64,000 nucleotides of DNA from Desulfatitalea sp. BRH_c12 (GTDB lineage: Bacteria > Desulfobacterota > Desulfobacteria > Desulfobacterales > Desulfosarcinaceae), in NCBI GenBank assembly GCA_000961655.1, contig LADR01000008.1:430001-494000 (forward strand), read 5' to 3'. The translations under genes and the position numbers were made by a program. Positions 1-64,000 of this stretch are shown here, piece by piece. The notes below the pieces were generated by a model that was not told the DNA's origin, searched no databases, and saw nothing but the letters and a program-made list of their open reading frames with translations. How positions within the stretch are numbered: the first letter of the stretch is position 1; each line of letters begins with the position of its first letter.

Positions 1-581
1 GGCGGAGGCGGTGTGACCTTGTTACCTGGCGACGCGGTGCGCTCCAGGTACACCGATAGGACAAAAATGGTGGCAAATGGCTGTGTAAACAATGTGCCCA
101 CAAACACGGAACCGCCAATGGCAAGCAGGCCGACAAAAAGAATCACGGTCACAATATGATCGGCTACTTTGTCTTGCATGGCCATTTGCCACGATTTTTT
201 GAGCGCATCCACCAACCCCATCTTCTGGTCGGTCATCAGCGGCAACATGTAGAGACTGGCGAAGGTAACCAGGCAGACAATGGCAATGCCGGGCAGCACC
301 AGAAGCATAAAACCCAACATTGTCGCGACAAACACGACGATTGAAAAGCCGAGTAGCGGCAAGAACAGATTTATTTGCGAAAACAAATCCTGGATAGTGG
401 GCTGACGATCGGTGCGCATCATCATCAGGATCGATTGAAAATACCCCGCCAGCATAACCGGTGCCAGAATGCCCATTGTCACCACGCTGACCACGCTCAT
501 CACCAGTGTCATCATAATCAGAGGCACCAAATGCTTGAGTGTCAGTTGCCACGCATTTTCTAAATGTATTTTAAAATCCAT
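1..581 (-). CDS. Multi-pass membrane protein, truncated by the window edge
   Basis: An open frame runs leftwards from an ATG at 581 to the left edge without a stop, so only the first 193 or so residues are present. The start is preceded by an AAGGGGA ribosome-binding site. The protein opens MDFKIHLENAWQLTLKHLVP and then alternates long hydrophobic stretches (about residues 17-50, 72-112 and 143-178) with short polar loops. The arrangement resembles DUF975-like or glycerophosphodiesterase-type membrane domains, but I cannot assign a family. A longer-looking frame at 22-552 on the same strand is a low-complexity shadow of this gene. Function unknown; probably an inner-membrane protein. Confidence 0.7.
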   Translation of the reverse strand, partial: MDFKIHLENAWQLTLKHLVPLIMMTLVMSVVSVVTMGILAPVMLAGYFQSILMMMRTDRQPTIQDLFSQINLFLPLLGFSIVVFVATMLGFMLLVLPGIAIVCLVTFASLYMLPLMTDQKMGLVDALKKSWQMAMQDKVADHIVTVILFVGLLAIGGSVFVGTLFTQPFATIFVLSVYLERTASPGNKVTPPP

Positions 582-776
582 ACTCGTTCCCCTTTCGCGA
601 AAAAGTTTTTCAGTGTCCGGATTCTGTTCAAAAGAAATGATGTGCTGCATAGGAAGGCCTTACCAATTAACGTTACTTCCCATACCACATCCGTGCTGGC
701 TGGGAAAGCATGTCATTTTGCTTATTTGCACCTCCTTTAGTGCCGGCACCCCCATCGTGACGTATCAATGTGTATT

Positions 777-834
777 CAACTTTCGGGTTCCACCCGCCCG
801 AAGCACCTCACTAGGTGCCAATCCGAAAGTTGAG
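777..834 (-). repeat. Palindromic element, family A copy 1, with flanking direct repeats
   Basis: The ends are inverted copies (CAACTTTCGGG at 777-787, CCGAAAGTTG at 823-832), with an inner palindrome GCACCT/AGGTGC (803-818). Read on the minus strand it aligns with the copy at 32169-32227. It is bracketed by an 8-bp direct repeat TGTGTATT at 769-776 and 835-842, as a target-site duplication would be. The rest of the 582-979 gap holds no gene that I can support. Confidence 0.75.
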
Positions 835-979
835 TGTGTATTATTGATGAGCGCATATGAAAACCGGTCACGCAAATCGGTGGCTTCTTTTTGCCAATAC
901 ATTGTGGTTATGATACAGCTCGTGGCCGATCATAGGCTATCGTCGCCTGCATGTATCACCTTTAGAGCCGGTTGCTGCC

Positions 980-1672
980 ATGCATTTGCAATGCCGAGAT
1001 ATTCATTTCAATTATCCGGGATCGGACAAGGTACTGTTCGATAACCTGACCATCGACTTTAAAGGTTCAGGGCTTCACGCACTTTTCGGTCCTTCCGGCG
1101 TCGGCAAATCGTCTCTGGCCCGTATTTTCAGCGGTCTGCTGCAACCCGAAACGGGTTCGATTCATTTGGATCGTGATCTTTGTCCGTTATACACCCATAA
1201 TGTGGAACGGTTGCCCGGCTGGTCCAGCGTCGGTCGGCATCTGGAACGCATTACCCCTGAACACAATATCGACCGAAAAAAAGAGCTGATTAGGATTTTC
1301 GGCTTGGAATCCCTTCTGAATCGCCGATTTGCCCAACTCTCTTTAGGTCAGCAGAACAGGGTCAATTTGTTGCGCTATCTGACCCAGCAGTTTTCGGTTC
1401 TGATCATGGATGAAAGTCTGGCCAATGTAGATGAAAAAATGCGTGGACGAATTTTGTTGGCCATGAAGGAGATGTTCGCGCACGCGATGTTTATTTATAT
1501 CAGCCATAATGTCGTAGAAGTCGCCGCTTACTGCCGGCAGATCTGGGTGCTGCGTCAATCCCACAAAAATCCGCAGGCTGTGTTGGTCAATGGTCAGGAC
1601 CGGTGTTCCGAAGGAGAATTGGACAACCTGAAACTGCAACGGACGATGCTGGAGATCATGCATGTTGCTTAG
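980..1672 (+). CDS. ABC importer ATP-binding protein (nitrate/sulfonate/thiamine-precursor type)
   Basis: A 230-residue cytoplasmic ATPase that should power uptake through the permease encoded next. Walker A is GPSGVGKSS (residues 37-45), the signature is LSLGQQNR (120-127), Walker B is VLIMDES (140-146) and the H-loop is Ser175-His176. Two features are unusual. The signature has Leu-Gly where LSGGQ is normal. The region where the Q-loop is expected reads YTHNVERLPGW, with no obvious Gln. The protein is also short for the family. It overlaps the permease start by 11 bp, so the three genes at 980-3466 are one operon. The substrate cannot be read from the ATPase. Confidence 0.85.
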   Translation: MHLQCRDIHFNYPGSDKVLFDNLTIDFKGSGLHALFGPSGVGKSSLARIFSGLLQPETGSIHLDRDLCPLYTHNVERLPGWSSVGRHLERITPEHNIDRKKELIRIFGLESLLNRRFAQLSLGQQNRVNLLRYLTQQFSVLIMDESLANVDEKMRGRILLAMKEMFAHAMFIYISHNVVEVAAYCRQIWVLRQSHKNPQAVLVNGQDRCSEGELDNLKLQRTMLEIMHVA

Positions 1673-2408
1673 ACGCATATACCAGTTTTTATTGATCTAC
1701 GCCCTGGGTGTGAGCTTTTTGATCGTGTTGAAATATGCGCTGGGCCTTTCGGACTACGTGATTCCCAGCTTGACTGTACTCTGGAATACATCGCACGAGG
1801 TGCTCGGCGCCTATTCGATCGATGTCATCAGTACTTTATTTGTTGCCATTATCGGGCAATTTTTGTCTATCCTGTTGGCCCTGCTGGTCGGGATTTCGGG
1901 ACGCAAAGCCACATGGTTCGGATCTTTTATCAAAGTGGCCGCGTACAATGTGCAAGCCTACCCGATTGTCGCCATCGCTCCGATCATCTTTATTCTGTTG
2001 GGTGACGGTTTCCTTTCCAGGTTGCTGATTGCCGCCATGATTTGTTATTTCCCCATGCTGTTGGCGGTGGTGGGCATTATGTCCGAGCCGGTTCCGGATA
2101 TTGAACTTTTCTACCGCCAGACCCAGCGCATGCGTTGGCAGTTGGAGGTTAAAATCAGGGCATTTGAAAACCTTTCCAAATTGACAACGGTCATTGTCGG
2201 CAGCGCAACGCTTGCCATGGCGGGCACCATCGTGGCAGAGTTTATTGCCGCCAGCGAAGGCATCGGTTACAGCATCCGAATTGCTCTTTATCAAAGCGAT
2301 CTTGCCAAAATCGTGGTAGCGCTGTTTATGATCGGCATTACGTTATCTGTGTACCAAGGGGTTTTGGAAGGGGTCGGGCAAATCGTAAAAAGAACATGGA
2401 CCCGGTGA
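1662..2408 (+). CDS. ABC transporter permease (binding-protein-dependent importer)
   Basis: A 248-residue inner-membrane permease with about six hydrophobic segments, the first at residues 6-26. The coupling-helix region near residues 150-185 (LEVKIRAFENLSKLTTVIVG) is in the place of the EAA loop of SsuC/TauC/ThiX-type permeases. It overlaps the ATPase gene upstream by 11 bp and the binding-protein gene downstream by 13 bp, which implies translational coupling. It forms the channel of the importer. Assignment to the nitrate/taurine/thiamine-precursor class rests mainly on the partner binding protein. Confidence 0.85.
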   Translation: MLLRRIYQFLLIYALGVSFLIVLKYALGLSDYVIPSLTVLWNTSHEVLGAYSIDVISTLFVAIIGQFLSILLALLVGISGRKATWFGSFIKVAAYNVQAYPIVAIAPIIFILLGDGFLSRLLIAAMICYFPMLLAVVGIMSEPVPDIELFYRQTQRMRWQLEVKIRAFENLSKLTTVIVGSATLAMAGTIVAEFIAASEGIGYSIRIALYQSDLAKIVVALFMIGITLSVYQGVLEGVGQIVKRTWTR

Positions 2409-3466
2409 GTGTGATCGCCGCCTTTCAAGACGGCCTCAAGGAGTTGAAATTGATCGATAATTCCCGAAAATTCTCTCTTGTCGTGGTCCTCCTGGCAGTT
2501 TTGGCCACAAACTTTGGCATCGGCCGGGTCGCTGCCGATGACCAGGTTCGCTATCGGCTGAAGTGGTTAATCAACATGTCCACCGTTGGCGATGTGTATG
2601 CCGAGCAACATGGGTTTTTCAAGGAAGAGGGATTGCGGGTCATGATGAAGGAGGGCGGCCCGGAACGAGATGCAATTCGGGAACTGGAAATGGGGCATAC
2701 CGACTTCGGCGTCGCTTCGGCCGATCAGGTCATCCATGCCGCTGCAAAAGGATCTCCCGTGGTCGTGATCGCCCAGCTGTTCCAGGCCAACCCATTGCAG
2801 TGGATCTATTTTCAGAATAGATCCGACATCAACAGCCTGTCTGATCTGAAAGGCAAAGCTATTGGCGTCACCTTCGGTAAAAATGATGAAATCATCATGC
2901 GAACCCTTCTGGCGCAAGCAGGGCTCAATGAAAATCAGGTTCGCCTGATCAGCGTGCGTCTGGATTATACCCCCTTTTATACAAAGCAGGCCGATCTATG
3001 GCCGGTTTACATCAATACGCAGGCAGTCGAGATCGGGCGTAAGCTAAGGGATGCCGGCGAGAAAGTCGCTTTCTTGGATCCAGCCGATCATGGTGTTCGT
3101 TTTGTGGCCAACTCGATTGTGACCTCCGCACGCATGCTTGACGAACAGCCTCAATTGGTGCGTCGTTTTCTACGGGCATTGCTGAAAGGATGGGCTGCGG
3201 CCATAGATCAGGCCAATGCGGAAAAGGCTGTTGCCGCCGTGCAAAAGTATGACCGGAATACAGCTAAGGCCCTGATGTACGATCAATTGCACGCGACCCG
3301 CCGGCTGGTGACATCTGAAACGGGAGAAGCGATCGGCCACATGGATAGCGCCGCCTGGGAACAGACCGAGCATATCATGCTGACCCATGGGCAAATCGAA
3401 AAAAAGGTCAACGTTCTTGAGCGCCTCAAAAAAGTCGATGGGATGGTCACTCAGCGCCAGCCTTGA
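2396..3466 (+). CDS. ABC transporter substrate-binding protein, NMT1/THI5-like
   Basis: A 356-residue extracytoplasmic solute-binding protein. An N-terminal hydrophobic segment (about residues 27-42, ending in AADDQ) acts as signal peptide or anchor after an unusually long polar leader. A GTG eight codons or fewer downstream of the annotated ATG is a possible alternative start. The mature part begins YRLKWLINMSTVGDVYAEQHGFF and continues with GVASADQVIHAAAKGSPVV and DLKGKAIGVTF, the typical layout of NMT1/THI5-like proteins that bind thiamine pyrimidine precursors, nitrate, sulfonates or related ligands. It is last in the importer operon. The ligand is unknown; no riboswitch was seen upstream. 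Confidence 0.85.
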   Translation: MDPVSVIAAFQDGLKELKLIDNSRKFSLVVVLLAVLATNFGIGRVAADDQVRYRLKWLINMSTVGDVYAEQHGFFKEEGLRVMMKEGGPERDAIRELEMGHTDFGVASADQVIHAAAKGSPVVVIAQLFQANPLQWIYFQNRSDINSLSDLKGKAIGVTFGKNDEIIMRTLLAQAGLNENQVRLISVRLDYTPFYTKQADLWPVYINTQAVEIGRKLRDAGEKVAFLDPADHGVRFVANSIVTSARMLDEQPQLVRRFLRALLKGWAAAIDQANAEKAVAAVQKYDRNTAKALMYDQLHATRRLVTSETGEAIGHMDSAAWEQTEHIMLTHGQIEKKVNVLERLKKVDGMVTQRQP

Positions 3467-3514
3467 TGGGCAAAGCTGCGTCATGACAGGACGTAACAAA
3501 AGGATTACGATTTT

Positions 3515-4324
3515 TTACGGTTGCCTGTCCGCCGGGAAACGTTCTTTGATGTGTGCATCCAGTTCGCTCGAACGCATGATGAAAAGGCCCGTTTGTATGG
3601 TGCTGTCAAACTCCAGCATGCGTTGGGTTTTATCTTCCATCCAAATATAGCGCTCGATGTCTGGTTTTTTCCGCATGCCTTGGCTATAGCGCGCAAAAAT
3701 TTCTTCCTTCATGCGTTCGTACCCGCGGCGTCCCTTGGTCCACATCATGACCGAGTAGAGCTGGTTTTGCCAGAAACCGTACACCAGGCCATCCAAGTCG
3801 GCCTCACCCAACTTCAACGTTTGTTCAGGGTGCCGGTATTGGTCTATGCCCCCGAAAGCCGGATCGGTTTTAACTTTTTCAAGGCCTGGCAATGCCTGGG
3901 GAGGCATACGCCAGGATACCCCTTCCAAACCAATTCCGAGTGTGGCCGCTGATTTTACTTTTGAAGAAGACGGGCGCGACGGCAATGCTCTTGCCGAATT
4001 CCGGGGAGCGTCGATGGGCGCAGTGCCCATATCCCTGAAAGATGGTTGCTGATGACCACTGACAGCATGGTTTTCGTTTGCGGCGAATTCAGCGTAAGCA
4101 AGCGGGGGCAGCGTCGCAGGTTCCGTGATCATTTCGGCCACCTCGGATTTGCTGACACTGACCATCAAGCCCTGCATGTTGAAACGGATCTGACCGTCCT
4201 CTTCCCATACTTCGGAGGAGGTGAAACGCTCTCCGCTGCTCATGACAATTTCCACGGCCTGCGCCGGACAAAGGGTCAGCATAACCAGAAGCGCTGCATG
4301 GCTGACACTTTTGAATACCTTCAT
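3515..4324 (-). CDS. Secreted protein of unknown function
   Basis: About 269 residues with a signal peptide (MKVFKSVSHAALLVMLTLCPAQA). I place the start at the ATG at 4324. A GTG at 4336 overlaps the stop of the upstream gene and is the alternative. The mature N-terminus (VEIVMSSGERFTSSEVWEEDGQIRF) looks like a small beta domain for reading or coupling. A low-complexity Ser/Pro/Arg linker follows, then a C-terminal domain (about residues 130-265) with WRMPP, GLVYGFWQNQLYSV and YIWMEDKTQRMLEFD. I do not recognise a named family. It is translationally coupled to the Hsp20-like gene upstream. Confidence 0.7.
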   Translation of the reverse strand: MKVFKSVSHAALLVMLTLCPAQAVEIVMSSGERFTSSEVWEEDGQIRFNMQGLMVSVSKSEVAEMITEPATLPPLAYAEFAANENHAVSGHQQPSFRDMGTAPIDAPRNSARALPSRPSSSKVKSAATLGIGLEGVSWRMPPQALPGLEKVKTDPAFGGIDQYRHPEQTLKLGEADLDGLVYGFWQNQLYSVMMWTKGRRGYERMKEEIFARYSQGMRKKPDIERYIWMEDKTQRMLEFDSTIQTGLFIMRSSELDAHIKERFPADRQP

Positions 4325-4332
4325 GACATCAA

Positions 4333-4821
4333 TCACCGTTTGCTGAAATCAATGCGGACAATGTCGCCGTCCAACTGAGCACGAAATGCGCCGGAACTGA
4401 CTGTCGCGGGCAGTTGAATTTGCTTCTTGAAACGGGCATTAGGGCGGTTTGTCATCCCTGAACCGTATTGGGCCTGCTTTATAATTCTTTCGCCACGGAT
4501 GATGACCATCTCTCCCGAAATCGCCAGATGCAAACTCTCCTCCCGAATTTCGTCCAAGGCAACTTCGATCGTCATGCCATCCGCTGTCTCATAGACGGCA
4601 ATTCCCACCGGCTTTTCAGAAAAAGCGGCATCTGTTTCGGGATGCAACTGGTCTAATAGCAATGGTTTGAATCTTCGATGATCGATCAATGGGCGCCAAC
4701 CGCAAAGTGTCACCTGGCGATACAGGGAAGGTGACGGGCTAAAGGCCGCATTATAATATTTTTCCACTGATTTGTGGAAGTTGATGGGGGCGCAGCGTAA
4801 ATCCAGTTTGATTGATCCCAT
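4333..4821 (-). CDS. Hsp20/alpha-crystallin-like protein
   Basis: A 162-residue protein. I chose the ATG at 4821 because AAGGAG sits six bases upstream; ATGs further out have no ribosome-binding site. The C-terminal 95 residues have the small-heat-shock fold pattern. MTIEVALDEIREESLHLAIS gives the first strands, then GEMVIIRGERI, and after a polar insertion RFKKQIQLPATVSSGAFRAQ followed by DGDIVRIDFSKR, which matches the family's F-x-R-x-x-x-LP...A-x-x-x-G-x-L-x-I pattern. The N-terminal third is unlike classical sHSPs. Probably a holdase chaperone, or a CS-domain protein with another partner. It shares an operon with the secreted protein gene downstream. Confidence 0.65.
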   Translation of the reverse strand: MGSIKLDLRCAPINFHKSVEKYYNAAFSPSPSLYRQVTLCGWRPLIDHRRFKPLLLDQLHPETDAAFSEKPVGIAVYETADGMTIEVALDEIREESLHLAISGEMVIIRGERIIKQAQYGSGMTNRPNARFKKQIQLPATVSSGAFRAQLDGDIVRIDFSKR

Positions 4822-5043
4822 GTGCATCTCCTTCTTCGATCCGTACATAAAGGTCTGCGGACCGCGTGCAAGCTGCGGCAAAAAGAGGTTCTGTCATGTC
4901 AATGGATTTTCGATCGTTCGTGAGCGTCCGCTTCGCATTGCCTGTCGGCCGCCCTTCATGAGCCTGATGGATAGATCGGCCGGACCCGGTAAAACTTGAG
5001 CCGAAATTGTACACCCGTCAGCCTTTTTGGCCACTTAAGGCAT

Positions 5044-5184
5044 CGATGGTATCGTAAAAAGTCGCCAAACGTCGCCGTGTCATCGCGACCCAAGAAAAAA
5101 TCGTTTACCATACAGTGATCTTTGAAGATAAAGATTCTCGCCGTCGCGGGATGACTCAAAAAGCGCCTTTTTACGCGTTCATCG
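5044..5184. repeat. 141-bp intergenic element with imperfect terminal inverted repeats
   Basis: CGATG....CGTAAAAAG.CGC at 5044-5065 is repeated in inverted orientation at 5163-5184, with about 17 of 22 positions matching. The interior carries no convincing gene; the 67-codon frame at 4956-5159 has no coding character. It lies between the Hsp20-like gene and purB, so it could be a small non-autonomous mobile element or a processed palindromic repeat. Confidence 0.4.
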
Positions 5185-5196
5185 ATCTTGGGATCT

Positions 5197-6549
5197 TTAG
5201 AAATCTATCAGCCCCGTGTAGTTTTTCGGTGTTATGGCCGACAGTTCGGCTTTTATGGATTGCGGCACATCCAGGCTCTCTATAAAAGCGGCAATGGCCT
5301 GGGCGCCGATAACCCCATGCGTGCGCGTCAAGGCTTTGAGGGCTTCATAAGGCTGGGGGTATCGCTCGCGTCTCAGAATGGTTTGGATCCCTTCGGCCAC
5401 GACGGCCCAATTGGCTTCGAGATCGCGCTCAATCGCCTCAGGGTTGAGCAGTAGTTTTTCAAGTCCTTTCCGGATCGATTCAAAGGCGATCAGCGTATGT
5501 GCCATGGGCACTCCCAGATTGCGAATCACAGTCGAATCGGTCAGGTCGCGTTGCAACCGTGAAATGGGCAGCTTGGCGGCCAAATGCTCGAAAAGTGCGT
5601 TGGCCACACCTAAATTGCCTTCGGCATTTTCGAAATCAATCGGATTGATTTTGTGTGGCATGGCCGAGGAACCCACCTCGTCCGGTTTGATCTGCTGCTT
5701 GAAATACTCCAGAGATACGTAAGCCCACATATCGCGGCACAGGTCGATGAGAATGGTGTTGATGCGCTTTAGGCCATCGCAAAATGCGGCCAGATTGTCG
5801 TAGTGTTCGATCTGGGTGGTCACGCGGCAGCGCTCCAGCCCGAGCACATCATTGACCAGGCGGTTGCCGAAATCGATCCAGTCCACTTCCGGGTACGCCA
5901 CCGTATGTGCGTTGAAATTGCCTGTCGCGCCACCGAATTTGCCGGAAAAAGGAATGCTCGCGATCAGGTCGTACTGCTTGCCCAGGCGATCCACGAACAC
6001 GAATAACTCCTTGCCCAGCCGCGTGGGCGAGGCCGGCTGACCATGGGTACGTGCCAGCATGGGGATCTTTTTCCAGGCCTGCGCACGATCCGAAAGCTCG
6101 CCGGTAACCATCTGCAAGGCCGGCATGATCACCTGCTGCCAGGCCTCTTTGAGGGATAGGGGGACCGCTGTGTTGTTGATATCTTGTGAGGTTAAGCCGA
6201 AATGGATGAATTCCTTGAAGGCCGACAAACCCAGCTCATCGAATTTTTCCTTGATGAAATATTCGACTGCCTTCACATCGTGATTCGTGGTGCGTTCGAT
6301 GTCCTTGACCTTCTGAGCATCCGCCGGGCTGAATTGCCGGTAAATCGCGCGCAGGGAATCGTACACGCCCTTGTCCACACCGCTGAGTTGCGGCAAGGAC
6401 AAGCTGCTCAAAGCAATGAAGTATTCGATTTCGACGCGGACGCGGTACTTGATCAACGCGCCTTCTGAAAAATAGTCGGCCAAACGGGACGTTACGCGGC
6501 GGTAACGGCCATCCACGGGCGATACGGCTTCCAAGGGGGTCATGCTCAT
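5197..6549 (-). CDS. purB: Adenylosuccinate lyase
   Basis: A 450-residue cytosolic enzyme of purine synthesis. It removes fumarate from SAICAR and from adenylosuccinate. The fumarase/aspartase superfamily signature SSAMPHKINPIDFENAEGN is at residues 294-312 in the mobile catalytic loop. TSQDINNT (120-127) and ARTHGQPASP (166-175) are the other two conserved regions. The length and the opening TPLEAVSPVDGRY match the E. coli-type PurB subgroup. It lies 90 bp downstream of trmO on the same strand and may be co-transcribed with it. Confidence 0.97.
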   Translation of the reverse strand: MSMTPLEAVSPVDGRYRRVTSRLADYFSEGALIKYRVRVEIEYFIALSSLSLPQLSGVDKGVYDSLRAIYRQFSPADAQKVKDIERTTNHDVKAVEYFIKEKFDELGLSAFKEFIHFGLTSQDINNTAVPLSLKEAWQQVIMPALQMVTGELSDRAQAWKKIPMLARTHGQPASPTRLGKELFVFVDRLGKQYDLIASIPFSGKFGGATGNFNAHTVAYPEVDWIDFGNRLVNDVLGLERCRVTTQIEHYDNLAAFCDGLKRINTILIDLCRDMWAYVSLEYFKQQIKPDEVGSSAMPHKINPIDFENAEGNLGVANALFEHLAAKLPISRLQRDLTDSTVIRNLGVPMAHTLIAFESIRKGLEKLLLNPEAIERDLEANWAVVAEGIQTILRRERYPQPYEALKALTRTHGVIGAQAIAAFIESLDVPQSIKAELSAITPKNYTGLIDF

Positions 6550-6639
6550 GGCCTCGTCTTTCGAAAATCTTTGCAGGTTAGAATCGCGTCCCTGATGTTT
6601 CAGTGGACTGTTCCTAATAAAATTTCCCCTGTACGGTAG

Positions 6640-7083
6640 TCAACCTTTTACGTCTGCCCCGGAATTCTTTTCCGTGTTTACCCATCCAGGCATGCGGACC
6701 TTCTTTGTTGAAAGACGCTCAGGAATGTAGCATTTTATATCGATCACCGGGGATGCATCCAAGGCATCGATCGCATCCAGCTCGAGTCGACCGTTCACGA
6801 CGGACAAAAGTTCGCAAATGGTCATTGCAACCAGGTTGGGACGCACCGGCGCGTGGGTTGCGAAAACGCCGGTGAGCGGGTTGACCGGATTTTTGCGGGG
6901 ATGCACCTGAAGGATGCCGCGATCGTGCGGCGTATCATGCTGGTCGAACCAATAAAAAACCATGATGTGAGAAAACTGCTCCAGCCCCAGCAACCCATCT
7001 TGATAATCGGGCGCAATCGTGATCCAGGTTTTATCGCCATCTTTATGGACGCGGCCGATCGGCTTGATCTGAAAGGTCTTCAT
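6640..7083 (-). CDS. trmO: TrmO/TsaA family tRNA methyltransferase
   Basis: A 147-residue protein of the UPF0066/TrmO beta-barrel family, which methylates N6 of t6A37 in tRNA with S-adenosylmethionine. Conserved landmarks are IKPIGRV at the start, GLLGLEQFSHIMVFYWF, the segment HPRKNPVNPLTGVFATHAPVR (normally HPRGD/N...GVFATRSPxRPN) and VRPNLVAMTICELLSV. The C-terminus gives DIKCYIPERL where the family has DIKPYIP. It is at the short end of the family and lacks the extra C-terminal domain of E. coli TrmO. Substrate assignment is by family. Confidence 0.88.
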   Translation of the reverse strand: MKTFQIKPIGRVHKDGDKTWITIAPDYQDGLLGLEQFSHIMVFYWFDQHDTPHDRGILQVHPRKNPVNPLTGVFATHAPVRPNLVAMTICELLSVVNGRLELDAIDALDASPVIDIKCYIPERLSTKKVRMPGWVNTEKNSGADVKG

Positions 7084-7780
7084 GCATTTTCTCCATTTTG
7101 GTGGAATTCATAAAAAGAGTTCATGAAAATCATACCCTAATTTTCGGATACGCACACTCAGAGTTTAGGACAGACCTTGCAAAATCCGAAGCCATGGCAC
7201 CTGTGCACCCAGGGTAACCGTATTTGATATTTTCATTACTGTACTTTTGCAATAAGCGTTATTCTGGGCTAAAAAAGGCCATATCTTCCTGCGGACCATA
7301 CGCGAACCCTTTTCACCGTGTTATCGCAGGGGTTCCACCTGTAGGGGCGACCGGCGGTCGCCCGGTGCGGGAGCAAAGCCACCATCTACGGCAATCATGC
7401 GTGCGGGAGGATATTTCCGCGCCAGCCTGTGCGATGACCCGAATGCAAAAGGTTCGCGCTGGCGACCGCCGGTCGCCCCTACAGCGCGCAAGTGCCCATA
7501 AGCCTCGTGACTATCAAGGTGTCTAGCACCACGTACAAAGGTTTGCCGCTGAGAAAGAATGATGTCCCATTTCTGTAATGCGGCCCATACGAAAATGCGG
7601 TTACCCTGCCAGTGCACCCGGATACCGACCCACTGGAGATTTTTGTGGATCGCGTTACCGTTATACATGAGCACCACGATTCTTGATCGGTTATGTTTGA
7701 CAAGTCGGCGGCAGGTGTTCAATAGTCAGAGTGCAATTTTTCAGATGCGGTCTATCGGCCCGAATACATGGGGTGTGACT
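7084..7780. other. Gene-free gap packed with repeat modules
   Basis: There is no supportable gene in this 697-bp gap. It holds the module CAGGGTAACCGTATTT (7210-7225), the 146-bp palindromic element at 7339-7484, and a second copy of the module in the other orientation, AAATGCGGTTACCCTG (7593-7608). The stretch around 7558-7625 also resembles 18647-18697 base by base. The promoter and leader of the downstream methyltransferase must lie in the last 150 bases or so. Confidence 0.6.
7339..7484. repeat. 146-bp element bounded by perfect 24-bp inverted repeats
   Basis: Positions 7339-7362 and 7461-7484 are perfect reverse complements over 24 bases (CTGTAGGGGCGACCGG...). Each arm itself contains the palindrome GGCGACCGGCGGTCGCC. 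Single arms recur at 19630-19649, 25205-25222, 25451-25477, 36629-36647 and, decayed, 42441-42456. The sequence between the arms has no clear gene. Confidence 0.75.
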
Positions 7781-8581
7781 ATGGGGTATGTGTTCGATTT
7801 TCAAGATTCTCGCGCTTACACCCTCTGGGCATCGGAAAAATGCAACCAGCGAGCGGCGGAAATGGAGTACCGCCTGATGCTCGATCTGCTTAAACCCGTG
7901 CCTGGCGAATCCATCCTGGATATCGGGTGCGGGGCCGGCGCGAGTATTCAGCCCTTGCTCCAAAGGGGACTTAACGTCACGGGTCTGGATCCTTCTCCCT
8001 ACATGCTGGAACTGTGTGCGTCCCGTGTCGGAAACCGTGTCGACTTGTACCGAGGGTTCGCAGAGGATTTGCCGTTCGACGACAATTCATTCAATCATGC
8101 CTTTTTTTTCATCAGCATCGAGTTTGTCGCAGACCCTCTCAAAGCGATCGAGGAGGCCTGCCGCGTGGCCAAGGACAGGGTGTTCTTCGGTTTTTTGAAC
8201 CGATTCGCGCTCAAAGGCATCCAGCGTTGGCGTAAAGATATCCGGGGGGCGGATGTTTTCAACCACGCTCGTTTGTATGGCTTGTGGGAGCTGAAAAATA
8301 TGGTACGCTCGGTCGCGGGTCCGATTCCGATCAGCTGGCGGACCGCATGCCAATTGCCATTGGGCTCGGGGAAAGTCTCCCGCACGATCGAGGCGTCCAA
8401 TATCGTTCAGCGCTGTCCCTTCGGTGCCTTCGTCGGGATGGTGGCCACCCTGATGCCTCGTTTCCGCACCCGGCCATTGGCCATCCGGTATATTCCCGAA
8501 AAAGCTTCGCGCATGAACTATGGCTCCGCACCCGTGGGTACAGCCTCGTCCGGAGCGCGCCCGGCCGGAAAGATAGCATGA
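7781..8581 (+). CDS. Class I SAM-dependent methyltransferase
   Basis: A 266-residue cytosolic methyltransferase of the UbiE/COQ5-like Rossmann type. I start it at the ATG at 7781 (MGYVFDFQDS), which has a GGGGTG upstream; the open frame extends to 7559 but that part looks non-coding and overlaps repeats. Motif I is ILDIGCGAGA (about residues 44-53), the acidic loop is VTGLDPSPYML, and post-I/II are EDLPFDDNSFNHAFF and EEACRVAKDRVFFGF. The C-terminal third is basic and less conserved. It lies 74 bp upstream of amrS on the same strand. The substrate is unknown. Confidence 0.8.
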   Translation: MGYVFDFQDSRAYTLWASEKCNQRAAEMEYRLMLDLLKPVPGESILDIGCGAGASIQPLLQRGLNVTGLDPSPYMLELCASRVGNRVDLYRGFAEDLPFDDNSFNHAFFFISIEFVADPLKAIEEACRVAKDRVFFGFLNRFALKGIQRWRKDIRGADVFNHARLYGLWELKNMVRSVAGPIPISWRTACQLPLGSGKVSRTIEASNIVQRCPFGAFVGMVATLMPRFRTRPLAIRYIPEKASRMNYGSAPVGTASSGARPAGKIA

Positions 8582-8655
8582 CGCCGGTGGCATAGCGCGC
8601 CGGCATGACTATTCTATGTATGAAATGAAAAAAACGAGGTTCCGGAGATTCGGAG

Positions 8656-9684
8656 ATGGAAGCCTGTTTATACGAAACCATCGACCGTGAGCGGGTGCAA
8701 TGTAACTTATGCCATCACCGTTGTGGCATCAAGCCGGGCGGTCGCGGGATCTGCCAGGTGCGCCGTAATGATCAGGGTACGCTCACGACGCTGGTTTACG
8801 GCCAATTGATTGCCCAGCATGTTGATCCGATCGAAAAAAAGCCGATGTTCCATTTTATGCCGGGCAGCCGGTCTTACTCGATTGCCACGGTGGGGTGCAA
8901 TTTTCGCTGTAGCTTTTGCCAGAATGCGGATATTGCCCAAATGCCTCGCGACCGGGAAGGGCTTGTTATGGGCGCGGCGTGCACCCCCGAGGCTGTGGTC
9001 GACAATGCCCAGCGCCAGCGATGTCAGAGCATTGCCTACACCTACACCGAACCCACGGTTTACTTCGAATTTGCAATGGAGACCGCCAAGATAGCGGCCG
9101 CGCGCGGGATCAAAAATATATTCGTGACCAATGGGTATATGACTGCCGACGCACTGGATATGGCGGCGTCTTGGCTGGACGGGGCCAATGTAGATCTGAA
9201 GGCCTTTAACGACGATTTTTATAAAAAGCAGTGCGGCGCGCGCCTGGAACCGGTTAAGAGCTCGCTGCGCAAAATGAAGGCGCTCGGTATTTTGGTCGAG
9301 GTGACCACCTTGATTATCCCAGGTCTGAACGATGAACCGCAGGAGTTGCGTGACCTGGCAGCTTTTCTGGTCAACGATATCGGTCCTGAAACGCCTTGGC
9401 ACATCAGCCGTTTTCACCCCACCTATCGCTTGGTGGACCGACCCGTCACTCCGACCGACACCCTCCATAGGGCCCGCGACATCGGCCATCAGGCCGGTCT
9501 GCGCTATGTCTATGTAGGCAATGTCCCCGGCGAAGACGGGGAGAACACGAGCTGCCATGCCTGCGGCGCCTTTCTGATCGAACGCTGGGGATTTACCATT
9601 CAGCGCAACCGCGTTACTTCCGACAACCGCTGCCCGGATTGTGGTGTGCCGGTGTATGGGATAAAAATGGGTAAAAGAACCTAA
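8656..9684 (+). CDS. amrS: AmmeMemoRadiSam system radical SAM enzyme
   Basis: A 342-residue radical SAM protein of the AmrS family, related to pyruvate-formate-lyase activases. The cluster motif CxxxCxxC is C81-NFR-C85-SF-C88. An N-terminal Cys set (C16, C19, C23, C33) and a C-terminal zinc-ribbon-like set (CHACG near 296, CPDCG near 330) are typical of this family. ATVGCNFRCSFCQN, YTYTEPTVYFEF and NVDLKAFNDDFY also match it. Its usual partners AmrA/AmrB (Memo and AMMECR1 homologues) are not in this window. It ends four bases into the stop of the convergent glycosyltransferase gene. The substrate of the system is not established. Confidence 0.92.
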   Translation: MEACLYETIDRERVQCNLCHHRCGIKPGGRGICQVRRNDQGTLTTLVYGQLIAQHVDPIEKKPMFHFMPGSRSYSIATVGCNFRCSFCQNADIAQMPRDREGLVMGAACTPEAVVDNAQRQRCQSIAYTYTEPTVYFEFAMETAKIAAARGIKNIFVTNGYMTADALDMAASWLDGANVDLKAFNDDFYKKQCGARLEPVKSSLRKMKALGILVEVTTLIIPGLNDEPQELRDLAAFLVNDIGPETPWHISRFHPTYRLVDRPVTPTDTLHRARDIGHQAGLRYVYVGNVPGEDGENTSCHACGAFLIERWGFTIQRNRVTSDNRCPDCGVPVYGIKMGKRT

Positions 9685-10538
9685 AATTCAATCCCAGCTT
9701 TCAATCCAGCTATAGATAAGTAATAATCTACCTCCTCCCACCGCCCGCGCTTGCGACAGCCTTCGGCATAGATGCGGCATTTTTGGGTTAGCATGGCCGT
9801 GGCCGCATCGCGTTGGCGCGGTGACAATGATCCCCGGCGCAAAATTTTAAGGATGGCCTGAATGCGGTACTTGTCCAGTTCAGGCATGCGCGACAGCTGG
9901 TCCGAATGCCCGCCATGCTTGATGATCAGGGGATCCGCGATCAGATGCACCGGGTACTTGCACGTGATGCGCAGCCATAAATCGTAGTCTTCACAGGCAG
10001 GCAGAGTCTCATCGAACAGGCCCACCTCGTCCAACACTGTTTTGCGCAGCATAACGGCCGATGGACTGATCAGACACAAGGGCAGGCAATGCTCGAAAAT
10101 CATGCCCGCCATTTTGCGATGGCGTTGTTTAGGATTGACGCGCACGCCATTGCGGATCCAGATCTCCTCAGTCTGGCCGATCATGAATTCGGGGCGCTGT
10201 TGGGCATAGGATATCTGGGCTTGCAATTTGCCCGGGAACCAGCTGTCGTCCGAGTCCAGAAAAGCGATCCATTGCCCCGTACAGGCCTGGATGCCGCGAT
10301 TGCGGGCAGCGCTGACCCCCAGGTTGGCCTGGCGGATGACGCGAATGCGATCCCCATAGCCCTTTAACACCACTGGCGTGTGATCGGAAGAGCCGTCATC
10401 CACCACGAGCAGCTCAAAATCACGAAAGGTCTGGGCGAGCACGGAAGAGATGGCGTCCTGCACCCGATCCGCACGGTTGTATGTCGGGATGATCACGGAA
10501 ATCATGGGCCTGGCGGCTAAAGAGGCTACCGGTGACAT
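9681..10538 (-). CDS. Family 2 glycosyltransferase
   Basis: A 285-residue GT-A fold glycosyltransferase. The nucleotide-sugar site is seen as SVIIPTYNRADRVQDAISSV and VVDDGSSDHTP; the metal-binding DxD-type motif is AFLDSDDSW and the acceptor-side motif is ACEDYDLWLRI. No membrane segment is obvious, so it probably acts on the cytosolic face of the membrane in surface-glycan or glycolipid synthesis. It stands alone rather than in a polysaccharide cluster. It is convergent with amrS (4-bp overlap). Confidence 0.9.
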   Translation of the reverse strand: MSPVASLAARPMISVIIPTYNRADRVQDAISSVLAQTFRDFELLVVDDGSSDHTPVVLKGYGDRIRVIRQANLGVSAARNRGIQACTGQWIAFLDSDDSWFPGKLQAQISYAQQRPEFMIGQTEEIWIRNGVRVNPKQRHRKMAGMIFEHCLPLCLISPSAVMLRKTVLDEVGLFDETLPACEDYDLWLRITCKYPVHLIADPLIIKHGGHSDQLSRMPELDKYRIQAILKILRRGSLSPRQRDAATAMLTQKCRIYAEGCRKRGRWEEVDYYLSIAGLKAGIEF

Positions 10539-10592
10539 GCGAACCTGGCTTTAGTGGAAAAAAGTTCGAAACAGAAGTCGGTGGAACGGCAG

Positions 10593-10859
10593 CTATTTTT
10601 TGAGGATGCCATGCCGTTTCAAGTTGGTTTTGATGTAGGTCCAGTGCAGGGCCCAATGGATCACGATAGTGATGAGAAACAGAAGCGCCGTCCATTCGTG
10701 AACGTCGCGCAGGAAGTGCCGCAGGGACACCAAGCCGCCGCCGGCATAGCCGCGCGGCAGCACCAGCCAATTGATCAGGCCGGTCAAGGTCAGCACGACT
10801 AGAAAAATGAAAGCAAGCACGTTGACGCCCCACATGGTAGCAGCTTTGTTATTGGCCAT
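10593..10859 (-). CDS. Small two-helix membrane protein (DUF4405-like)
   Basis: I place the start at 10859 (MANNKAATMWG), where AAGGAGG lies six bases upstream, giving 88 residues. Two hydrophobic helices are visible: ALAFIFLVVLTLTGLINWLV-like (about residues 10-30) and WTALLFLITIVIHWALHW (about 52-70). Several His residues (HFLRDVHEW, IHWALHW) sit at the helix ends, as in DUF4405 and cytochrome b-type membrane domains that bind haem. Haem binding is an inference from these His residues. It is 54 bp upstream of the glycosyltransferase gene on the same strand. Confidence 0.7.
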   Translation of the reverse strand: MANNKAATMWGVNVLAFIFLVVLTLTGLINWLVLPRGYAGGGLVSLRHFLRDVHEWTALLFLITIVIHWALHWTYIKTNLKRHGILKK

Positions 10860-11007
10860 ATCCTTCCTCCTTGCAATCTGCATGAGCCTGTATCCCTGCT
10901 CATAATACGGGCGGTGCGTTTGCGCAAGGCGCATTCGCTCTCCGGGGCCGGTAAACGAACATCACTGCGTCGCCGCGAGGCGGGGTGGGAAGCAATGGGG
11001 TGCCCGG

Positions 11008-13083
11008 TCAATCAGCGTTTTCACGAAAGACAATATTGGCATCGACCGCCAGCGGGTTGCCGTCTGAAATCACCACCGGGTTGATATCGATCTGGGCGAT
11101 CCGCGGAAAGGTGGTGCCCATTCGGCCCAATTGCACCAATATGGCCGTCATGCGCGCTTCATCGATCGGCCGCAATCCTCGGAAACCCTGCATCAACCGG
11201 CGATTGCGCAGGCTTTGCATGAGCTTATGCGCTGCGGCCATGTCCAAGGGGGCCAGGGCGAACATCACATCCGGCTCGAGTTCGGCCAAAATCCCGCCAA
11301 TACCGAACATCACACAGGCGCCGAACTGGTCATCGCGGATAAAACCGGCGATTACCTCATAGTCCCGCGCCACCTGTTGCTGGATCAGGATGCGTCCCTG
11401 TCCGTTCATTTGCCGTTGCAAAGTTTCAAAAGCACTGTGCAAGGCATTCTGGTCGGACAAGCCCAGCTTGACCAGGCCGTGCTCGGTTTTGTGGGCCATG
11501 CCGGGCGCCAGACCCTTGAGCACCACCGGCAGCCCGATCCGGCAGGCGGCCTGCCACGCCTCTTCCGGATCTGCCACCAGCTGTTCGGTGACCACCGGTA
11601 TGTCCCACTCGGCCAACAGACGTTTGCTGTCGAACTCATCCAAGGTGGTTTGTACGGATGGCAGGTCAACGCCCGCGGACGGACGGTTGCGTACCGGTTC
11701 GACCGAAACCAGGCCCTCGGCCTGCCATGTGGTGAAGCGCGCAACGGCGGCCAGACCCTGTGCGATGCGGAGGGCATCATCCTGCACGGCGATACCTGCG
11801 GCGCGGGCTTGTTCGCGAAAGCGCCGGCTGCCCACTTTGCGGCCCATGAGCCAGAAGATCAATGCCTTGCCGGCGCGGTCGGCCGTTTTTTTCAAGGCTT
11901 CCAGATCAGGGACGGATTCATCCAGCCCGGCGACGAAATGGACCACAATCGCGTCCACGGCGGCATCGTCCAGAACGGCTGCCAGTGCGATCTCGAAAGG
12001 GGCTTTACGGCCATGCATCGAAACCGCCGGAAAAAGATCGATGGGATTGCAAACCGGCATCCATGAGGGAAATATCTGGCCGATCCGAGCAGTGGTGTGA
12101 TCTGACAAGGTGGCCACCGGAATGCCGGTGCGGTCCAGGGCATCGCAGGCCAATATGCCTGCCCCGCCGCTGAGCGTGATAATGGCCGTGCGGCACTGCG
12201 GATTTATTCGCGGAATGGCAGCCAAAATTTCAGCCATTTCCATCATCTGGTAAATGCTGTCCGCCAGTGTGACCCCGGACAAGGTCATGATGCTGTTCAG
12301 AAGACGCGAGTTTCCCGACAGGCTGTGGGTGTGGCTCATGGCGGCCAGGGCGCCGGCCTGGCTTTGACCGCCCTTGAGCAGCACAATCGGTTTGGTGGAG
12401 GACTGCGCCAGGCGGGCGAAGCGCCGGCCGCGCGGAATGGATTCCAGGTACAGAGCGATGACATCCGTATCGGCATCCTGCTGCAAAAAGGCCAGCAGAT
12501 CGCATTCATCCACATCCGCGCGGTTGCCGATCGAACAGGCTTTGGCCACGCCGATCCCGCGGCGGGCCAACTCGGCCAGGAATACCGCCGACATCATGCC
12601 GCTTTGCACGATCAAAGAGATGCGCCCGGGCAGCAACCCTTCGGCGCGGATGCCCGGATGCATGAAGGTGAAAAAATGTTGCCGGCACACATCCACGATG
12701 CCCATGCAATTGGGGCCCCACAGGCGGATCCCGGCCGCGCGGGCAATGGCAACACACTGCGCCTGCAGCGCCACACCCGCCTGGCCCGATTCGGCGAATC
12801 CGGCACTTTCGATAATCACCCGCCGCGTGCCCTTGAGCGCACAGGCATTCAGCACCGCGGGAACCGCCGCGGCCGGTACCAGAACGATCGCTAAATCGAC
12901 ATTCCCAGCAATGTCGGCGATCGACGCAAAACAGGGTAATCCTTCAATCTCCGCATAGTGGGGATTGACCGGATAGATAGCCCCTTTGAAACCCCTGACG
13001 AGATTTTTGACGACGAAGTTGCCTAAATTCTGTGCACTGGCGCCGACCACGGCCACCGCACTGGGATAGAAAAAAGTCTGCAT
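11008..13083 (-). CDS. ADP-forming acyl-CoA synthetase, fused alpha-beta form
   Basis: A 691-residue enzyme that interconverts acyl-CoA, ADP and phosphate with the acid, CoA and ATP. The order is an N-terminal CoA-binding Rossmann domain (FFYPSAVAVVGASAQNLGNFV, about 1-130), succinyl-CoA-ligase-like domains (RLWGPNCMGIVD, LIVQSGMMSAVF), the AMSHTHSLSG segment carrying the expected phospho-His, and an ATP-grasp domain from about 480 to the end (VLKGLAPGMAHKTEHGLVKL, INPVVISDGNPLAVDA). This domain order is that of acetate--CoA ligase (ADP-forming) and related enzymes. With the DUF169 gene and AMP-forming synthetase just upstream, it suggests organic-acid activation. The exact acyl substrate is unknown. 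Confidence 0.9.
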   Translation of the reverse strand: MQTFFYPSAVAVVGASAQNLGNFVVKNLVRGFKGAIYPVNPHYAEIEGLPCFASIADIAGNVDLAIVLVPAAAVPAVLNACALKGTRRVIIESAGFAESGQAGVALQAQCVAIARAAGIRLWGPNCMGIVDVCRQHFFTFMHPGIRAEGLLPGRISLIVQSGMMSAVFLAELARRGIGVAKACSIGNRADVDECDLLAFLQQDADTDVIALYLESIPRGRRFARLAQSSTKPIVLLKGGQSQAGALAAMSHTHSLSGNSRLLNSIMTLSGVTLADSIYQMMEMAEILAAIPRINPQCRTAIITLSGGAGILACDALDRTGIPVATLSDHTTARIGQIFPSWMPVCNPIDLFPAVSMHGRKAPFEIALAAVLDDAAVDAIVVHFVAGLDESVPDLEALKKTADRAGKALIFWLMGRKVGSRRFREQARAAGIAVQDDALRIAQGLAAVARFTTWQAEGLVSVEPVRNRPSAGVDLPSVQTTLDEFDSKRLLAEWDIPVVTEQLVADPEEAWQAACRIGLPVVLKGLAPGMAHKTEHGLVKLGLSDQNALHSAFETLQRQMNGQGRILIQQQVARDYEVIAGFIRDDQFGACVMFGIGGILAELEPDVMFALAPLDMAAAHKLMQSLRNRRLMQGFRGLRPIDEARMTAILVQLGRMGTTFPRIAQIDINPVVISDGNPLAVDANIVFRENAD

Positions 13084-13156
13084 GTCATTCCTTTGGGATC
13101 AGTATTGCGGCCATTGAAAGAACAGAAGTTTGAGGTAGCAGGTGCTATGTTAATGT

Positions 13157-13975
13157 TCAGTTCAATGCCCGCAACTGCTGCCAGGTATGTCTCTGGATGA
13201 ACGATCCGGCCACATTGGCCTCCATTTCCGTGTACAGCGCATAGGGGACGGCAAAACTCATCACATCGGTTTTCAGCAACCGTTTGATGGCCAACCGGGC
13301 GGAAATATCGTTTAACCCCAACACGGCCTTGGGCTGCTGTGCGCGGGCTTCGGCAAAAGCGTAAATGCCGATGGACTGGCACCCGGCTGCAAACGGAAAG
13401 ATGACATTGTCATTGGACGGGCGGTGATAATTGGCTAGAATGGACATGGCCGCGATTTGATCCATATCCCCCAGAAAGACGACCACGGTCGGTTTTAGGT
13501 CCGCTTCGGAAACGTCCCGAAGCGGTTTGAAAATGACATACTGCTCGGGTATGTCCACGATCGGCAGGCAATCGATGAAAGATTGGACCCGCTCGGGTGA
13601 TTGCAGGTAGCGTTCGCCCTTGACGAAGTCATCGTACCTGTCCGGCTGCAGGTGGGGTTTGATTTGTGCGCTCACTTGCCGACCGGTTTCCCAATGCTCG
13701 TTGCCTGTGGACAGAAAGTGGCAGAAACACGCCTGGCCCCCCGGAAAATTGACGTACTGATTGCCGAACCCCAGTCCCACGCCGCCGCCCGGGCAGCCAT
13801 AGGTGGTGCGGTCAAATACCGCTGTTTGCCCTTTGGCGGCGGCGGCCAGCATGAACATGACACACCCCCAGCGTCCCGGTTTAAACTGCTTGGCGTCGGC
13901 TGGTTTTTCGTCGCTGGGCAAAATGGCTACCGGTTCATAGGTCAACGCCAGCGCGTCTTTGATGTCACTTTTCAT
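13157..13975 (-). CDS. DUF169 family protein
   Basis: A 272-residue cytosolic protein. The start at 13975 is fixed by AGGAGG upstream; the longer frame to 14209 overlaps the next gene. DUF169 features are YEPVAILPSDEKP near the start, GRWGCVMFMLAAAAKG with a conserved Cys, YGCPGGGVGLGFG, and a C-terminal segment with PFAAGCQSIGIYAF and AKVL-like hydrophobic strands. The conserved Cys residues (WGC, YGCPGGG, CFCHF, GCQS) could bind a metal or cluster. No biochemical role is established for the family. It lies between two acyl-CoA synthetase genes on the same strand. Confidence 0.85.
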   Translation of the reverse strand: MKSDIKDALALTYEPVAILPSDEKPADAKQFKPGRWGCVMFMLAAAAKGQTAVFDRTTYGCPGGGVGLGFGNQYVNFPGGQACFCHFLSTGNEHWETGRQVSAQIKPHLQPDRYDDFVKGERYLQSPERVQSFIDCLPIVDIPEQYVIFKPLRDVSEADLKPTVVVFLGDMDQIAAMSILANYHRPSNDNVIFPFAAGCQSIGIYAFAEARAQQPKAVLGLNDISARLAIKRLLKTDVMSFAVPYALYTEMEANVAGSFIQRHTWQQLRALN

Positions 13976-14087
13976 AGCGGTCCTCCTATCCTTTCCATTT
14001 TCAACGCCGGATGCCACCTGGTCATCCCTTTCGCATGAACCGCGCGCAAAAGCGTGTCGCATGGGAAAGGGCAGGAGCGAAACGGGT

Positions 14088-15737
14088 TCAGGAATAATGC
14101 TTGCGCAGCTCACGTTTGTTGAGTTTGCCCACGCTGGTCTTGGCAATGGCATCCACAATAAGGATGCGTTTGGGGATGCCATATTTGGGGATGATACCTT
14201 CATCCACAAAGCGCTGGTAAAAACCTTTTAATTCCTCTTCGGTCAGCGTCTGCGTGTAAGCCGGTTTGGGCACCACCAGGGCCATGGGCGTTTCTCCCCA
14301 TTTTTCATCGGGAACGCCAATGACAGCCGCTTCGCTGACCGCCGGGTGTTGACTGATAATATCTTCCAGTTCCAGCGATGAAACCCATTCGCCGCCGGTC
14401 TTGATCACATCCTTGAGACGGTCGGTTACCTGCAGGTAGCCCTGGCTGTCAAAAAAACCAATATCTCCGGTATGCAGCCAGCCGCCGGCCCACAGCTGTT
14501 CACTTTTATCAGGATCTTTGAGATAGCCCTGGGTGAGCCAGGGCGTGCGCACCACAACCTCGCCGGTGCTGACCCCGTCATGGGGCAGGGGATTGCCCTC
14601 CGGATCGACGACTTCCACGTAGGCATTGGGAACGGGCAGCCCAGTGCGCACGCGCACCCCAAGTTGACGCGCCACATCCCAGTCCAGCATATGCGGCTTG
14701 AGATTGGCAACCGTCAGCACAGGGCAAGTCTCCGACATGCCGTATCCCGCATAGACATTAATGCCGCGCGCAAGGGCTGCCTGGGCCAGGCCCTTGGACA
14801 GCGCTGCGCCGCCGATGATCACTTTCCAGCCCGCAAGATCCGCATCCTTGGCAGCCGGACTGGTCAGCAGCATATGTAGGATAGTAGGAACGCAGTGCGA
14901 AAAGGTCACCTTTTCCCTGGCATGCAGCCGCAGCAGCAATTCAGGCTCGTACCGGCCGGGGTAGACTTGTTTGGCGCCGATCAGCGTCATCAGGTAGGGA
15001 ACACCCCAGGCATGCACGTGAAACATGGGGGTGATGGGCATGTACACATCCGCCGAGGTCAAGTTCGCATGTGATTTGAAGGCGCTGTAGTTTGCCATAA
15101 TGGCATAGGTGTGCAGCACCAGTTGGCGATGGCTGAAAAAGACGCCTTTGGGCAAACCGGTCGTGCCGGTCGTGTAAAAAGTGGTGGCAATGCTGTCTTC
15201 ATCGAAATCGGGGAACGCACAGGTATCGTTTTGCCCGGCCAGCAAGGCTTCGTACTCCGTTTCGATCGCCAACCGTGTTTCCGCCTCGGGCGCATCATCG
15301 GAGATCAAGACGATTTTTTTGACCGTTTCAAATCGGTCTTTGACCGATTCCAGCAAGGGCAGGAACTCTTTGTTGACCAGAATGACATCATCTTCGGCAT
15401 GATTGATCGTATAGATCAACTGCTCGGGCGTCAGCCGAATGTTGATGGTGTGCAGCACCGCACCCATCATGGGAATAGCGAAAAAGCACTCCAGGTAGCG
15501 GTGGCTGTCCCAATCCATGACGGCCACCGTATCGCCGGGTTTGACCCCGATGTGGGCCATTGCGTTCGCCAGGCGGGCCACGCGCCGTCCGAATTCGGCA
15601 TAGGTGTAGCGGACGCTGTCTCGATAAACGATTTCCTGATCCGGTGCAACGATCAGCGGTGTTGGAAGGAGATGTTTGATCAACAGTTGGTAAGCATAAG
15701 CCGATGGCGTGGGCGGTATCTTCTTGGTTGCAACCAT
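14088..15737 (-). CDS. AMP-forming long-chain fatty-acyl-CoA synthetase
   Basis: A 549-residue member of the ANL superfamily. It activates a carboxylic acid with ATP and joins it to CoA through an acyl-adenylate. The phosphate-binding loop is TTGTTGLPKG (in TTFYTTGTTGLPKGVFFSH), the adenylate motif is AGYGMSETCPV, the hinge region is GWLHTGDIGFFDSQGYLQVT followed by DRLKDVIKTGGEWVSS, and the catalytic Lys is in KTSVGKLNKRELR near the C-terminus. The sequence resembles the medium/long-chain FadD3/alkK-like group. It may work with the ADP-forming synthetase downstream in beta-oxidation or aromatic-acid use. That link is inference from position. Confidence 0.92.
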   Translation of the reverse strand: MVATKKIPPTPSAYAYQLLIKHLLPTPLIVAPDQEIVYRDSVRYTYAEFGRRVARLANAMAHIGVKPGDTVAVMDWDSHRYLECFFAIPMMGAVLHTINIRLTPEQLIYTINHAEDDVILVNKEFLPLLESVKDRFETVKKIVLISDDAPEAETRLAIETEYEALLAGQNDTCAFPDFDEDSIATTFYTTGTTGLPKGVFFSHRQLVLHTYAIMANYSAFKSHANLTSADVYMPITPMFHVHAWGVPYLMTLIGAKQVYPGRYEPELLLRLHAREKVTFSHCVPTILHMLLTSPAAKDADLAGWKVIIGGAALSKGLAQAALARGINVYAGYGMSETCPVLTVANLKPHMLDWDVARQLGVRVRTGLPVPNAYVEVVDPEGNPLPHDGVSTGEVVVRTPWLTQGYLKDPDKSEQLWAGGWLHTGDIGFFDSQGYLQVTDRLKDVIKTGGEWVSSLELEDIISQHPAVSEAAVIGVPDEKWGETPMALVVPKPAYTQTLTEEELKGFYQRFVDEGIIPKYGIPKRILIVDAIAKTSVGKLNKRELRKHYS

Positions 15738-15908
15738 GATTCCCCCTTTGTGTGTCGGTTATGGCTCCGGATGTTCGAGCATGTGAAAACGCCGTTTGTC
15801 ATCGTAGAACAAAATAAATCTACACCAATCATGGTGATAATACAACCTGCCACATCTTGGGAATGGCGGATCGTTTCAACTGTAGGGGCATTGTGGTCGA
15901 ATGCGTGC

Positions 15909-17150
15909 TTACAGATTTTTGGCATGGCTCAGCAGGTTCTTGCTGATGGCCAGATTCATGGAAGGCTGGACCAGTTCGTGCGGTCCTTCCCTAAAAGGCA
16001 GGTAGACCAGCATGGCGTGGAGCGGCGCAATGCGCAATTGCGGTAATATCGCTTCCATGCGCTGGCGGGGTTTTGCAAAATAGGCCAGAATCAGGGTCAG
16101 ACTTTCGATCGCTTCCTGAAGGGGCATGGACACGCTGTGCAATGACCCGGCAGGCAAACCGGGCGTGAGTGGGTCGGGTACCTGGAATGTAGTGGCATGG
16201 GCGGCAAAGGTCAGGTAACTCTGGGGCCTGGCTTTGAAAGCCGGGCTCCAGAAATAAAACGGCCTTTCGTCCCAACCCTTTTGAGCGACCTTGGGCAGGT
16301 TGGCCACCCGGATGAAATCGGCATAGCTGTTCAACGCAACCCCGGTGATATCGGCCTGGATGCGCCAGAAAGGCAAATATAAGGGATTCTCTTCCGGTTC
16401 GGACAGGTGGGCGGTCGTCAGCACCTCGAGTTTGCCGTGCTTGAGACGCCATACGGAGCGGCAGTTGGTGCAGGTGAGCGCCAGGGCGTCCTTGGCACCG
16501 CTCAAATTCCAACCGCATTGCGGGCAAAGAGTGGCGACAAAGCCGATCGGCCAATTCGGTTCGATGGGCTGTTGCAGCAACGGCTCGACCGCTCCGGAAG
16601 TACTGCCGGGAACCGCTTCGTTGAGCACGGCGTCTACCACTTTTTCCTTCAGATAAAAAGGCGCATACAGCAAACTGAATGTTTCGCCGATATGCGCCTG
16701 GTGAAGAATTGGCTTGCCCAAGTTGGCACTCAAACGCTCGTCGATGCTCCGCAGGAGATTCGCCCGGGTAACAGTGGGTTCAAGAAAGACGCCCTGGGTC
16801 GCCGTATTGGCAAAGCGCAGCTTTTGCGTCTGGCCGCGAAATCCCATCGAGAAGGGAAAGCATTGGGAAGTTATCGCCTGCTGGCTGATATCGACGAACC
16901 GATTGTGTATGCTGCCCGGAACGCACGAGTAGAGCATGCCTTTAAAGCGCCAATAGGGAACATAGATCAGCTGCGTACCCGCGGGAGCCTTGTGCGGCAG
17001 CGCATAGCGGAATATGTCCGGCACACTCAGATAAGAGCGCACCCGGCAAAAGCCGCACTGGAACAGCCGGTCGGTCTCTTCCAGCTCGGCCGGCGCCCCG
17101 CACTGCGGACATTGATGTTCGATTATAAAAGAAGTCATAAATTCGCACAT
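15909..17150 (-). CDS. Zinc-ribbon protein of unknown function
   Basis: A 413-residue soluble protein (408 if it starts at the inner ATG, MTSFIIEHQ). The N-terminal zinc ribbon is CPQCGAPAELEETDRLFQCGFC (CxxC...CxxC, about residues 14-35); a second ribbon in the middle is LCPQCGWNLSGAKDALALTCTNC (about 206-230). Between and after them are repeated strand-rich segments such as LIYVPYWRFKGMLYS, LLYAPFYLKEKV and PLYLPFWRIQADITG. They look like three divergent copies of one module with the core Y-(V/A/L)-P-(Y/F)-(W/Y)-(R/L). It follows the SPFH/zinc-ribbon gene by 76 bp on the same strand, so the two are probably partners. No family name is recognised. Confidence 0.75.
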   Translation of the reverse strand: MCEFMTSFIIEHQCPQCGAPAELEETDRLFQCGFCRVRSYLSVPDIFRYALPHKAPAGTQLIYVPYWRFKGMLYSCVPGSIHNRFVDISQQAITSQCFPFSMGFRGQTQKLRFANTATQGVFLEPTVTRANLLRSIDERLSANLGKPILHQAHIGETFSLLYAPFYLKEKVVDAVLNEAVPGSTSGAVEPLLQQPIEPNWPIGFVATLCPQCGWNLSGAKDALALTCTNCRSVWRLKHGKLEVLTTAHLSEPEENPLYLPFWRIQADITGVALNSYADFIRVANLPKVAQKGWDERPFYFWSPAFKARPQSYLTFAAHATTFQVPDPLTPGLPAGSLHSVSMPLQEAIESLTLILAYFAKPRQRMEAILPQLRIAPLHAMLVYLPFREGPHELVQPSMNLAISKNLLSHAKNL

Positions 17151-17226
17151 GAAGTGTAAGGTGAACGCAACTTCCGAAAAAAATAACCGCTCGGCTCACC
17201 GGCGTCAGAATCCCGAAAGCTGCCTG

Positions 17227-18372
17227 TCAATACTTTTCTCCGCACTGCGTGCAGAATTTGGCATCGCCCAAGTTTTCGGCGCCACAGCGACCGCATACTT
17301 TGGGCTGCGGTTTTTCTTCCGTCGGTTGTCCACATTGGGAACAGAATTGGGCGGCGGGGGTGAGATTTTTGCCGCACTGGGTGCATTGACGGAAGACCAA
17401 CTGCTGATGGCCGCACATTGGGCAGAACTTGGCATTGGCCGGTATCGTCTGGCGACAATCCGGGCAGCTGGTTGCCTGGCCTCCCGGGCTGGGGGGTGCG
17501 GCGCCCGTGCCATTGACCTGGGCGAGCGGCGCGGCAAAATATTGGGCCATCATGGCTGGCATCATCAACCCTAACCCAGCCCCCATGCCTTGCCCACTCG
17601 ATTCACCAGCGGCCGCTTTTTCCATGGCCATCGCCGTTTTCATCTGCATCAATTTATTCATGTCATCAAAGACACCTATGCGGCTGCGGTCGTCGATCGC
17701 TTGCTGCACTTCCGGCGGGGGTGTTACGGAATTGATGTACAAATGGGACAGACCGAGCCCGAAATGCGAAAAATCCTCCTGCAGGCGTTTGGCCAACCCC
17801 TGGGAGATCTCGTCGTATTTAGCCGGCAAATTGAGGATGGAATCAATCGTATCCCCCATGAAATCATTCAGGCGCGACACGATGACCTGGTTGAGGTACT
17901 CTTCGATGCCCTCGGTGGTAAACATGCCCTGGGTGCCCACCATGCGGTTGATGAACAGTACCGGTTGAACCACCTGCAGGTTGAAAATGCCGAAAGCACG
18001 CAACCGGACGAGGCCCAGTTCACTGTCTTTGAAGGCCACGGGATCACGGGTACCCCATTTCAGGTTGGTGAACACCTTCATATTGACAAAGTACATCTCG
18101 GCCCGCAAAGGACTTTTCATGCCCCATGGCAGGCTGGCGATCTTGGTGAGTATGGGGATGTTGCCGGTCGTCAAGGTATGTCGCCCCGGTCCAAAGGCTT
18201 CGACGGCTTTACCTTTATAGAAGAATACGCCTACCTGGCTATCACGCACCGTCAGCTGGGCACCCCACTTGATCTCTCCAGAGCCTTCCTGAGGCATCCG
18301 GTGGACCAGTTCTTTACCTGAGTTGTCGAACCATTCAAGATTCTCCAAGAATACGACATTCATGCTACTCAC
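17227..18372 (-). CDS. SPFH-domain protein with C-terminal zinc ribbons
   Basis: A 381-residue protein of the YdjI/virion-core-like SPFH group. The SPFH domain covers about residues 20-230 (GAQLTVRDSQVGVFFYKGKAVEAFGPGRHTLTT..., ending in LSHLYINSVTPPPEVQQAI). A Met/Ala/Gly-rich linker with MMPAMMAQYF follows, then three tandem zinc ribbons in the last 100 residues (CPDCRQTI...FCPMCG, CTQCGKNL...FCSQCG, CGRCGAEN...FCTQCG). There is no transmembrane segment, unlike flotillins. Proteins of this group form membrane-associated oligomeric scaffolds; the ribbons suggest client or nucleic-acid binding. It probably forms one unit with the zinc-ribbon gene at 15909-17150. Confidence 0.87.
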   Translation of the reverse strand: MSSMNVVFLENLEWFDNSGKELVHRMPQEGSGEIKWGAQLTVRDSQVGVFFYKGKAVEAFGPGRHTLTTGNIPILTKIASLPWGMKSPLRAEMYFVNMKVFTNLKWGTRDPVAFKDSELGLVRLRAFGIFNLQVVQPVLFINRMVGTQGMFTTEGIEEYLNQVIVSRLNDFMGDTIDSILNLPAKYDEISQGLAKRLQEDFSHFGLGLSHLYINSVTPPPEVQQAIDDRSRIGVFDDMNKLMQMKTAMAMEKAAAGESSGQGMGAGLGLMMPAMMAQYFAAPLAQVNGTGAAPPSPGGQATSCPDCRQTIPANAKFCPMCGHQQLVFRQCTQCGKNLTPAAQFCSQCGQPTEEKPQPKVCGRCGAENLGDAKFCTQCGEKY

Positions 18373-19154
18373 GAGGGACTCCTCTCCACATTTTCAGTGA
18401 ATAAATAGGCGGGTGCTCAGCGGACAATATCTCCAACTGGACCGAACCTTTTATAATAGCACAACTTTCGATTTCCAAAACCGGACCACCCTCCCGGATC
18501 AGGGTAATCACATTTTGGAAATTCAGCTCTTTAAGATCTCTTACCCTATTGTTTCGAAAAAGCTGCCGTATACTACAGGTGCGGACCTGAGGGGAGACGC
18601 CCCGCGCGGCACTTAACCCCGTTTCACCTGTAGAGTAGAACAATATTCCATTTCAGTATCAAGCCACACGCAAATGCGATTGCCCTGCCACCCGGATCGC
18701 CTCACTGGGTGCGAATTCCAAAAGTTGACGCAATAACATAAACCGGCATCGCGGAGGACGGATGCCACCCCCGCTTTTTGCATTATCGGCGACATCGATT
18801 AAAGTCTTGAGTCAGAGGTGCTGCTGCGGTAAAAAGAAGCAAGCACCAATGCGGTTCCTTCATAGCCTCTGTTGCATGAGGGCGCAATTCACATCTTTTG
18901 GTCATTGCCGGATTCTGCTCCGGACCTCCACCAGGCTGATATGCAACATGGGGATGCTGCCTTTTTAGGGCTGCAAACAAACGTTTGTGGTCAAATTATC
19001 GACATGGCGGGAGATGGGTTATGAAAAAAGCATGGCCGGGCGGATACGGTGATTGAAAAAAGTTTTAAGGAATATGCGTTTAAACCGACTCAAAGTGATT
19101 TACTATAGGATGTCGCCGCTGGCGGCGTGTCGAAATTAATAAAAGGGGGGCTCC
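18373..19154. other. Gene-free gap with decayed repeat modules
   Basis: I see no gene in this 782-bp gap. From 18501 to 18630 it carries a family C repeat. The module AAATGCGATTGCCCTG follows at 18672-18687. A decayed family A end (TCAACTTTTGGAATTCGCAC read on the minus strand) is at about 18690-18727. The remaining 400 bases to the ferredoxin ribosome-binding site show nothing I can support. Confidence 0.55.
18501..18630 (-). repeat. Family C intergenic repeat, copy 1
   Basis: Read on the minus strand this runs from CAGGTGAAACGGGGTTAAGT through GGCAGCTTTTTCGAA and CTTAAAGAGCT.AATTTCC to TTACCCTG. It aligns in that order with 46455-46560. The copies share the short translated string RVR.LKELNFQ, so the element might be the relic of a coding sequence. 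Confidence 0.6.
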
Positions 19155-19352
19155 ATGGCCAAAATACTTGTAATCGATAAAGAAGAATGTGTCGGTTGTG
19201 AATCCTGCGTGCAGATTTGCGAGGAAGCGTTTTCCTTTAACGAAGAGGAACAAAAAGCCGAGGTCATCTTGCCGGATGGCGGAACGGCGGATTGTATCGA
19301 GGAGGCCATTGAGACGTGTCCGGTGGAATGCATCCGATGGGAAGAGGAGTGA
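19155..19352 (+). CDS. Ferredoxin with one [4Fe-4S] cluster
   Basis: A 65-residue acidic electron carrier. The cluster ligands are Cys12, Cys15 and Cys18 (CVGCESC) and the Cys of TCPVECIRW near the C-terminus. Cys22 and the second Cys of that segment could form a disulfide, as in Desulfovibrio ferredoxin I. AGGGGGG lies just upstream of the ATG. The gene stands alone and is followed by an intrinsic terminator, so it is probably monocistronic. Partner enzymes cannot be inferred from the context. Confidence 0.93.
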   Translation: MAKILVIDKEECVGCESCVQICEEAFSFNEEEQKAEVILPDGGTADCIEEAIETCPVECIRWEEE

Positions 19353-19457
19353 GCCGGCAGGCAAAATGAAAGGTGGCATCGGTGTTGTCTTCCGTCATGC
19401 CCGCTATGGTTTGCGTTAGCGCCGCGGATAAGAGACCTGCCGGTGTCACTAAAATAC

Positions 19458-19500
19458 AGGCGCCGCGGAACACAGATACTCTGCCCCGCGGCGCCTTTTT
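19458..19500 (+). terminator. Intrinsic terminator downstream of the ferredoxin gene
   Basis: An 11-bp perfect stem, AGGCGCCGCGG (19458-19468) with its complement at 19486-19496, is followed by a T-run. It lies 105 bp after the ferredoxin stop codon. Confidence 0.85.
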
Positions 19501-19629
19501 CTTTCCGTCATCGTCAGGATCACCTCTATTTGAGCCATAACTTCTGAGATTATCAGGAGCGCATTTGCGCCTAAACCTCCCTCAGAAACAGAACATCGTT
19601 CTGCCGCCCTCGCAGGGGACTCTCCTGTA

Positions 19630-19835
19630 GGGCGACCGGCCGGTCGCCCGCGTAGCACAAGGATTAGGGGTGCTGGCACGCTGGGGCGCGGCTCCTTGAT
19701 TTTTCCGCACCAAGGATTGCCTGGGTTGTTGGTTATCTCATGGCTGACGTGACCCGGACCACCCACCCGGATCACCTCCTCCGTGCCAATCCCGAAAACG
19801 CAATAGTCACTGGCGCGAACTGCATAACCAGATTC
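19630..19835. repeat. Repeat cluster: GGCGACC palindrome and a decayed family B element
   Basis: A GGGCGACCGGCCGGTCGCCC palindrome is at 19630-19649. From about 19743, CGGACCACCCACCCGGATCA and CTCCTCCGTGCCAATCC repeat the sequence at 42377-42410, and the stretch ends in GAACTGCATAACCAGA (19817-19830 or so), a decayed right end of family B. The rest of the 19353-19937 gap holds only the terminator at 19458-19500. Confidence 0.55.
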
Positions 19836-19937
19836 AGTTATTTACTTTACCCCGCCCCCGCCCCATGTTAACTTTTTGCATCTCAGCAACACTTCGTTCC
19901 ATGCGCTCGAAAAACGTGAGCAAAGGAATAATTCTCT

Positions 19938-21092
19938 ATGTCCCGATCTATCCTGCGGTGGGTCCTCGTTTTTGCATTGGTCGCCATTGCCGGTTTCCTG
20001 ATTTGGCGGGCCACGCGACCAGATCCCGTGGAAGTGGCCGTCAAACAGGTCACGCGCGGTTCGGTGGCACGCACAGTGGCCAATACGCGGGCCGGTACGG
20101 TCAAGGCCTGCCGGCGGGCCAAGCTGTCGCCCAGCATCGGTGGCCAGATCGCGGTCCTGTCCATCAAGGAAGGCGATGCCGTCAAGGCCGGCCAACTGCT
20201 GCTATCCCTCTGGAACCAAGATATTCAGGCCCAGGTTTTGCTGGCCGAAAGGGAAGTCGAAGCCGCTGGGAGCAGAGCCCGCTCGGCCTGCCTCAAGGCC
20301 GAAATGGCTCGGCGCAGCGCCGATCGACTGGTCCGGTTGCGGCAAAACGACGTGGTTACCGCGGATCGTACAGAAAATGCCGTTGCCGAGGCCACTGCCT
20401 TAGAGGCGGAGTGTCGCGCGCGGCGCACCGAGGTGGGCGTGCTCGAGGCCAAAGTGGCCCTGGCCAATGCCAATTTGGACCGCACCCGCCTCACGGCGCC
20501 GTTCGACGGCGTGATCGCCGAAATCAACGGAGAGCTTTTCGAATTTGTCACCCCATCGCCTATCGGCATCCCCACGCCGCCGGCAGTCGATCTGATCGAC
20601 AACCAATGCTTTTATGTCAGTGCGCCTATTGATGAGGTGGATGCTTCGGACATCCGGGTCGGCATGCCTGCACGGCTCACTTTGGACGCTTTCAGGGACA
20701 GGGCCTTCGAAGGCCAAGTGCGCCGTATTGCCGATTATGTCCTGGATTTTGAAAAACAGGCACGCACCGTGGATGTGGAGGTCGTTTTCAGCGATCCGGA
20801 TGAGAACGCGCATCTTTTGGCCGGGTACAGCGCCGACATCGAAGTGGTCCTGGATGTACGCCATGACGTGTTGCGCGTACCCACCGAAGCGGTCATGGAA
20901 GGTCGCCGTGTCTATCTGTTCTTGCCGGAGCGCGGCCGGATCGCCGTGCGAACGATCCGTGCCGGGCTGTCCAACTGGGACTGGACCGAAGTGATCGAAG
21001 GGCTTGGGCCGGATGCCCTCGTTGTCGTGAATGTGGATGCTCCCGGCATCGAGGATGGCGCGTCCGCCGTGCGGCTCAAGGAGGCTTCGTGA
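19938..21092 (+). CDS. Periplasmic adaptor (membrane fusion protein) of an ABC efflux pump
   Basis: A 384-residue HlyD/MacA-type adaptor anchored by one N-terminal helix (SILRWVLVFALVAIAGFLIW, about residues 3-22). The lipoyl half-motifs are AKLSPSIGGQIAVLSIKEGD (about 62-81) and LDRTRLTAPFDGVIAEI (about 178-194). Between them is an Ala/Glu/Arg-rich alpha-hairpin, followed by beta-barrel and membrane-proximal domains. The end overlaps the ATPase gene by 4 bp. It should connect the inner-membrane MacB-like permeases to an outer-membrane channel, which is not encoded here; the TolC-like gene at 51.1 kb is one possible partner. Confidence 0.88.
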   Translation: MSRSILRWVLVFALVAIAGFLIWRATRPDPVEVAVKQVTRGSVARTVANTRAGTVKACRRAKLSPSIGGQIAVLSIKEGDAVKAGQLLLSLWNQDIQAQVLLAEREVEAAGSRARSACLKAEMARRSADRLVRLRQNDVVTADRTENAVAEATALEAECRARRTEVGVLEAKVALANANLDRTRLTAPFDGVIAEINGELFEFVTPSPIGIPTPPAVDLIDNQCFYVSAPIDEVDASDIRVGMPARLTLDAFRDRAFEGQVRRIADYVLDFEKQARTVDVEVVFSDPDENAHLLAGYSADIEVVLDVRHDVLRVPTEAVMEGRRVYLFLPERGRIAVRTIRAGLSNWDWTEVIEGLGPDALVVVNVDAPGIEDGASAVRLKEAS

Positions 21093-21775
21093 TCCGCCTG
21101 GAGAATATAGAGCGCACCTTCCAGGTCGGCGATGAGCAGGTGTACGCCTTGCGCCAGATCAACCTGACCGTGCGCGTGGGCGAATACCTGTCGATCATGG
21201 GGCCCTCCGGCTCGGGCAAATCCACCCTGCTGAACATACTCGGACTGCTGGACAGGCCGGACAAAGGCGTTTACCATTTGGACGGACGCGATGCCACCCA
21301 TCTGGACGACCGGCCGCAGGCCGAACTGCGCCGGCACAAGATTGGATTCATCTTTCAGTTTTTTCACCTGATTCCACGTCTGACCGCCACCGAGAACGTG
21401 GAGCTGCCGCTGACCCTGGCCGGTGTGGCGCCGGCCGAACGCAAGCAGCGTGTAATGGCCGCCCTTGCCGAGTTGGGTTTGGCCGATCGCGCGCGACACC
21501 GGCCCGACCAGTTGTCGGGCGGCCAGCGTCAGCGCGTGGCCATTGCACGCGCCACCATTATGCGGCCGGCTCTGATTCTGGCCGATGAACCCACCGGCAA
21601 CCTGGATCGGGCCTCCGGCCAGGAGGTGATCCAGACGATCGAAGCACTGAATGCGCAGGGGATGACCATCGTGATGGTGACCCACGATCCCGAACTGGGG
21701 GGGCGCACTCGCCGCCAGGTCAGAATGAATGACGGGCGCATTGCGCACGACAGCGGGGCCGATGATGAAAAGTAA
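21089..21775 (+). CDS. ABC ATP-binding protein, MacB/LolD type
   Basis: A 228-residue ATPase starting at GTG 21089, which overlaps the adaptor stop. Walker A is MGPSGSGKSTLLN, the signature is LSGGQRQRVAIARA, Walker B is PALILADEPTGNLD and the H-loop His is in VMVTHDPELGG. The pattern GxxLDRPDKGVYHLDGRD is typical of the MacB/LolD/FtsE class of mechanotransmission transporters. Unlike MacB of E. coli, the ATPase is separate from the permeases. It should energise both permeases that follow. Confidence 0.93.
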   Translation: MIRLENIERTFQVGDEQVYALRQINLTVRVGEYLSIMGPSGSGKSTLLNILGLLDRPDKGVYHLDGRDATHLDDRPQAELRRHKIGFIFQFFHLIPRLTATENVELPLTLAGVAPAERKQRVMAALAELGLADRARHRPDQLSGGQRQRVAIARATIMRPALILADEPTGNLDRASGQEVIQTIEALNAQGMTIVMVTHDPELGGRTRRQVRMNDGRIAHDSGADDEK

Positions 21776-22970
21776 CGATGTCGTGCGTTTCTGCTTTGGC
21801 TCTCTGGCAGGGTATCCGCTGCGCACCGGCTTGATGCTGCTGGCCATGTCGATCGGCGTGGCCGCGGTGGTTCTCTTGACCGCCCTGGGCGAAGGTGCCC
21901 GCCGTTACGTCACCCAGCAGTTTTCTTCGATGGGCACGCACCTGCTGATCGTGCTGCCGGGGCGCTCGGAAACCGTTGGCGGACCGCCGCCCCTGCTGGG
22001 TCAGACCCCGCGCGACCTGACTGTCGAAGACGCCCAGGCGTTGACGCGCAGCAGCGCTGTACGCCGCGTGGCCCCCATCATGGTCGGCTCGGCGCCGGTC
22101 GCCTATGGCAATCGGACCCGTGAAGCGGTCATTCTCGGGTCTACGGCGCAGATGTATGCTGTGCGCGATTTGACCATGGCACAGGGGCGGTTTATCCCTG
22201 AAGGCGATATCCGTCGGGCTGAAGCGGTCTGTGTGCTGGGGCATAAGCTCAAGGCCGAGCTGTTCGGGGCGGATGCGCCCTTGGGCCGCTTTGTACGAAT
22301 CGGTCAGCGCCGCTTCCGGGTCATTGGGGTTCTGACCAGAAAAGGACAATCCCTGAGCGTGGATATCAGCGATGTGGCGATTATTCCGGTGGCATCGGCG
22401 ACGGCCCTGTTCAACCGGTCCTCGCTGTTTCGCATCATGGTGCAGGCCCAGGGGCGCGAAGCGATCCCGCGTGCCAGGCAAGCCATTTTGCAAATCCTGC
22501 GCGAGCGCCACGAAGGCGAAGATGATGTCACAGTGATCACACAAGACGCGTTGCTGGCAACTTTCGATCGGATATTCAAAGCCCTGACTCTGGCAGTGGG
22601 CGGCATCGCCGCTATCAGCCTGGGCGTGGCCGGTATCCTGATTATGAACGTCATGCTGATTGCCGTGTCGCAACGCACGGGGGAAATCGGTCTGCTCAAA
22701 GCAGTGGGTGCGCCGGGCCGGCAGATTTCGCGTCTTTTTTTCTCCGAGGCGGCCATGCTTTCGATGGTCGGTGCAATGCTGGGGCTGCTCATCGCCCTGG
22801 CCGGACAATGGGTGCTGGTGCGTCTATTTCCCGAATTCCCCATTTCAGCCCCCCTGTGGGCGCCGATTGCAGCCGTCGGGGTGGCCCTGGGCACCGGACT
22901 GCTGTTCAGCGTGTTGCCGGCCCGCCGCGCTGCCCGGATGGATCCGGTGATGGCGTTGTCCAGGCGTTGA
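21762..22970 (+). CDS. MacB-type ABC permease, first of two
   Basis: A 402-residue inner-membrane permease starting at the ATG at 21762 (MMKSNDVVRF), inside the last codons of the ATPase gene. It has the FtsX/MacB layout: one N-terminal helix (LMLLAMSIGVAAVVLLTALGE), a large periplasmic MacB-PCD domain (about residues 45-270), and three C-terminal helices (LAVGGIAAISLGVAGILIM..., MLSMVGAMLGLLIALAGQWV, APIAAVGVALGTGLLFSVLP) ending in PARRAARMDPVMALSRR. It is paralogous to the product of 23147-24346. The two may form a heterodimer. Confidence 0.9.
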   Translation: MMKSNDVVRFCFGSLAGYPLRTGLMLLAMSIGVAAVVLLTALGEGARRYVTQQFSSMGTHLLIVLPGRSETVGGPPPLLGQTPRDLTVEDAQALTRSSAVRRVAPIMVGSAPVAYGNRTREAVILGSTAQMYAVRDLTMAQGRFIPEGDIRRAEAVCVLGHKLKAELFGADAPLGRFVRIGQRRFRVIGVLTRKGQSLSVDISDVAIIPVASATALFNRSSLFRIMVQAQGREAIPRARQAILQILRERHEGEDDVTVITQDALLATFDRIFKALTLAVGGIAAISLGVAGILIMNVMLIAVSQRTGEIGLLKAVGAPGRQISRLFFSEAAMLSMVGAMLGLLIALAGQWVLVRLFPEFPISAPLWAPIAAVGVALGTGLLFSVLPARRAARMDPVMALSRR

Positions 22971-23146
22971 TTCGTTGATTTGTCGATTCGCTTGTTCGGG
23001 GTGCGCCATCGTGATTCCGCTGGCTGACGCAGATTAGTCACTCACGAGTTCGATAATTTACAATTCGACAATTTGATTATGCAGGTAGCTCCAGTAAGAC
23101 ACAGGTATGGTCAATCGACCAATCAACAACGCAACAAAGTGACAAG

Positions 23147-24346
23147 ATGTTTCTACGTGATACCATCACTCTATCCCTCCAGGCAGTGATCAGCCATCGG
23201 CTGCGCAGTTTCCTGACTGCTTTGGGCATCGCCGTGGGCATTGCCGCGGTCGTGCTGCTTACATCCCTGGGCGAAGGTATTCACCGTTATGTTCTGGCTG
23301 AATTCACGCAGTTCGGGACTAACCTGATCGGTATTACGCCGGGTAGAACCAGTACGACCGGCTTTTCAGGCGGTGTGATCAGCAACGTGCGGCCGTTGAG
23401 CCTGGCCGATGCCCTGGCCCTTGAAAAACTGCCGCGGGTTTTAGCGGCAGTGCCGGTCGTGCAGGGCAATGCCGAAGTTAAATCCGAGACCCGCAGCCGC
23501 CGCACCTATGTGTTCGGTGTAGGGTCGGACACCCCGCTCGTCTGGCAGTTCCGCGTGGCGCAGGGTCGTTTTCTGCCGGGCGACGATCCGCGCACGGCCC
23601 GCGCTTTCGTAGTGCTGGGCAGCAAGGTCAAAACCGAACTGTTCGGTAGTGTCAATCCCCTCGGACGGCGCCTCCGCATCGGCAACGAACAATACCGCAT
23701 CATGGGTGTGATGGCCTCTAAAGGTCAACTGCTGGGATTTGATCTGGACGATGCTGTTTATATCCCCGCGGGGCGCGCTTTAGCACTCTTCAACCGGGAA
23801 AGCCTGATGGAAATCGACCTGCTGTATGCCGAGGGCAGCCGTTCGGAAGAGATTGCCCGCCGAGCCCGGCAGTTGCTCATCGCCCGGCATGGCGCGGAAG
23901 ACTTCACCATCATCACCCAGGATCAGATGCTTGACGTTCTGGGGTCGGTGCTCAATATTCTGACGCTGGCCGTGGGGGCCTTGGGCGGCATTTCGCTGCT
24001 GGTCGGCGGCGTGGGCATTCTGACCATCATGACCATTTCCGTGAACGAGCGCACCGCTGAGATCGGCCTGCTGCGTGCCGTGGGTGCCGATCGCAGACAG
24101 GTACTGGGCCTGTTTATCTGTGAAGCGGTCGTGCTGGCCGGCATCGGCGGCATAGCCGGGTTGGTGATCGGTGCCGGCGGGGCCTGGCTCCTCGGTCAGG
24201 TAGTGCCGGCCCTGCCCACGCATACGTCTTGGAGCTATGTGGTATTTGCCGAACTGCTTGCGGTGTTCATTGGCCTATTGGCTGGTGTTTTACCCGCGCG
24301 CCATGCCGCCCGCCTTGATCCCATCGAAGCCCTGCGCGCTGAGTAG
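23147..24346 (+). CDS. MacB-type ABC permease, second of two
   Basis: A 399-residue permease with the same layout as its neighbour: N-terminal helix (FLTALGIAVGIAAVVLLTSLGEG), periplasmic domain, three C-terminal helices with GGVGILTIMTISVNERTAEI and GLLRAVGADRRQVLGLF, and the end PARHAARLDPIEALRAE. The two permeases share long stretches (for example TEIGLL.AVGA..RQ). A 176-bp spacer separates them, unusual for such an operon, and contains AT-rich direct repeats. The substrate is unknown; macrolides, lipoproteins, peptides and siderophores are all known for the class. Confidence 0.9.
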   Translation: MFLRDTITLSLQAVISHRLRSFLTALGIAVGIAAVVLLTSLGEGIHRYVLAEFTQFGTNLIGITPGRTSTTGFSGGVISNVRPLSLADALALEKLPRVLAAVPVVQGNAEVKSETRSRRTYVFGVGSDTPLVWQFRVAQGRFLPGDDPRTARAFVVLGSKVKTELFGSVNPLGRRLRIGNEQYRIMGVMASKGQLLGFDLDDAVYIPAGRALALFNRESLMEIDLLYAEGSRSEEIARRARQLLIARHGAEDFTIITQDQMLDVLGSVLNILTLAVGALGGISLLVGGVGILTIMTISVNERTAEIGLLRAVGADRRQVLGLFICEAVVLAGIGGIAGLVIGAGGAWLLGQVVPALPTHTSWSYVVFAELLAVFIGLLAGVLPARHAARLDPIEALRAE

Positions 24347-24730
24347 AACGCTTCAGGTGCGTCACATACCCCACCTTTCATTGACACCGCTCGAATGCGT
24401 GCTAGATTTTATTTATCCGGTTATGCACTTCGCTCTAGTAAGACACGCAGGTGTGGGGTGTCATAAGAAGGTTACGTTGCAATTTTTAGAACTTTTAACA
24501 AAAACATGCACGTCAAAGCGTGCAACATGGGGAGGTGAGCATGTCAAATCGGCAGAATGCCTCCCTTTACACTTTATACTTTACACTTAACACTTGGCCC
24601 ATAATCTGGCGCCAAGTGGCTAAACATATTTATTTATTAACTTCGGGATCTGCACAGAAAGGCCTCTACTGGCAGGCCGGCTTGTATCCGGAAGGTTGGG
24701 AACTTAACTTAAATATAGGGGGACGGTTTT
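24347..24730. other. Gap with a decayed family B end
   Basis: CGGTTATGCACTTCGCTCTA and the following GTAAGACACGCAGGTGTGG (about 24418-24457) resemble the left end of family B at 58613 onwards. A similar decayed stretch is at 23077-23112. AT-rich sequence at about 24565-24596 is low in complexity. No gene is supportable. Confidence 0.4.
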
Positions 24731-25018
24731 ATGAAAAAGGAAATCGCAAAGGATCGACTGAAAGTTTTCATTCAGGATGCCCGTCTTCTTTCCGACAATG
24801 AACAAGCCGCGCTGCCGCGCGAAAAGCGGGAGGCCGCATCCGGTAAGACCGGTTTGTGGATAGAAGTGGCTTGCCCGGAAGGCGCCTGCTCTCTGGAAAA
24901 GGATAAGATCACACTGCCGGCGGGTGGGGTGATTCCGCAGGAGGCCAAGGGTATCTGGTTGAGCCTGTTTTGTCCTCAGGATCAATGTCTGATCGAAGAA
25001 AACACCGATCTGCCCTAA
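24731..25018 (+). CDS. Small protein with two CPxxxC motifs
   Basis: A 95-residue soluble protein with an AGGGGGA ribosome-binding site. The N-terminal half is a charged helix (KKEIAKDRLKVFIQDARLLS). The C-terminal half has two short Cys motifs, CPEGAC (about residues 47-52) and CPQDQC (about 82-87), each following a strand (TGLWIEVA, GIWLSLF). The symmetric spacing suggests a fold in which the four Cys bind a metal or form disulfides. I do not recognise a family. It has no close neighbours on its strand, so nothing in the context points to a role. Confidence 0.65.
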   Translation: MKKEIAKDRLKVFIQDARLLSDNEQAALPREKREAASGKTGLWIEVACPEGACSLEKDKITLPAGGVIPQEAKGIWLSLFCPQDQCLIEENTDLP

Positions 25019-25548
25019 CTTGTCTGGTCGGACTGAAAGTTGAAGTGAAAAGCAAACAGTAACCCCACGCACACGCGATTGCTGCAGCAAACTTGAATGT
25101 GCGGGGGCCGGCAAAGCGGCACAATGTCCCCCGGGCGAACCTTGTGTTCGCCCGCGTCCTACGCACGGGCATCCTAACACAAACGCACCCTCATGGAACG
25201 CAGCGGGCGACCGCCGGTCGCCTTCGACAACGATGCTCATCACCATGGCCCGCTTGCCCATCGGCGCCATTATCCCGGTCTGCGATGCTCGAACGTTATA
25301 CCGGTTTATCTCGGTATTGTCCCACCTATAAGGGTGAACACAAGGTCGCCCGACCGCGGTGAAAGGGACACATTTGTCGGACGTGCAGGTACCGTCATCA
25401 TCGTCATTGCGCGTCCTCAATGACTTCGTGTTATCCTAGGGAACTCTCCTGCGTGGGCGACCGGCGGTCGCCCACGCGGCGCTAGAATAGTTGTGCCCAC
25501 TGGGGCGAAATGATTGCCTGGGTGGTGGCGAAAGTACGTCTGCCTTAT
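25019..25548. other. Gap containing three palindromic repeats
   Basis: The gap holds GGGCGAAC/GTTCGCCC (25133-25153, also at 46431-46451 with the same flanking GTGCGT..GACGC), GGGCGACCGCCGGTCGCC (25205-25222) and a 27-bp palindrome centred on the same core (25451-25477). Conceptual translations through this region are not gene-like. Confidence 0.55.
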
Positions 25549-26640
25549 TTATTTTCGAACCACATACCAATTATTCTGAATATCGTGAGCCAACCGATGC
25601 ACCTCGATATCCCGGAAGCCGGCGCGGCTCAAATAGTCACGGGTTTTTTCCTCGCCCCACATTGCCCCCAGGCCTTCTCCACCCTGGGCCAGAGAGACGG
25701 TCATGCAGTGCATGGTCGAAATGGCGTACAAAAACGTGCCCAGTGGGTGTCCCACGTTGTTGTGAACGTGGCTCGATCCGCGAATGTCTTGCATCAGGTA
25801 CACGCCATCATTTTTGAGTGTACGTTGGATGCCCTTGAGAACATTCAGTGGCTTGGCCTGGTCATGGATGGCATCGAAAGTCGTCACCAAATCGAAGCTG
25901 CCCGGTTCGGCGGTCTGGTCGAAATCGCTCACGTCGCGCACTGAAAAATCCACATTGAGAAGTCCCTTGTCGCAGGCTTCCGTCTGGGCATTGCGAATGG
26001 CCTCGCCAGAAAGATCGATTCCTAGAAATTGACTGTCGGGAAACAGTTCAGCCAGGCGCGACATGATGCGGCCGCTGCCGCAGCCCACGTCCAATACCCG
26101 GATGCCTTGCGCCATTCGATGCGTCAGTCCCGGCACCAGCGGTAGAATATGTGATTCGAGAGATGAGAGCACCGACTGGCCGCTGTCTTCAGCCATCACG
26201 GCATGAAAGCGACGGAATTTCTCGTAGGGCACGCCGCCGCCGTTGCGAAAACAGGATACGATTTCGTCTTCGACCGTGCCAAGCAGGCCGATATACTGCG
26301 TGAAAACCGAAAAGTTGTCCGCGGCCGCGGCCCGCGTCAGAAAAGCGGCATGCTCGGCCGGCAGGACATAGCGGGTGCTGGAGGAATCGACATCGATAAT
26401 GCCGGCGGTTACCATTGCACCCAGCCATTCGACCACGTAGCGTTCGTTGAGTTGCGCATTCTGGGCGATTTCCGCGGCCGTAGCTGGGCCCATGCCGCGC
26501 ATGGCATCGAAAATCCCTGTGCGGTGCCCGATCGACGCCATCAGGCAAAGTGCCCCATAGTTCAGGGACAGCAGAAGTTTGTCTGCAAAGGCTTCGGCCT
26601 TGGATGTATCGAAAGTACTTTTTTGATTGACCGTATTCAT
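25549..26640 (-). CDS. SAM-dependent methyltransferase with N-terminal winged helix
   Basis: A 363-residue protein. I start it at 26640 (MNTVNQKSTF), which has a GGAG upstream; the frame extends further but without coding character. The N-terminal part (about residues 20-100) looks like a dimerising winged helix (LMASIGHRTGIFDAM, ATAAEIAQNAQLNERYVVEW). The methyltransferase domain follows: motif I VLDVGCGSGRIMSRLAELF, the acidic strand FLGIDLSGEAI, SFDLVTTFDAIHDQAKP and VYLMQDIRGSSHVHNN. This two-domain layout is that of Rv2258c-like and O-methyltransferase-like enzymes. It is divergent from the sigma-54 activator gene, with 259 bp between them. The substrate is unknown. Confidence 0.85.
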   Translation of the reverse strand: MNTVNQKSTFDTSKAEAFADKLLLSLNYGALCLMASIGHRTGIFDAMRGMGPATAAEIAQNAQLNERYVVEWLGAMVTAGIIDVDSSSTRYVLPAEHAAFLTRAAAADNFSVFTQYIGLLGTVEDEIVSCFRNGGGVPYEKFRRFHAVMAEDSGQSVLSSLESHILPLVPGLTHRMAQGIRVLDVGCGSGRIMSRLAELFPDSQFLGIDLSGEAIRNAQTEACDKGLLNVDFSVRDVSDFDQTAEPGSFDLVTTFDAIHDQAKPLNVLKGIQRTLKNDGVYLMQDIRGSSHVHNNVGHPLGTFLYAISTMHCMTVSLAQGGEGLGAMWGEEKTRDYLSRAGFRDIEVHRLAHDIQNNWYVVRK

Positions 26641-26899
26641 GGTTTGTCTCCGGATATATTTTTTGCACGATTGAAATCGCGCGCATGGGTAGTGGTGCTG
26701 CTGGATATTTAAAAATATGGATAAGCACACTGCGCGAAGAATCAAATACGGGTTCCGTGGATGATTTGGTTTTCTTGACAAGCTATCGGTTTGCAATAGT
26801 TTTGATTTTGAGGTGTGCCCGAGACGAGGGCTTGCCAGGGTTTGCCCGCCAATGGGACGCAATGACAGGCCAAGCCGGGTCCGGAAAGAAAAAAGCAAA

Positions 26900-28846
26900 A
26901 TGTCTCCAAAAAAATCCCCCTCGTATATAGCCGACCAGGATGCGCTTTTGCGCCACATCGTGCAAGGGACTGCTTCGGAGACAGGGGAACGGTTCTTTCG
27001 TGCACTGGTTAAGAATTTCAGCCAGGCCCTGGGCACGCACGCCGCCTGGGTTACCGAATACCTGCCCCGCACGCGGCGGTTGCGGGCATTGGCCTTCTGG
27101 CTGGGCAACGGATTCATCGAAGACTATGAGTATGCTGTCGCCGGCACGCCGTGTGAACCCGCCATCCAAAACAAAAGTTGTCTGCACATTGCCGAAAACG
27201 TGGTTGAGCTCTTTCCGGAGGATGCCGATCTGCGCAAATTAGGCGCGGCCAGTTATATGGGTTGCCCGCTTTTAGACTCGGAAAACACCGTTTTGGGCAA
27301 TCTGGCGGTCTTGGATCTCAAACCCATGCCCGACTCTGCCCGCAACCTGGCCTTGTTCAGGATCTTCGCCGCACGGGCCACGGCTGAATTGCTGCGCGTG
27401 CAGGGCGAAGCCGATGTTCGGGAGCGCGAGGAAAAGATCAAGGGGTTGTTCAATGGGGTCATGGACGCGATTGTCGAACTGGACAGCGATCTTGCAATTT
27501 GTGTCCTGAATCCCGCGGCCGAGCGCCTGCTGGATGCACCGGCTTCGCAAATCGTTGGCAAGACCTTCACCACCTATCTTTCCTCTAAAGAGATGCATCG
27601 TTTCTGTCGCTTGGTGCAGGACCTGACCAGTCGTCCCCGATACGAGCAAAAAATATGGATCCCGGAAGGGTTGACGGTGCGCACCGCCAATGGCAAAACG
27701 CTGCCCACCGAAGCCACTGTGACCTTGTTCGAAGCCAATGGGGAGTGCCGTTATGCGCTGATTCTCAGAGATATCAACGAGCGTTTCGAGTCGCGCAGGC
27801 TGATTGCATCCTTGCGTCAGCAGACCCTCTATTTGCGCGATGAAATCCAGGCACTGACCGAATTTGGCGCGATCATCGGCAACAGTCCAGCTTTTCGCAA
27901 AACCCTGCAACTCGCATCCGAAGTGGCGCCTACCGATGCCACCGTACTGCTCTGCGGTGACACCGGGACCGGAAAGGAGTTGATGGCCAGGACGATCCAC
28001 GCGACCGGCCGTCGCAAAGACCGACCCATGATCACGGTGAACTGCGCGGCCATTCCGGAGTCCTTGATGGAAAGCGAGTTTTTCGGGCATGAGAAAGGCG
28101 CTTTTACGGGTGCAACCCGGCGCAGGGAAGGGCGCTTCGCACTGGCGGACGGCGGAACGATTTTTCTGGATGAAGTCAGTGAACTGAACAAGGAGATGCA
28201 GGCCAAGTTGCTGCGCGTGCTTCAGGAGGGGGAATTCTCAGCGGTGGGCAGTTCCACAACGCGTAAAGTCGATGTGCGGGTGATTGCCGCGACCAATCGG
28301 GATCTGTCGCACGCCGTGCGGGACGGTCGCTTTCGGACGGATTTGTATTTCCGGCTGAGTGTTTTTCCGATCACTCTTCCGCCGTTGCGGGCGCGCGGCG
28401 ACGATATCGGATTGCTGGCGTCGCACCTGGTCCGAAAGATTGCCGGCCGCATGGGACGCACCATTGACCCCCTCACGCCCGATCTGATCGCGCGTTTGAA
28501 AGCGTATGCATGGCCCGGCAATGTGCGCGAACTCCAGAATGTCATCGAACGCGGGGTGATCACTGCCCGCTACGGGCGGCTGAATTTGGACCACGCCCTG
28601 CCGGCCGAAGATGCGCTGGCCGATGTATCGGGCCAGACCGCGCAGGAGAGCACTGCCGTACGGACCATCCACGAATTCCAGCAGATGGAAAAAAAGAACT
28701 TGCTGTTGGCGATGCAAACCGCACAATGGCGCATTTCCGGCAAAAATGGCGCCGCCCACTTGCTGGGGGTGCCGGCGTCGACCCTGCAGTCGAAGCTCAA
28801 AACCCTGGGCATCAAAAGACCGGCGCCGCCGGCGGTTAAAGTTTGA
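26900..28846 (+). CDS. Sigma-54-dependent activator with GAF and PAS sensor domains
   Basis: A 648-residue enhancer-binding protein, started at the ATG at 26900. A GAF domain occupies about residues 15-165 and a PAS domain about 180-295. The AAA+ domain covers about 322-560, with Walker A GDTGTGKE (353-360), the sigma-54-contacting loop GAFTGA (400-405) and Walker B GGTIFLDE (418-425). The C-terminal helix-turn-helix is NGAAHLLGVPASTLQSKLKT. The architecture is close to FhlA/NorR-type regulators that sense a small molecule or redox state. The good sigma-54 promoter and dyad just downstream make the OsmC gene its likely target. Confidence 0.93.
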   Translation: MSPKKSPSYIADQDALLRHIVQGTASETGERFFRALVKNFSQALGTHAAWVTEYLPRTRRLRALAFWLGNGFIEDYEYAVAGTPCEPAIQNKSCLHIAENVVELFPEDADLRKLGAASYMGCPLLDSENTVLGNLAVLDLKPMPDSARNLALFRIFAARATAELLRVQGEADVREREEKIKGLFNGVMDAIVELDSDLAICVLNPAAERLLDAPASQIVGKTFTTYLSSKEMHRFCRLVQDLTSRPRYEQKIWIPEGLTVRTANGKTLPTEATVTLFEANGECRYALILRDINERFESRRLIASLRQQTLYLRDEIQALTEFGAIIGNSPAFRKTLQLASEVAPTDATVLLCGDTGTGKELMARTIHATGRRKDRPMITVNCAAIPESLMESEFFGHEKGAFTGATRRREGRFALADGGTIFLDEVSELNKEMQAKLLRVLQEGEFSAVGSSTTRKVDVRVIAATNRDLSHAVRDGRFRTDLYFRLSVFPITLPPLRARGDDIGLLASHLVRKIAGRMGRTIDPLTPDLIARLKAYAWPGNVRELQNVIERGVITARYGRLNLDHALPAEDALADVSGQTAQESTAVRTIHEFQQMEKKNLLLAMQTAQWRISGKNGAAHLLGVPASTLQSKLKTLGIKRPAPPAVKV

Positions 28847-28906
28847 ATTCAACCTTTGGTTTAGAATAGCGATTCCTGAAACATCAATCCTACGACCTGC
28901 AATCGT

Positions 28907-28937
28907 CACGAGATTTCGTTAATCACGACATCTCGTG
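28907..28937. promoter_or_regulatory. Inverted repeat, candidate activator-binding site
   Basis: CACGAGAT (28907-28914) and ATCTCGTG (28930-28937) form a perfect 8-bp dyad with a 15-bp spacer. It is centred about 84 bp upstream of the -24 element, the usual distance for a sigma-54 enhancer site. Confidence 0.5.
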
Positions 28938-29004
28938 GCCTGTCCAATTGTCTGTAACACCATTTATCTCCATTAAGAACAACCACATACAGTAATGTGA
29001 AGTG

Positions 29005-29021
29005 CTGGCATGCATCCTGCT
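29005..29021 (+). promoter_or_regulatory. Sigma-54 (-24/-12) promoter of the OsmC-family gene
   Basis: CTGGCATGCATCCTGCT has the invariant GG and GC exactly ten bases apart and matches YTGGCAYG-N4-YTGCW. The start codon of the OsmC gene is 63 bp downstream. Confidence 0.7.
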
Positions 29022-29083
29022 CTTTATTCATCAATCGCAGCGCATCCAATATATAAGCTTGCGAATGAAGGGAGGAAAGTAAA

Positions 29084-29662
29084 ATGAACAACCCGACAGT
29101 CATGGACAAAACTATGCGCAATGGAGTCAATGTGGATGAATTGTTCGGCACCATCGAAGCCGTCAAGAGTGCGCCGGTGATCGCCAAATTCAAATTCAGC
29201 GCTGATAATCAGTGGATTGAAGGCGGCCACAACCGTACCAGCATCAAGAATTTTTACGGCACGCAGCAGGATCATGAGCGCAAAGCGCCGTTCGTTCTGG
29301 ATGCCGATGAACCGCCGATCCTTTTGGGAAAAGATCTCGGCCCCAACCCGGTGGAATATCTTTTGACCGCGTTGGCCGCTTGCGTTACCTCATCTATCGT
29401 CTATCACGCGGCGGCAAGAGGCGTGACGATCCGGTCGATGACCTCCAGGCTTGAAGGAGATATCGATTTGCAGGGGTTTCTCGGCATCCGGGAGGATGTG
29501 CCCAGAGGCTACGAGGCCATTCGGATGTATGTGAATATCGACGCCGATTGCCCACCTGAAAAGCTGTCAGAAATCGTTCAACTGGGCCCGAACTTTTCAC
29601 CGGTCTTCGACACCATCACGCGCCCTGTGCCGGTGACCGTTGAATTGGACAATAAAAAATAA
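29084..29662 (+). CDS. OsmC-family protein
   Basis: A 192-residue cytosolic protein with GGGAGGAAAG before the ATG. The two family Cys are Cys100 (in ALAACVTSSIVYHAA) and Cys156 (in NIDADCPPEKL). NPVEYLLTALAAC and YEAIRMYVNIDADC are the standard helix and strand segments. OsmC/Ohr proteins reduce organic peroxides or act on small acyl or sulfur substrates. The N-terminal extension of about 30 residues is typical of the OsmC/YhfA-like branch rather than Ohr. The sigma-54 promoter and neighbouring activator imply inducible expression, perhaps on a stress or redox signal sensed by the GAF domain. Confidence 0.87.
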   Translation: MNNPTVMDKTMRNGVNVDELFGTIEAVKSAPVIAKFKFSADNQWIEGGHNRTSIKNFYGTQQDHERKAPFVLDADEPPILLGKDLGPNPVEYLLTALAACVTSSIVYHAAARGVTIRSMTSRLEGDIDLQGFLGIREDVPRGYEAIRMYVNIDADCPPEKLSEIVQLGPNFSPVFDTITRPVPVTVELDNKK

Positions 29663-29680
29663 AAGCCCACACCCATTTTC

Positions 29681-29708
29681 CCGGCCGCGCCGCCCCGGGC
29701 GCGGCCGG
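29681..29708 (+). terminator. GC-rich hairpin after the OsmC-family gene
   Basis: CCGGCCGCGC (29681-29690) and its complement (29699-29708) form a perfect 10-bp stem 18 bases after the stop codon. There is no T-run, so termination is plausible but not certain. Confidence 0.45.
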
Positions 29709-29805
29709 AAGCATGGTAAATTACCAGAGAAAAATTGACCAAACGACCAGGCAACGAATCGCAACCAACCAATTAACGAATTAACGAATCAACGAACCCA
29801 CGCAA

Positions 29806-29834
29806 TTGACATCTTCCGGCCCTGCGGCTATTTT
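29806..29834 (+). promoter_or_regulatory. Sigma-70-type promoter of the zinc-ribbon/SUMF1 gene
   Basis: TTGACA (29806-29811), a 17-bp spacer and TATTTT (29829-29834). Transcription would begin near 29841, too close to the ATG at 29847 for a normal leader. This supports the start at 29910. Confidence 0.5.
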
Positions 29835-29909
29835 GAATTTTCTCGAATGAATCGAGAAAAAATCCATGACAATCAGCCGTGGGTATCCCCGGCTCGGAAA
29901 GCCAATCGA

Positions 29910-30896
29910 ATGAGCGAACGACATTCACACTCCCAATGTCCCGCGTGCGGGGAGCCGGTGCAGCCCGCCTGGCGCATCTGCCCGGCGTGCGAAACGCGCC
30001 TGCTGGCCCCGGCTTGCCCCCTGTGCGGCCAAATGGTCAAAGAGAACTGGAAACGCTGTCCGGAATGCGAAGCGCTGTTGATCTGCGGCACTTGCCGGCG
30101 CCGACTGCCAAAAGACACTCAACAGTGTCCGTACTGCGACGCCGTTGCGGACCAACCCTTGCAGGAAAAGATCTCGCGTTCTCCGGCGCCCCAGTTCAAT
30201 GATACAGTCTGCGGCCTTGAAATGATTTACGTGCCAGGGGGGACTTTTCAGATGGGCGATACCTTCGGTCAAGGCACCGAAAGTGAACAGCCGGTGCACG
30301 ACGTCACCTTGGACGGTTTTTACCTGGGGCGCTACGTCGTCACGCAGTCTCAATGGCTGCGGCTGATGCCCGAAAACCCTTCCAAATTCGAAGGCGATCA
30401 ACGGCCGGTCGAGCAGGTAACCTGGGATGAAACGCGCCGGTTCGCCCAATTGCTGACCGAGGCCCACCAGGGACGTTACGCTTTCGATCTGCCCAGCGAG
30501 GCCCAGTGGGAATATGCCGCCCGAAGCGGCGGCAAGGAAGATCTCTATGCAGGCGGCGATCTCATCGCCGGCCTGGCCTGGTATGCTGAAAACAGCAAAG
30601 GCCACACCCACGATGTCGGCGAAAAGGCGCCCAATGGCCTCGGATTATTTGACATGAGCGGCAACGTGTGGGAGTGGTGCCGCGATACCTTCACACCGGA
30701 TGCCTATTCGAACCACAGTGCCGTCCCCAATCCACTGTTTGAGGATCGGTTGCTGGATGATCGTGTGATTCGGGGCGGTAGTTGGCACCTGGATGCCTGG
30801 AGCGCCCGTTGTGCGAGACGATTCAGTTGCGCCCACGATTTCATGGGCGCAGGTCTGGGCTTTCGGTTGCTGATGACTCCCAAGCGTTTATCGTGA
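29910..30896 (+). CDS. Zinc-ribbon protein with SUMF1/formylglycine-generating-enzyme domain
   Basis: A 328-residue protein; an alternative start at 29847 would add 21 residues. The first 70 residues contain six CxxC pairs (CPAC, CPAC, CPLC, CPEC, CGTC, CPYC), enough for three zinc ribbons. The rest is a SUMF1/FGE-sulfatase domain: LEMIYVPGGTFQMGD, YVVTQSQWL, DLPSEAQWEYAARSG, GLFDMSGNVWEWCRDTF, VIRGGSWHLDAWSARCARRF and the end GLGFRLL. Such domains are used both by true formylglycine enzymes and, more often in bacteria, as binding modules. The Cys pattern RCARRFSC does not match the catalytic pair, so formylglycine generation is unlikely. Confidence 0.83.
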   Translation: MSERHSHSQCPACGEPVQPAWRICPACETRLLAPACPLCGQMVKENWKRCPECEALLICGTCRRRLPKDTQQCPYCDAVADQPLQEKISRSPAPQFNDTVCGLEMIYVPGGTFQMGDTFGQGTESEQPVHDVTLDGFYLGRYVVTQSQWLRLMPENPSKFEGDQRPVEQVTWDETRRFAQLLTEAHQGRYAFDLPSEAQWEYAARSGGKEDLYAGGDLIAGLAWYAENSKGHTHDVGEKAPNGLGLFDMSGNVWEWCRDTFTPDAYSNHSAVPNPLFEDRLLDDRVIRGGSWHLDAWSARCARRFSCAHDFMGAGLGFRLLMTPKRLS

Positions 30897-30921
30897 CCCT
30901 TTCGCCTGTTGTGAAACCTGT

Positions 30922-31152
30922 AACGCAACTTTCGGGATGGCACGTAGTGAGGTGAGCCGGGCGTGTTGTCCGCGCCACAGTCAGCCAGGAGCGGTAGTGA
31001 GACTAAAGGTGCGTAGGGTGTTTTTGGCCGCACTGTTTGAGCGCCAGCGAGTTTGCGGCATGACCAGGAGCACACCTTCAGTCTCACTTGAGCGAAATGG
31101 CGTGTGGCGCCGACACACGCCCGGATCACCGGCATTTGGAACCCGAAAGTTG
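30922..31152 (+). repeat. Family A element, long form, copy 2
   Basis: The ends CAACTTTCGGG (30926-30936) and CCCGAAAGTTG (31142-31152) are inverted. Inside is a long hairpin (arms 30996-31011 and 31073-31088, 15 of 16 bases paired) and the core GGCCGCACTGTTTGAGCGC (31026-31044). Direct repeats AACCTGT flank it at 30915-30921 and 31153-31159. It fills the gap 30897-31212, which has no gene. Confidence 0.75.
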
Positions 31153-31212
31153 AACCTGTCCATATGATGCTGTACTGCAACTGAAACGACTTCACGGAAG
31201 AGGAGAAAAGAC

Positions 31213-32148
31213 ATGAAATGGCTGCACCGTTGTATGGGGGTGTACGTGGTGTTGGCAGTGGTTGTGCTTTGCGTGCCGTCGGGGGCGCGGGCCTATGATC
31301 AGCCTGCGTTAAACCTCGGATTCACCAGTTTTCTGGATGGTGGCCCGCCGGCCGGACCAGGGCTGTATTTTACCCAGTATGTACAGCACTGGTCTGCCGA
31401 TCACTATGCCGACACGCTTTTGTCCGGGGAGGATCTGGAAGCCTGGATCAGCCTGACCCAGTTTATTTATCAATCCGATCAGGCCGTTCTGGCCGGCGGT
31501 AAATGGGGCCTGGATGTGATTGTCCCGTATGTCAGCCTGGATGCTTCATATGATGGCCCTGGTCCGCAGGACAACGGCGCCGGTTTCGGGGATCTGCTCG
31601 TCGGGCCCTTTCTGCAATGGGACCCGACAATGGGGCCTGGCGGGCCGCGCTTTATGCACCGCATCGAGTTGCAGTTCATCCTGCCCACCGGAAAATATGA
31701 CGATGACCGCGAACTGAACCCCGGCAGTAATTTTTTCTCTTTCAATCCTTATTGGGCGGGCACGTTTTTCATCACGCCGCATTGGACGGCCTCTACTCGT
31801 ATTCATTACCTTTGGAATGCCAAGAACGATGACCCGAACCGATTTTCAAGCGCAGTTGACGATACACAGGCCGGCCAGGCCGTGCATCTCAATTTTGCCA
31901 CCGACTACGAAATTATACCTGGAAAGCTGCGCGTCGGCATCAACGGCTATTACCTGAAGCAGATCAGTGACTCCGAAGTGGACGGCAACAAGATCGACGG
32001 AAAAGAGCAAGTGTTGGCCATCGGCCCTGGCCTGCTGTGGCATATCAATCGGGACACCCACCTTTTCTTCAACACCTATTTCGAAACAGAAGCCGAAAAC
32101 CGCCCCGAAGGCACGCGGTTGAATTTGCGGCTGGTGTATCACTTTTAG
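31213..32148 (+). CDS. Outer-membrane beta-barrel protein, phenol-degradation MetA-like
   Basis: A 311-residue protein with a signal peptide (cleaved after SGARA, about residue 28) and a GAGGAG ribosome-binding site. The mature part is made of alternating amphipathic strands ([60 protein letters not shown]) and ends in a C-terminal Phe (LRLVYHF), the outer-membrane assembly signal. The pattern matches the Phenol_MetA_deg/SphA-like transporter family, whose members are thought to take up hydrophobic compounds. The substrate is unknown. It stands alone and is convergent with the MscS gene. Confidence 0.82.
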
Positions 32149-32168
32149 GGAAAGTTTTAAGTGTTAAC

Positions 32169-32227
32169 GCAACTTTCGGGATTGGCACGTAGTGAGGTGA
32201 TCCGCGCGTGTGGAACCCGAAAGTTGC
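32169..32227 (+). repeat. Family A element, short form, copy 3
   Basis: A 59-bp near-palindrome with arms GCAACTTTCGGG (32169-32180) and CCCGAAAGTTGC (32216-32227). An 11-bp direct repeat AGTTTTAAGTG lies on each side (32153-32163 and 32234-32244). It is 21 bp after the stop of the outer-membrane protein gene. Confidence 0.8.
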
Positions 32228-32311
32228 ATGTTAAGTTTTAAGTGAAGGGAAAGAGTCTATTATAGGCCCCCTTCTGAGTTATTGGGTGCGCGTTTTGGTG
32301 TGTTTGTTTTG

Positions 32312-32346
32312 TTGCCTTGTTCCCACGCTGGGTGGGAACAAGGCAA
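32312..32346. terminator. Strong hairpin between convergent genes
   Basis: TTGCCTTGTTCCCA (32312-32325) and its exact complement (32333-32346) form a 14-bp stem with a 7-base loop. It lies between the ends of the outer-membrane protein and MscS genes, so it could stop transcription from both sides. Neither side has a good T-run. Confidence 0.5.
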
Positions 32347-32379
32347 CAGTATCTTTAAGGTGCTGTCTTTATTACCCCT

Positions 32380-34488
32380 TCAGCCTTTCAACCCCTGCAG
32401 GGTCCGTCTGCTGCTTTGTTTCTCCGCTATTTCCGGGGCTTCCTGTAGGATGCTGCGAATGTGAAGATCCCGTTGGGGAAAGGGAATTTCGATGTCGGCT
32501 TTTTTCAGCTCATCGAATATGGTGAAGTAAAGCGCGCTACGCACCAATCGGCGAGCCGTGGTGCGCACGTCGATCCAAATCAGAATGACGAAGTTGATTG
32601 AATTATCGCCGAATTCAACAAAACGCACCACCGGCGGCTTTTCCTTGGAAACCAACGGTTCCCTGCGCGCCGCATCGAGCAGTATTTTTTCCACCTGGCG
32701 CGGATCGGCGCTATAACTCACCCCCACGGGCACATCCATGCGGACTAGCGGTGAGCCCAGTGAGTAATTGATCAGGATGCCGCTGATAAAATCCGAATTG
32801 GGGATGATATATTCAATGTTGTCACGCGTGCGCACCTGTGTGGCGCGCAGGAAAATATCGGTGACCATGCCCATCGTGCCGCCGACCTCGATCCAGTCGC
32901 CTTTGCGTAGCCGGCCGCCGAAGATCAAGGTAAAGCCACTGATGATATTGGCGGCAATGCTCTGAAGACCCATGCCGATACCGATACCGATCGCGCCGGC
33001 AAAGACCAGCAAGAAGCGCAGATCGAGCCCGACGACATTCAGGGCAACCAAGAGACCGATGGCCAGCAGCAGATATTGCAGAAATGTGTTCAGGGCATAG
33101 CCCAGGCCCGGTTCTACGCCGATTGCAGGATAGATCCGGTAGTCGAGATAGGCCTGGATCAGTCTCGAAGCAAATATGAAAACCGACAAAATCAAGGCAG
33201 CCTTGATCAGTATCCATAGGGTCACATAATTGACGCCGATCTGGAACACCGGAAAAGACAATGTCTGCTCCAAAAGGCCCAATAACCCAAGCAGGTTGAG
33301 GACGATCAAGACGGTCGCCAGGACGGTGCTGTACATGAGCAGGCGTTTGAAAGAGCTGAAGACCAGGCGGGCCGCTTCTTCCTCCTTGTCGATGCGCGCA
33401 AACCAGCGATACAGCATGTTGATCAGGACATGGTACAGGGCCATGATGCCCAGAAACGCCGCCGCAGACGACCAGATTTTTATCAAGAGAACCCTGCCCA
33501 TCGTACGATAGCCCAATGTCCAGAGCAGTCCGAGCAGCAAAGAAAAGAATAGCAGGGGGAAGTAATAGCGCTTCAGTATAAGAAGAAATTTATGGTAGGT
33601 GGGTTGGGGCAGGTCCGGTATCAGCGAAAAAATGGCTTTTTTCTTGAGCAGCAGCAAAAAAAGTACCAGTACTATGGATAGCGAAACGGCAAACCGGATC
33701 AGCGCCAACACATCTTCGCGCAGTTCGAAGGCCTCGGCTGCCTGGTACAAGATGATGCCCATCGCTGAAAAAAGCACAATCAGCTGTGCCAGGCGGAAAA
33801 GGGTTTTGCCATGCTGCGCGGTGGTGCTGAATAAATTGCGGGTCAGCAATTCGCGCAAAAGGCTGATGGTCAGCGCGGACACGGTCCAGACCGTGAGCAG
33901 GCTGCCGAGCAGCCGGAAGGCGGTGCTCTCATATCGGATCAGCGCGTTGAGCAGGCTGTACGCACCCAGCAGAACCAACGGCACCAGCGCGGCGATGAAT
34001 ACATGGATAAACGGCAGAATAATCGGATAGATGCTTGGGGGAATGCGGCTTTGCAGAGGTGCAATCCTCGTCTGCAGGCGCGCCATAATGCGTTTTTGCC
34101 CGATGATGCTATAAAAGAAGGCCACCAGAAAAGTGAGGATCAGCAGCGTTCCGGCAAAGCCCAGCGTTTGGCTGTTTTCCAAGGCTTTCTGGGTCATTTC
34201 GGGCAATTTCCCCGGCAGATCCAGAAACCATCGATACAGGTAGTCGACCGTGTTGAAATTGAATTTCAGGGGCTCGCGCTTGAATAACGAGCGTGCGCCC
34301 TGTTCGATTTGCTTGCGGACTTTGCCTGCCTGCTCGGACATGGCGTCGCCCAGATCCTGCGAAATGCCGAAGGCGGCCTTCTCTTCAACTTTGTCCGGTG
34401 CGGCGTCCGCCGCCAGTAGATCGGCCGCCTGACCAGCAATGAATCCAACGATGACCAGAAGGCACACCCAATACAACAACTTTTTCAT
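32380..34488 (-). CDS. MscS-family mechanosensitive channel, long form
   Basis: A 702-residue inner-membrane channel. I place the start at 34488 (MKKLLYWVCLLV), which gives a signal peptide. The first 100 residues are periplasmic, then about ten hydrophobic helices follow (from FAGTLLILTFLVAFFYSI). The MscS core is near residues 490-600: the pore helix FAGAIGIGIGMGLQSIAANI is rich in Gly/Ala, then GFTLIFGGRLRKGDWIEVGG, RDNIEYIIPNSDF, and the cytosolic alpha/beta domain. Such long MscK/YbdG-like channels release solutes on hypo-osmotic shock. It has no operon partner. Confidence 0.92.
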   Translation of the reverse strand: MKKLLYWVCLLVIVGFIAGQAADLLAADAAPDKVEEKAAFGISQDLGDAMSEQAGKVRKQIEQGARSLFKREPLKFNFNTVDYLYRWFLDLPGKLPEMTQKALENSQTLGFAGTLLILTFLVAFFYSIIGQKRIMARLQTRIAPLQSRIPPSIYPIILPFIHVFIAALVPLVLLGAYSLLNALIRYESTAFRLLGSLLTVWTVSALTISLLRELLTRNLFSTTAQHGKTLFRLAQLIVLFSAMGIILYQAAEAFELREDVLALIRFAVSLSIVLVLFLLLLKKKAIFSLIPDLPQPTYHKFLLILKRYYFPLLFFSLLLGLLWTLGYRTMGRVLLIKIWSSAAAFLGIMALYHVLINMLYRWFARIDKEEEAARLVFSSFKRLLMYSTVLATVLIVLNLLGLLGLLEQTLSFPVFQIGVNYVTLWILIKAALILSVFIFASRLIQAYLDYRIYPAIGVEPGLGYALNTFLQYLLLAIGLLVALNVVGLDLRFLLVFAGAIGIGIGMGLQSIAANIISGFTLIFGGRLRKGDWIEVGGTMGMVTDIFLRATQVRTRDNIEYIIPNSDFISGILINYSLGSPLVRMDVPVGVSYSADPRQVEKILLDAARREPLVSKEKPPVVRFVEFGDNSINFVILIWIDVRTTARRLVRSALYFTIFDELKKADIEIPFPQRDLHIRSILQEAPEIAEKQSSRRTLQGLKG

Positions 34489-34592
34489 AAAGTACCACCG
34501 AATGCGAATGGGTTGGGAAAGACTGAAGCGCATGACCTATGCCTGGCGGGCAATACTATAGGAAAACGATGGAAAGGCCAAATAAAATGCAG

Positions 34593-34644
34593 ACGCGCAG
34601 GTGTTGATGGTACCATCAGCACCTGCGCGTTCGTTCTGTTTTTT
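34593..34644. terminator. Palindromic hairpin with T-run
   Basis: ACGCGCAGGTG (34593-34603) pairs with 34620-34630, around an inner palindrome TGATGGTACCATCA. A T-run follows on the plus strand (34639-34644); on the minus strand the sequence after the stem is T-rich (ATTTTATTT). It lies just after the 3' end of the PEP-CTERM-like gene. Confidence 0.5.
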
Positions 34645-34677
34645 GATAAAACCAATCAATCGGCCGGCACGTGGTCT

Positions 34678-35196
34678 TCAATAAAGTTTTTTCGTGCCTG
34701 AGAATACTGGTGTAAAAGAGGGCACCGTTGATTGCGAGCGTTTTGCCTCCTGCCGTTGTATTTTTTTTCGGAGCAGCCCGCTCAGACCGATCATGACCGC
34801 GCCTATCAATAAAGTCACGGCGGATTCGGAAAGTGAGCTGGCAGTCAGTTCGGCCTCGTTGCTGACATTGTATTGGAGGTCCTGCAACGGATTGGCCGCC
34901 GTCTGATAATTTGCAAAAGGACCATAATTTCTGAAACTGTTCAGTTCAAGACCCGCAGACACAATTGGTGCCTGCACACCGTATTTGTCGGGGGCCTTCA
35001 TTACTGCATCCTGGTGCCATTTGTATCCGTCATGGGTGCTGTACTCTTGGTACATGTCGAAGGAAAACACTTGTGCGGCATCATCATAGATAAGGTCGCT
35101 GATATCTAATGCCCCCAGGGCGGCAGCAAACGTGGCCGATATGAACCCAAAATAAATCAGGATTATACTTGCGACGATCGCATAGGCTTTTTTCAT
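34678..35196 (-). CDS. Secreted protein with PEP-CTERM-like tail
   Basis: A 172-residue protein. It has an N-terminal signal peptide (MKKAYAIVASIILIYFGFISATFA). Near the C-terminus is a helix followed by a basic cluster (LLIGAVMIGLSGLLRKKIQR), the form of an exosortase sorting signal, but with SES where Pro-Glu-Pro is normal. About 20 Ser/Thr/Lys-rich residues follow the basic cluster, also unusual. The middle region (YDDAAQVFSFDMYQEYSTHDG) is not recognised. It may be processed by an exosortase encoded elsewhere, or may simply be anchored by the helix. Confidence 0.65.
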   Translation of the reverse strand: MKKAYAIVASIILIYFGFISATFAAALGALDISDLIYDDAAQVFSFDMYQEYSTHDGYKWHQDAVMKAPDKYGVQAPIVSAGLELNSFRNYGPFANYQTAANPLQDLQYNVSNEAELTASSLSESAVTLLIGAVMIGLSGLLRKKIQRQEAKRSQSTVPSFTPVFSGTKKLY

Positions 35197-35474
35197 TTGT
35201 GCTCCTTCTCGTTTAAAACGAACCCCGCACTCTCCTGTGACTTCGTGGGACGTTTACGGAAAAAGGTGTCCGATCCTTTCGATCGTGCATGCGGCATACG
35301 GCGTCGCATACACACATCGGTTCGCCATGCCATGCGTCCCACCGAAGTGCAATTCAGGCGTTTTAGAACTGTAGGGGAAACCATCAAACAAGACTGTCAT
35401 GCTTTTACCAGGGTGCGCAACGCAGACAATAAGGTCAATCTCTTAGGCGCTGCAGAAAAAGGTTGTATTTAGGT

Positions 35475-36401
35475 TTATCCCTGCGACTGCCCCATGGCAA
35501 CCGCATCGGGGTGGCTCTCGGCTTCAGCAGTATGCGCAGCGATCGCAGCAACCATGCGCGACCACAAGTTCGGGAAAGCCAGGCCGTGACCCAATCCTTC
35601 GACGACAACCAGTCTTGCCCCCGCAATTGCATTGGCAGTATCCTGGCCATGCGCCAGCGGAATCACTGTGTCACGGTCGCCGTGCAGGACCAAGGTCGGC
35701 ACGCGAACCGATGTCAACTGGCTGTAACGTCCGTCTGCCGACATAATCGCGGCCATTTGGCGGAAAAACCCGCTTGGGTACAGACCCCGCACGAAAGCCA
35801 GGTCCGCCAATTCGCGCTGGACGGCCTCATCGAAGTGATCCGAGTTATCTGAAAAGGCCCGGATAAGGTCTACTTGGTATTCAAGGAAGAGATCGCGCGT
35901 TTGCGGCGGCATGGACATCATGGCCTTGACCGCCGCGGGTGTCGATGCGGGTAAATACCGTTCTCCCGTGGTAGACATCACGGAGGTCAGGCTGCGCAGG
36001 CGATGCGGATGTTCAATCGCCATCACCTGGCCGATCATACCACCCATCGACACGCCGCAGATATGCGCCCGTTCGATCCGCAGGGCATCCATCAACCCTA
36101 TCGTGTCTGTGGCCATATCCGATAGCGTATACGGCACCTGTACGTTTGTTCCGGAACGTAGGTCCGCCGCCATCTTTTCCAGATCCGGCACTCCCAAATC
36201 ATTTAATTTGCTGGAATATCCGACATCGCGGTTGTCGAAGCGAATCACATAATGGCCGGCCTTGGCAAGCAACCGGCAAAATTGTTCGGGCCAGGCGATC
36301 ATGGATGTCGCCAATCCCATGATTAACACCAAAGGGCGGTCGTCAGCATTTCCGAAAGTGTCATAAGCGATGTCGATGCTATTCACATGTTTCGTAGGCA
36401 T
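35475..36401 (-). CDS. Alpha/beta-fold hydrolase
   Basis: A 308-residue soluble hydrolase, started at the ATG at 36401, which has AAGGAA upstream. The oxyanion region is PLVLIMGLATSMIAWPEQF, the nucleophile elbow is GVSMGGMIGQV (Ser in G-x-S-x-G), the acid lies in VPTLVLHGDRDTVIPL and the His in VEGLGHGLAFP. This is the layout of haloperoxidase/esterase-like enzymes such as 3-oxoadipate enol-lactonases. No signal peptide is present. The substrate is unknown and the gene has no obvious operon partner. Confidence 0.88.
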   Translation of the reverse strand: MPTKHVNSIDIAYDTFGNADDRPLVLIMGLATSMIAWPEQFCRLLAKAGHYVIRFDNRDVGYSSKLNDLGVPDLEKMAADLRSGTNVQVPYTLSDMATDTIGLMDALRIERAHICGVSMGGMIGQVMAIEHPHRLRSLTSVMSTTGERYLPASTPAAVKAMMSMPPQTRDLFLEYQVDLIRAFSDNSDHFDEAVQRELADLAFVRGLYPSGFFRQMAAIMSADGRYSQLTSVRVPTLVLHGDRDTVIPLAHGQDTANAIAGARLVVVEGLGHGLAFPNLWSRMVAAIAAHTAEAESHPDAVAMGQSQG

Positions 36402-36909
36402 GCAGGTTCCTTTTTTGGGTCGCGGCATTGTCGCCGTGTTTCAAACAATAAAACATTTTTGCCAGGCGGCAACATGCAACATGGACGGGTATGGCAGAGG
36501 TGCGCAGCAATTTCGGGGGGTTCGATCATTTATCCGACAGCCTCTCACGATAAAGCGCAAAGCGAATTATTCAACTTTCGGGATTGGCACGTAGTGAGGT
36601 GATCCGCGCCAGCCATGAGATTTTCTGCGGGCGACCGCCGGTCGCCCCTACAAACGGTGTGCGTAGGGTGTTTGGGCCGCACTGTTTGAGCGCCAGCGAG
36701 TTTGCGGCCCGGCCCTACGCAAACCTTTAGCCTCACTTGAGCGAAATGGCGTTGGGGCGGACCACCCGACCGGATCACCGGCGTTTGGAACCCGAAAGTT
36801 GAGAGAATTATCTTTAATGAACCTGCAAGATTCGATTTCGTTACGAGCGAAGCGGGGATATTTTGGTTCCCCATCGTCCACAATGGCGAGCGCTCTCGCA
36901 CGGGCAGGT
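36402..36909. other. Gap holding a long family A element
   Basis: Apart from the repeat at 36571-36802 the gap contains no gene-like sequence. The first 170 bases must hold the promoter of the alpha/beta-hydrolase gene; none is obvious. Confidence 0.5.
36571..36802 (+). repeat. Family A element, long form, copy 4
   Basis: TCAACTTTCGGG (36571-36582) and CCCGAAAGTTGA (36791-36802) are the inverted ends. Inside are the palindrome at 36629-36647, a nested hairpin (GCGTAGGG 36661-36668 with 36713-36720; GGGCCGCA 36674-36681 with 36703-36710) and the shared core at 36675-36693. The direct repeat GAATTAT occurs at 36564-36570 and 36805-36811. Confidence 0.8.
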
Positions 36910-37494
36910 TTATGGATGCACCGTAATCGTGAAAAATCCGTCCAATGCGCGCCTGATTTTATGCACCGTAATGTGCACCGTGTCCTGGGGCAGTCCCCAA
37001 TCCGCGCAGGTCAACGCCGTGACCTGCGGCTGACGATCGGAATATAGCGTCATGATGACGGCCACTACCTCGTAGTCCATGCCGCCATCCGAGTCGATAT
37101 CCCCTCCAGCGGTCAGGGGCATTGCGCCGAATGCCGCCGGCTTAATGGCCGGAATAAGGGTTGGTGTCCGGACCTGCTTGAAAAAGCGTTCGGTATACGT
37201 ATCATTGACCACGAAGACATCCGGCTGGACAGGTCGCGCTGCCTCCCGCTTCGAGGTGACTTGCAAAGCGCAATGCGGCAGGTAAATGTCCACCTCGTGC
37301 CAATCCATCGTCCGGCCGTTTTGAAAATAAAGTTGGTCGCGTCCGGCAGGAATTTCCACCGTTTGTTCAAGCTGTATTTCGGAACCCACCGGTAGTTGGA
37401 AATTGGGGGAGTTTTCATTCGGCGTCCCGTTGATGAAAGCTGGTGAGCACCCCGCCAGGCAAGCGATGACCAATAATGTAGATAAACGGTACAT
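36910..37494 (-). CDS. Lipoprotein of unknown function
   Basis: A 194-residue protein with a short signal peptide and lipobox LAGC (Cys16), so it should be lipidated and membrane-bound. The mature part begins SPAFINGTPNENSPNFQLPVGSEIQLEQTVEIPAG, followed by strand-rich sequence with YLPHCALQVTSKREAARPVQPD and DGGMDYEVVAVIMTLYSDRQPQVTALTCADWG. This looks like one beta-sandwich domain with a possible disulfide. I do not recognise the family. The MBL-fold gene lies 78 bp upstream on the same strand. Confidence 0.75.
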   Translation of the reverse strand: MYRLSTLLVIACLAGCSPAFINGTPNENSPNFQLPVGSEIQLEQTVEIPAGRDQLYFQNGRTMDWHEVDIYLPHCALQVTSKREAARPVQPDVFVVNDTYTERFFKQVRTPTLIPAIKPAAFGAMPLTAGGDIDSDGGMDYEVVAVIMTLYSDRQPQVTALTCADWGLPQDTVHITVHKIRRALDGFFTITVHP

Positions 37495-37572
37495 GATAGC
37501 GCAACCTCTTTTGGGCCGGCGTGCCCAATTTCTTTCGAATCACTGCTTGCGCCTCGGGCAACGAAAAAAGCG

Positions 37573-38175
37573 TCAATCGGTCACATGGTACCCGTATTCG
37601 CGGGCATTGACATTGTGCCGCTTTTCCCAGCCGATCGTCGATGAAGGCGTCGGCCCGTAATCGTGGCCGGGCCAAACCACGGTATTCTCAGGCAACTGCA
37701 TCAAGCGCCGGATGGACGCACCCAGAGTCGCCCTGTGGCCGCCGGGCAGATCCGTGCGTCCACTGTCGCCGACAAACAGCGTGTCTCCGGTAAATAGATT
37801 CCCATGGGCGTACAGGCAAATGCCGCCCGGGCTATGGCCGGGCGTGTGAAGCACGTCGAAGATCACGTTGCCCAGGTGCACAGGGGTTTCCTCCGTCAGA
37901 AGCACATCCGCTGCTGGATAGTAATCGGCATCTTGGCCGTGAAGCAGGATCCGGGCACCGGTGTTGGCTTTTAACAGGCCATTGCCGGCCGTATGATCAC
38001 TGTGGCCGTGGGTGTTGACGATGCTTTCGATCACGACCCCTTCTTCCCGGGCTGCTGCCAAAATCCGTTCCACGTCGGCCCCAGGATCGATGACCAGCGC
38101 TTTGCGCGTTTCAGCGCAGCCGACGATATAGCAAAAATTCGCCATGGGGCCGATTTCGATTTGTTTGATAATCAT
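37573..38175 (-). CDS. MBL-fold metallohydrolase (glyoxalase II-like)
   Basis: A 200-residue cytosolic enzyme. The ATG at 38175 has GGAGG upstream. The di-metal site is THGHSDHTAG (HxHxDH), with the further ligands His in HTPGHSPGG, Asp in GDTLFVGDSGRTD and His in WPGHDYGPTPSSTIGWEK. This matches the hydroxyacylglutathione-hydrolase-like group, including the short enzymes of anaerobes that act on thioesters or persulfides. The exact substrate cannot be read from the sequence. Confidence 0.9.
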   Translation of the reverse strand: MIIKQIEIGPMANFCYIVGCAETRKALVIDPGADVERILAAAREEGVVIESIVNTHGHSDHTAGNGLLKANTGARILLHGQDADYYPAADVLLTEETPVHLGNVIFDVLHTPGHSPGGICLYAHGNLFTGDTLFVGDSGRTDLPGGHRATLGASIRRLMQLPENTVVWPGHDYGPTPSSTIGWEKRHNVNAREYGYHVTD

Positions 38176-38290
38176 TATACCTCCGCCTATGAGCAGAATC
38201 TCCGAACAGTACGTCACAAATTTATAGCCCAATCGGGAAGAAAGCAACGTAAGAACGACAAACAGGTTGGAGGCTATTGCGAGATTCGGC

Positions 38291-38341
38291 TTGACAAGCC
38301 CTGATGCTGAAGGCATAAAATGACTGACGGTCAGTCATTTT
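38291..38341 (+). promoter_or_regulatory. Promoter and overlapping TetR operator
   Basis: TTGACA (38291-38296), a 17-bp spacer and CATAAA (38314-38319) form a sigma-70-type promoter. A palindrome with 12-base arms, AAAATGACTGAC (38317-38328) and its complement (38330-38341), overlaps the -10 and start region. It is 153 bp upstream of a tetR gene, so autorepression is likely. Confidence 0.7.
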
Positions 38342-38493
38342 CCCATTCAATCGTGCCATTATCGTTCAAACCATGTTTCCGCACGCTGCAAAGAACGTGG
38401 TCTTCTTCCTGCACATCTTGTCGCAACGGGTTGGCTTTAGCCTGATGGATCAAGGCGCATCCTTATCAAGAGTTATCTTAAAAGGATTCTTGA

Positions 38494-39135
38494 ATGCCTT
38501 CAAAGCCCAAGTCCCCAAGACGTGCAATGCAGAAATCCGTGCGGTTATCGGAAATTCAGAAAGCCGCCCGCGAAGTATTCTTCACCAAGGGCTTCGCTGG
38601 TGCCACAATGGAGCAAATTGCCAAGCAAGCCAGGGTCAGCAAGGGAACGCTCTATTTATACTTCACGAACAAGGATGACTTGTATGTCTCTTTGATGCTG
38701 CCGGTTTTGGACGAACTCGGAAGGTACCTGCACGAGTTTGCACAGCAGGTGGAACGAAAAACAATTATCAGCCGAGATCAGTTTCTTTCAAGGCTTTGTG
38801 AAATATATTACGCCACCTACCAGTTCGATCCGGACGGCATGCGCATCATTCAAACCTTTCAGCTGGGCAATCATTTTGCAGCCATGTCCAAGGCCACCTT
38901 GGAAACGATTAACCAGCGCGCATCGGCCAACTACCGGATTACCCGCAATGTGCTTCTCCAATTGATGCGCGACGGCATCCTCAAACAGCGCGACCCCATC
39001 AAACTCACCGATATACTGTGGGCGACCCTCATCGGCATTATTCAACTTGAAGAGAGCAAAGCCAGAACCACCCAAAAAGACCATTTAAAGGTAACCCTGT
39101 TGTGTGCTTTTGAGATCATCGGCGAAGGTATTTAA
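38494..39135 (+). CDS. TetR-family transcriptional regulator
   Basis: A 213-residue repressor. The N-terminal TetR helix-turn-helix spans about residues 15-62 (LSEIQKAAREVFFTKGFAGA, MEQIAKQARVSKGTLYLYF, TNKDDLY), and the C-terminal ligand domain resembles the FadR/AcrR-like TetR_C group. The palindrome in its own promoter is a ready binding site. Two genes for secreted alpha/beta-hydrolases follow on the same strand, after a hairpin at 39181-39207, and are its likely targets. The ligand is unknown. Confidence 0.9.
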   Translation: MPSKPKSPRRAMQKSVRLSEIQKAAREVFFTKGFAGATMEQIAKQARVSKGTLYLYFTNKDDLYVSLMLPVLDELGRYLHEFAQQVERKTIISRDQFLSRLCEIYYATYQFDPDGMRIIQTFQLGNHFAAMSKATLETINQRASANYRITRNVLLQLMRDGILKQRDPIKLTDILWATLIGIIQLEESKARTTQKDHLKVTLLCAFEIIGEGI

Positions 39136-39180
39136 CAGAAGTACGCCGTATTTCAAGAAAGGAGGTGGTGCGCCCGACCC

Positions 39181-39207
39181 GCAACTCAAGGCATGGGTTT
39201 GAGTTGC
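39181..39207 (+). terminator. Hairpin between tetR and the hydrolase genes
   Basis: GCAACTCAA (39181-39189) pairs with TTGAGTTGC (39199-39207). There is only a weak T-rich stretch after it, so it may attenuate rather than stop transcription. Confidence 0.35.
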
Positions 39208-39244
39208 TTCTCGCATTTAATCACTCAAAGAAAGGGGAAAACCG

Positions 39245-40668
39245 ATGCAACAAAGAATCACGCGCAGTGTTTGGTTCCTTCTCGTGGTGATGACCCTGGT
39301 GGCTGGCGGCATGTTACCCGCTGCCGCCGATTCCGTGCCCGCCCCGACAGTCACAGGACCTATCCCGGTCACCGCCGAGCCCGGCGATTCTACCCATGAC
39401 TATGTTTACTTCACACCGGATTTCGATCTATCCGAGTATGGTTATGTCGAAGAAGAATTCTTCATCGAAGGCCTGGCCAATCAATACAGTACTTCCAACG
39501 CTGGGGACGGGATCGTTCTGAGCAGCGAACATCCCTATCGCACGCGCATTGTCGTGCGCCGTCCGATCGGGCAAAAGTGGTTTAACGGTGTGGTCCTGCT
39601 CGAATGGCAAAACGTTACGGCCGGCTATGAGCTCGATGCCCATTGGGCGCCATCTTGGGAGCATATCGTGCAAAACGGGTATGCGTGGGTGGGCGTTTCC
39701 GCCCAGAGGGTCGGCGTGCATGGATTCCCGCCGCCCAGCGACAATTATGCACTCAAGGCCTGGAGCCCGGCCCGCTACGGCAGCCTGGATGTGACCGTTG
39801 GCGGAACGATTACCAACGATGCATTGTGCTACGATATTTATTCCCAGGCGGCCCAGGCAATCAGATCACCTTCGGGAATCGACCCCATGGGCGGCTTGCG
39901 GGTCAACCTGGTTCTCGCAGTGGGTGCTTCGCAATCCGCTGGCCGGCTGTCGATATATCACAATGCCATTCATCCGCTGCACAATGTGGTCGACGGCTTT
40001 TACCTGCTCGTGGGCGGCGCGGATCTGCGCACCGACCTGGATGTCAAAGTGATGCAATACTTGTCGGAAACGGACCTGCGCGCCGGCCCGGGGCGTCGCA
40101 TGGTCGATTCCGATCATTTTCGCAGCTGGGAAGTCGCCGGTTCCGCGCATTCCAGTTATGCCAGCGATGTCTATCGCACCCCCCTGGTCCTGCGCGATTT
40201 CGGAACCGAGGTGTATCCGCCGGATTGCGATGCACCTCCCTACAGTCGTGTGCGCGGCTACTACGCGGCTACTATGTGATCAACGCGCAATACGATCTGC
40301 TGGTGCGCTGGATAAAATATGGCATCGCCCCGCCGAAAGCGCCTAAAATCGCATTCGAATCGGAGACACCGCCCGTCATGGCCCGAGATGAACTGGGCCT
40401 CGTTCAAGGCGGTATCCGCTTGCCTGAAATCGAAGTGCCGATTGCTTTGAACACAGGCATGAACTCCGGCGCTACGTTCTGCGTTCTCTATGGGACCTAC
40501 CAACCTTTCGAACCCGTCACCTTGCAAGCCCTCTATCGCAATCATGGGCAGTACGTAAAAGCCGTTACACGCTCGGCCAAAAAAAATCTGAAGGCTGGGT
40601 ACATTTTAAAAGAAGCCGCCAATGAATTGATTGTCGAGGCCGCATTTGCCAAGGTGCCTCCCAAATGA
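39245..40668 (+). pseudogene. Secreted alpha/beta-hydrolase gene interrupted by an 11-bp tandem duplication
   Basis: The 5' part (39245-40279) encodes a signal peptide (MQQRITRSVWFLLVVMTLVA...PAAADS) and an alpha/beta-hydrolase domain of the PF20091 kind with the nucleophile motif GASQSAGR. The reading frame then stops. The sequence CGCGGCTACTA occurs twice in a row (40253-40263 and 40264-40274). Removing one copy restores RVRGYYVINAQYDLLVRW and continues to the stop at 40668, giving about 470 residues. A ribosome-binding site (AAAGGGGA) precedes the start. As written, translation yields a 344-residue truncated product. It could be a real mutation, a phase-variable switch or a sequencing artefact. 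Confidence 0.85.
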
Positions 40669-40730
40669 GATTCAGGGGCCACGCTCAGCGAAACCGGTGA
40701 TCCGATCACCCATCAAAGAAAGGTATGCAT

Positions 40731-42110
40731 ATGGGGTCCAAGAGGAAGAGAACTTTTACGCTCATTACGATGGCTGCAATACTGGTAAGCGCAATGCTGC
40801 TCTTCGCAGCGAGCGCATCAGCCAAAAACCTTAAAAATAAAGGGGCGTTTCCCTACAATCCCGTGATATTTGTGCACGGCAGTTCCGGATCGGCCAGTCA
40901 GTTCGAATCGCAAGCCATGCGTTTTGCCAGCAATGGTTACCCGCGGACACATCTGCACGCGCATGAATATGATTCGACATTCAGCATCAACACCATGGCG
41001 GATGTCCACGCCCGGCTGGACGAGCGTATCGACGCGATTCTGGAGGCAACCGGCGCGGATAAGGTGGATCTGATGGGCCATTCGCTCGGCACGTATGTGT
41101 CGCAAGCCTACCTGGCGACGCCCGCGCGCGCGGAGCGGGTGGCGCATTATGTGAACATCGACGGCCGCACAGCCGATGCGCTGCCCGGCGGGGTGCCCAC
41201 CCTGGCCCTTTGGGCCGAGCACGGCATACCCGGCCGTGCAATCGTCGGGGCCGAAAACGTTTGGCTCCACAATCAGACCCATGTCCAGTGCGCGACCTCC
41301 GCGGAAGCATTTTCGGCAATGTACTTGTTCTTGACCGGTAAAGAGCCGAAAACCAACCGGATTCTACCAGATTTTATCGGGCACATCGACCTGGCCGGCA
41401 GGGCCGTGCTGTTTCCGCAGAACAGTGGCGTGGACGGTGCTGTTTTGCAGATCCACGAAATCAGCGGCTATACCGGCCGCAGGAGCCATCGCACGCCGGC
41501 GGCGGTTTACACCATTGGTGCGGATGGCGATTGGGGGCCGTTTAAAGCCAAAGCAGGACGCCATTATGAGTTTGTACTGGTCCGCGATGGACTGGATCAC
41601 CATTTCTACAAAGAGCCCTTTATCAGAAGCGATTACTTCATCAGGCTGCTGGCATCACCGGTCGGCGGTGGTGTGGCTGCCGAAATGGACAGAGATGCAG
41701 GCCAAAGCAACCTGGTCATTCAGCGCGACAAGGAAGCCTGGGGCGATCAAGGTGTGTACAACACATTGCTGGCGATAGACGGCGTCAACATTGTCAATGC
41801 CGCCAACAGCCCGATCGTAAAACGTACCACATCCTTTTTTGTCTACGATCTTGGTTCAGACGGCCAAAGCAATCTGGCAGAGCCGATCGATTATTACCAT
41901 TCACTGCCCTTCATTACCGGCGTGGACCTGTTTTTACCAGCGGCTGCGCCACCCGACGCCAGAATCCGCCTGACCCTCATGGACAGAGGCGGCAACGGTA
42001 TGATGCAAGTGATCAACTTGCCCAACTGGCCTTCGACCGACCATCGCATCTCCGTGCAGTTCAATGACTTCGTCCAATGGGACAATATCCCGGCGCCCGG
42101 AATCCATTGA
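40731..42110 (+). CDS. Secreted lipase/esterase, alpha/beta-hydrolase
   Basis: A 459-residue protein. The start at 40731 has AAAGG at proper spacing; the ATG at 40725 is too close to it. The signal peptide ends near ASASA (about residue 31). The oxyanion-hole motif is FVHGSSG and the nucleophile elbow is GHSLG (Ser118). The Asp and His partners are not certain. The N-terminal 200 residues form the lipase-like domain; the C-terminal 250 residues (TPAAVYTIGADGDWGPFKAK..., VDLFLPAAAPPDARIRLTLM) look like beta-sandwich accessory domains. It follows the interrupted hydrolase gene by 62 bp, and both probably act on esters outside the cytoplasm under control of the upstream TetR protein. Confidence 0.87.
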   Translation: MGSKRKRTFTLITMAAILVSAMLLFAASASAKNLKNKGAFPYNPVIFVHGSSGSASQFESQAMRFASNGYPRTHLHAHEYDSTFSINTMADVHARLDERIDAILEATGADKVDLMGHSLGTYVSQAYLATPARAERVAHYVNIDGRTADALPGGVPTLALWAEHGIPGRAIVGAENVWLHNQTHVQCATSAEAFSAMYLFLTGKEPKTNRILPDFIGHIDLAGRAVLFPQNSGVDGAVLQIHEISGYTGRRSHRTPAAVYTIGADGDWGPFKAKAGRHYEFVLVRDGLDHHFYKEPFIRSDYFIRLLASPVGGGVAAEMDRDAGQSNLVIQRDKEAWGDQGVYNTLLAIDGVNIVNAANSPIVKRTTSFFVYDLGSDGQSNLAEPIDYYHSLPFITGVDLFLPAAAPPDARIRLTLMDRGGNGMMQVINLPNWPSTDHRISVQFNDFVQWDNIPAPGIH

Positions 42111-42632
42111 TCCCGAGTCATCTTTCATCGCGTTTAGGGGCGGACCAGCTGCTTCAGCGGTCCGCCCCTACAGGTGGGATAATACCGAAATCTGGTTATC
42201 CACTTCGGTCAAGTGAGATACCCGCGCCACCATCCATCCGATTAAGTGAGGATAGTGAGACTATAGGGCAGGCGCAGGACGGGCCGCAAAACGCGCTGCG
42301 CTCAAACAGTGCGGCCCCATGTCCTGGCCACACCTTATGCCTCACTGAATCTCACGGCTGACGTGGCGCGGACCACCCACCCGGATCACCTCCTCCGTGC
42401 CAATCCGAGCGTGCCAGCACCCAAGATCCTTGCGCCACGTGGGCGACCGCCGGTCATAGGCCGGTCCCCTGCGATAAACGCCGTCACGGCAGGTTCGCAG
42501 TTACAGATAGAACTATGCTCCGTCAGTTTACGGTGTTGTGTTTCACGCGCTGATTGACAAATTGCGTGGTTGGTTTAATGTCGGTGTCTTTCGTTCAAAT
42601 ACAAATCAATACCAGAGCATCCGAGGCAACAC
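42111..42632. other. Gap with hairpin and a truncated family B element
   Basis: A perfect 12-bp stem TAGGGGCGGACC (42135-42146) with 42159-42170 lies 24 bp after the lipase stop and may be its terminator. A family B element starts at 42191 and lacks a right end. A decayed GGCGACC palindrome is at 42441-42456. No gene is present. Confidence 0.6.
42191..42410 (+). repeat. Family B element, right end missing
   Basis: The left end is TCTGGTTATCCACTTCGGTC (42191-42210). A nested hairpin follows: CAGGAC (42275-42280) with GTCCTG (42321-42326), and GGGCCGCA (42281-42288) with 42310-42317. It carries the same 19-nt core as the long family A copies, on the other strand (42298-42316). The segment CGGACCACCCACCCGGATCA near 42377 is shared with 19755. 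Confidence 0.65.
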
Positions 42633-45581
42633 ATGACCAAGCGCACTGACCGTGGCACCCCGCTAAACAACCGCCGCTCCCTGAAAAATCGCCGTAGCAT
42701 CGAACTGGACACCATCCGGGTTAAGGGCGCACGCGAACACAACCTGCAGAACATCGATATCGAGCTGCCCAAAAAGCAGCTGATCGTTTTTACCGGCGTT
42801 TCAGGATCCGGCAAATCGAGCCTGGCTTTCGACACCATTTTCGCCGAAGGCCAGCGCCGGTACGTGGAATCTCTGTCAGCCTACGCACGCCAGTTCATCG
42901 GCCAATTGGAAAAACCGCGCTACGACACCATCCGAGGTCTGTCGCCGACCATCGCCATCGACCAGAAAGCCGCTTCGCGCAATCCGCGCTCGACGGTCGG
43001 CACCATCACCGAGATCTATGACTACCTGCGCGTGCTCTTTGCCCGCATTGGCCGGCAGTATTGCATTCACTGCGGCCGCAGGGTAGGGCGCGGCAATGCC
43101 CAGGGCATGGTGCAGCAAATCCTGGCGCTGCCGCCTGACACCCGCATCCTGCTGCTGGCGCCGATCGTCGAAAACCGCAAGGGCGAGCACCGCGATCAGC
43201 TGGAACTCCTGCGCCGCCAGGGGTATGCCCGCGTGCGCATCGATGGGGTCGTGCAGGCCCTCGAAGATGTGCAAACGCTGGCCAAACACAAAAAGCACAC
43301 CATCGAAGCGGTCGTGGACCGGCTGGTGGTCAAGCCGGAGCCGGCCTTTGCCGCGCGCCTGACCGACTCGGTCGAGACCACTTTGAAGCTGGGGCAAGGC
43401 AATCTGATCGTTCATGTGATGGGCCATGAAGACTTGAAGATGAGCGAGGCGCGCTCGTGCTGCGGCATGTCCTACCCTGAACTGGCGCCGTCGCTGTTCT
43501 CCTTCAACGCGCCGCAGGGCATGTGCCCGGATTGCAACGGCATCGGCACGCAGTTGACCATGGATGTGGATAAACTGGTGCCGGACAAGAACCTGTCGAT
43601 CCGCCAGGGCGCGCTGGTGCCCTATCGCAACTACTTCCTTAAACCCGATCAAGAAAACGGCTCCTGGGGCGGGCGCCAGCTGGCGGCCATCGAACAGCAG
43701 TTGGGCATCGATTTCGACCGTCCCTGGAGCAAGCTGCCCAAAAAACAGCGTGACGTGATCCTGTATGGCTCAGAGGGCCGCGAAGTGACGGTGCAGTGGG
43801 ATTCGGAGAAAATCCACGGCAAATTCCAGATTACCTGGGAAGGGTTGGTGCGTACGATGATGCGGCGCTACCTGCAGACCCAGTCCGAAAACCAGAAAAA
43901 GCATTATGCCAGCTTCATGTCCTCCCAGCCCTGCCGCACCTGCGAGGGCCGTCGCCTCAAGCCCGAGGTATGCCACGTGCGCGTCGGCGGCCGGTCAATC
44001 ATCGAAGTCACCGCCATGACCATCGGGGAGGCCCACCGCTTTCTGACAGGCCTGGTTCTGGAGGGCAACGAGCAGTTGATCGGGGCCGAGCTGATCAAGG
44101 AGATCGGCGACCGGCTCACCTTCCTGCTCAATGTAGGGCTGGATTATCTGTCGCTGAACCGCTCCGGGCCGACCCTTTCGGGCGGCGAGGCCCAGCGCAT
44201 TCGCCTGGCTTCCCAGGTGGGATCTGAACTGACCGGTGTGCTCTACATCCTGGACGAGCCTTCGATCGGGCTGCACCAGCGCGACAACATCAAGCTGCTC
44301 GACACTTTGTGCCACCTGCGCGATATCGGCAACACCCTGATCGTAATCGAACATGACCGCGAGACCATGGCCGCAGCCGACTGGCTCGTGGATATCGGCC
44401 CTGGCGCCGGCCTGCTGGGCGGCCGCATCGTCGCCCAGGGCACGCCCCAGGCCATCTCCTGCGATCCGGCATCCGTGACCGGCCGCTTTCTCAGCGGCGT
44501 CGAAACCATCGTGCCACCGGTCCAGCGCCGGTCACCCGGGCGCCACTGGCTCACCATCGAGGGGGCGGCCGCCAACAACCTGGCCGACATCACCGCCGCA
44601 ATTCCCCTGGGACTGTTCGTGGCGGTGACCGGCGTTTCGGGGGCCGGCAAATCGACGCTGATCAATCATATTCTCTATCCGGCCCTGGCCAACCGGCTGC
44701 ACCGCGCGGGCTTGGAAGTAGGGCGGCACCGCGGTATTCAAGGGCTTGACGCCCTGGACAAGGTCATCAACATCGACCAGAAGGCCATCGGCCGCACGCC
44801 GCGCAGCAATCCGGCCACCTACACAAAAGTGTTCGACCTGATCCGTGACCTTTTCGCGCTGCTGCCCGAATCACGGGCCCGCGGCTATGCCAAGGGCCGC
44901 TTCTCCTTTAACGTCAAGGGCGGACGCTGCGAAGCTTGCGGAGGCGACGGTTTCATCAAAGTCGAAATGCACTTTCTGGCCGATGTTTTCGTGCCGTGCG
45001 AGATCTGCCAGGGCCGGCGCTTCAATGACGCCACCTTGCAGGTATTGTACAAAGGGCACTCCATTGCCGACATTCTGGATCTATCCGTGCGCCAGGCCTG
45101 CGACTTATTCACCCATCACCCGGCCATCCGCAAAATTCTGGACACCCTGATGGCGGTCGGATTGGGTTACATCAAACTGGGCCAGGCGGCCACCACTCTT
45201 TCCGGCGGCGAGGCCCAACGGATCAAACTGGCCCGCGAGCTGGCCAAAAACAACACGGGCCGCACGCTTTACATCCTGGACGAACCGACCACCGGCTTGC
45301 ACTTCCAGGATATCCGCATGCTGCTGTCGGTCCTGCAGCGCCTGGTCGAGGGCGGCAACACCGTGGTCGTTATCGAACATAATCTGGACGTCATCAAAAC
45401 CGCCGACTGGATCATCGACATCGGCCCTGAGGGTGGCCAGGCCGGTGGCCGCATCGTGGCCGAGGGGCCACCGGAAAAGGTCGCCGACACGCCGGGCAGC
45501 TACACAGGCCATTTTCTCAAGGAATTTTTCGGGGAAGAGATCCGGGAATCAGGCGCCCCAAAAAAGGCCACCGCAAGGTGA
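42633..45581 (+). CDS. uvrA: Excinuclease ABC subunit A
   Basis: A 982-residue damage-recognition ATPase of nucleotide excision repair, which works with UvrB and UvrC (not in this window). It has a GAGG ribosome-binding site. A basic leader of about 20 residues precedes the usual start IRVKGAREHNLQNIDIELPK. The two ATPase modules have Walker A GVSGSGKSSLAF and GVSGAGKSTLIN and signatures LSGGEAQRIRLASQ and LSGGEAQRIKLAREL. The C-terminal zinc module is CEACGGDGFI...VPCEICQG. In the first zinc module the leading pair reads RSCCG instead of CxxCG, so one ligand may be shifted. The gene appears intact and alone. Confidence 0.97.
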   Translation: MTKRTDRGTPLNNRRSLKNRRSIELDTIRVKGAREHNLQNIDIELPKKQLIVFTGVSGSGKSSLAFDTIFAEGQRRYVESLSAYARQFIGQLEKPRYDTIRGLSPTIAIDQKAASRNPRSTVGTITEIYDYLRVLFARIGRQYCIHCGRRVGRGNAQGMVQQILALPPDTRILLLAPIVENRKGEHRDQLELLRRQGYARVRIDGVVQALEDVQTLAKHKKHTIEAVVDRLVVKPEPAFAARLTDSVETTLKLGQGNLIVHVMGHEDLKMSEARSCCGMSYPELAPSLFSFNAPQGMCPDCNGIGTQLTMDVDKLVPDKNLSIRQGALVPYRNYFLKPDQENGSWGGRQLAAIEQQLGIDFDRPWSKLPKKQRDVILYGSEGREVTVQWDSEKIHGKFQITWEGLVRTMMRRYLQTQSENQKKHYASFMSSQPCRTCEGRRLKPEVCHVRVGGRSIIEVTAMTIGEAHRFLTGLVLEGNEQLIGAELIKEIGDRLTFLLNVGLDYLSLNRSGPTLSGGEAQRIRLASQVGSELTGVLYILDEPSIGLHQRDNIKLLDTLCHLRDIGNTLIVIEHDRETMAAADWLVDIGPGAGLLGGRIVAQGTPQAISCDPASVTGRFLSGVETIVPPVQRRSPGRHWLTIEGAAANNLADITAAIPLGLFVAVTGVSGAGKSTLINHILYPALANRLHRAGLEVGRHRGIQGLDALDKVINIDQKAIGRTPRSNPATYTKVFDLIRDLFALLPESRARGYAKGRFSFNVKGGRCEACGGDGFIKVEMHFLADVFVPCEICQGRRFNDATLQVLYKGHSIADILDLSVRQACDLFTHHPAIRKILDTLMAVGLGYIKLGQAATTLSGGEAQRIKLARELAKNNTGRTLYILDEPTTGLHFQDIRMLLSVLQRLVEGGNTVVVIEHNLDVIKTADWIIDIGPEGGQAGGRIVAEGPPEKVADTPGSYTGHFLKEFFGEEIRESGAPKKATAR

Positions 45582-45630
45582 AGATATAGTCCTCATCGGC
45601 AAAGTGTCCGCATGATCTATAAAGACGCTC

Positions 45631-45653
45631 TCATGGGCCCGCCGGGCCCATGA
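45631..45653. terminator. Hairpin between convergent uvrA and lipoprotein genes
   Basis: TCATGGGCCC (45631-45640) pairs perfectly with 45644-45653 around a 3-base loop. It lies 50 bp after the uvrA stop and 13 bp beyond the stop of the minus-strand lipoprotein gene. No T-run is present. Confidence 0.5.
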
Positions 45654-45665
45654 TCGTTAAAGGAC

Positions 45666-46229
45666 CTACCGCCTGCTGCCGCCACCGAACCGCGGCCCTC
45701 CACTGCGCGGCACGCTGCCGCCGTTTCGTGACCCGCTGCCACTGAAACGCCCGGTGTCGCTGCCACTAAAGCGGCTGGTGTCGCCACCGCTGAAACGTCT
45801 GCTCTCCCCGCCGCTAAAGCGCTTGCTGCGATCATACGAGCGGCTGGGGTTCGCCTTTCGTTCCTGACGAAACCGCGGGTCACTGCCGAACTTGTGGTTG
45901 GGGCTGAAGTAAGGCCTGCTGTCCCAAGGTTCCTGCGGTTGAAAACGCGGCTTTTGGCCCAGGTAGTTGCGGTAAGGCGAACGCTTGTAAGGTTTATAGG
46001 TATATTTAGGGGCGCCGCTGTATATGGATCCATGCAGTCCTGACCAGTAGTAGGGACTGTACCCCCATCCGATAAACGGATCGTATCGATAGGGGGCGTA
46101 GGCGTATGGCCGCGGATACCCGTAGTACCCTTCGGCATAATAAGCGGAACCTGCGCACCCGGAAAAAAACAGAACAACTGCCCCTAGAATTAAAAGGTGT
46201 TTCATGATCATCACCAACTTTCTTTTCAC
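45666..46229 (-). CDS. Tyr/Pro- and Ser/Gly-rich lipoprotein
   Basis: A 187-residue protein with a signal peptide and lipobox SGCAG (Cys25). The first half of the mature part is rich in Tyr, Pro and Gly (YYAEGYYGYPRPYAYAPYRY). The second half is basic and contains imperfect repeats of RFSGG/RFSGS at about residues 139-167, ending in RFGGGSRR. Such proteins are common at the outer membrane but have no assigned function. An overlapping frame at 45617-46177 lacks a signal and is rejected. The start could also be the Met eight residues in (MKHLL). Confidence 0.7.
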   Translation of the reverse strand: MKRKLVMIMKHLLILGAVVLFFSGCAGSAYYAEGYYGYPRPYAYAPYRYDPFIGWGYSPYYWSGLHGSIYSGAPKYTYKPYKRSPYRNYLGQKPRFQPQEPWDSRPYFSPNHKFGSDPRFRQERKANPSRSYDRSKRFSGGESRRFSGGDTSRFSGSDTGRFSGSGSRNGGSVPRSGGPRFGGGSRR

Positions 46230-46652
46230 TTCGGGCCTGATAAAATGATGGTGATACGGATATCATTGTCAAGAATGGCGCAATCGATATATGCGGCGCC
46301 TGGTCCTTCCAGAAATGCACTGTCTTGCACCGCTTTCATTTACGCACAGCGCATCGTGCCAAGGGACTTGATCATTGGCCAACTATAAATTGACCATCGG
46401 CCCATTGGATGAAGGCTGTGCGTCGAACGCGGGCGAACACAAGGTTCGCCCCAGCAGGTGAAACGGGGTTAAGTGACGCGTGGCGCATCTCCCACGGCAG
46501 CTTTTTCGAACATAGGGTGAGAAGGCTTAAAGAGCTTAATTTCCAAATGCGGTTACCCTGGGCTATTAGGTGTCCCGTGTTGACACAGACGCTTAAAAGT
46601 GCGATAGATTATGGTATTTCTTTATGATTACAATGGGTTTTAACTTCATACA
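46230..46652. other. Gap with repeat modules upstream of the RND operon
   Basis: The gap holds the GGGCGAAC/GTTCGCCC palindrome (46431-46451) and the family C repeat (46455-46560), ending in AAATGCGGTTACCCTG. The promoter of the RND operon should lie after 46560: TTGACA at 46573 is visible, but no convincing -10 at the right spacing. Confidence 0.5.
46455..46560 (+). repeat. Family C intergenic repeat, copy 2
   Basis: It aligns with the minus strand of 18501-18630: CAGGTGAAACGGGGTTAAGT, GGCAGCTTTTTCGAA, ATAGGGT.AGA, CTTAAAGAGCTTAATTTCC and TTACCCTG occur in the same order. The copy here is about 25 bases shorter, having lost the segment before GGCAGC. Confidence 0.6.
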
Positions 46653-47867
46653 ATGGATTTCACTATGCGGACAACCTTTTCGAAGTTGATTCCCACGCTT
46701 CTGATGATCTGTGTGTTGGGCGTTATTGGCGGGGCCCTGGCGGCCTGCTCGAAAAAACCGTCCGACCGGGAGAAGCGGCGCAATTCCGTGCCGGTCGAAG
46801 TGGCACCCATTGAACGCGGGGAAATCGAACTGCGACGCACTTTCAGCGGCACCGTCGAAGCGGCTGCCAAATTCGTTGTGGCCCCTAAAGTGGATGGCCG
46901 CATCGTCCGTCTGGCCGTCGATTTATCGGATGACGTCCTGCGCGGCCAGGTGGTGGCCGAGCTCGACAATGCCGAGTACGTTCAAGCCGTGTCGCAGTCC
47001 GAAGCCGATCTTGCGGTAGCCCGCGCCAATTTGTCCCAGGCCAACAGCGCGCTGGAAATCGCCACGCGTGAGCTGTCGCGCGTCCGGACCTTGCTCAAGC
47101 GCGGGGTGGCCTCGGAAGCCCAATACGATACCTCGCGGGCCGAAGAGCTGGCCCGCAAAGCGCAGTTGGAGGTCGCCGAAGCCCAAGTCACCCGGGCGCA
47201 GGCATCGCTGGAAACCGCACGCATCCGACTGGGCTACACCCGCATCACGGCAGATTGGACCGGCGGCGATGCACACCGCATCGTGGGCGAAAGATTCGTC
47301 GATGAGGGCGAGACCGTATCTGCCAATGCGCCGTTGCTGTCGATCGTCGAACTCGATCCGGTCATCGGCGTGATTTTCGTCACCGAAAAGGATTACACCT
47401 GGCTGCAGCCCGACCGCAAGGTGCGCCTGCTCACGGACGCTTGGCCCGACACACCCTTTGAAGGCAAGATCGCGCGCATCGCGCCGATCTTTCGCCAGAC
47501 CACGCGTCAGGCCCGCGTCGAACTGATTGCCGCCAACCCCGATCACCGGCTCAAACCCGGCATGTTCATCCGCGCTGCCGTGGTCCTGGACCGGGTCGCG
47601 GATGCCGTGATCGTTCCCGAGCAGGCCATCACGCGCCGCAATGAGCGCACTGGGGTGTTCGTGGTCGCCGCCGACAGTCAGAGCGTGACATGGCGCGAAG
47701 TCCGCACCGGCATCCGCGACGGCGACCGCGTGCAGGTGCACGGCGACGATCTGACCGGCCGCGTGGTCATTCTGGGTCAGCAGTTGTTGGATAACGGGTC
47801 GCAGATAACGATTCCGGACCAGGAAAGCCGGATCTCTTCCACCCCCGAAGAGGTGGCTGCCCAATGA
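46653..47867 (+). CDS. RND efflux adaptor lipoprotein
   Basis: A 404-residue periplasmic adaptor of the AcrA/MexA type. The signal peptide ends in lipobox LAAC (about Cys32). The lipoyl halves are [20 protein letters not shown] and [20 protein letters not shown]; between them is an alpha-hairpin rich in Ala/Glu/Arg. Beta-barrel and membrane-proximal domains follow ([41 protein letters not shown]). Its stop overlaps the pump gene by 4 bp (ATGA), so the two are translationally coupled. It joins the RND pump at 47864 to the outer-membrane factor at 51119. Confidence 0.93.
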
Positions 47868-50800
47868 ATCTGCCGGGTTTCAGTGTTCGTCGACCGATAT
47901 TCACCACCATGGTCACCCTGATTGTGGTGATCTTGGGGGCCGTGTCTCTCAGTCGCTTGCAGATCGATATGCTGCCCAGCATTGAACTGCCGACCTTGAC
48001 CATCAATACCGAGTATGAAGGCGCCAGTCCCGAGGTCATGGAGCGGCTGATCACCCGCATTATCGAAGAGATCGTGGCCACGGTGCCGGGCGTCGAGCAG
48101 ATCACCTCGCAGTCGTCCGAAGGCAACAGTTCCGTTCGGGTCAGTTTTGTCTGGGGGGCCTCCATCGATACGGCCGCTTTGGACGTGCAGTCCAAAATCG
48201 AAGACGAAATTAACGAACTGCCCGACGATATCGTGCGTCCGCGCATCCGTAAGTTCGACATTGCCAGCTTCCCGGTGGTGCTGCTGGGCATTTCGAGCAT
48301 ACTGTCGCCGCTCGAGCTCACCGAACTGATCGAAAACCAGATCCGCTACCGGTTTTCGCGCGTGCCGGGCGTGGCCCAGGTAGACTTGTGGGGCGGATTC
48401 GACCGCGAGATCCGCATTGAACTCGACCCCGACCGGGTCAAGGCCCTGGGCCTGCCGCTCGACCGCGTGATCCAGGCCATCCGCGATGCCAATCTCGACC
48501 TGCCGGCCGGCCGCATCGAGCAGGGCCGCTACGAGGTCACCTTGCGGGCGCCGGCTGAATTTCAGAATCTGGATCAGATCCGCGACATGGTCATCCTCAA
48601 CCGCGACGGCGCGGTGGCCACCCTGGGCCAGGTCGCCGACGTCAAGGACACCTACCAGAAACTGACCCGCATCATCCGGGTCAATGGCGAGCGCGGCCTG
48701 CGGGTGGCCATCCGCAAACAGGCCGAGGCCAACACGGTCGAGGTGTCCAAGGCGGTGCTGGCCGAAATCGCGTCGGCAAACGCGGCTTTTCCCCAGGTGC
48801 GCATCGTGCCGGTGCTCAACCAGGGAAATTTTATCGAACGCTCCATCGCCAATGTCGCGCAGTCCGTCATGTACGGCGGCTTGCTGGCGGTGCTTGTGCT
48901 GCTCTTTTTTCTGCGCAACCTGCGCAGCACCCTGGTCATTTCGCTGGCGATCCCCATATCCCTGATCGCCACCTTCGCCCTGATCTTCTTCGGCGGCTTT
49001 ACCCTGAACCTCATGACGCTGGGGGGGCTGGCTCTCGGGGTCGGCATGATGGTGGACAGCTCGATCGTCGTGCTGGAAAATATTTTCCGCCGGCGCGACG
49101 AGCTGCACGAACCGGCGGCAGGCGCATCGGTCGAAGGCGCGCGCGAAGTCGCGCCGGCCATTGTCGCCAGTACCATCACCACCCTGGTCATTTTTTTGCC
49201 TTTGGTGTTTGTGCGTGGGGTCACCGGCATCCTGTTCAAAGAGCTGGCCTACGTCATCATCTTCTCGCTGGTGTGTTCATTGATGGTCTCCCTTAGCCTG
49301 GTGCCGATGCTGGCCTCGCACCTCGTGACCCAAAAACGCCGGCGCTTGCCAAGCTGGGTGCCGGTCGATCGCATTTTTGGGCTTTCGGAAACGGCGCTCA
49401 ACCGTCTCACCGACCGCTATCAGAACCTGCTGCGCAAGGCGCTCGCGCACCGGCCGACCACCATTGTGATCGCTTTGGCGCTCCTGGGGGCCAGCCTCTT
49501 GCTGGTGCCGCTGATCGGCACCGAGTTTATGCCGCCAAGCGACGAAGGCGAAGTGCGCGTGAGCGGTGAGATGGAGGTGGGCACCCGGCTTGAGCTCGTC
49601 GACCGGCAGACCCGTAAGATGGAGGCCATTGTCTATGCGGCCGTGCCGGAGACCGTCTCCTCGGTGGTCACCGTCGGCGCGTCCGGTCATCGGGCCAATG
49701 AAGCTGCCACCGGGGAAATCAGTCTGTCGCTGGTGCCCTCGTCACAGCGGCGCCGGTCCAACGTGCAGATCGCCGAGGACCTGCGCCAGAAGCTGGCCGG
49801 CGTGATCCCAGGCATGGAAATACGCACGCGCGCACCGCAGGGTCAATTCCTGCTCGACCGGCTGCTGGGCGGCGAGGAAGGCCTGACCGTTGAAATTCGC
49901 GGCTTCGATCTGGATACGTTGGATCTGCTGGCCAGCGAAACGGCCGAAGCCATCCAGGGGGTGGTCGGCATAACCGATATCCGCGTCAGCCGCAAATCGG
50001 GAACACCCCAGCAAGCCGTCCGGGTCGACCGCAACAAGATCGCCGACATGGGTCTGAGCGTCCGCGACGTCACTCAGGCCATCGAAACCGCAGTGGCCGG
50101 ATCGACGGCCGGAGAGTACCGCAGTGCAGGCAACTCCTACCGCATCCTGGTGCAACTGGCCGACGTGCAGAAGCGCTCGCTCGAGGAAATTTTAGACCTG
50201 ACCCTGGCCACGGCCTCTGGCGACCACGTCTCCTTGCGCAACCTGGTGGCGACCGAAGCCGGTTTCGGGCCGACCGTGATCGACCGCAAGGACCAGCAGC
50301 GCCTGATCACGGTCAACGCCAACGTGGCCGGCCGCGACATGGGTTCGGTGGCCGGGGATGTCCAGGACCGCCTGGCGACCATCGCACGGCCCATCGGCTA
50401 TGACCTGATCGTGGCCGGCAATTACGAAGAACAGCAAAAATCCTTCGACGAACTGGTCGTCTCGCTCGTCCTGGCACTGGTGCTCGTTTACATGGTGCTG
50501 GCCTGCCAGTACGAATCGCTGCGCGACCCCCTGGTGGTGATGCTCTCCGTGCCGCTGGCCATCGTCGGAGTGCTGATCACGCTGTTTCTGACCGGCACCA
50601 CGTTCAACGTGCAGTCGTACATCGGCTGCATCATGCTGGGCGGCATCGTGGTCAACAACGCGATTCTGCTGGTTGACCAAGCCGGGCAACTCAACCGCGG
50701 CGGCATGCATGTGCGCGAAGCCGCCATCGAAGCCGGGCGCAGACGTCTGCGGCCCATTCTGATGACCACCTCGACCACGATTCTCGGGCTGATCCCCCTG

Positions 50801-50947
50801 GCGCTGGGCATTGGCGAAGGCGCCGACGCTCAGGCCCCGCTGGCGCGCGCGGTCATCGGCGGCCTGGCAGGGTCGACAATGATTACCCTGGTACTCATCC
50901 CGACCGTTTACACGCTGTTTCACCCGGATCCCAAAGGGGATCGTTGA
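47864..50947 (+). CDS. RND efflux pump, HAE1-like
   Basis: A 1027-residue inner-membrane proton-driven pump. It has the twelve-helix layout with two large periplasmic loops (about residues 35-330 and 555-860), beginning [20 protein letters not shown]. The helix-4 segment reads [20 protein letters not shown]: only one Asp of the AcrB Asp-Asp proton-relay pair is present, the second being Ser, as in many AcrB relatives outside enterobacteria. The C-terminal helices include [19 protein letters not shown] and [15 protein letters not shown]. Substrates may include antibiotics, solvents or fatty acids; none can be assigned. Confidence 0.95.
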
Positions 50948-51118
50948 ATAGTTGCATCGTTGAACATAATCGTTGCATTGTTGAACATATAGATTCGCCC
51001 CCCGGTCAAAATGATATGTTGGATGATGTGCGACTTTGTACAGAACCATCGTATGATGAAACGCGAGCGGCAAATTCCAAGTTAACGAATCGACCTTTGA
51101 ACGACTCAACGAAATTAA

Positions 51119-52738
51119 ATGATGATTAATAAGCAAATTCGTTTGATCCTGGCAACCTGTGTCCTTTCAACGATCGCCGCCTGCGCGCCCGTGGACCGCT
51201 GGGGCGCGGTTCAGCCCGACTACGAAGCGCTGCTGCGCCGTACCGGGACGCCACCGATCGAGATCCCGGAAGAGGTCCTCCCCAGCATGGCACAGCCGGT
51301 GCCCCTGCCGGTGCCGGCTGAGGGTCAGGCGCTGCCGCTGTCCGTCGAAGAAGCCATCATGATCTCACTGCAATACAACCGCGATCTGCATGTCCGGCAG
51401 CTCAATCCCGTGATCGCCGGCACCTTCGAACAAATCGCGCGCGGCGTTTTTGACCCCGAAGTGTTCGCCGAGATGCAGTACTATCGGGAAAGAGCCAGCG
51501 AGACTTCGCGGGCCACCGGCGAACAGTTCGGCACCCAGGGCAGCGACACGTCCGTTGTGGCCGGGGTCCGGCAAAGCCTGCCGACGGGCACCGAGCTCGA
51601 AGCGACCGTCGAACATGAACGCAATCTCTCTAACCGCACTCCCGACCAGCAGACCGCGCGCGTGGGGCTCAGCGTCACCCAATCCCTGCTGCGCGGCTTC
51701 GGCCCGGCCGTGAACATGATCGATGTGCGCCAAGCCGCCCTCGACCATAGCGCCAGCCTTTACGAACTGCGCGGATATATCGAGGCCCTGGTCGCCGACA
51801 CCGAGATCGCTTACTGGAACTATGTGCTGGCCGAACAGGAAATCGCCATTTTCGAAAACGCCGCCAAAGTCGCCAGCCAACAGCGCGATGAAATCGAACA
51901 GCGCATCGCGGTCGGCGTGCTGCCCAGAATCGAAGCCGCCGCCTCGCGCGCCGAAGTCGCCCTGCGCGAGCAGGCCCTGATCGATGCGCGCAGCCAGCTC
52001 GAATCCCAACGCCTGCGCCTCGTGCGTCTGCTCGGTCCGGGGGCCGCGGCAGGGCTCGACCTGCAAGTGCGCCCCACCACCGGCCCGGCAATCGACGCCC
52101 AACCGATCACCGACCTGCCCGAGCGTCTGCAACTGGCCGAACAGGCGCGACCCGACATCAATGAAGCCCGCCTGCGCCTGCAGCAAGACCGCCTCGAAGT
52201 GCTGGTCACCAAAAACGGATTGCTGCCCCGGCTGGAGCTGTTCGCGGGCCTCGGACGCACTGGCTACGCCGATACTTTTTCCCAGTCCGTCAAAGAACTC
52301 GACGGCGACACTTACGATTTTACAGCCGGCCTGCGCTTCAGCCATTTCCTCGGCAACCGCAGCGCCGAAGCCCGCCATGTCGCCGCCCGGGCCACCCGGC
52401 GCCAATCCGCCGAAGCGGTGGCCAATCTCCTGCAGATCGTCCGCCTCGATGTGCACCTGGCCGCCACCGAAGTCGAGCGCACCCGTCAGCAGATCAGCGC
52501 TACCGCCGCGACCCGCGCCCTTCAGGAGCAAACCCTTGTCGCCGAAAAAGAACGTTTCGATGTCGGCGCCAGCACATCCCTGCTGGTCGCCCAAGCCCAA
52601 CGCGACCTGCTCACCATCCAAATCGCCGAAGTCGAAGCCGTCATCAACTACCGCACCGCGCTCGTCCAACTCTACCTCAGCGAAGGCAGCCTGCTCGAAC
52701 GGCGCGGGATCCGACTGGGCGATCCGCAGCGGCCGTAA
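51119..52738 (+). CDS. Outer-membrane efflux channel (TolC/OprM family)
   Basis: A 539-residue outer-membrane factor with lipobox IAAC (Cys22). It carries the internally duplicated OEP domain: LSVEEAIMISLQYNRDLHVRQL begins the first half and LPERLQLAEQARPDINEARLRLQQD the second. Long Ala/Glu/Arg-rich helices follow each half, and the end is LVQLYLSEGSLLERRGI. A 171-bp spacer with AT-rich direct repeats separates it from the pump gene. It should complete the tripartite RND system. It may also serve the MacAB-like ABC pump at 20-24 kb, which lacks its own channel. Confidence 0.93.
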   Translation: MMINKQIRLILATCVLSTIAACAPVDRWGAVQPDYEALLRRTGTPPIEIPEEVLPSMAQPVPLPVPAEGQALPLSVEEAIMISLQYNRDLHVRQLNPVIAGTFEQIARGVFDPEVFAEMQYYRERASETSRATGEQFGTQGSDTSVVAGVRQSLPTGTELEATVEHERNLSNRTPDQQTARVGLSVTQSLLRGFGPAVNMIDVRQAALDHSASLYELRGYIEALVADTEIAYWNYVLAEQEIAIFENAAKVASQQRDEIEQRIAVGVLPRIEAAASRAEVALREQALIDARSQLESQRLRLVRLLGPGAAAGLDLQVRPTTGPAIDAQPITDLPERLQLAEQARPDINEARLRLQQDRLEVLVTKNGLLPRLELFAGLGRTGYADTFSQSVKELDGDTYDFTAGLRFSHFLGNRSAEARHVAARATRRQSAEAVANLLQIVRLDVHLAATEVERTRQQISATAATRALQEQTLVAEKERFDVGASTSLLVAQAQRDLLTIQIAEVEAVINYRTALVQLYLSEGSLLERRGIRLGDPQRP

Positions 52739-52981
52739 GGTGTTTGTTTGGTAACCTTGTTTGACACAAAGGGTCCGCGGCGATATCTTGTAAATTATTT
52801 TCTCTTAATTGCAAGGCGTCCACATCTGAAAGCGGCTCGCATGCCGATCCGGCAACCATCTTTCCATCGTGGGTCCGATCTGTTCAGCAAATCATCTGTT
52901 AGCATATAGCCCTATGGCACTTGAGCGTTGAGCGGTCGCCGATTGCGCGGAGAGCATTCGGCCACGTAGTCTTATTTCAGT

Positions 52982-53000
52982 GCGTAATGCTTCATTACGC
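52982..53000 (+). promoter_or_regulatory. Perfect dyad upstream of the GAF-domain gene
   Basis: GCGTAATG and CATTACGC (52982-52989, 52993-53000) with a 3-base spacer end 15 bp before the start codon, next to the AAAGGAG ribosome-binding site. It could be an operator or an mRNA hairpin. The rest of 52739-52981 shows no gene. Confidence 0.45.
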
Positions 53001-53015
53001 GGAAAGGAGATCACC

Positions 53016-53630
53016 ATGAGCCATTATGCGATGAATTATGAAACCTTGCAGCGTCTCATCAGGGCAATTTCAATGAGTAAGGACCCTGAAGAGGTGGCAT
53101 TGATGACCGTCGAAGGAATCACATCGGCCTTGGGTGTTAAAGGGTGCGTCCTGTTTTTGTTGAATGATAAAACGCATGAATTGGAAATTGCCGCGGCCTA
53201 TGGCCTGAGCAAGGAATACCTTGAAAAAGGACCTGTCGATGCCCTGCGTTCAATTGCACAGTCGCCGGAGGACGGACCTGTGGCGATTTATGATGTTGGC
53301 GATGATCCGCGGATTCAATACCCCGAAGCGGCCGCCAAGGAGGGCATTGTGTCCATTTTGGCCGTTCCCGTGGTTATCCAAGGTAAACTGATCGGCACGT
53401 TGCGTGTCTACACCGCCGATCACTGGGAATTTACCCTCAATGACATCAACCTTGTCCAGGCTTTGGCCCAGATTGCCGGCATGTCCATCGACATGTGCAG
53501 ATTGCTTAAAGGATACAAGCACAGCATTGAAATTTTGAAAGAAATGCGGGATCCGAAAACCATCAAGAGCGGCAAATGGACACCCTACGAGGGCGTTCCA
53601 GTAAGCGTAGTCCCGCGGCCGACCCCCTGA
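53016..53630 (+). CDS. Stand-alone GAF-domain protein
   Basis: A 204-residue cytosolic protein, started at 53016 on AAAGGAG. A single GAF domain fills about residues 5-165: TLQRLIRAISMSKDPEEVAL, GVKGCVLFLLNDKTHELEIAAAYGLS, VSILAVPVVIQGKLIGTLRVYT and FTLNDINLVQALAQIAGMSI. A 35-residue tail rich in Lys/Pro follows. There is no output domain, so it probably binds a small ligand and acts on a partner. It is the first of a run of same-strand genes that leads to hgcA (SDR 78 bp downstream, hgcA 254 bp after that). A role with hgcAB is speculative. Confidence 0.85.
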   Translation: MSHYAMNYETLQRLIRAISMSKDPEEVALMTVEGITSALGVKGCVLFLLNDKTHELEIAAAYGLSKEYLEKGPVDALRSIAQSPEDGPVAIYDVGDDPRIQYPEAAAKEGIVSILAVPVVIQGKLIGTLRVYTADHWEFTLNDINLVQALAQIAGMSIDMCRLLKGYKHSIEILKEMRDPKTIKSGKWTPYEGVPVSVVPRPTP

Positions 53631-53708
53631 TCGGCGGTTGAAAGTGACCGAAATCATCATCGCACGATGCGCAGGGAGGATCCATCAGCTGTCTTGGAAA
53701 GGGATGAC

Positions 53709-54539
53709 ATGATGAGACCCGTAGATCAGCAAACGATCTTGATCACAGGCGCCACGGACGGCATCGGCAAGTTAACGGCGTTGCAACTGGCCCAACAGCA
53801 GGCGCATGTGCTCGTGCATGGCAGAAACAAGGACAAGTTGATACGCGTTGTCGAGAAATTGAAGGAAACCTCCGCCAATCAAAAGATAGATGGATTCAGG
53901 GCCGACTTGTCGTCGTTGGATGACGTGCGCCGGCTGGCCGACGAGGTTCTGGCAAAATTCCCGGCATTGGATGTACTGATCAATAACGCCGGAGTGGGAA
54001 CGGCCGATGAGCGCCTCAGCAAAGATGGCTATGAATTGCGTTTTGCAGTCAATTATCTGGCACCTTTTGTGCTGACCCATTTACTGCTGCCGGCATTGAG
54101 AAAAGCTGCGCCTGCGCGGATTGTCAACGTGAGTTCAGCGGGGCAGGCGCCTGTTGATTTCGGCGACGTCATGCTTGACCAGAATTTCGAGCCGGTCAGG
54201 GCCTACGGGCAAAGCAAGTTGGCCCTGATCATGTTTACTTTCGATTTGGCGGAGCAATTGAAAGCAGACGAAATAACGGTCACCACCCTGCATCCCGGCA
54301 CCTATTTGAATACCAATATGGTGCGCCGCGCCGGCGTCCGGCCGCTGGGAGAGCCGCAGAGCGGGGCGGATGCGGTCGCTTTCTTAGCAGTTTCACCGGA
54401 AATGGAAGGCACCACGGGCAAATATTTCAATGTAACAACAGAAGACCGTGTCAATGCCCAGGCCTATGATGAAAAGGCCCGCCGGCAATTGCGCACGTTC
54501 AGCCTGGAATTAACGGGTTTGAAGCAATCTGGGGTATGA
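53709..54539 (+). CDS. Short-chain dehydrogenase/reductase
   Basis: A 276-residue NAD(P)-dependent oxidoreductase. I place the start at 53709 (MMRPVDQQTIL), with AAAGGGATG upstream. The cofactor site is TGATDGIGK, followed by HGRNKDKL (suggesting NADP), NNAGVG and the catalytic Ser in VNVSSAG with Tyr-x-x-x-Lys in YGQSK. The overall sequence resembles retinol-dehydrogenase/WW-domain-oxidoreductase-like SDRs. The substrate is unknown. It is co-directional with the GAF gene and hgcA. Confidence 0.88.
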   Translation: MMRPVDQQTILITGATDGIGKLTALQLAQQQAHVLVHGRNKDKLIRVVEKLKETSANQKIDGFRADLSSLDDVRRLADEVLAKFPALDVLINNAGVGTADERLSKDGYELRFAVNYLAPFVLTHLLLPALRKAAPARIVNVSSAGQAPVDFGDVMLDQNFEPVRAYGQSKLALIMFTFDLAEQLKADEITVTTLHPGTYLNTNMVRRAGVRPLGEPQSGADAVAFLAVSPEMEGTTGKYFNVTTEDRVNAQAYDEKARRQLRTFSLELTGLKQSGV

Positions 54540-54793
54540 AGGATGTCCAGCATGCGCCTTTAAGAAGTAAATTGGTTGCAACCATCGCACCGATGATGAT
54601 CTGATTGACCCCTCTGGGCCGATCGCCTTTTTGGGAAACAGCACAGCAGGCTGTTGGCAATGATTAAGGATCAGGACGCCCGCACGTTTTCTGGGCCTGA
54701 GGCCGGGCGAAATGCGTTTCCTCAACAACCGTAAATGTGGTGTTAGTGCAGATTTTGCGTTACAGAAACAGATCTTAATGTTGGAGACGAAAG

Positions 54794-55999
54794 ATGCCTG
54801 ATTCCAAGCCCGCATGCAGTTGCACTTCGGCCAGTTCAGCACCCGCCACCCAACGCCCCGGGATGGACATGCTGCCCATTTACCGGCCGCCGGCCCAAGC
54901 GGAGCCGTGTTGCGGGCCGCCGGCCGGACCGCCAAGCGACCCTTTCGAGCAGCCGGGGTATACACTGTGCCCCTTTGTGCGGGATTTTATCCCCACACCA
55001 TCCGGCAATGTGCCTCTCATCCAAACCGCTCTGGCATTCCGGGACCGGCTCGGGACGATTGGCGTTCGCCTGGGGCTGGGCCGCAGCAATTACAAGGTGG
55101 CGCCTGGGCTTTATGCCGTCGGCCACCCGGATGATAGCGCTGAAGTACTGGTAACGGCCAACTACAAACTCTCTTTCGATCATCTGCGGCAATCGCTGCA
55201 AGACATCGATGCCTGGCTCCTGGTGCTGGACACGCGGGGCATCAATGTGTGGTGCGCCGCCGGCAAGGGCACCTTCGGCACCGAGGAACTGGTGCGGCGC
55301 ATCCGCCACACAGGATTATCCCAGGTGGTGAGCCATCGGCGGCTGATTTTGCCGCAGTTGGGAGCCACTGGCGTTTCGGCCCTTAAGGTGAAAAAAGCGT
55401 GCGGCTTCGAAGTGGTGTGGGGGCCGGTCAGGGCCACCGATCTGAAGCGTTTTCTCTTCGCGGGTCGGTCGTGCGATGCCAGCATGCGGCGCGTCACGTT
55501 TACCCTCGTCGAGCGTCTGGTGCTGGTGCCGGTGGAGATAACGCTTCTGGGCAAGCATCTGATAGGCGCACTGCTGTTGATCGCAGTTCTTTCGGGTATC
55601 GGCCCGCACGTCTTTTCCCTGGCTGCGGCATGGCAGCGCGGGATCTGGGCCACAGCCGCCGTTGTGGCCGGCATCGCGGCCGGATGCCTTCTCGTGCCCG
55701 CCCTCTTGCCCTGGCTGCCGGCCCGGTCCTTTGCCTTGAAAGGGCTCTTGGCCGGTTCAGCGGTGGCTGCAGTGCTGACCATTGGCCAATGGAAGGCGCC
55801 CATGCTCACGGCGGGCGCAATGCTGTCGCTGGGTATGATGACCGTGGCCGTAAGCTCCTTTCTGGCGATGAATTTCACCGGGTCAACACCCTTTACCTCG
55901 CCTTCGGGCGTAGAGAAAGAGATGCGCCGTTACATCCCGCTGCAGGCCGGCGCTATCTTTGTGGCCCTCGTCTTATGGATCGCCAGCGCGTTCTTCTAA
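54794..55999 (+). CDS. hgcA: Mercury methylation corrinoid protein HgcA
   Basis: A 401-residue membrane protein that passes a methyl group from a corrinoid cofactor to Hg(II), giving methylmercury, together with HgcB. The corrinoid-binding domain (about residues 50-235) carries the family-defining cap-helix motif N151-V-W-C154-A-A-G-K158. Cys154 is the predicted Co ligand. Also typical are NYKLSFDHLRQSL and LPQLGATGVSA. The C-terminal part has about five transmembrane helices (about 240-400). A Cys-rich N-terminus (CSC, CC at 39-40) precedes it. TTGGAGACG lies before the ATG. This is the standard HgcA length and layout; the assignment follows Parks-type hgcAB family knowledge. No mer genes or ArsR regulator are nearby. 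Confidence 0.96.
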   Translation: MPDSKPACSCTSASSAPATQRPGMDMLPIYRPPAQAEPCCGPPAGPPSDPFEQPGYTLCPFVRDFIPTPSGNVPLIQTALAFRDRLGTIGVRLGLGRSNYKVAPGLYAVGHPDDSAEVLVTANYKLSFDHLRQSLQDIDAWLLVLDTRGINVWCAAGKGTFGTEELVRRIRHTGLSQVVSHRRLILPQLGATGVSALKVKKACGFEVVWGPVRATDLKRFLFAGRSCDASMRRVTFTLVERLVLVPVEITLLGKHLIGALLLIAVLSGIGPHVFSLAAAWQRGIWATAAVVAGIAAGCLLVPALLPWLPARSFALKGLLAGSAVAAVLTIGQWKAPMLTAGAMLSLGMMTVAVSSFLAMNFTGSTPFTSPSGVEKEMRRYIPLQAGAIFVALVLWIASAFF

Positions 56000-56035
56000 T
56001 CAGCTCTTTGGATCGTACCGTATGGGAATCTATTC

Positions 56036-56323
56036 ATGAAGACATTGCGATATCTTGATAACGTTGTCACCCTGACCCTCAATGCGCAGAAATGCATCGG
56101 CTGCGGGGCCTGCACGCAGGTATGCCCCCACACGGTGCTGGCGATGCAAAGCCGCAAGGCCTATATCCTTGACATGAATGCCTGCATGGAGTGCGGCGCC
56201 TGCGCAAATAACTGCCCCACCGAGGCCCTCACCGTGACCCCGGGCGTCGGATGCGCCAGCTACATCATCCAATCCTGGATCGTCGGCAAGGAGAAGGCTA
56301 CCTGTGGGCCGGGGTGTTGTTAA
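56036..56323 (+). CDS. hgcB: Mercury methylation ferredoxin HgcB
   Basis: A 95-residue ferredoxin that should reduce the HgcA corrinoid and may deliver Hg(II). It has two [4Fe-4S] motifs, C20-C23-C26-C30P and C50-C53-C56-C60P. Beyond the clusters are the family-specific Cys73 (PGVGCAS) and the C-terminal pair Cys94-Cys95 (CGPGCC), proposed to bind mercury. These extra Cys separate HgcB from ordinary dicluster ferredoxins. The gene starts 36 bp after hgcA and is followed by an intrinsic terminator, so hgcAB form a two-gene transcript end. All residues expected for activity are present. Confidence 0.96.
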   Translation: MKTLRYLDNVVTLTLNAQKCIGCGACTQVCPHTVLAMQSRKAYILDMNACMECGACANNCPTEALTVTPGVGCASYIIQSWIVGKEKATCGPGCC

Positions 56324-56507
56324 TGTGTGCCCGTATTATTGAATACCCCTTCAAACCGGGTTTTTCGATATCTTCCAGGACTGCAGCCAAGCTGATCGGC
56401 ATCCGTCAGGCCGGCTGTGGTGCTTCGATGAGCACGCCCATCATTTGGTCAGTTTTCAGAAAAACATTTCCCTTAAGCTCGCATAGTGGTATGTAATCCG
56501 TTTTCCC

Positions 56508-56538
56508 AGCCGCAGGATCCATCTCCTGTGGCTTTTTT
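56508..56538 (+). terminator. Intrinsic terminator after hgcAB, just upstream of the ABC-F gene
   Basis: AGCCGCAGGA (56508-56517) pairs with TCCTGTGGCT (56524-56533) with one G-T pair, followed by six T. It ends 22 bp before the GTG start of the ABC-F gene, so it could end the hgcAB transcript or work as an attenuator for the ABC-F gene. Confidence 0.8.
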
Positions 56539-56560
56539 ATGTAAGAAAGGAAACACCATC

Positions 56561-58186
56561 GTGATTAGCGCAACCAACGTTACGCTTGCCTATGGCAAGC
56601 GGGTTCTGTTCAAAGACGTCAATATAAAATTTGCACCGGGCAACTGTTACGGCCTCATCGGCGCCAACGGTGCAGGCAAGTCCACCTTTTTGAAAATCCT
56701 GGCAGGGGAGATCGAATCGGACTCGGGCACTGTCTCTGTGGGCGCCCGGGAGCGTATCGCGGTGCTGCGACAGGACCACTTTGCCTTTGACGAGCAGACG
56801 GTTTTAAACACCGTGATCATGGGCCATGAAAAGCTTTACAGAATCATGATCGAGCGGGATGCCCTGTATGCAAAGCCTGATTTCACCGAAGAGGACGGCA
56901 TCAAATCGAGTGAGCTCGAGGTCCAGTTCGAGGAGATGAACGGCTATGACGCAGAGTCTGAAGCGGCGGTGCTTCTGGAAAAACTGCTCATTCCCGAAGC
57001 ATTGAACCAGAAAAAGATGAAAGAACTCGAAGGCGGCGAAAAGGTGCGCGTACTGCTGGCCCAGGCTCTGTTCGGCAACCCGGATGTGCTGCTCCTCGAC
57101 GAACCGACCAACAACCTGGACATCAAGTCCATTGCCTGGCTCGAAGAATTTCTTTTCAAGTTCCAGAATACGGTTATCGTGGTATCGCATGATCGTCATT
57201 TCATGAACCAGGTATGCACCCACGTTGCCGATATCGATTTCGGAAAAATCTCGGTGTATCAAGGGAATTACGATTTCTGGTATCAGGCCAGCCAACTGCA
57301 CTTGCGACAAAAGCAGGCCGAAAACAGGAAAGTCACCGACCGCGCCAATGAGCTCAAGGCCTTTATCCAGCGCTTCAGTGCCAACGCATCCAAATCCAAG
57401 CAGGCCACGTCCCGGAAGAAACTTCTCGAAAAGCTTACCATCGAGGACATGCCGGTGTCGTCCAGAAAATACCCCTTTATCAGCTTCAAGCCAGGACGAC
57501 CATGCGGCAACATCATCCTGAGAGTCGACCAACTCACCAAGACCATCGATGGCGAAAAGGTGCTGAACAACGTCAGCTTTACGATCAACGCCGGGGATAA
57601 AGTTGCCTTCATGGGCGCCAACAGCCTGGCCAAAACCACCTTGTTTCAAATTCTGGCCGGTGAAATCGCACCGGACAGCGGCACATTCAGTTGGGGTCTT
57701 ACCATCACCCACGCCTATTTTCCCAAGGAGCACAGCGCCTATTTCACCGGCGACATGAACCTGATCACCTGGCTCCTGCAATTCGCACCTCCTACAGAAG
57801 GCGAGAACTTTGCCCGCACCTTCCTGGGGCGAATGCTTTTTTCGGGGGAAGAAGCCCTTAAAAAAATCAACGTGCTTTCCGGTGGTGAGAAAGTTCGCTG
57901 CATGCTCTCACGGATGATGCTTTCCGAAGCCAATGTTTTGATGCTCGACGAACCCACCAACCATCTCGATCTTGAAGCGATAACGGCATTGAATAACAGC
58001 TTGTCCGATTTCCCCGAGGTGATTCTGTTCATTTCCCAAGACCACGAGTGCCTGAGTACCGTGGTCAACCGGGTGATTGAGATCACCCCCGCAGGCGTGA
58101 TCGACCGCCGCATGACCTTCGATGAGTACATTGAAAGCAAGGAAGTTGAAGAGACTCGGGAAATCATGATCAAGAAGGCCGCATAA
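56561..58186 (+). CDS. ABC-F family ATPase, YbiT-like
   Basis: A 541-residue soluble ribosome-associated ATPase. I choose the GTG at 56561 because GAAAGGA is upstream and the product then begins ISATNVTLAYGKRVLF like its homologues; the frame also extends upstream through the terminator. Domain 1: Walker A GANGAGKST, signature LEGGEKVRV, Walker B DVLLLDEPTNNLD. The linker has SANASKSKQATSRKK. Domain 2: signature LSGGEKVRC, Walker B NVLMLDEPTNHLD, but Walker A is GANSLAKTT instead of GxNGxGKS/T. ABC-F proteins of this group rescue stalled ribosomes or tune translation. There is no membrane domain. Confidence 0.9.
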   Translation: MISATNVTLAYGKRVLFKDVNIKFAPGNCYGLIGANGAGKSTFLKILAGEIESDSGTVSVGARERIAVLRQDHFAFDEQTVLNTVIMGHEKLYRIMIERDALYAKPDFTEEDGIKSSELEVQFEEMNGYDAESEAAVLLEKLLIPEALNQKKMKELEGGEKVRVLLAQALFGNPDVLLLDEPTNNLDIKSIAWLEEFLFKFQNTVIVVSHDRHFMNQVCTHVADIDFGKISVYQGNYDFWYQASQLHLRQKQAENRKVTDRANELKAFIQRFSANASKSKQATSRKKLLEKLTIEDMPVSSRKYPFISFKPGRPCGNIILRVDQLTKTIDGEKVLNNVSFTINAGDKVAFMGANSLAKTTLFQILAGEIAPDSGTFSWGLTITHAYFPKEHSAYFTGDMNLITWLLQFAPPTEGENFARTFLGRMLFSGEEALKKINVLSGGEKVRCMLSRMMLSEANVLMLDEPTNHLDLEAITALNNSLSDFPEVILFISQDHECLSTVVNRVIEITPAGVIDRRMTFDEYIESKEVEETREIMIKKAA

Positions 58187-58440
58187 AGGTATTGCCATCC
58201 ACCAGACCGGTTCCCCGGCAGCCACCTCCTGGGCAATGCGGTCGCGCTCGGCGTGGTCGGCAATCAGATCCATGCAGTGGGTTGCGTCGATGCGAGTCAC
58301 CATTGGGCCTGTTCGGCGATGATATGCTTCATCAGGCGAGTGGGCTCATCGATATTGACGCAGCAAAATTTTCCCCCGTACACGGCGAAGACCTTCTCCG
58401 CTCCTCTTGCGCCTTTTTTGTTTTTTCCGCATACTGGAAA
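58187..58440 (-). pseudogene. Possible frameshifted gene remnant
   Basis: On the minus strand, frame GGKFCCVNIDEPTRLMKHII..EQAQ stops near 58298, and an adjacent frame continues as VTRIDATHCMDLIADHAERD and RIAQEVAAGEPVWWMAIP. Joined across one frameshift near 58300 they read like one protein segment of about 75 residues. It runs into the 3' end of the ABC-F gene and has no start or stop of its own. I do not recognise the family. The remainder of the gap 58187-58798 holds the repeat at 58610-58731. Confidence 0.35.
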
Positions 58441-58609
58441 ACAGGCTTATGTTTTGCACCGGATCTGTTAATGCCCTGACTTGCTGAACACCTGATAGTT
58501 AAATATATCAGGCACGAAGATACGATTATTCCAAAAATTCATACTCTTGAAAGTATCAGTCACCTTAAAGCGCTGTTCCAAAAGGATTGTTGGCGACAAT
58601 TTATTTTTT

Positions 58610-58731
58610 TCTGGTTATCCACTTGGGTCAAGTGAGATACGGGTGTGGGTGACGTAAAAAAGTCAAAGCCCCGGTGAGCCGGGGGGTGGTCCGCGCCACC
58701 AATTGGCACTGGAGTGAACTGGATAACCAGA
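58610..58731 (+). repeat. Family B element, complete
   Basis: The ends CTGGTTATCCA (58611-58621) and TGGATAACCAG (58720-58730) are inverted copies. The near-identical strings AATTTATTT (58598-58606) and AATCTATTT (58731-58739) may be a decayed target duplication. There is no reading frame inside. Confidence 0.65.
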
Positions 58732-58798
58732 ATCTATTTAACAGACAGACCGTACATGAGGCCAGCGGGCTGGATCACATGACCTGCACGGAGAATCG

Positions 58799-59389
58799 AT
58801 GAAGAGTGCATGGTGCCGTACGATATGTTGGATGCCTGTTTGGAACAAAAACTATGCGGGCGTGGGGTTGGAGCATCTGCTCTTGTTCGAGCGCCTGGCG
58901 GACAGCGTTGTCCTCGCGTTTGACGAGGGGCGCGGTTCGTTCCGGCTCACCTATCGCCTCGCTTGGGATGCATCGTGGCGGCTGCGGCATGCCGAACTGG
59001 TCGTTGAGACGGGGCACGTCACACGATCGCTGAGTCTGCAAACCGACGGCCGTGGTCGCTGGAGAGACGCAAATGGCCGGTCCATCAATGCGCTCGATGG
59101 CTGCGTGGACATCGACATCTGGCCGACGCCGTTCACCAACAGCTTCCCGATTCGCCGCGAGCCGATGGCTATCGGTGAACGGCGGGAATACCGCATGGCC
59201 TGGATCTTTGCGCCCGATCTGACCGTGCACGCGCAACTGCAGGCCTACACGCCGATAGCTGACCGGCTATACCTCTTCGAGAATCTCGATGGCAGCGGCT
59301 TTCAAGCGGTGCTTCCCGTGGACGAAGACGGTATAGTGCTGGACTACCCGGGCCTGTTCCGGCGGGTAAAAGAGAATGGGGGAGCCTGA
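58799..59389 (+). CDS. Putative glycolipid-binding protein (DUF1089/PF06475-like)
   Basis: A 196-residue cytosolic protein. The family pattern is clear: FRLTYRLAWDASWRLRHAEL, a GRWRDANGRSINALDGCVDIDIW segment, then the hallmark PTPFTNSFPIRREPMAIGE, and the C-terminal VLPVDEDGIVLDYPGLFRRV. Members adopt a beta-barrel-like fold and are named for a weak link to glycolipid binding in Pseudomonas; the true function is unknown. The first 18 residues (MKSAWCRTICWMPVWNKN) fit the family less well, so the N-terminus may be disturbed. It lies between two family B elements and has no operon partner. Confidence 0.8.
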   Translation: MKSAWCRTICWMPVWNKNYAGVGLEHLLLFERLADSVVLAFDEGRGSFRLTYRLAWDASWRLRHAELVVETGHVTRSLSLQTDGRGRWRDANGRSINALDGCVDIDIWPTPFTNSFPIRREPMAIGERREYRMAWIFAPDLTVHAQLQAYTPIADRLYLFENLDGSGFQAVLPVDEDGIVLDYPGLFRRVKENGGA

Positions 59390-59449
59390 CCTGTCGTTGC
59401 AGCGGGTGGGCTATCGGGCGCGGAACAGTCTGTCTCATTTATTCCGATT

Positions 59450-59579
59450 TGGTTATCCACTATGGTCAAGTAAGATAGGGGTATGGGATGACGGAAAAAA
59501 ACCAAAGCCCCGGATCACCTCCACCGTGCCAATCTCGGATACACTTCGCCAATTGTCACTGAAGCGAACTGGATAAACA
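59450..59579 (+). repeat. Family B element flanked by a 10-bp direct repeat
   Basis: The ends TGGTTATCCA (59450-59459) and TGGATAAACA (59570-59579) are inverted. The direct repeat TATTCCGATT occurs at 59440-59449 and 59582-59591, two bases or less from the ends. The interior resembles 58622-58715 (AAAGCCCCGG shared), with a segment CGGATCACCTCCACCGTGCC as in the other copies. Confidence 0.75.
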
Positions 59580-59621
59580 AATATTCCGATTATGACCCAT
59601 CATGCGCAGGAATTCAGCATC

Positions 59622-60167
59622 ATGAGGAAAAGTATGGACATTATTCTTCAAAATGAAGTTTTAGATCGGATTCTGGAAAAGCATAGATCGAAATTCGGAA
59701 AAGATTACCCCGCATATAAGAATCATTGCTACAGGGTTCTGAATTTAGCTGTCGTGTACTCTGACAAGTCATCCGTATCGCTTGAGAAGATAGCGATTGC
59801 ATCCGCTTTTCATGATTTGGCAATATGGGTGCATCAAACCTTTGATTATATCGGTCCGTCTGTCAGTATGGCACGCGCGTACCTAGAACAAGTGGGCAAA
59901 TTTTTTTGGTCAGATGAAATTTCTCAAATGATCAGCGAGCATCATAAGGTGTCGCGTTTCGATGGTTTTCCGCTGGCGGAGGCCTTTCGCAAGGCGGATT
60001 GGATTGACGTTTCGATTGGGGCGGTATGCTTTGGGCTGGATAGACAGGACATTAAAGCCTTGTATAAGGCTTTCCCGGCACACCGATTTCATTTTCGTCT
60101 TATTCAGTTATCGGCAAGCAATATTATAAAAAATCCGCTTAACCCATTACCAATGTTCAAGTGGTAA
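59622..60167 (+). CDS. HD-domain protein
   Basis: A 181-residue soluble protein, started at 59622 (MRKSMDIIL; CAGGAA upstream). An alternative ATG at 59592 directly abuts the repeat upstream. The metal-binding pattern of the HD superfamily is visible: His in YKNHCYRVLNLAVVYS, His-Asp in IASAFHDLAIW, His in ISEHHKVSRF and Asp in AFRKADWIDVS. Such proteins hydrolyse phosphate esters, often of nucleotides; the substrate here is unknown. Base composition is more AT-rich than most neighbours. That could reflect transfer, but the sample is small. Confidence 0.8.
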   Translation: MRKSMDIILQNEVLDRILEKHRSKFGKDYPAYKNHCYRVLNLAVVYSDKSSVSLEKIAIASAFHDLAIWVHQTFDYIGPSVSMARAYLEQVGKFFWSDEISQMISEHHKVSRFDGFPLAEAFRKADWIDVSIGAVCFGLDRQDIKALYKAFPAHRFHFRLIQLSASNIIKNPLNPLPMFKW

Positions 60168-60284
60168 GCATAACAGGGAATACCGCTGCTCGGCGCCGCT
60201 TGACCCCATACCTGACATCATGGCACCAGCCACCATTGGAAATGAAAAGTTTGACTTTTTACGATTTCAAAGTAAAAACCCAAC

Positions 60285-60313
60285 TTGACAAGTGACCACT
60301 GGTCATTTATAAA
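60285..60313 (+). promoter_or_regulatory. Promoter with TetR operator in its spacer
   Basis: TTGACA (60285-60290), 17 bp and TATAAA (60308-60313). The palindrome TGACC-ACT-GGTCA (60293-60305) fills the spacer, an ideal place for repression. The same half-sites recur at 61028-61040. Confidence 0.75.
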
Positions 60314-60347
60314 GTTCACACAAGGGTGAGAAAATAAAGGATGTATC

Positions 60348-61010
60348 ATGGCCGGCAACAGAGCAGTGACCAACGAGCAGAAGGCGAGTCGGCAGCAGCA
60401 TATTATCGATGCCGCATCGTTCTTGTTCGAAAAATCGGATTTTAAACAGATCACCATGTCGGAAATCGCTCAACATGCCGGGTTGGCAAAAGGAACCCTG
60501 TTTCTGTATTTCAAAACAAAAGAAGCTGTATTCCTATCCCTCGCACAGCAGCAGATCGAGCAGTGGTTTATCCGCCTTGACAAAAAACTTGAACTCCTTG
60601 TCCAGTCTGGAACCGGGACAAGTACAAAAAAGATGGTAGATCTTCTTATATCCTCGCTGGACAATGATGTTTTAATCAGACTTTTGGTGATCCTTGACGA
60701 CACATTGGAACAGAACATAGAATATGAAAGAGAAATTGCATTTAAACTGTTTTTAAAAGATAGAATTCTCCGGTCCGGGAACCTGATTGAACAAATCCTG
60801 CCCGGCTTGGAAAAAGAGGATGGTGCAAAGTTGTTTCACCTTTCTTTTATGTGTCTCGTGGGGGCATACAAAGTTTGCAACCCTTCACGCGCCATGCGGG
60901 CAGTGATCGAACAGCCTGGACTAGAAATGTTCAACCGGAATTTTAAAGAAACACTTCACGAGATGATCACCTACCTTATGTGGGGATTTCGAACCTCTAA
61001 ATTGGCCTAA
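60348..61010 (+). CDS. TetR-family transcriptional regulator
   Basis: A 220-residue repressor with an AAAGGATG ribosome-binding site. The DNA-binding domain covers about residues 12-60 (QQHIIDAASFLFEKSDFKQI, MSEIAQHAGLAKGTLFLYF, KTKEAVFL). The C-terminal domain resembles the TetR_C group with helical ligand pockets. The palindromes at 60293-60305 and 61023-61045 share TGACC...GGTCA, so the protein probably represses both itself and the SDR gene downstream. The ligand is unknown, perhaps a substrate of that enzyme. Confidence 0.9.
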   Translation: MAGNRAVTNEQKASRQQHIIDAASFLFEKSDFKQITMSEIAQHAGLAKGTLFLYFKTKEAVFLSLAQQQIEQWFIRLDKKLELLVQSGTGTSTKKMVDLLISSLDNDVLIRLLVILDDTLEQNIEYEREIAFKLFLKDRILRSGNLIEQILPGLEKEDGAKLFHLSFMCLVGAYKVCNPSRAMRAVIEQPGLEMFNRNFKETLHEMITYLMWGFRTSKLA

Positions 61011-61022
61011 AAAATTTAACCG

Positions 61023-61045
61023 TTAAATGACCTTTGGTCATTTAA
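61023..61045 (+). promoter_or_regulatory. TetR-type operator upstream of the SDR gene
   Basis: TTAAATGACC (61023-61032) and its exact complement (61036-61045) with a 3-base centre. It lies 16 bp before the SDR start codon and shares the TGACC/GGTCA half-sites of the tetR promoter. Confidence 0.7.
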
Positions 61046-61061
61046 AAACAAAGGAGCACTC

Positions 61062-61880
61062 ATGGGAAAAACAGTCATGATCACAGGAACATCTACAGGA
61101 ATTGGCAATGCCGCGGCCCTATTATTCCACCGAAAGGGGTGGAATGTGGCAGCAACGATCCGATCCATCGAAAAAAAACCGAAAGAATTTATTGGGCTCG
61201 AGAATTTGAAATGCTTCACCATGGACGTGACGGACAAAAAAGAGATTGAACAGGCAGTCCGGGATATCATAAACGAATTCGGCACCATCGATACCCTGGT
61301 CAACAATGCCGGTGTTTATTCAACTGGCCCCCTGGAAGCTATTTCCGATTGCGAGATCCGGCACATTTTTGAAGTCAATGTTCAAGGTACCATCAATGTC
61401 ACCAAAGTACTCATTCCCTACTTACGGAGGCAAAAAAAAGGAACAATTATCAATGTGTCTTCGATTGCCGGCAAAGTAACCTTCCCTTTTCAGTCCCTCT
61501 ATCATGGATCCAAATGGGCCATCGAAGGGTTCAGCCAAGGCCTTGCCCATGAGCTTAAGGAATTCGGTATCCGGGTTAAAACCGTTGCACCCGGTATGGT
61601 AAAAACCCATTTTTACGACCATGTTTTCACTATTCCAGAAAACGGCAATACGGATGCGTACAAAAAAAGCTTTACACGTTGGCACGCTTACCTGATGGGA
61701 AATTTCGAAAAAGGATACGGTCCGGAAGAATCGGCAAAGACCATATACAAAGCGGCAACAGACAAGCATGCGAAATTGACATATGCAGCTGGTCTGGACA
61801 CGAAAATGGTTTTTTTCCTAAAGCAGATCATGCCCCACTGCCTTTTCAATAGCATTGTACGCAGAAGTGTCGGGATTTGA
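61062..61880 (+). CDS. Short-chain dehydrogenase/reductase
   Basis: A 272-residue NAD(P)-dependent oxidoreductase with AAAGGAG upstream. The cofactor site is TGTSTGIGN, then NNAGVYSTGP, and the catalytic residues are Ser in INVSSIAG and Tyr-x-x-x-Lys in YHGSKWAIEG. The sequence is of the classical SDR type often annotated as oxidoreductase or 3-oxoacyl reductase. It follows the tetR gene by 51 bp with a shared operator, so the pair is a self-contained inducible unit. The substrate is unknown. Confidence 0.9.
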   Translation: MGKTVMITGTSTGIGNAAALLFHRKGWNVAATIRSIEKKPKEFIGLENLKCFTMDVTDKKEIEQAVRDIINEFGTIDTLVNNAGVYSTGPLEAISDCEIRHIFEVNVQGTINVTKVLIPYLRRQKKGTIINVSSIAGKVTFPFQSLYHGSKWAIEGFSQGLAHELKEFGIRVKTVAPGMVKTHFYDHVFTIPENGNTDAYKKSFTRWHAYLMGNFEKGYGPEESAKTIYKAATDKHAKLTYAAGLDTKMVFFLKQIMPHCLFNSIVRRSVGI

Positions 61881-62063
61881 TCTTTTACACGGGGCCCACG
61901 GTTTACGGGCATGATAAATTCAACCCTTTGCTCAGCTGATTTATAGGTTTTTTTGCATGACACGCCGATATAGAATGTCCTATTCCTCCCCCGCTGTGTA
62001 GATGCAGGGCGACCCCACTCTTGCAAAAAACACTAGTAAAGAAAGGGATTTGCTTTTCAGGGG

Positions 62064-62831
62064 TCACTTGCCTATTTTTCTGATCAATCCCGTCATGGAA
62101 AGCAAGCCGGCGCCTGTAAGCAAAAGGGCAGCGGGTTCAGGAACCGGAGCAGGCCCCGGGTGGGACACAGGCGCGATCCAATCCACAGTGCCCTCGATAG
62201 CGAGGGCATACAGGCGATCTTCAGATATCGAGAAATCATAATAGGCGCCGGTTATTTGAAACTCATTGATTGGCCAATCAATGAGTTGGATGGCTGTCGG
62301 CAGACTCTGATTGTGGATAGCGGTCATGGCGTTGTCCTGCAAGGTCCAGCCTATTTTCCCCTCTTGCATGCCGAATGGAAATTGTGGTGTCACGCCCCAA
62401 AAATCGGGATTTCTGACCATACTGTAAATAAAATCCAACCGATCTGCGCCGCCCAGGTTATAAAACTCATTATCCCAGACCAGAACGGCATTGGCCGGAT
62501 TGGTTTTGAAATCGTAATGGTTGATTTGGACTTGCATACCGTAATAGGGGTCACGGGGATCCATCGGGTAGTAAGCCGATTGTGGATATTGATCTTTGCC
62601 GCCAAGTTGAATCCAAAGGTCTACCACGTCTAAATCGTAGGTAAATGTGCCTGAAAAGCGATCTCCGGAAGCAAATGGACCGGTGGCATCCGACGGAAAA
62701 TTCCCGCTGTAGCTCACTTGATTGATGTACCCGGAAAAATCAAAGCGCCACAAAGTGACGGCGAATGAGTTTGGAATAGCTACGAGAGCGAACAAAGCCG
62801 CACCCATCACTATTAAAATGGATTTTCTCAT
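62064..62831 (-). CDS. Secreted PEP-CTERM protein
   Basis: A 255-residue protein started at 62831, with GGAGGGG upstream. The signal peptide (MRKSILIVMGAALFALVAIP) is followed by a beta-rich body, including SGTFTYDLDVVDLWIQLGGK. The C-terminus has a complete exosortase signal: VPEPAALLLTGAGLLSMTGL followed by the basic IRKIGK. It should be exported and then processed by an exosortase encoded elsewhere. Such proteins often belong to the extracellular matrix of sediment and biofilm bacteria. Confidence 0.85.
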   Translation of the reverse strand: MRKSILIVMGAALFALVAIPNSFAVTLWRFDFSGYINQVSYSGNFPSDATGPFASGDRFSGTFTYDLDVVDLWIQLGGKDQYPQSAYYPMDPRDPYYGMQVQINHYDFKTNPANAVLVWDNEFYNLGGADRLDFIYSMVRNPDFWGVTPQFPFGMQEGKIGWTLQDNAMTAIHNQSLPTAIQLIDWPINEFQITGAYYDFSISEDRLYALAIEGTVDWIAPVSHPGPAPVPEPAALLLTGAGLLSMTGLIRKIGK

Positions 62832-63442
62832 GTCCCCTCCTTTTTTCGCTTTATGTCTATCAGGCTGTTGAAAAATGGGAACCGGGCCGCCATGCGGTGC
62901 TAAGCGGATATTGAAGTTGCTCAAATAATGTATGCGGCGCTTTTCGAAAACAGCGCATCGCCTACGATCTGGACCTTGTTTTCCCACAGCTGCCAACTGG
63001 CTTTGTTGGAGATTGAAATTAAGTGGTCTCCCAATGCCACCCATGCATCTGACCTGGAACGATGACAGTGTGCGCGGCACCTCCGGGTTCAGGGGTTGCA
63101 AAGTTCCCAATTTTGACAGAAAAGAAGTGGCCGATAGTTTCAACTTTTATACCCTTGGTAGTATGGGTAACAATACATGCAAGCAAGTATGATAGGCTAA
63201 CGCGGCGTGTATCGGCGGATGTGGAACAAAGCATTAAAGTTCGTCAACAACACGTATTTGTGCGATTGATTGCCGTTTTGTGGTCATAACGCTATTCGGG
63301 AATGGGGGAGGCGCACCATGACAGATACGGCGTTGCGTAAAAAACTTATTTTGTATTATTATGCCCAGCGCAAGTGAGGGGCCGGGTAAGTGGTAAAAGG
63401 AAAACGATCTGAATTTCACCTTAACAATTAAAGGAGGTTTTT
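62832..63442. other. Gap with one possible tiny ORF
   Basis: The only coding candidate is a 19-codon frame at 63318-63377 with a good ribosome-binding site. The long minus-strand extension of the PEP-CTERM frame to 63143 shows no coding character. I see no hairpin or repeat family member that I can support. Confidence 0.45.
63318..63377 (+). CDS. Candidate 19-residue small ORF
   Basis: ATG at 63318 with GGGGGAGG seven bases upstream encodes MTDTALRKKLILYYYAQRK. It ends 65 bp before the start of the MaoC gene and could be a leader peptide. Nothing beyond the ribosome-binding site supports it. Confidence 0.25.
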   Translation: MTDTALRKKLILYYYAQRK

Positions 63443-63901
63443 ATGACTGAAGTACTACCATTGGAGAAATTCAAACAGCTCATCGGGCAGGACAACGGGA
63501 CGACCGACTGGATTTTGATCGATCAGGAGAGAATCAACCGCTTTGCGGATGTGACCGAAGATCATCAATGGATCCACGTCGATGCCGACAAGGCCATGCA
63601 GGGGCCCTTTGGTACGACAATCGCACACGGCTTTCTGATCCTGTCGCTGGTGCCGGTGTTCAGTTATGCCGGCAAGTATGCCATCGAGGGCGCCAAAATG
63701 GTCGTCAATTACGGCTTGAACAAGGTGCGCTTCATCAACCCCGTTCCGGCGGGTTCCCGGGTGCGCTCCAATATGGTGATCTCGGCGGTCGAGGAGAAAA
63801 AACCCGGTCAGATTCTGGTTACCAACACCCATACCATCGAAATCGAAGGACAGGCCAAACCCGCCTGCGTGGCTGAGGCATTGGGGATGTTCTTCCTGTA
63901 G
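63443..63901 (+). CDS. MaoC-family dehydratase
   Basis: A 152-residue hot-dog-fold enzyme with AAAGGAGG upstream. The hydratase-2 active site is visible: FADVTEDHQWIHVD (catalytic Asp and His), then GPFGTTIAHGFLILSLV. NYGLNKVRFINPVPAGSRVR is the usual second half. Close relatives are (R)-specific enoyl-CoA hydratases and NodN-like proteins. It probably hydrates enoyl-CoA in fatty-acid or polyester metabolism. Neighbouring genes do not fix the pathway. Confidence 0.9.
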   Translation: MTEVLPLEKFKQLIGQDNGTTDWILIDQERINRFADVTEDHQWIHVDADKAMQGPFGTTIAHGFLILSLVPVFSYAGKYAIEGAKMVVNYGLNKVRFINPVPAGSRVRSNMVISAVEEKKPGQILVTNTHTIEIEGQAKPACVAEALGMFFL

Positions 63902-63958
63902 CTTATCCTGACATTACTGCCTTAAGCCTGAGCCAATGGGGGCGTTTATCGCGTAACT

Positions 63959-64000
63959 GGGGTTATCCACTTCGGCCAAGTGAGATACGATACGGGTGTG
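63959..64000 (+). repeat. Left end of a family B element, cut by the window edge
   Basis: GGTTATCCACTTCGGCCAAG (63961-63980) followed by TGAGATAC matches the left ends at 42193 and 58613. The element continues beyond the window. Confidence 0.6.

Follow-up and report, generated by a model that had tools for sequence, protein, structure and literature searches.

Introduction

The closest described relative of the locus reported here is the HgcA/HgcB system of the Pseudodesulfovibrio mercurii ND132 type, in which HgcA carries the cap-helix motif NVWCAAGK and a C-terminal membrane domain, and HgcB, encoded by the adjoining gene, has two CxxCxxCxxxCP clusters, Cys73 and Cys94-Cys95. Mutagenesis has marked HgcA Cys93 and HgcB C73, C94 and C95 as crucial (PMC11588087, available portion). 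In 112 genomes, the gene directly preceding hgcAB encodes a putative transcriptional regulator, and an ArsR-like one is cited for Desulfovibrio and Pseudodesulfovibrio (both in the accessible part of PMC7438021). Selenocysteine (Sec) forms of HgcA and HgcB are already known, as HgcA (CU) and HgcB (GVGU) are listed as selenoproteins in a table of PMC13188914, in the part available, with credit to Haft and Gwadz 2023.

The catalytic residues of MerB are Cys96, Asp99 and Cys159 (accessible sections of PMC8261052 and PMC4525700). A MerB-like selenoprotein, SaoL (NF040728), has one Sec, in a CU motif (excerpted text of PMC13188914). In the literature searched, of which parts of each source were available, one-Sec MerB-like SaoL and Sec-containing mercury-transport proteins were found (PMC13188914, PMC9312934, PMC8318568, PMC2398784) and no two-Sec MerB, although Haft and Gwadz 2023 and Haft and Tolstoy 2025 may describe one; the available portions of PMC12013277 and PMC5029168 held no mention of a Sec organomercury lyase. 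A 2021 survey states that genomes with MerB alone all lack HgcAB (PMC8261052, in part). According to the accessible text of a 2022 paper, three MAGs from Nitrospirae and Chloroflexi have both hgcAB and merB, and Geobacter bemidjiensis Bem is the only strain verified for both Hg methylation and methylmercury degradation (PMC9948709).

Here we describe a hgcAB pair of Desulfatitalea sp. BRH_c12 (Desulfobacterota; Desulfosarcinaceae) that is genuine and, by itself, ordinary for its group, and a MerB-family gene that contains two UGA codons, lies elsewhere in the same genome and was not visible to a preliminary description made from the window. The explanation that we consider very likely as a whole is a functional hgcAB pair in the window, together with a MerB-fold two-UGA protein that is very probably read with selenocysteine.

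Results and Discussion

The Window Encodes a Genuine HgcA/HgcB Pair

The window, meaning the whole 64-kb stretch of DNA analysed (G000:C24:430001-494000), belongs to a genome of 6.0 Mb (G000) that is 98.45% complete. In an NCBIfam profile search, the hgcA product scored 443.2 bits against HgcA_corrinoid NF040863 (cut-off 275, residues 73-400), and the hgcB product scored 123.5 bits against HgcB_ferredoxin NF040864 (cut-off 99). Since both proteins exceed the curated NCBIfam cut-offs, the gene pair is HgcA/HgcB rather than a chance match. The preliminary description had proposed a complete hgcAB pair and had named a search with HgcA and HgcB profiles as a check, and these equivalog scores bear it out, as do the positions of the genes, which adjoin each other in the same direction with a gap of 36 bases.

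The residues that had been read from the letters alone were likewise found (Table 1), namely N151-V-W-C-A-A-G-K158 in HgcA and, in HgcB, the two CxxCxxCxxxCP clusters, Cys73 and the C-terminal Cys-Cys. The expectation of about five C-terminal helices in HgcA agrees, by hydropathy alone, with five peaks between residues 256 and 401 (256-274, 287-305, 313-331, 341-359 and 383-401); further peaks were seen at 234-252 and at 251-269, the latter overlapping the first of the five. Judged by the motif, Cys154 of the window HgcA is the counterpart of Cys93 in the studied protein, and HgcB C73, C94 and C95 have the same numbering as there; the window HgcB has an additional cysteine, Cys90. The locus thus resembles the ND132 type in the cap helix, the membrane domain, the adjoining genes and the HgcB cysteines, but differs from it in a longer HgcA N-terminal part with PCCG and in having no ArsR-type regulator beside the genes. 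The best relatives of the window HgcA within the genus were 66% identical.

Table 1. Features of the hgcAB locus in the window and of the MerB-family gene elsewhere in the genome
Feature	Position	Strand	Basis
hgcA, corrinoid membrane protein, 401 aa	54794..55999	+	ORF; NF040863 score; HgcA tree
HgcA Cys39-Cys40, N-terminal extension, PCCG motif	54908..54913	+	cysteine positions
HgcA cap-helix motif NVWCAAGK, residues 151-158	55244..55267	+	motif position
HgcA C-terminal membrane domain, five candidate helices	55559..55996	+	hydropathy alone
hgcB, dicluster ferredoxin, 95 aa	56036..56323	+	ORF; NF040864 score
HgcB first CxxCxxCxxxCP, residue 20	56093..56128	+	motif position
HgcB second CxxCxxCxxxCP, residue 50	56183..56218	+	motif position
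HgcB Cys73 codon, GVGC motif, Cys form	56252..56254	+	motif position
HgcB C-terminal Cys94-Cys95	56315..56320	+	cysteine positions
Terminator-like hairpin and T run, after hgcB and before the likely ABC-F start	56508..56533	+	consensus match only
MerB-family gene, two in-frame UGA at catalytic positions	G000:C74 ~95091-95828 (= L189 9092-9829)	-	

HgcA Is Separate from Corrinoid Iron-Sulfur Proteins

Alternatively, the window pair might encode a corrinoid protein that resembles HgcA or the CODH/ACS type but does not methylate mercury. Pfam calls the window HgcA only CdhD (46.1 bits), with only Fer4-type domains in HgcB, and a fusion-type HgcAB-like paralogue is known in the family (in genome G029). 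However, besides the NF040863 score, the window HgcA reached only 203.1 bits against the HgcAB-like fusion model (cut-off 285), its NVWCAAGK motif is intact and HgcB adjoins it. A tree was built from 31 HgcA rows (the window protein and 30 chosen from relatives' loci) and 18 corrinoid iron-sulfur proteins, the two kinds of protein being placed on opposite sides of a branch with support of 100/99. The window protein fell among HgcA, so that the comparison with CdhD/AcsC-type corrinoid proteins, named in the preliminary description as a possible refutation, came out in support of HgcA; the protein lay within a six-row group (99/98) with proteins of G008, L003 (a MAG labelled Desulfosudis oleivorans), G009, G029 and SURF_4 (L004). 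Taken together, these data make a non-methylating corrinoid protein a most improbable reading.

The identification of the window protein as a corrinoid iron-sulfur protein (CFeSP) was also ruled out, by the tree and by its PRK04165-type score of 68.5 bits (cut-off 306). The genome's own CFeSP scored 606.3 bits and is encoded in a CODH/ACS cluster on the same contig as hgcAB, about 440 kb away, in which the gamma (606.3), alpha/beta (1097.5), CODH catalytic (595.9) and delta (658.6 bits) components each exceeded their cut-offs; a methyltransferase-like gene at this cluster stayed below its cut-offs. The fusion-type paralogue of G029 (L126, G029:C235) has NVWCAAGM instead of NVWCAAGK. G029 also carries a true HgcA on another contig (L125), with no HgcB found in the available sequence around it.

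Mercury methylation by the host is predicted from hgcAB, the presence of which is no guarantee of measurable methylation.

Neighborhood of hgcAB

A full hgcA was found in four of 11 genomes of the genus, and of the 30 genomes in the family 12 passed the NF040863 cut-off, while G004 has a piece of the gene at a contig end. In the window, genes for a GAF-domain protein and a short-chain dehydrogenase (SDR) precede hgcAB, and that of an ABC-F ATPase follows it, with the profile match starting at residue 26 of the longest ORF. No GAF, SDR, ABC-F, RND or TolC neighbor was common to the relatives' hgcAB loci, within flanks of up to 6-10 kb per side and often less. Matches to SDR, ABC-F, RND or TetR proteins (23-33%) at L031-L036, L049 and L076 were weak and were taken as chance paralogues. 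In G001 and G006, both without hgcA, the GAF (87 and 88%) and ABC-F (92 and 95%) genes are on different contigs, and in G003 the GAF gene (90%) is on another contig than hgcAB. An ArsR-type regulator stood directly upstream of hgcAB in 41 of 93 loci (three of which duplicate others, and one of which, L126, is the paralogue's locus) and was not found in 44, including the window, while eight loci end early. The window hgcAB looks like a free-standing two-gene module.

Terminator-like sites such as that after hgcB numbered 14 across the 64-kb stretch, as compared with 7.2 expected. No tRNA and no Rfam family over its gathering score was detected within the window. Two kilobases upstream of hgcA lies an RND efflux set (46653-52738, +), in which a membrane-fusion-like protein (recognized by eye) precedes an AcrB-family permease, together with a TolC-like outer membrane protein. 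A gene at 26813-28846 (+) matched the PADLOC model of an RtcR/PspF-like CARF-AAA-HTH regulator with 352 bits, over residues 333-668 only. Between 59500 and 62000, where HD-domain, TetR and short-chain dehydrogenase-like genes are located, G+C falls to 0.43-0.45 from 0.52-0.66 before.

Selenocysteine Positions in HgcA and HgcB

The Sec forms of HgcA and HgcB have U at the same positions, PC[C/U]G and GVG[C/U], at both of which the window proteins have Cys and not UGA. We surveyed these positions in 92 loci (including three duplicates), with TGA read as a residue. HgcA was identified in 91 loci; in 39 of them its N-terminal part contained P-C-[C/U]-G, and 14 of these 39 carried UGA for the second cysteine. 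HgcB was located by motif in 84 loci, 77 of which showed GVGC (55) or GVGU (22), the other seven having another motif. At L039, L055, L057, L060, L062, L078 and L079, C-G-C replaces GVG[C/U] in the Cys73 region, and the N-terminal part of HgcA has C-U-G. At L069, the first CxxCxxCxxxCP of HgcB has UGA in place of one cluster cysteine (C-S-G-U), which is either an error or a Sec that serves as an Fe-S ligand. At L034, a UGA occurs 38 residues ahead of the HgcA cap-helix motif, which is no known Sec position, and the gene is seemingly split into two ORFs.

A MerB-Family Gene with Two In-Frame UGA Codons

A search of the host genome with PF03243 gave one match, at C74:95232-95591 (-), with 49.1 bits (cut-off 27) and two TGA codons inside. 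The remark in the preliminary description that no mer genes lie nearby holds for merB and merA, as this sole merB-family match is on another contig and no merA exceeded its cut-off genome-wide. Read through UGA, the gene encodes 236 aa with the motifs U-G-F-D and F-A-U-G-R-M-N-L-F, and the protein, with UGA as a residue, scored 65.8 bits against PF03243 (Pfam gathering 27). In phmmer, both UGA positions aligned to cysteines of MerB2 5c17 (E 0.011). The positions of both Hg ligands (MerB 96 and 159) are thus filled by UGA-encoded residues, 65 residues apart, and Asp is retained at position 99, three residues after the first UGA. The predicted structure has the MerB fold, confident throughout, with MerB2 and MerB as the best structural matches. 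The C74 protein therefore resembles MerB (PF03243; 5c17, 3f0o) in its predicted fold, in the two Hg-ligand positions and in Asp99, but differs from the solved MerB chains in that both ligands are UGA-encoded, with 11-18% identity. Like SaoL, it is MerB-like and very probably a selenoprotein, but it has UGA at both positions instead of one Sec.

The Sec machinery was assessed by tRNA-Sec and SelB. The genome has a tRNA-Sec (C75:1046-1139, 72.4 bits, gathering 47) and SelB (C89:50789-52681, 379.5 bits, cut-off 242). The hairpins after the two UGAs, candidates for SECIS elements, had stabilities of -12.5 and -13.2 kcal/mol (48 nt), and by stability the 45-nt windows after the UGAs ranked in the top 4% and 2% within the gene. 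Family-wide, the median stability percentiles after the UGAs were 0.23 and 0.27 (48 rows, one gene twice), a modest shift with KS p of 8e-10 and 6e-5 for rows that are not independent. Both UGAs of the C74 gene are very probably read as selenocysteine. Near the gene are gltX (545.5 bits) and transposase-like fragments (by eye), and beside it is a LysR-type gene, the best model for which, a selenium-metabolism LysR, gave 121 bits (cut-off 250).

There is strong evidence that the C74 gene encodes a two-Sec protein of MerB fold; the evidence that the protein would act on methylmercury is weaker. Since the equivalog cut-offs were not reached, it is a protein of the MerB family and fold, yet no curated MerB. 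Neither MerB equivalog (NF009710, NF033555) matched it at E 0.1, and three di-UGA relatives fared alike, two scoring 37.9-58.3 bits (cut-offs 193 and 200) and one having no match at E 1e-5, so that all four di-UGA proteins scanned missed the cut-offs. The only NCBIfam model matched at E 0.1 was SaoL, a one-Sec "organometallic lyase" (43.8 bits, cut-off 140). These results would fit a MerB-fold selenoprotein that acts not on methylmercury but on another organometal or organoselenium compound, as the name given to SaoL also suggests, a reading against which stand the best structural matches to MerB2 and MerB and the retained U-G-F-D aspartate.

Distribution and Conservation of UGA-MerB

We sampled 389 genomes of the order, in 55 of which PF03243 produced a total of 63 matches, 50 with two TGA, four with one, eight with none and one with TAG. 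We read 57 of the 63 genes, leaving out those of G023, G152, G266, G321 and G375 and one of G171's. Among 58 aligned rows (the G003 gene appearing twice), the two catalytic columns were U/U in 48, C/C in eight and C/U in one (the second gene of G009), the remaining row, a fragment, having U in the second of them. All 47 two-UGA genes read had UGA at both catalytic columns; further in-frame UGAs occurred in at most five rows per column, outside the stretch used (frames were cut at them). The MerB-family sequence is conserved past the UGAs to near the C-terminus. Over 36 rows (31 di-UGA and five Cys forms), the invariant columns were L48, P70, C92 (UGA in Sec forms), C114 and C157 (UGA), of which C114 is presumably Cys117 of MerB.

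One could regard the UGA-interrupted gene as a pseudogene or as the product of sequencing errors, in a genome that only makes methylmercury. The assembly is a draft in which this one gene contains two stop codons, and MerB fragments in G023 (with TAG) and G082 suggest that decay occurs within the family. We rejected the pseudogene reading, and consider it very unlikely, on the recurrence of two TGA in 50 of 63 matches and their constant place at the catalytic columns; the conservation past the UGAs, the confident predicted fold and the presence of Sec machinery also argue against it.

The spacing of the two Hg-ligand positions in the relatives was 62-75 residues, and three subgroups were distinguished: A (25 rows, gap 65-66, including G000), B (seven rows, gap 62-63) and C (15 rows, gap 75). 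The tree, with long branches, gave no resolution on a single origin of these di-Sec subgroups. Position 99 is Glu in 24 of the 25 subgroup A rows and Asp in G000, and this prevalence of Glu is a further point for another substrate; the invariant Cys/Sec columns, comprising both mercury-binding positions and a further cysteine, speak against it. UGA-MerB genes (genes read) were found in 20 families, and, besides MerB pieces, two families of neighbors recurred, in seven and five loci. The G000 protein grouped with that of G178, from another family, with support of 100/100 and apart from the copies of G003, G008 and G009, and it therefore seems to have been separately acquired.

The second MerB-family gene of G009 is SaoL (165.2 bits, cut-off 140), whose Sec occupies the second catalytic column. 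It is located at G009:C6:30781-31158 (L151/L192), with the CFeSP gamma gene (C6:38331-38708) some 7 kb away, and the di-UGA MerB-like gene of G009 is on another contig.

Co-Occurrence with hgcA

HgcA was detected at E <= 1e-30 in 174 of the 389 genomes, in 162 of them over the cut-off; the 12 below it may have pieces or HgcAB-like paralogues. Of the 47 UGA-MerB genomes, 33 had HgcA and 14 had none, as compared with 141 with and 201 without among the other 342 (odds ratio 3.4, p 2.5e-4, uncorrected for kinship, completeness and genome size). HgcA was present in two of eight genomes with only other MerB-family matches. By subgroup (genes read), HgcA occurred in 20 of 26 genomes for A (odds ratio 4.5, p 8e-4, kinship uncorrected), four of six for B and 10 of 15 for C, neither of the last two being significant alone. 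We conclude, with moderate confidence, that UGA-MerB tends to accompany hgcAB.

Within the genus, four of the 11 genomes have both genes and six have neither, while G004 has the hgcA piece without MerB. In the rpoB tree (no rpoB was found in G002 and G005), one group (96/92) contained all four carriers of both genes and also G007, which has neither. Because the carriers group with G007, one gain and one loss would be enough to explain this co-distribution, and we set it aside as striking evidence. Against so simple a history stands the grouping of the G000 MerB-like protein with that of G178 instead of those of its genus.

No MerA exceeded the cut-off in G000 (best 325.5 bits versus 454), and in the genus only that of G003 did (508.8 bits); Hg(II) released by a lyase in G000 would therefore need another exit. 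The lack of MerA over the cut-off, and an association with hgcA that is moderate and uncorrected, also fit a selenoprotein for another compound, the hgcAB overlap then reflecting kinship or large anaerobic genomes. Weighed against the mercury-binding positions and the MerB-like structure described above, this reading appears to us a serious but somewhat doubtful possibility.

Proposed Roles and Implications

In the mechanism that we envisage, HgcA would hold its corrinoid under Cys154, and the two 4Fe-4S clusters of HgcB would reduce this corrinoid. It would then be methylated (the donor in the studied enzyme being S-adenosylmethionine), and the methyl group would pass from it to Hg(II), with HgcB Cys94-95 and Cys73 and the HgcA N-terminal CC pair perhaps serving in the handover. 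The MerB-like protein would hold R-Hg+ between two selenolates, at the positions of MerB Cys96 and Cys159, and the Hg-C bond would be protonated by the aspartate three residues past the first Sec. Points against the overall explanation are the missing ArsR-type regulator beside hgcAB, the scores of the MerB-like protein below the MerB and SaoL cut-offs, the modest family-wide hairpin signal, the lack of MerA over its cut-off, the 14 UGA-MerB genomes without HgcA and the one gain and one loss that can account for joint presence in the genus.

On this lyase reading, methylating Desulfobacterota may commonly carry a lyase with Sec at both Hg-binding positions, missed by gene calling as UGA truncates the gene. 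As HgcA and HgcB also have Sec forms, selenium would then work in both halves of a methylmercury cycle run by one cell, with methylation and demethylation joined in its physiology, which would explain methylmercury breakdown by methylators seemingly without merB. We find this plausible, if a little short of probable, and slightly less likely for the fact that the di-UGA proteins miss the MerB equivalog cut-offs and that the second MerB of G009 is SaoL.

The hgcAB pair of the window adds one more likely methylator to a group already rich in methylators. The UGA-bearing MerB-like gene matters more, as merB surveys made via annotated proteins could miss UGA-MerB. Should methylmercury prove to be cleaved by the Sec protein, the combination of methylation and degradation would be much more widespread than currently assumed, published estimates of net methylmercury production would have to be revised, and the question of joint capacity would be directly testable in cultured Desulfobacterota.
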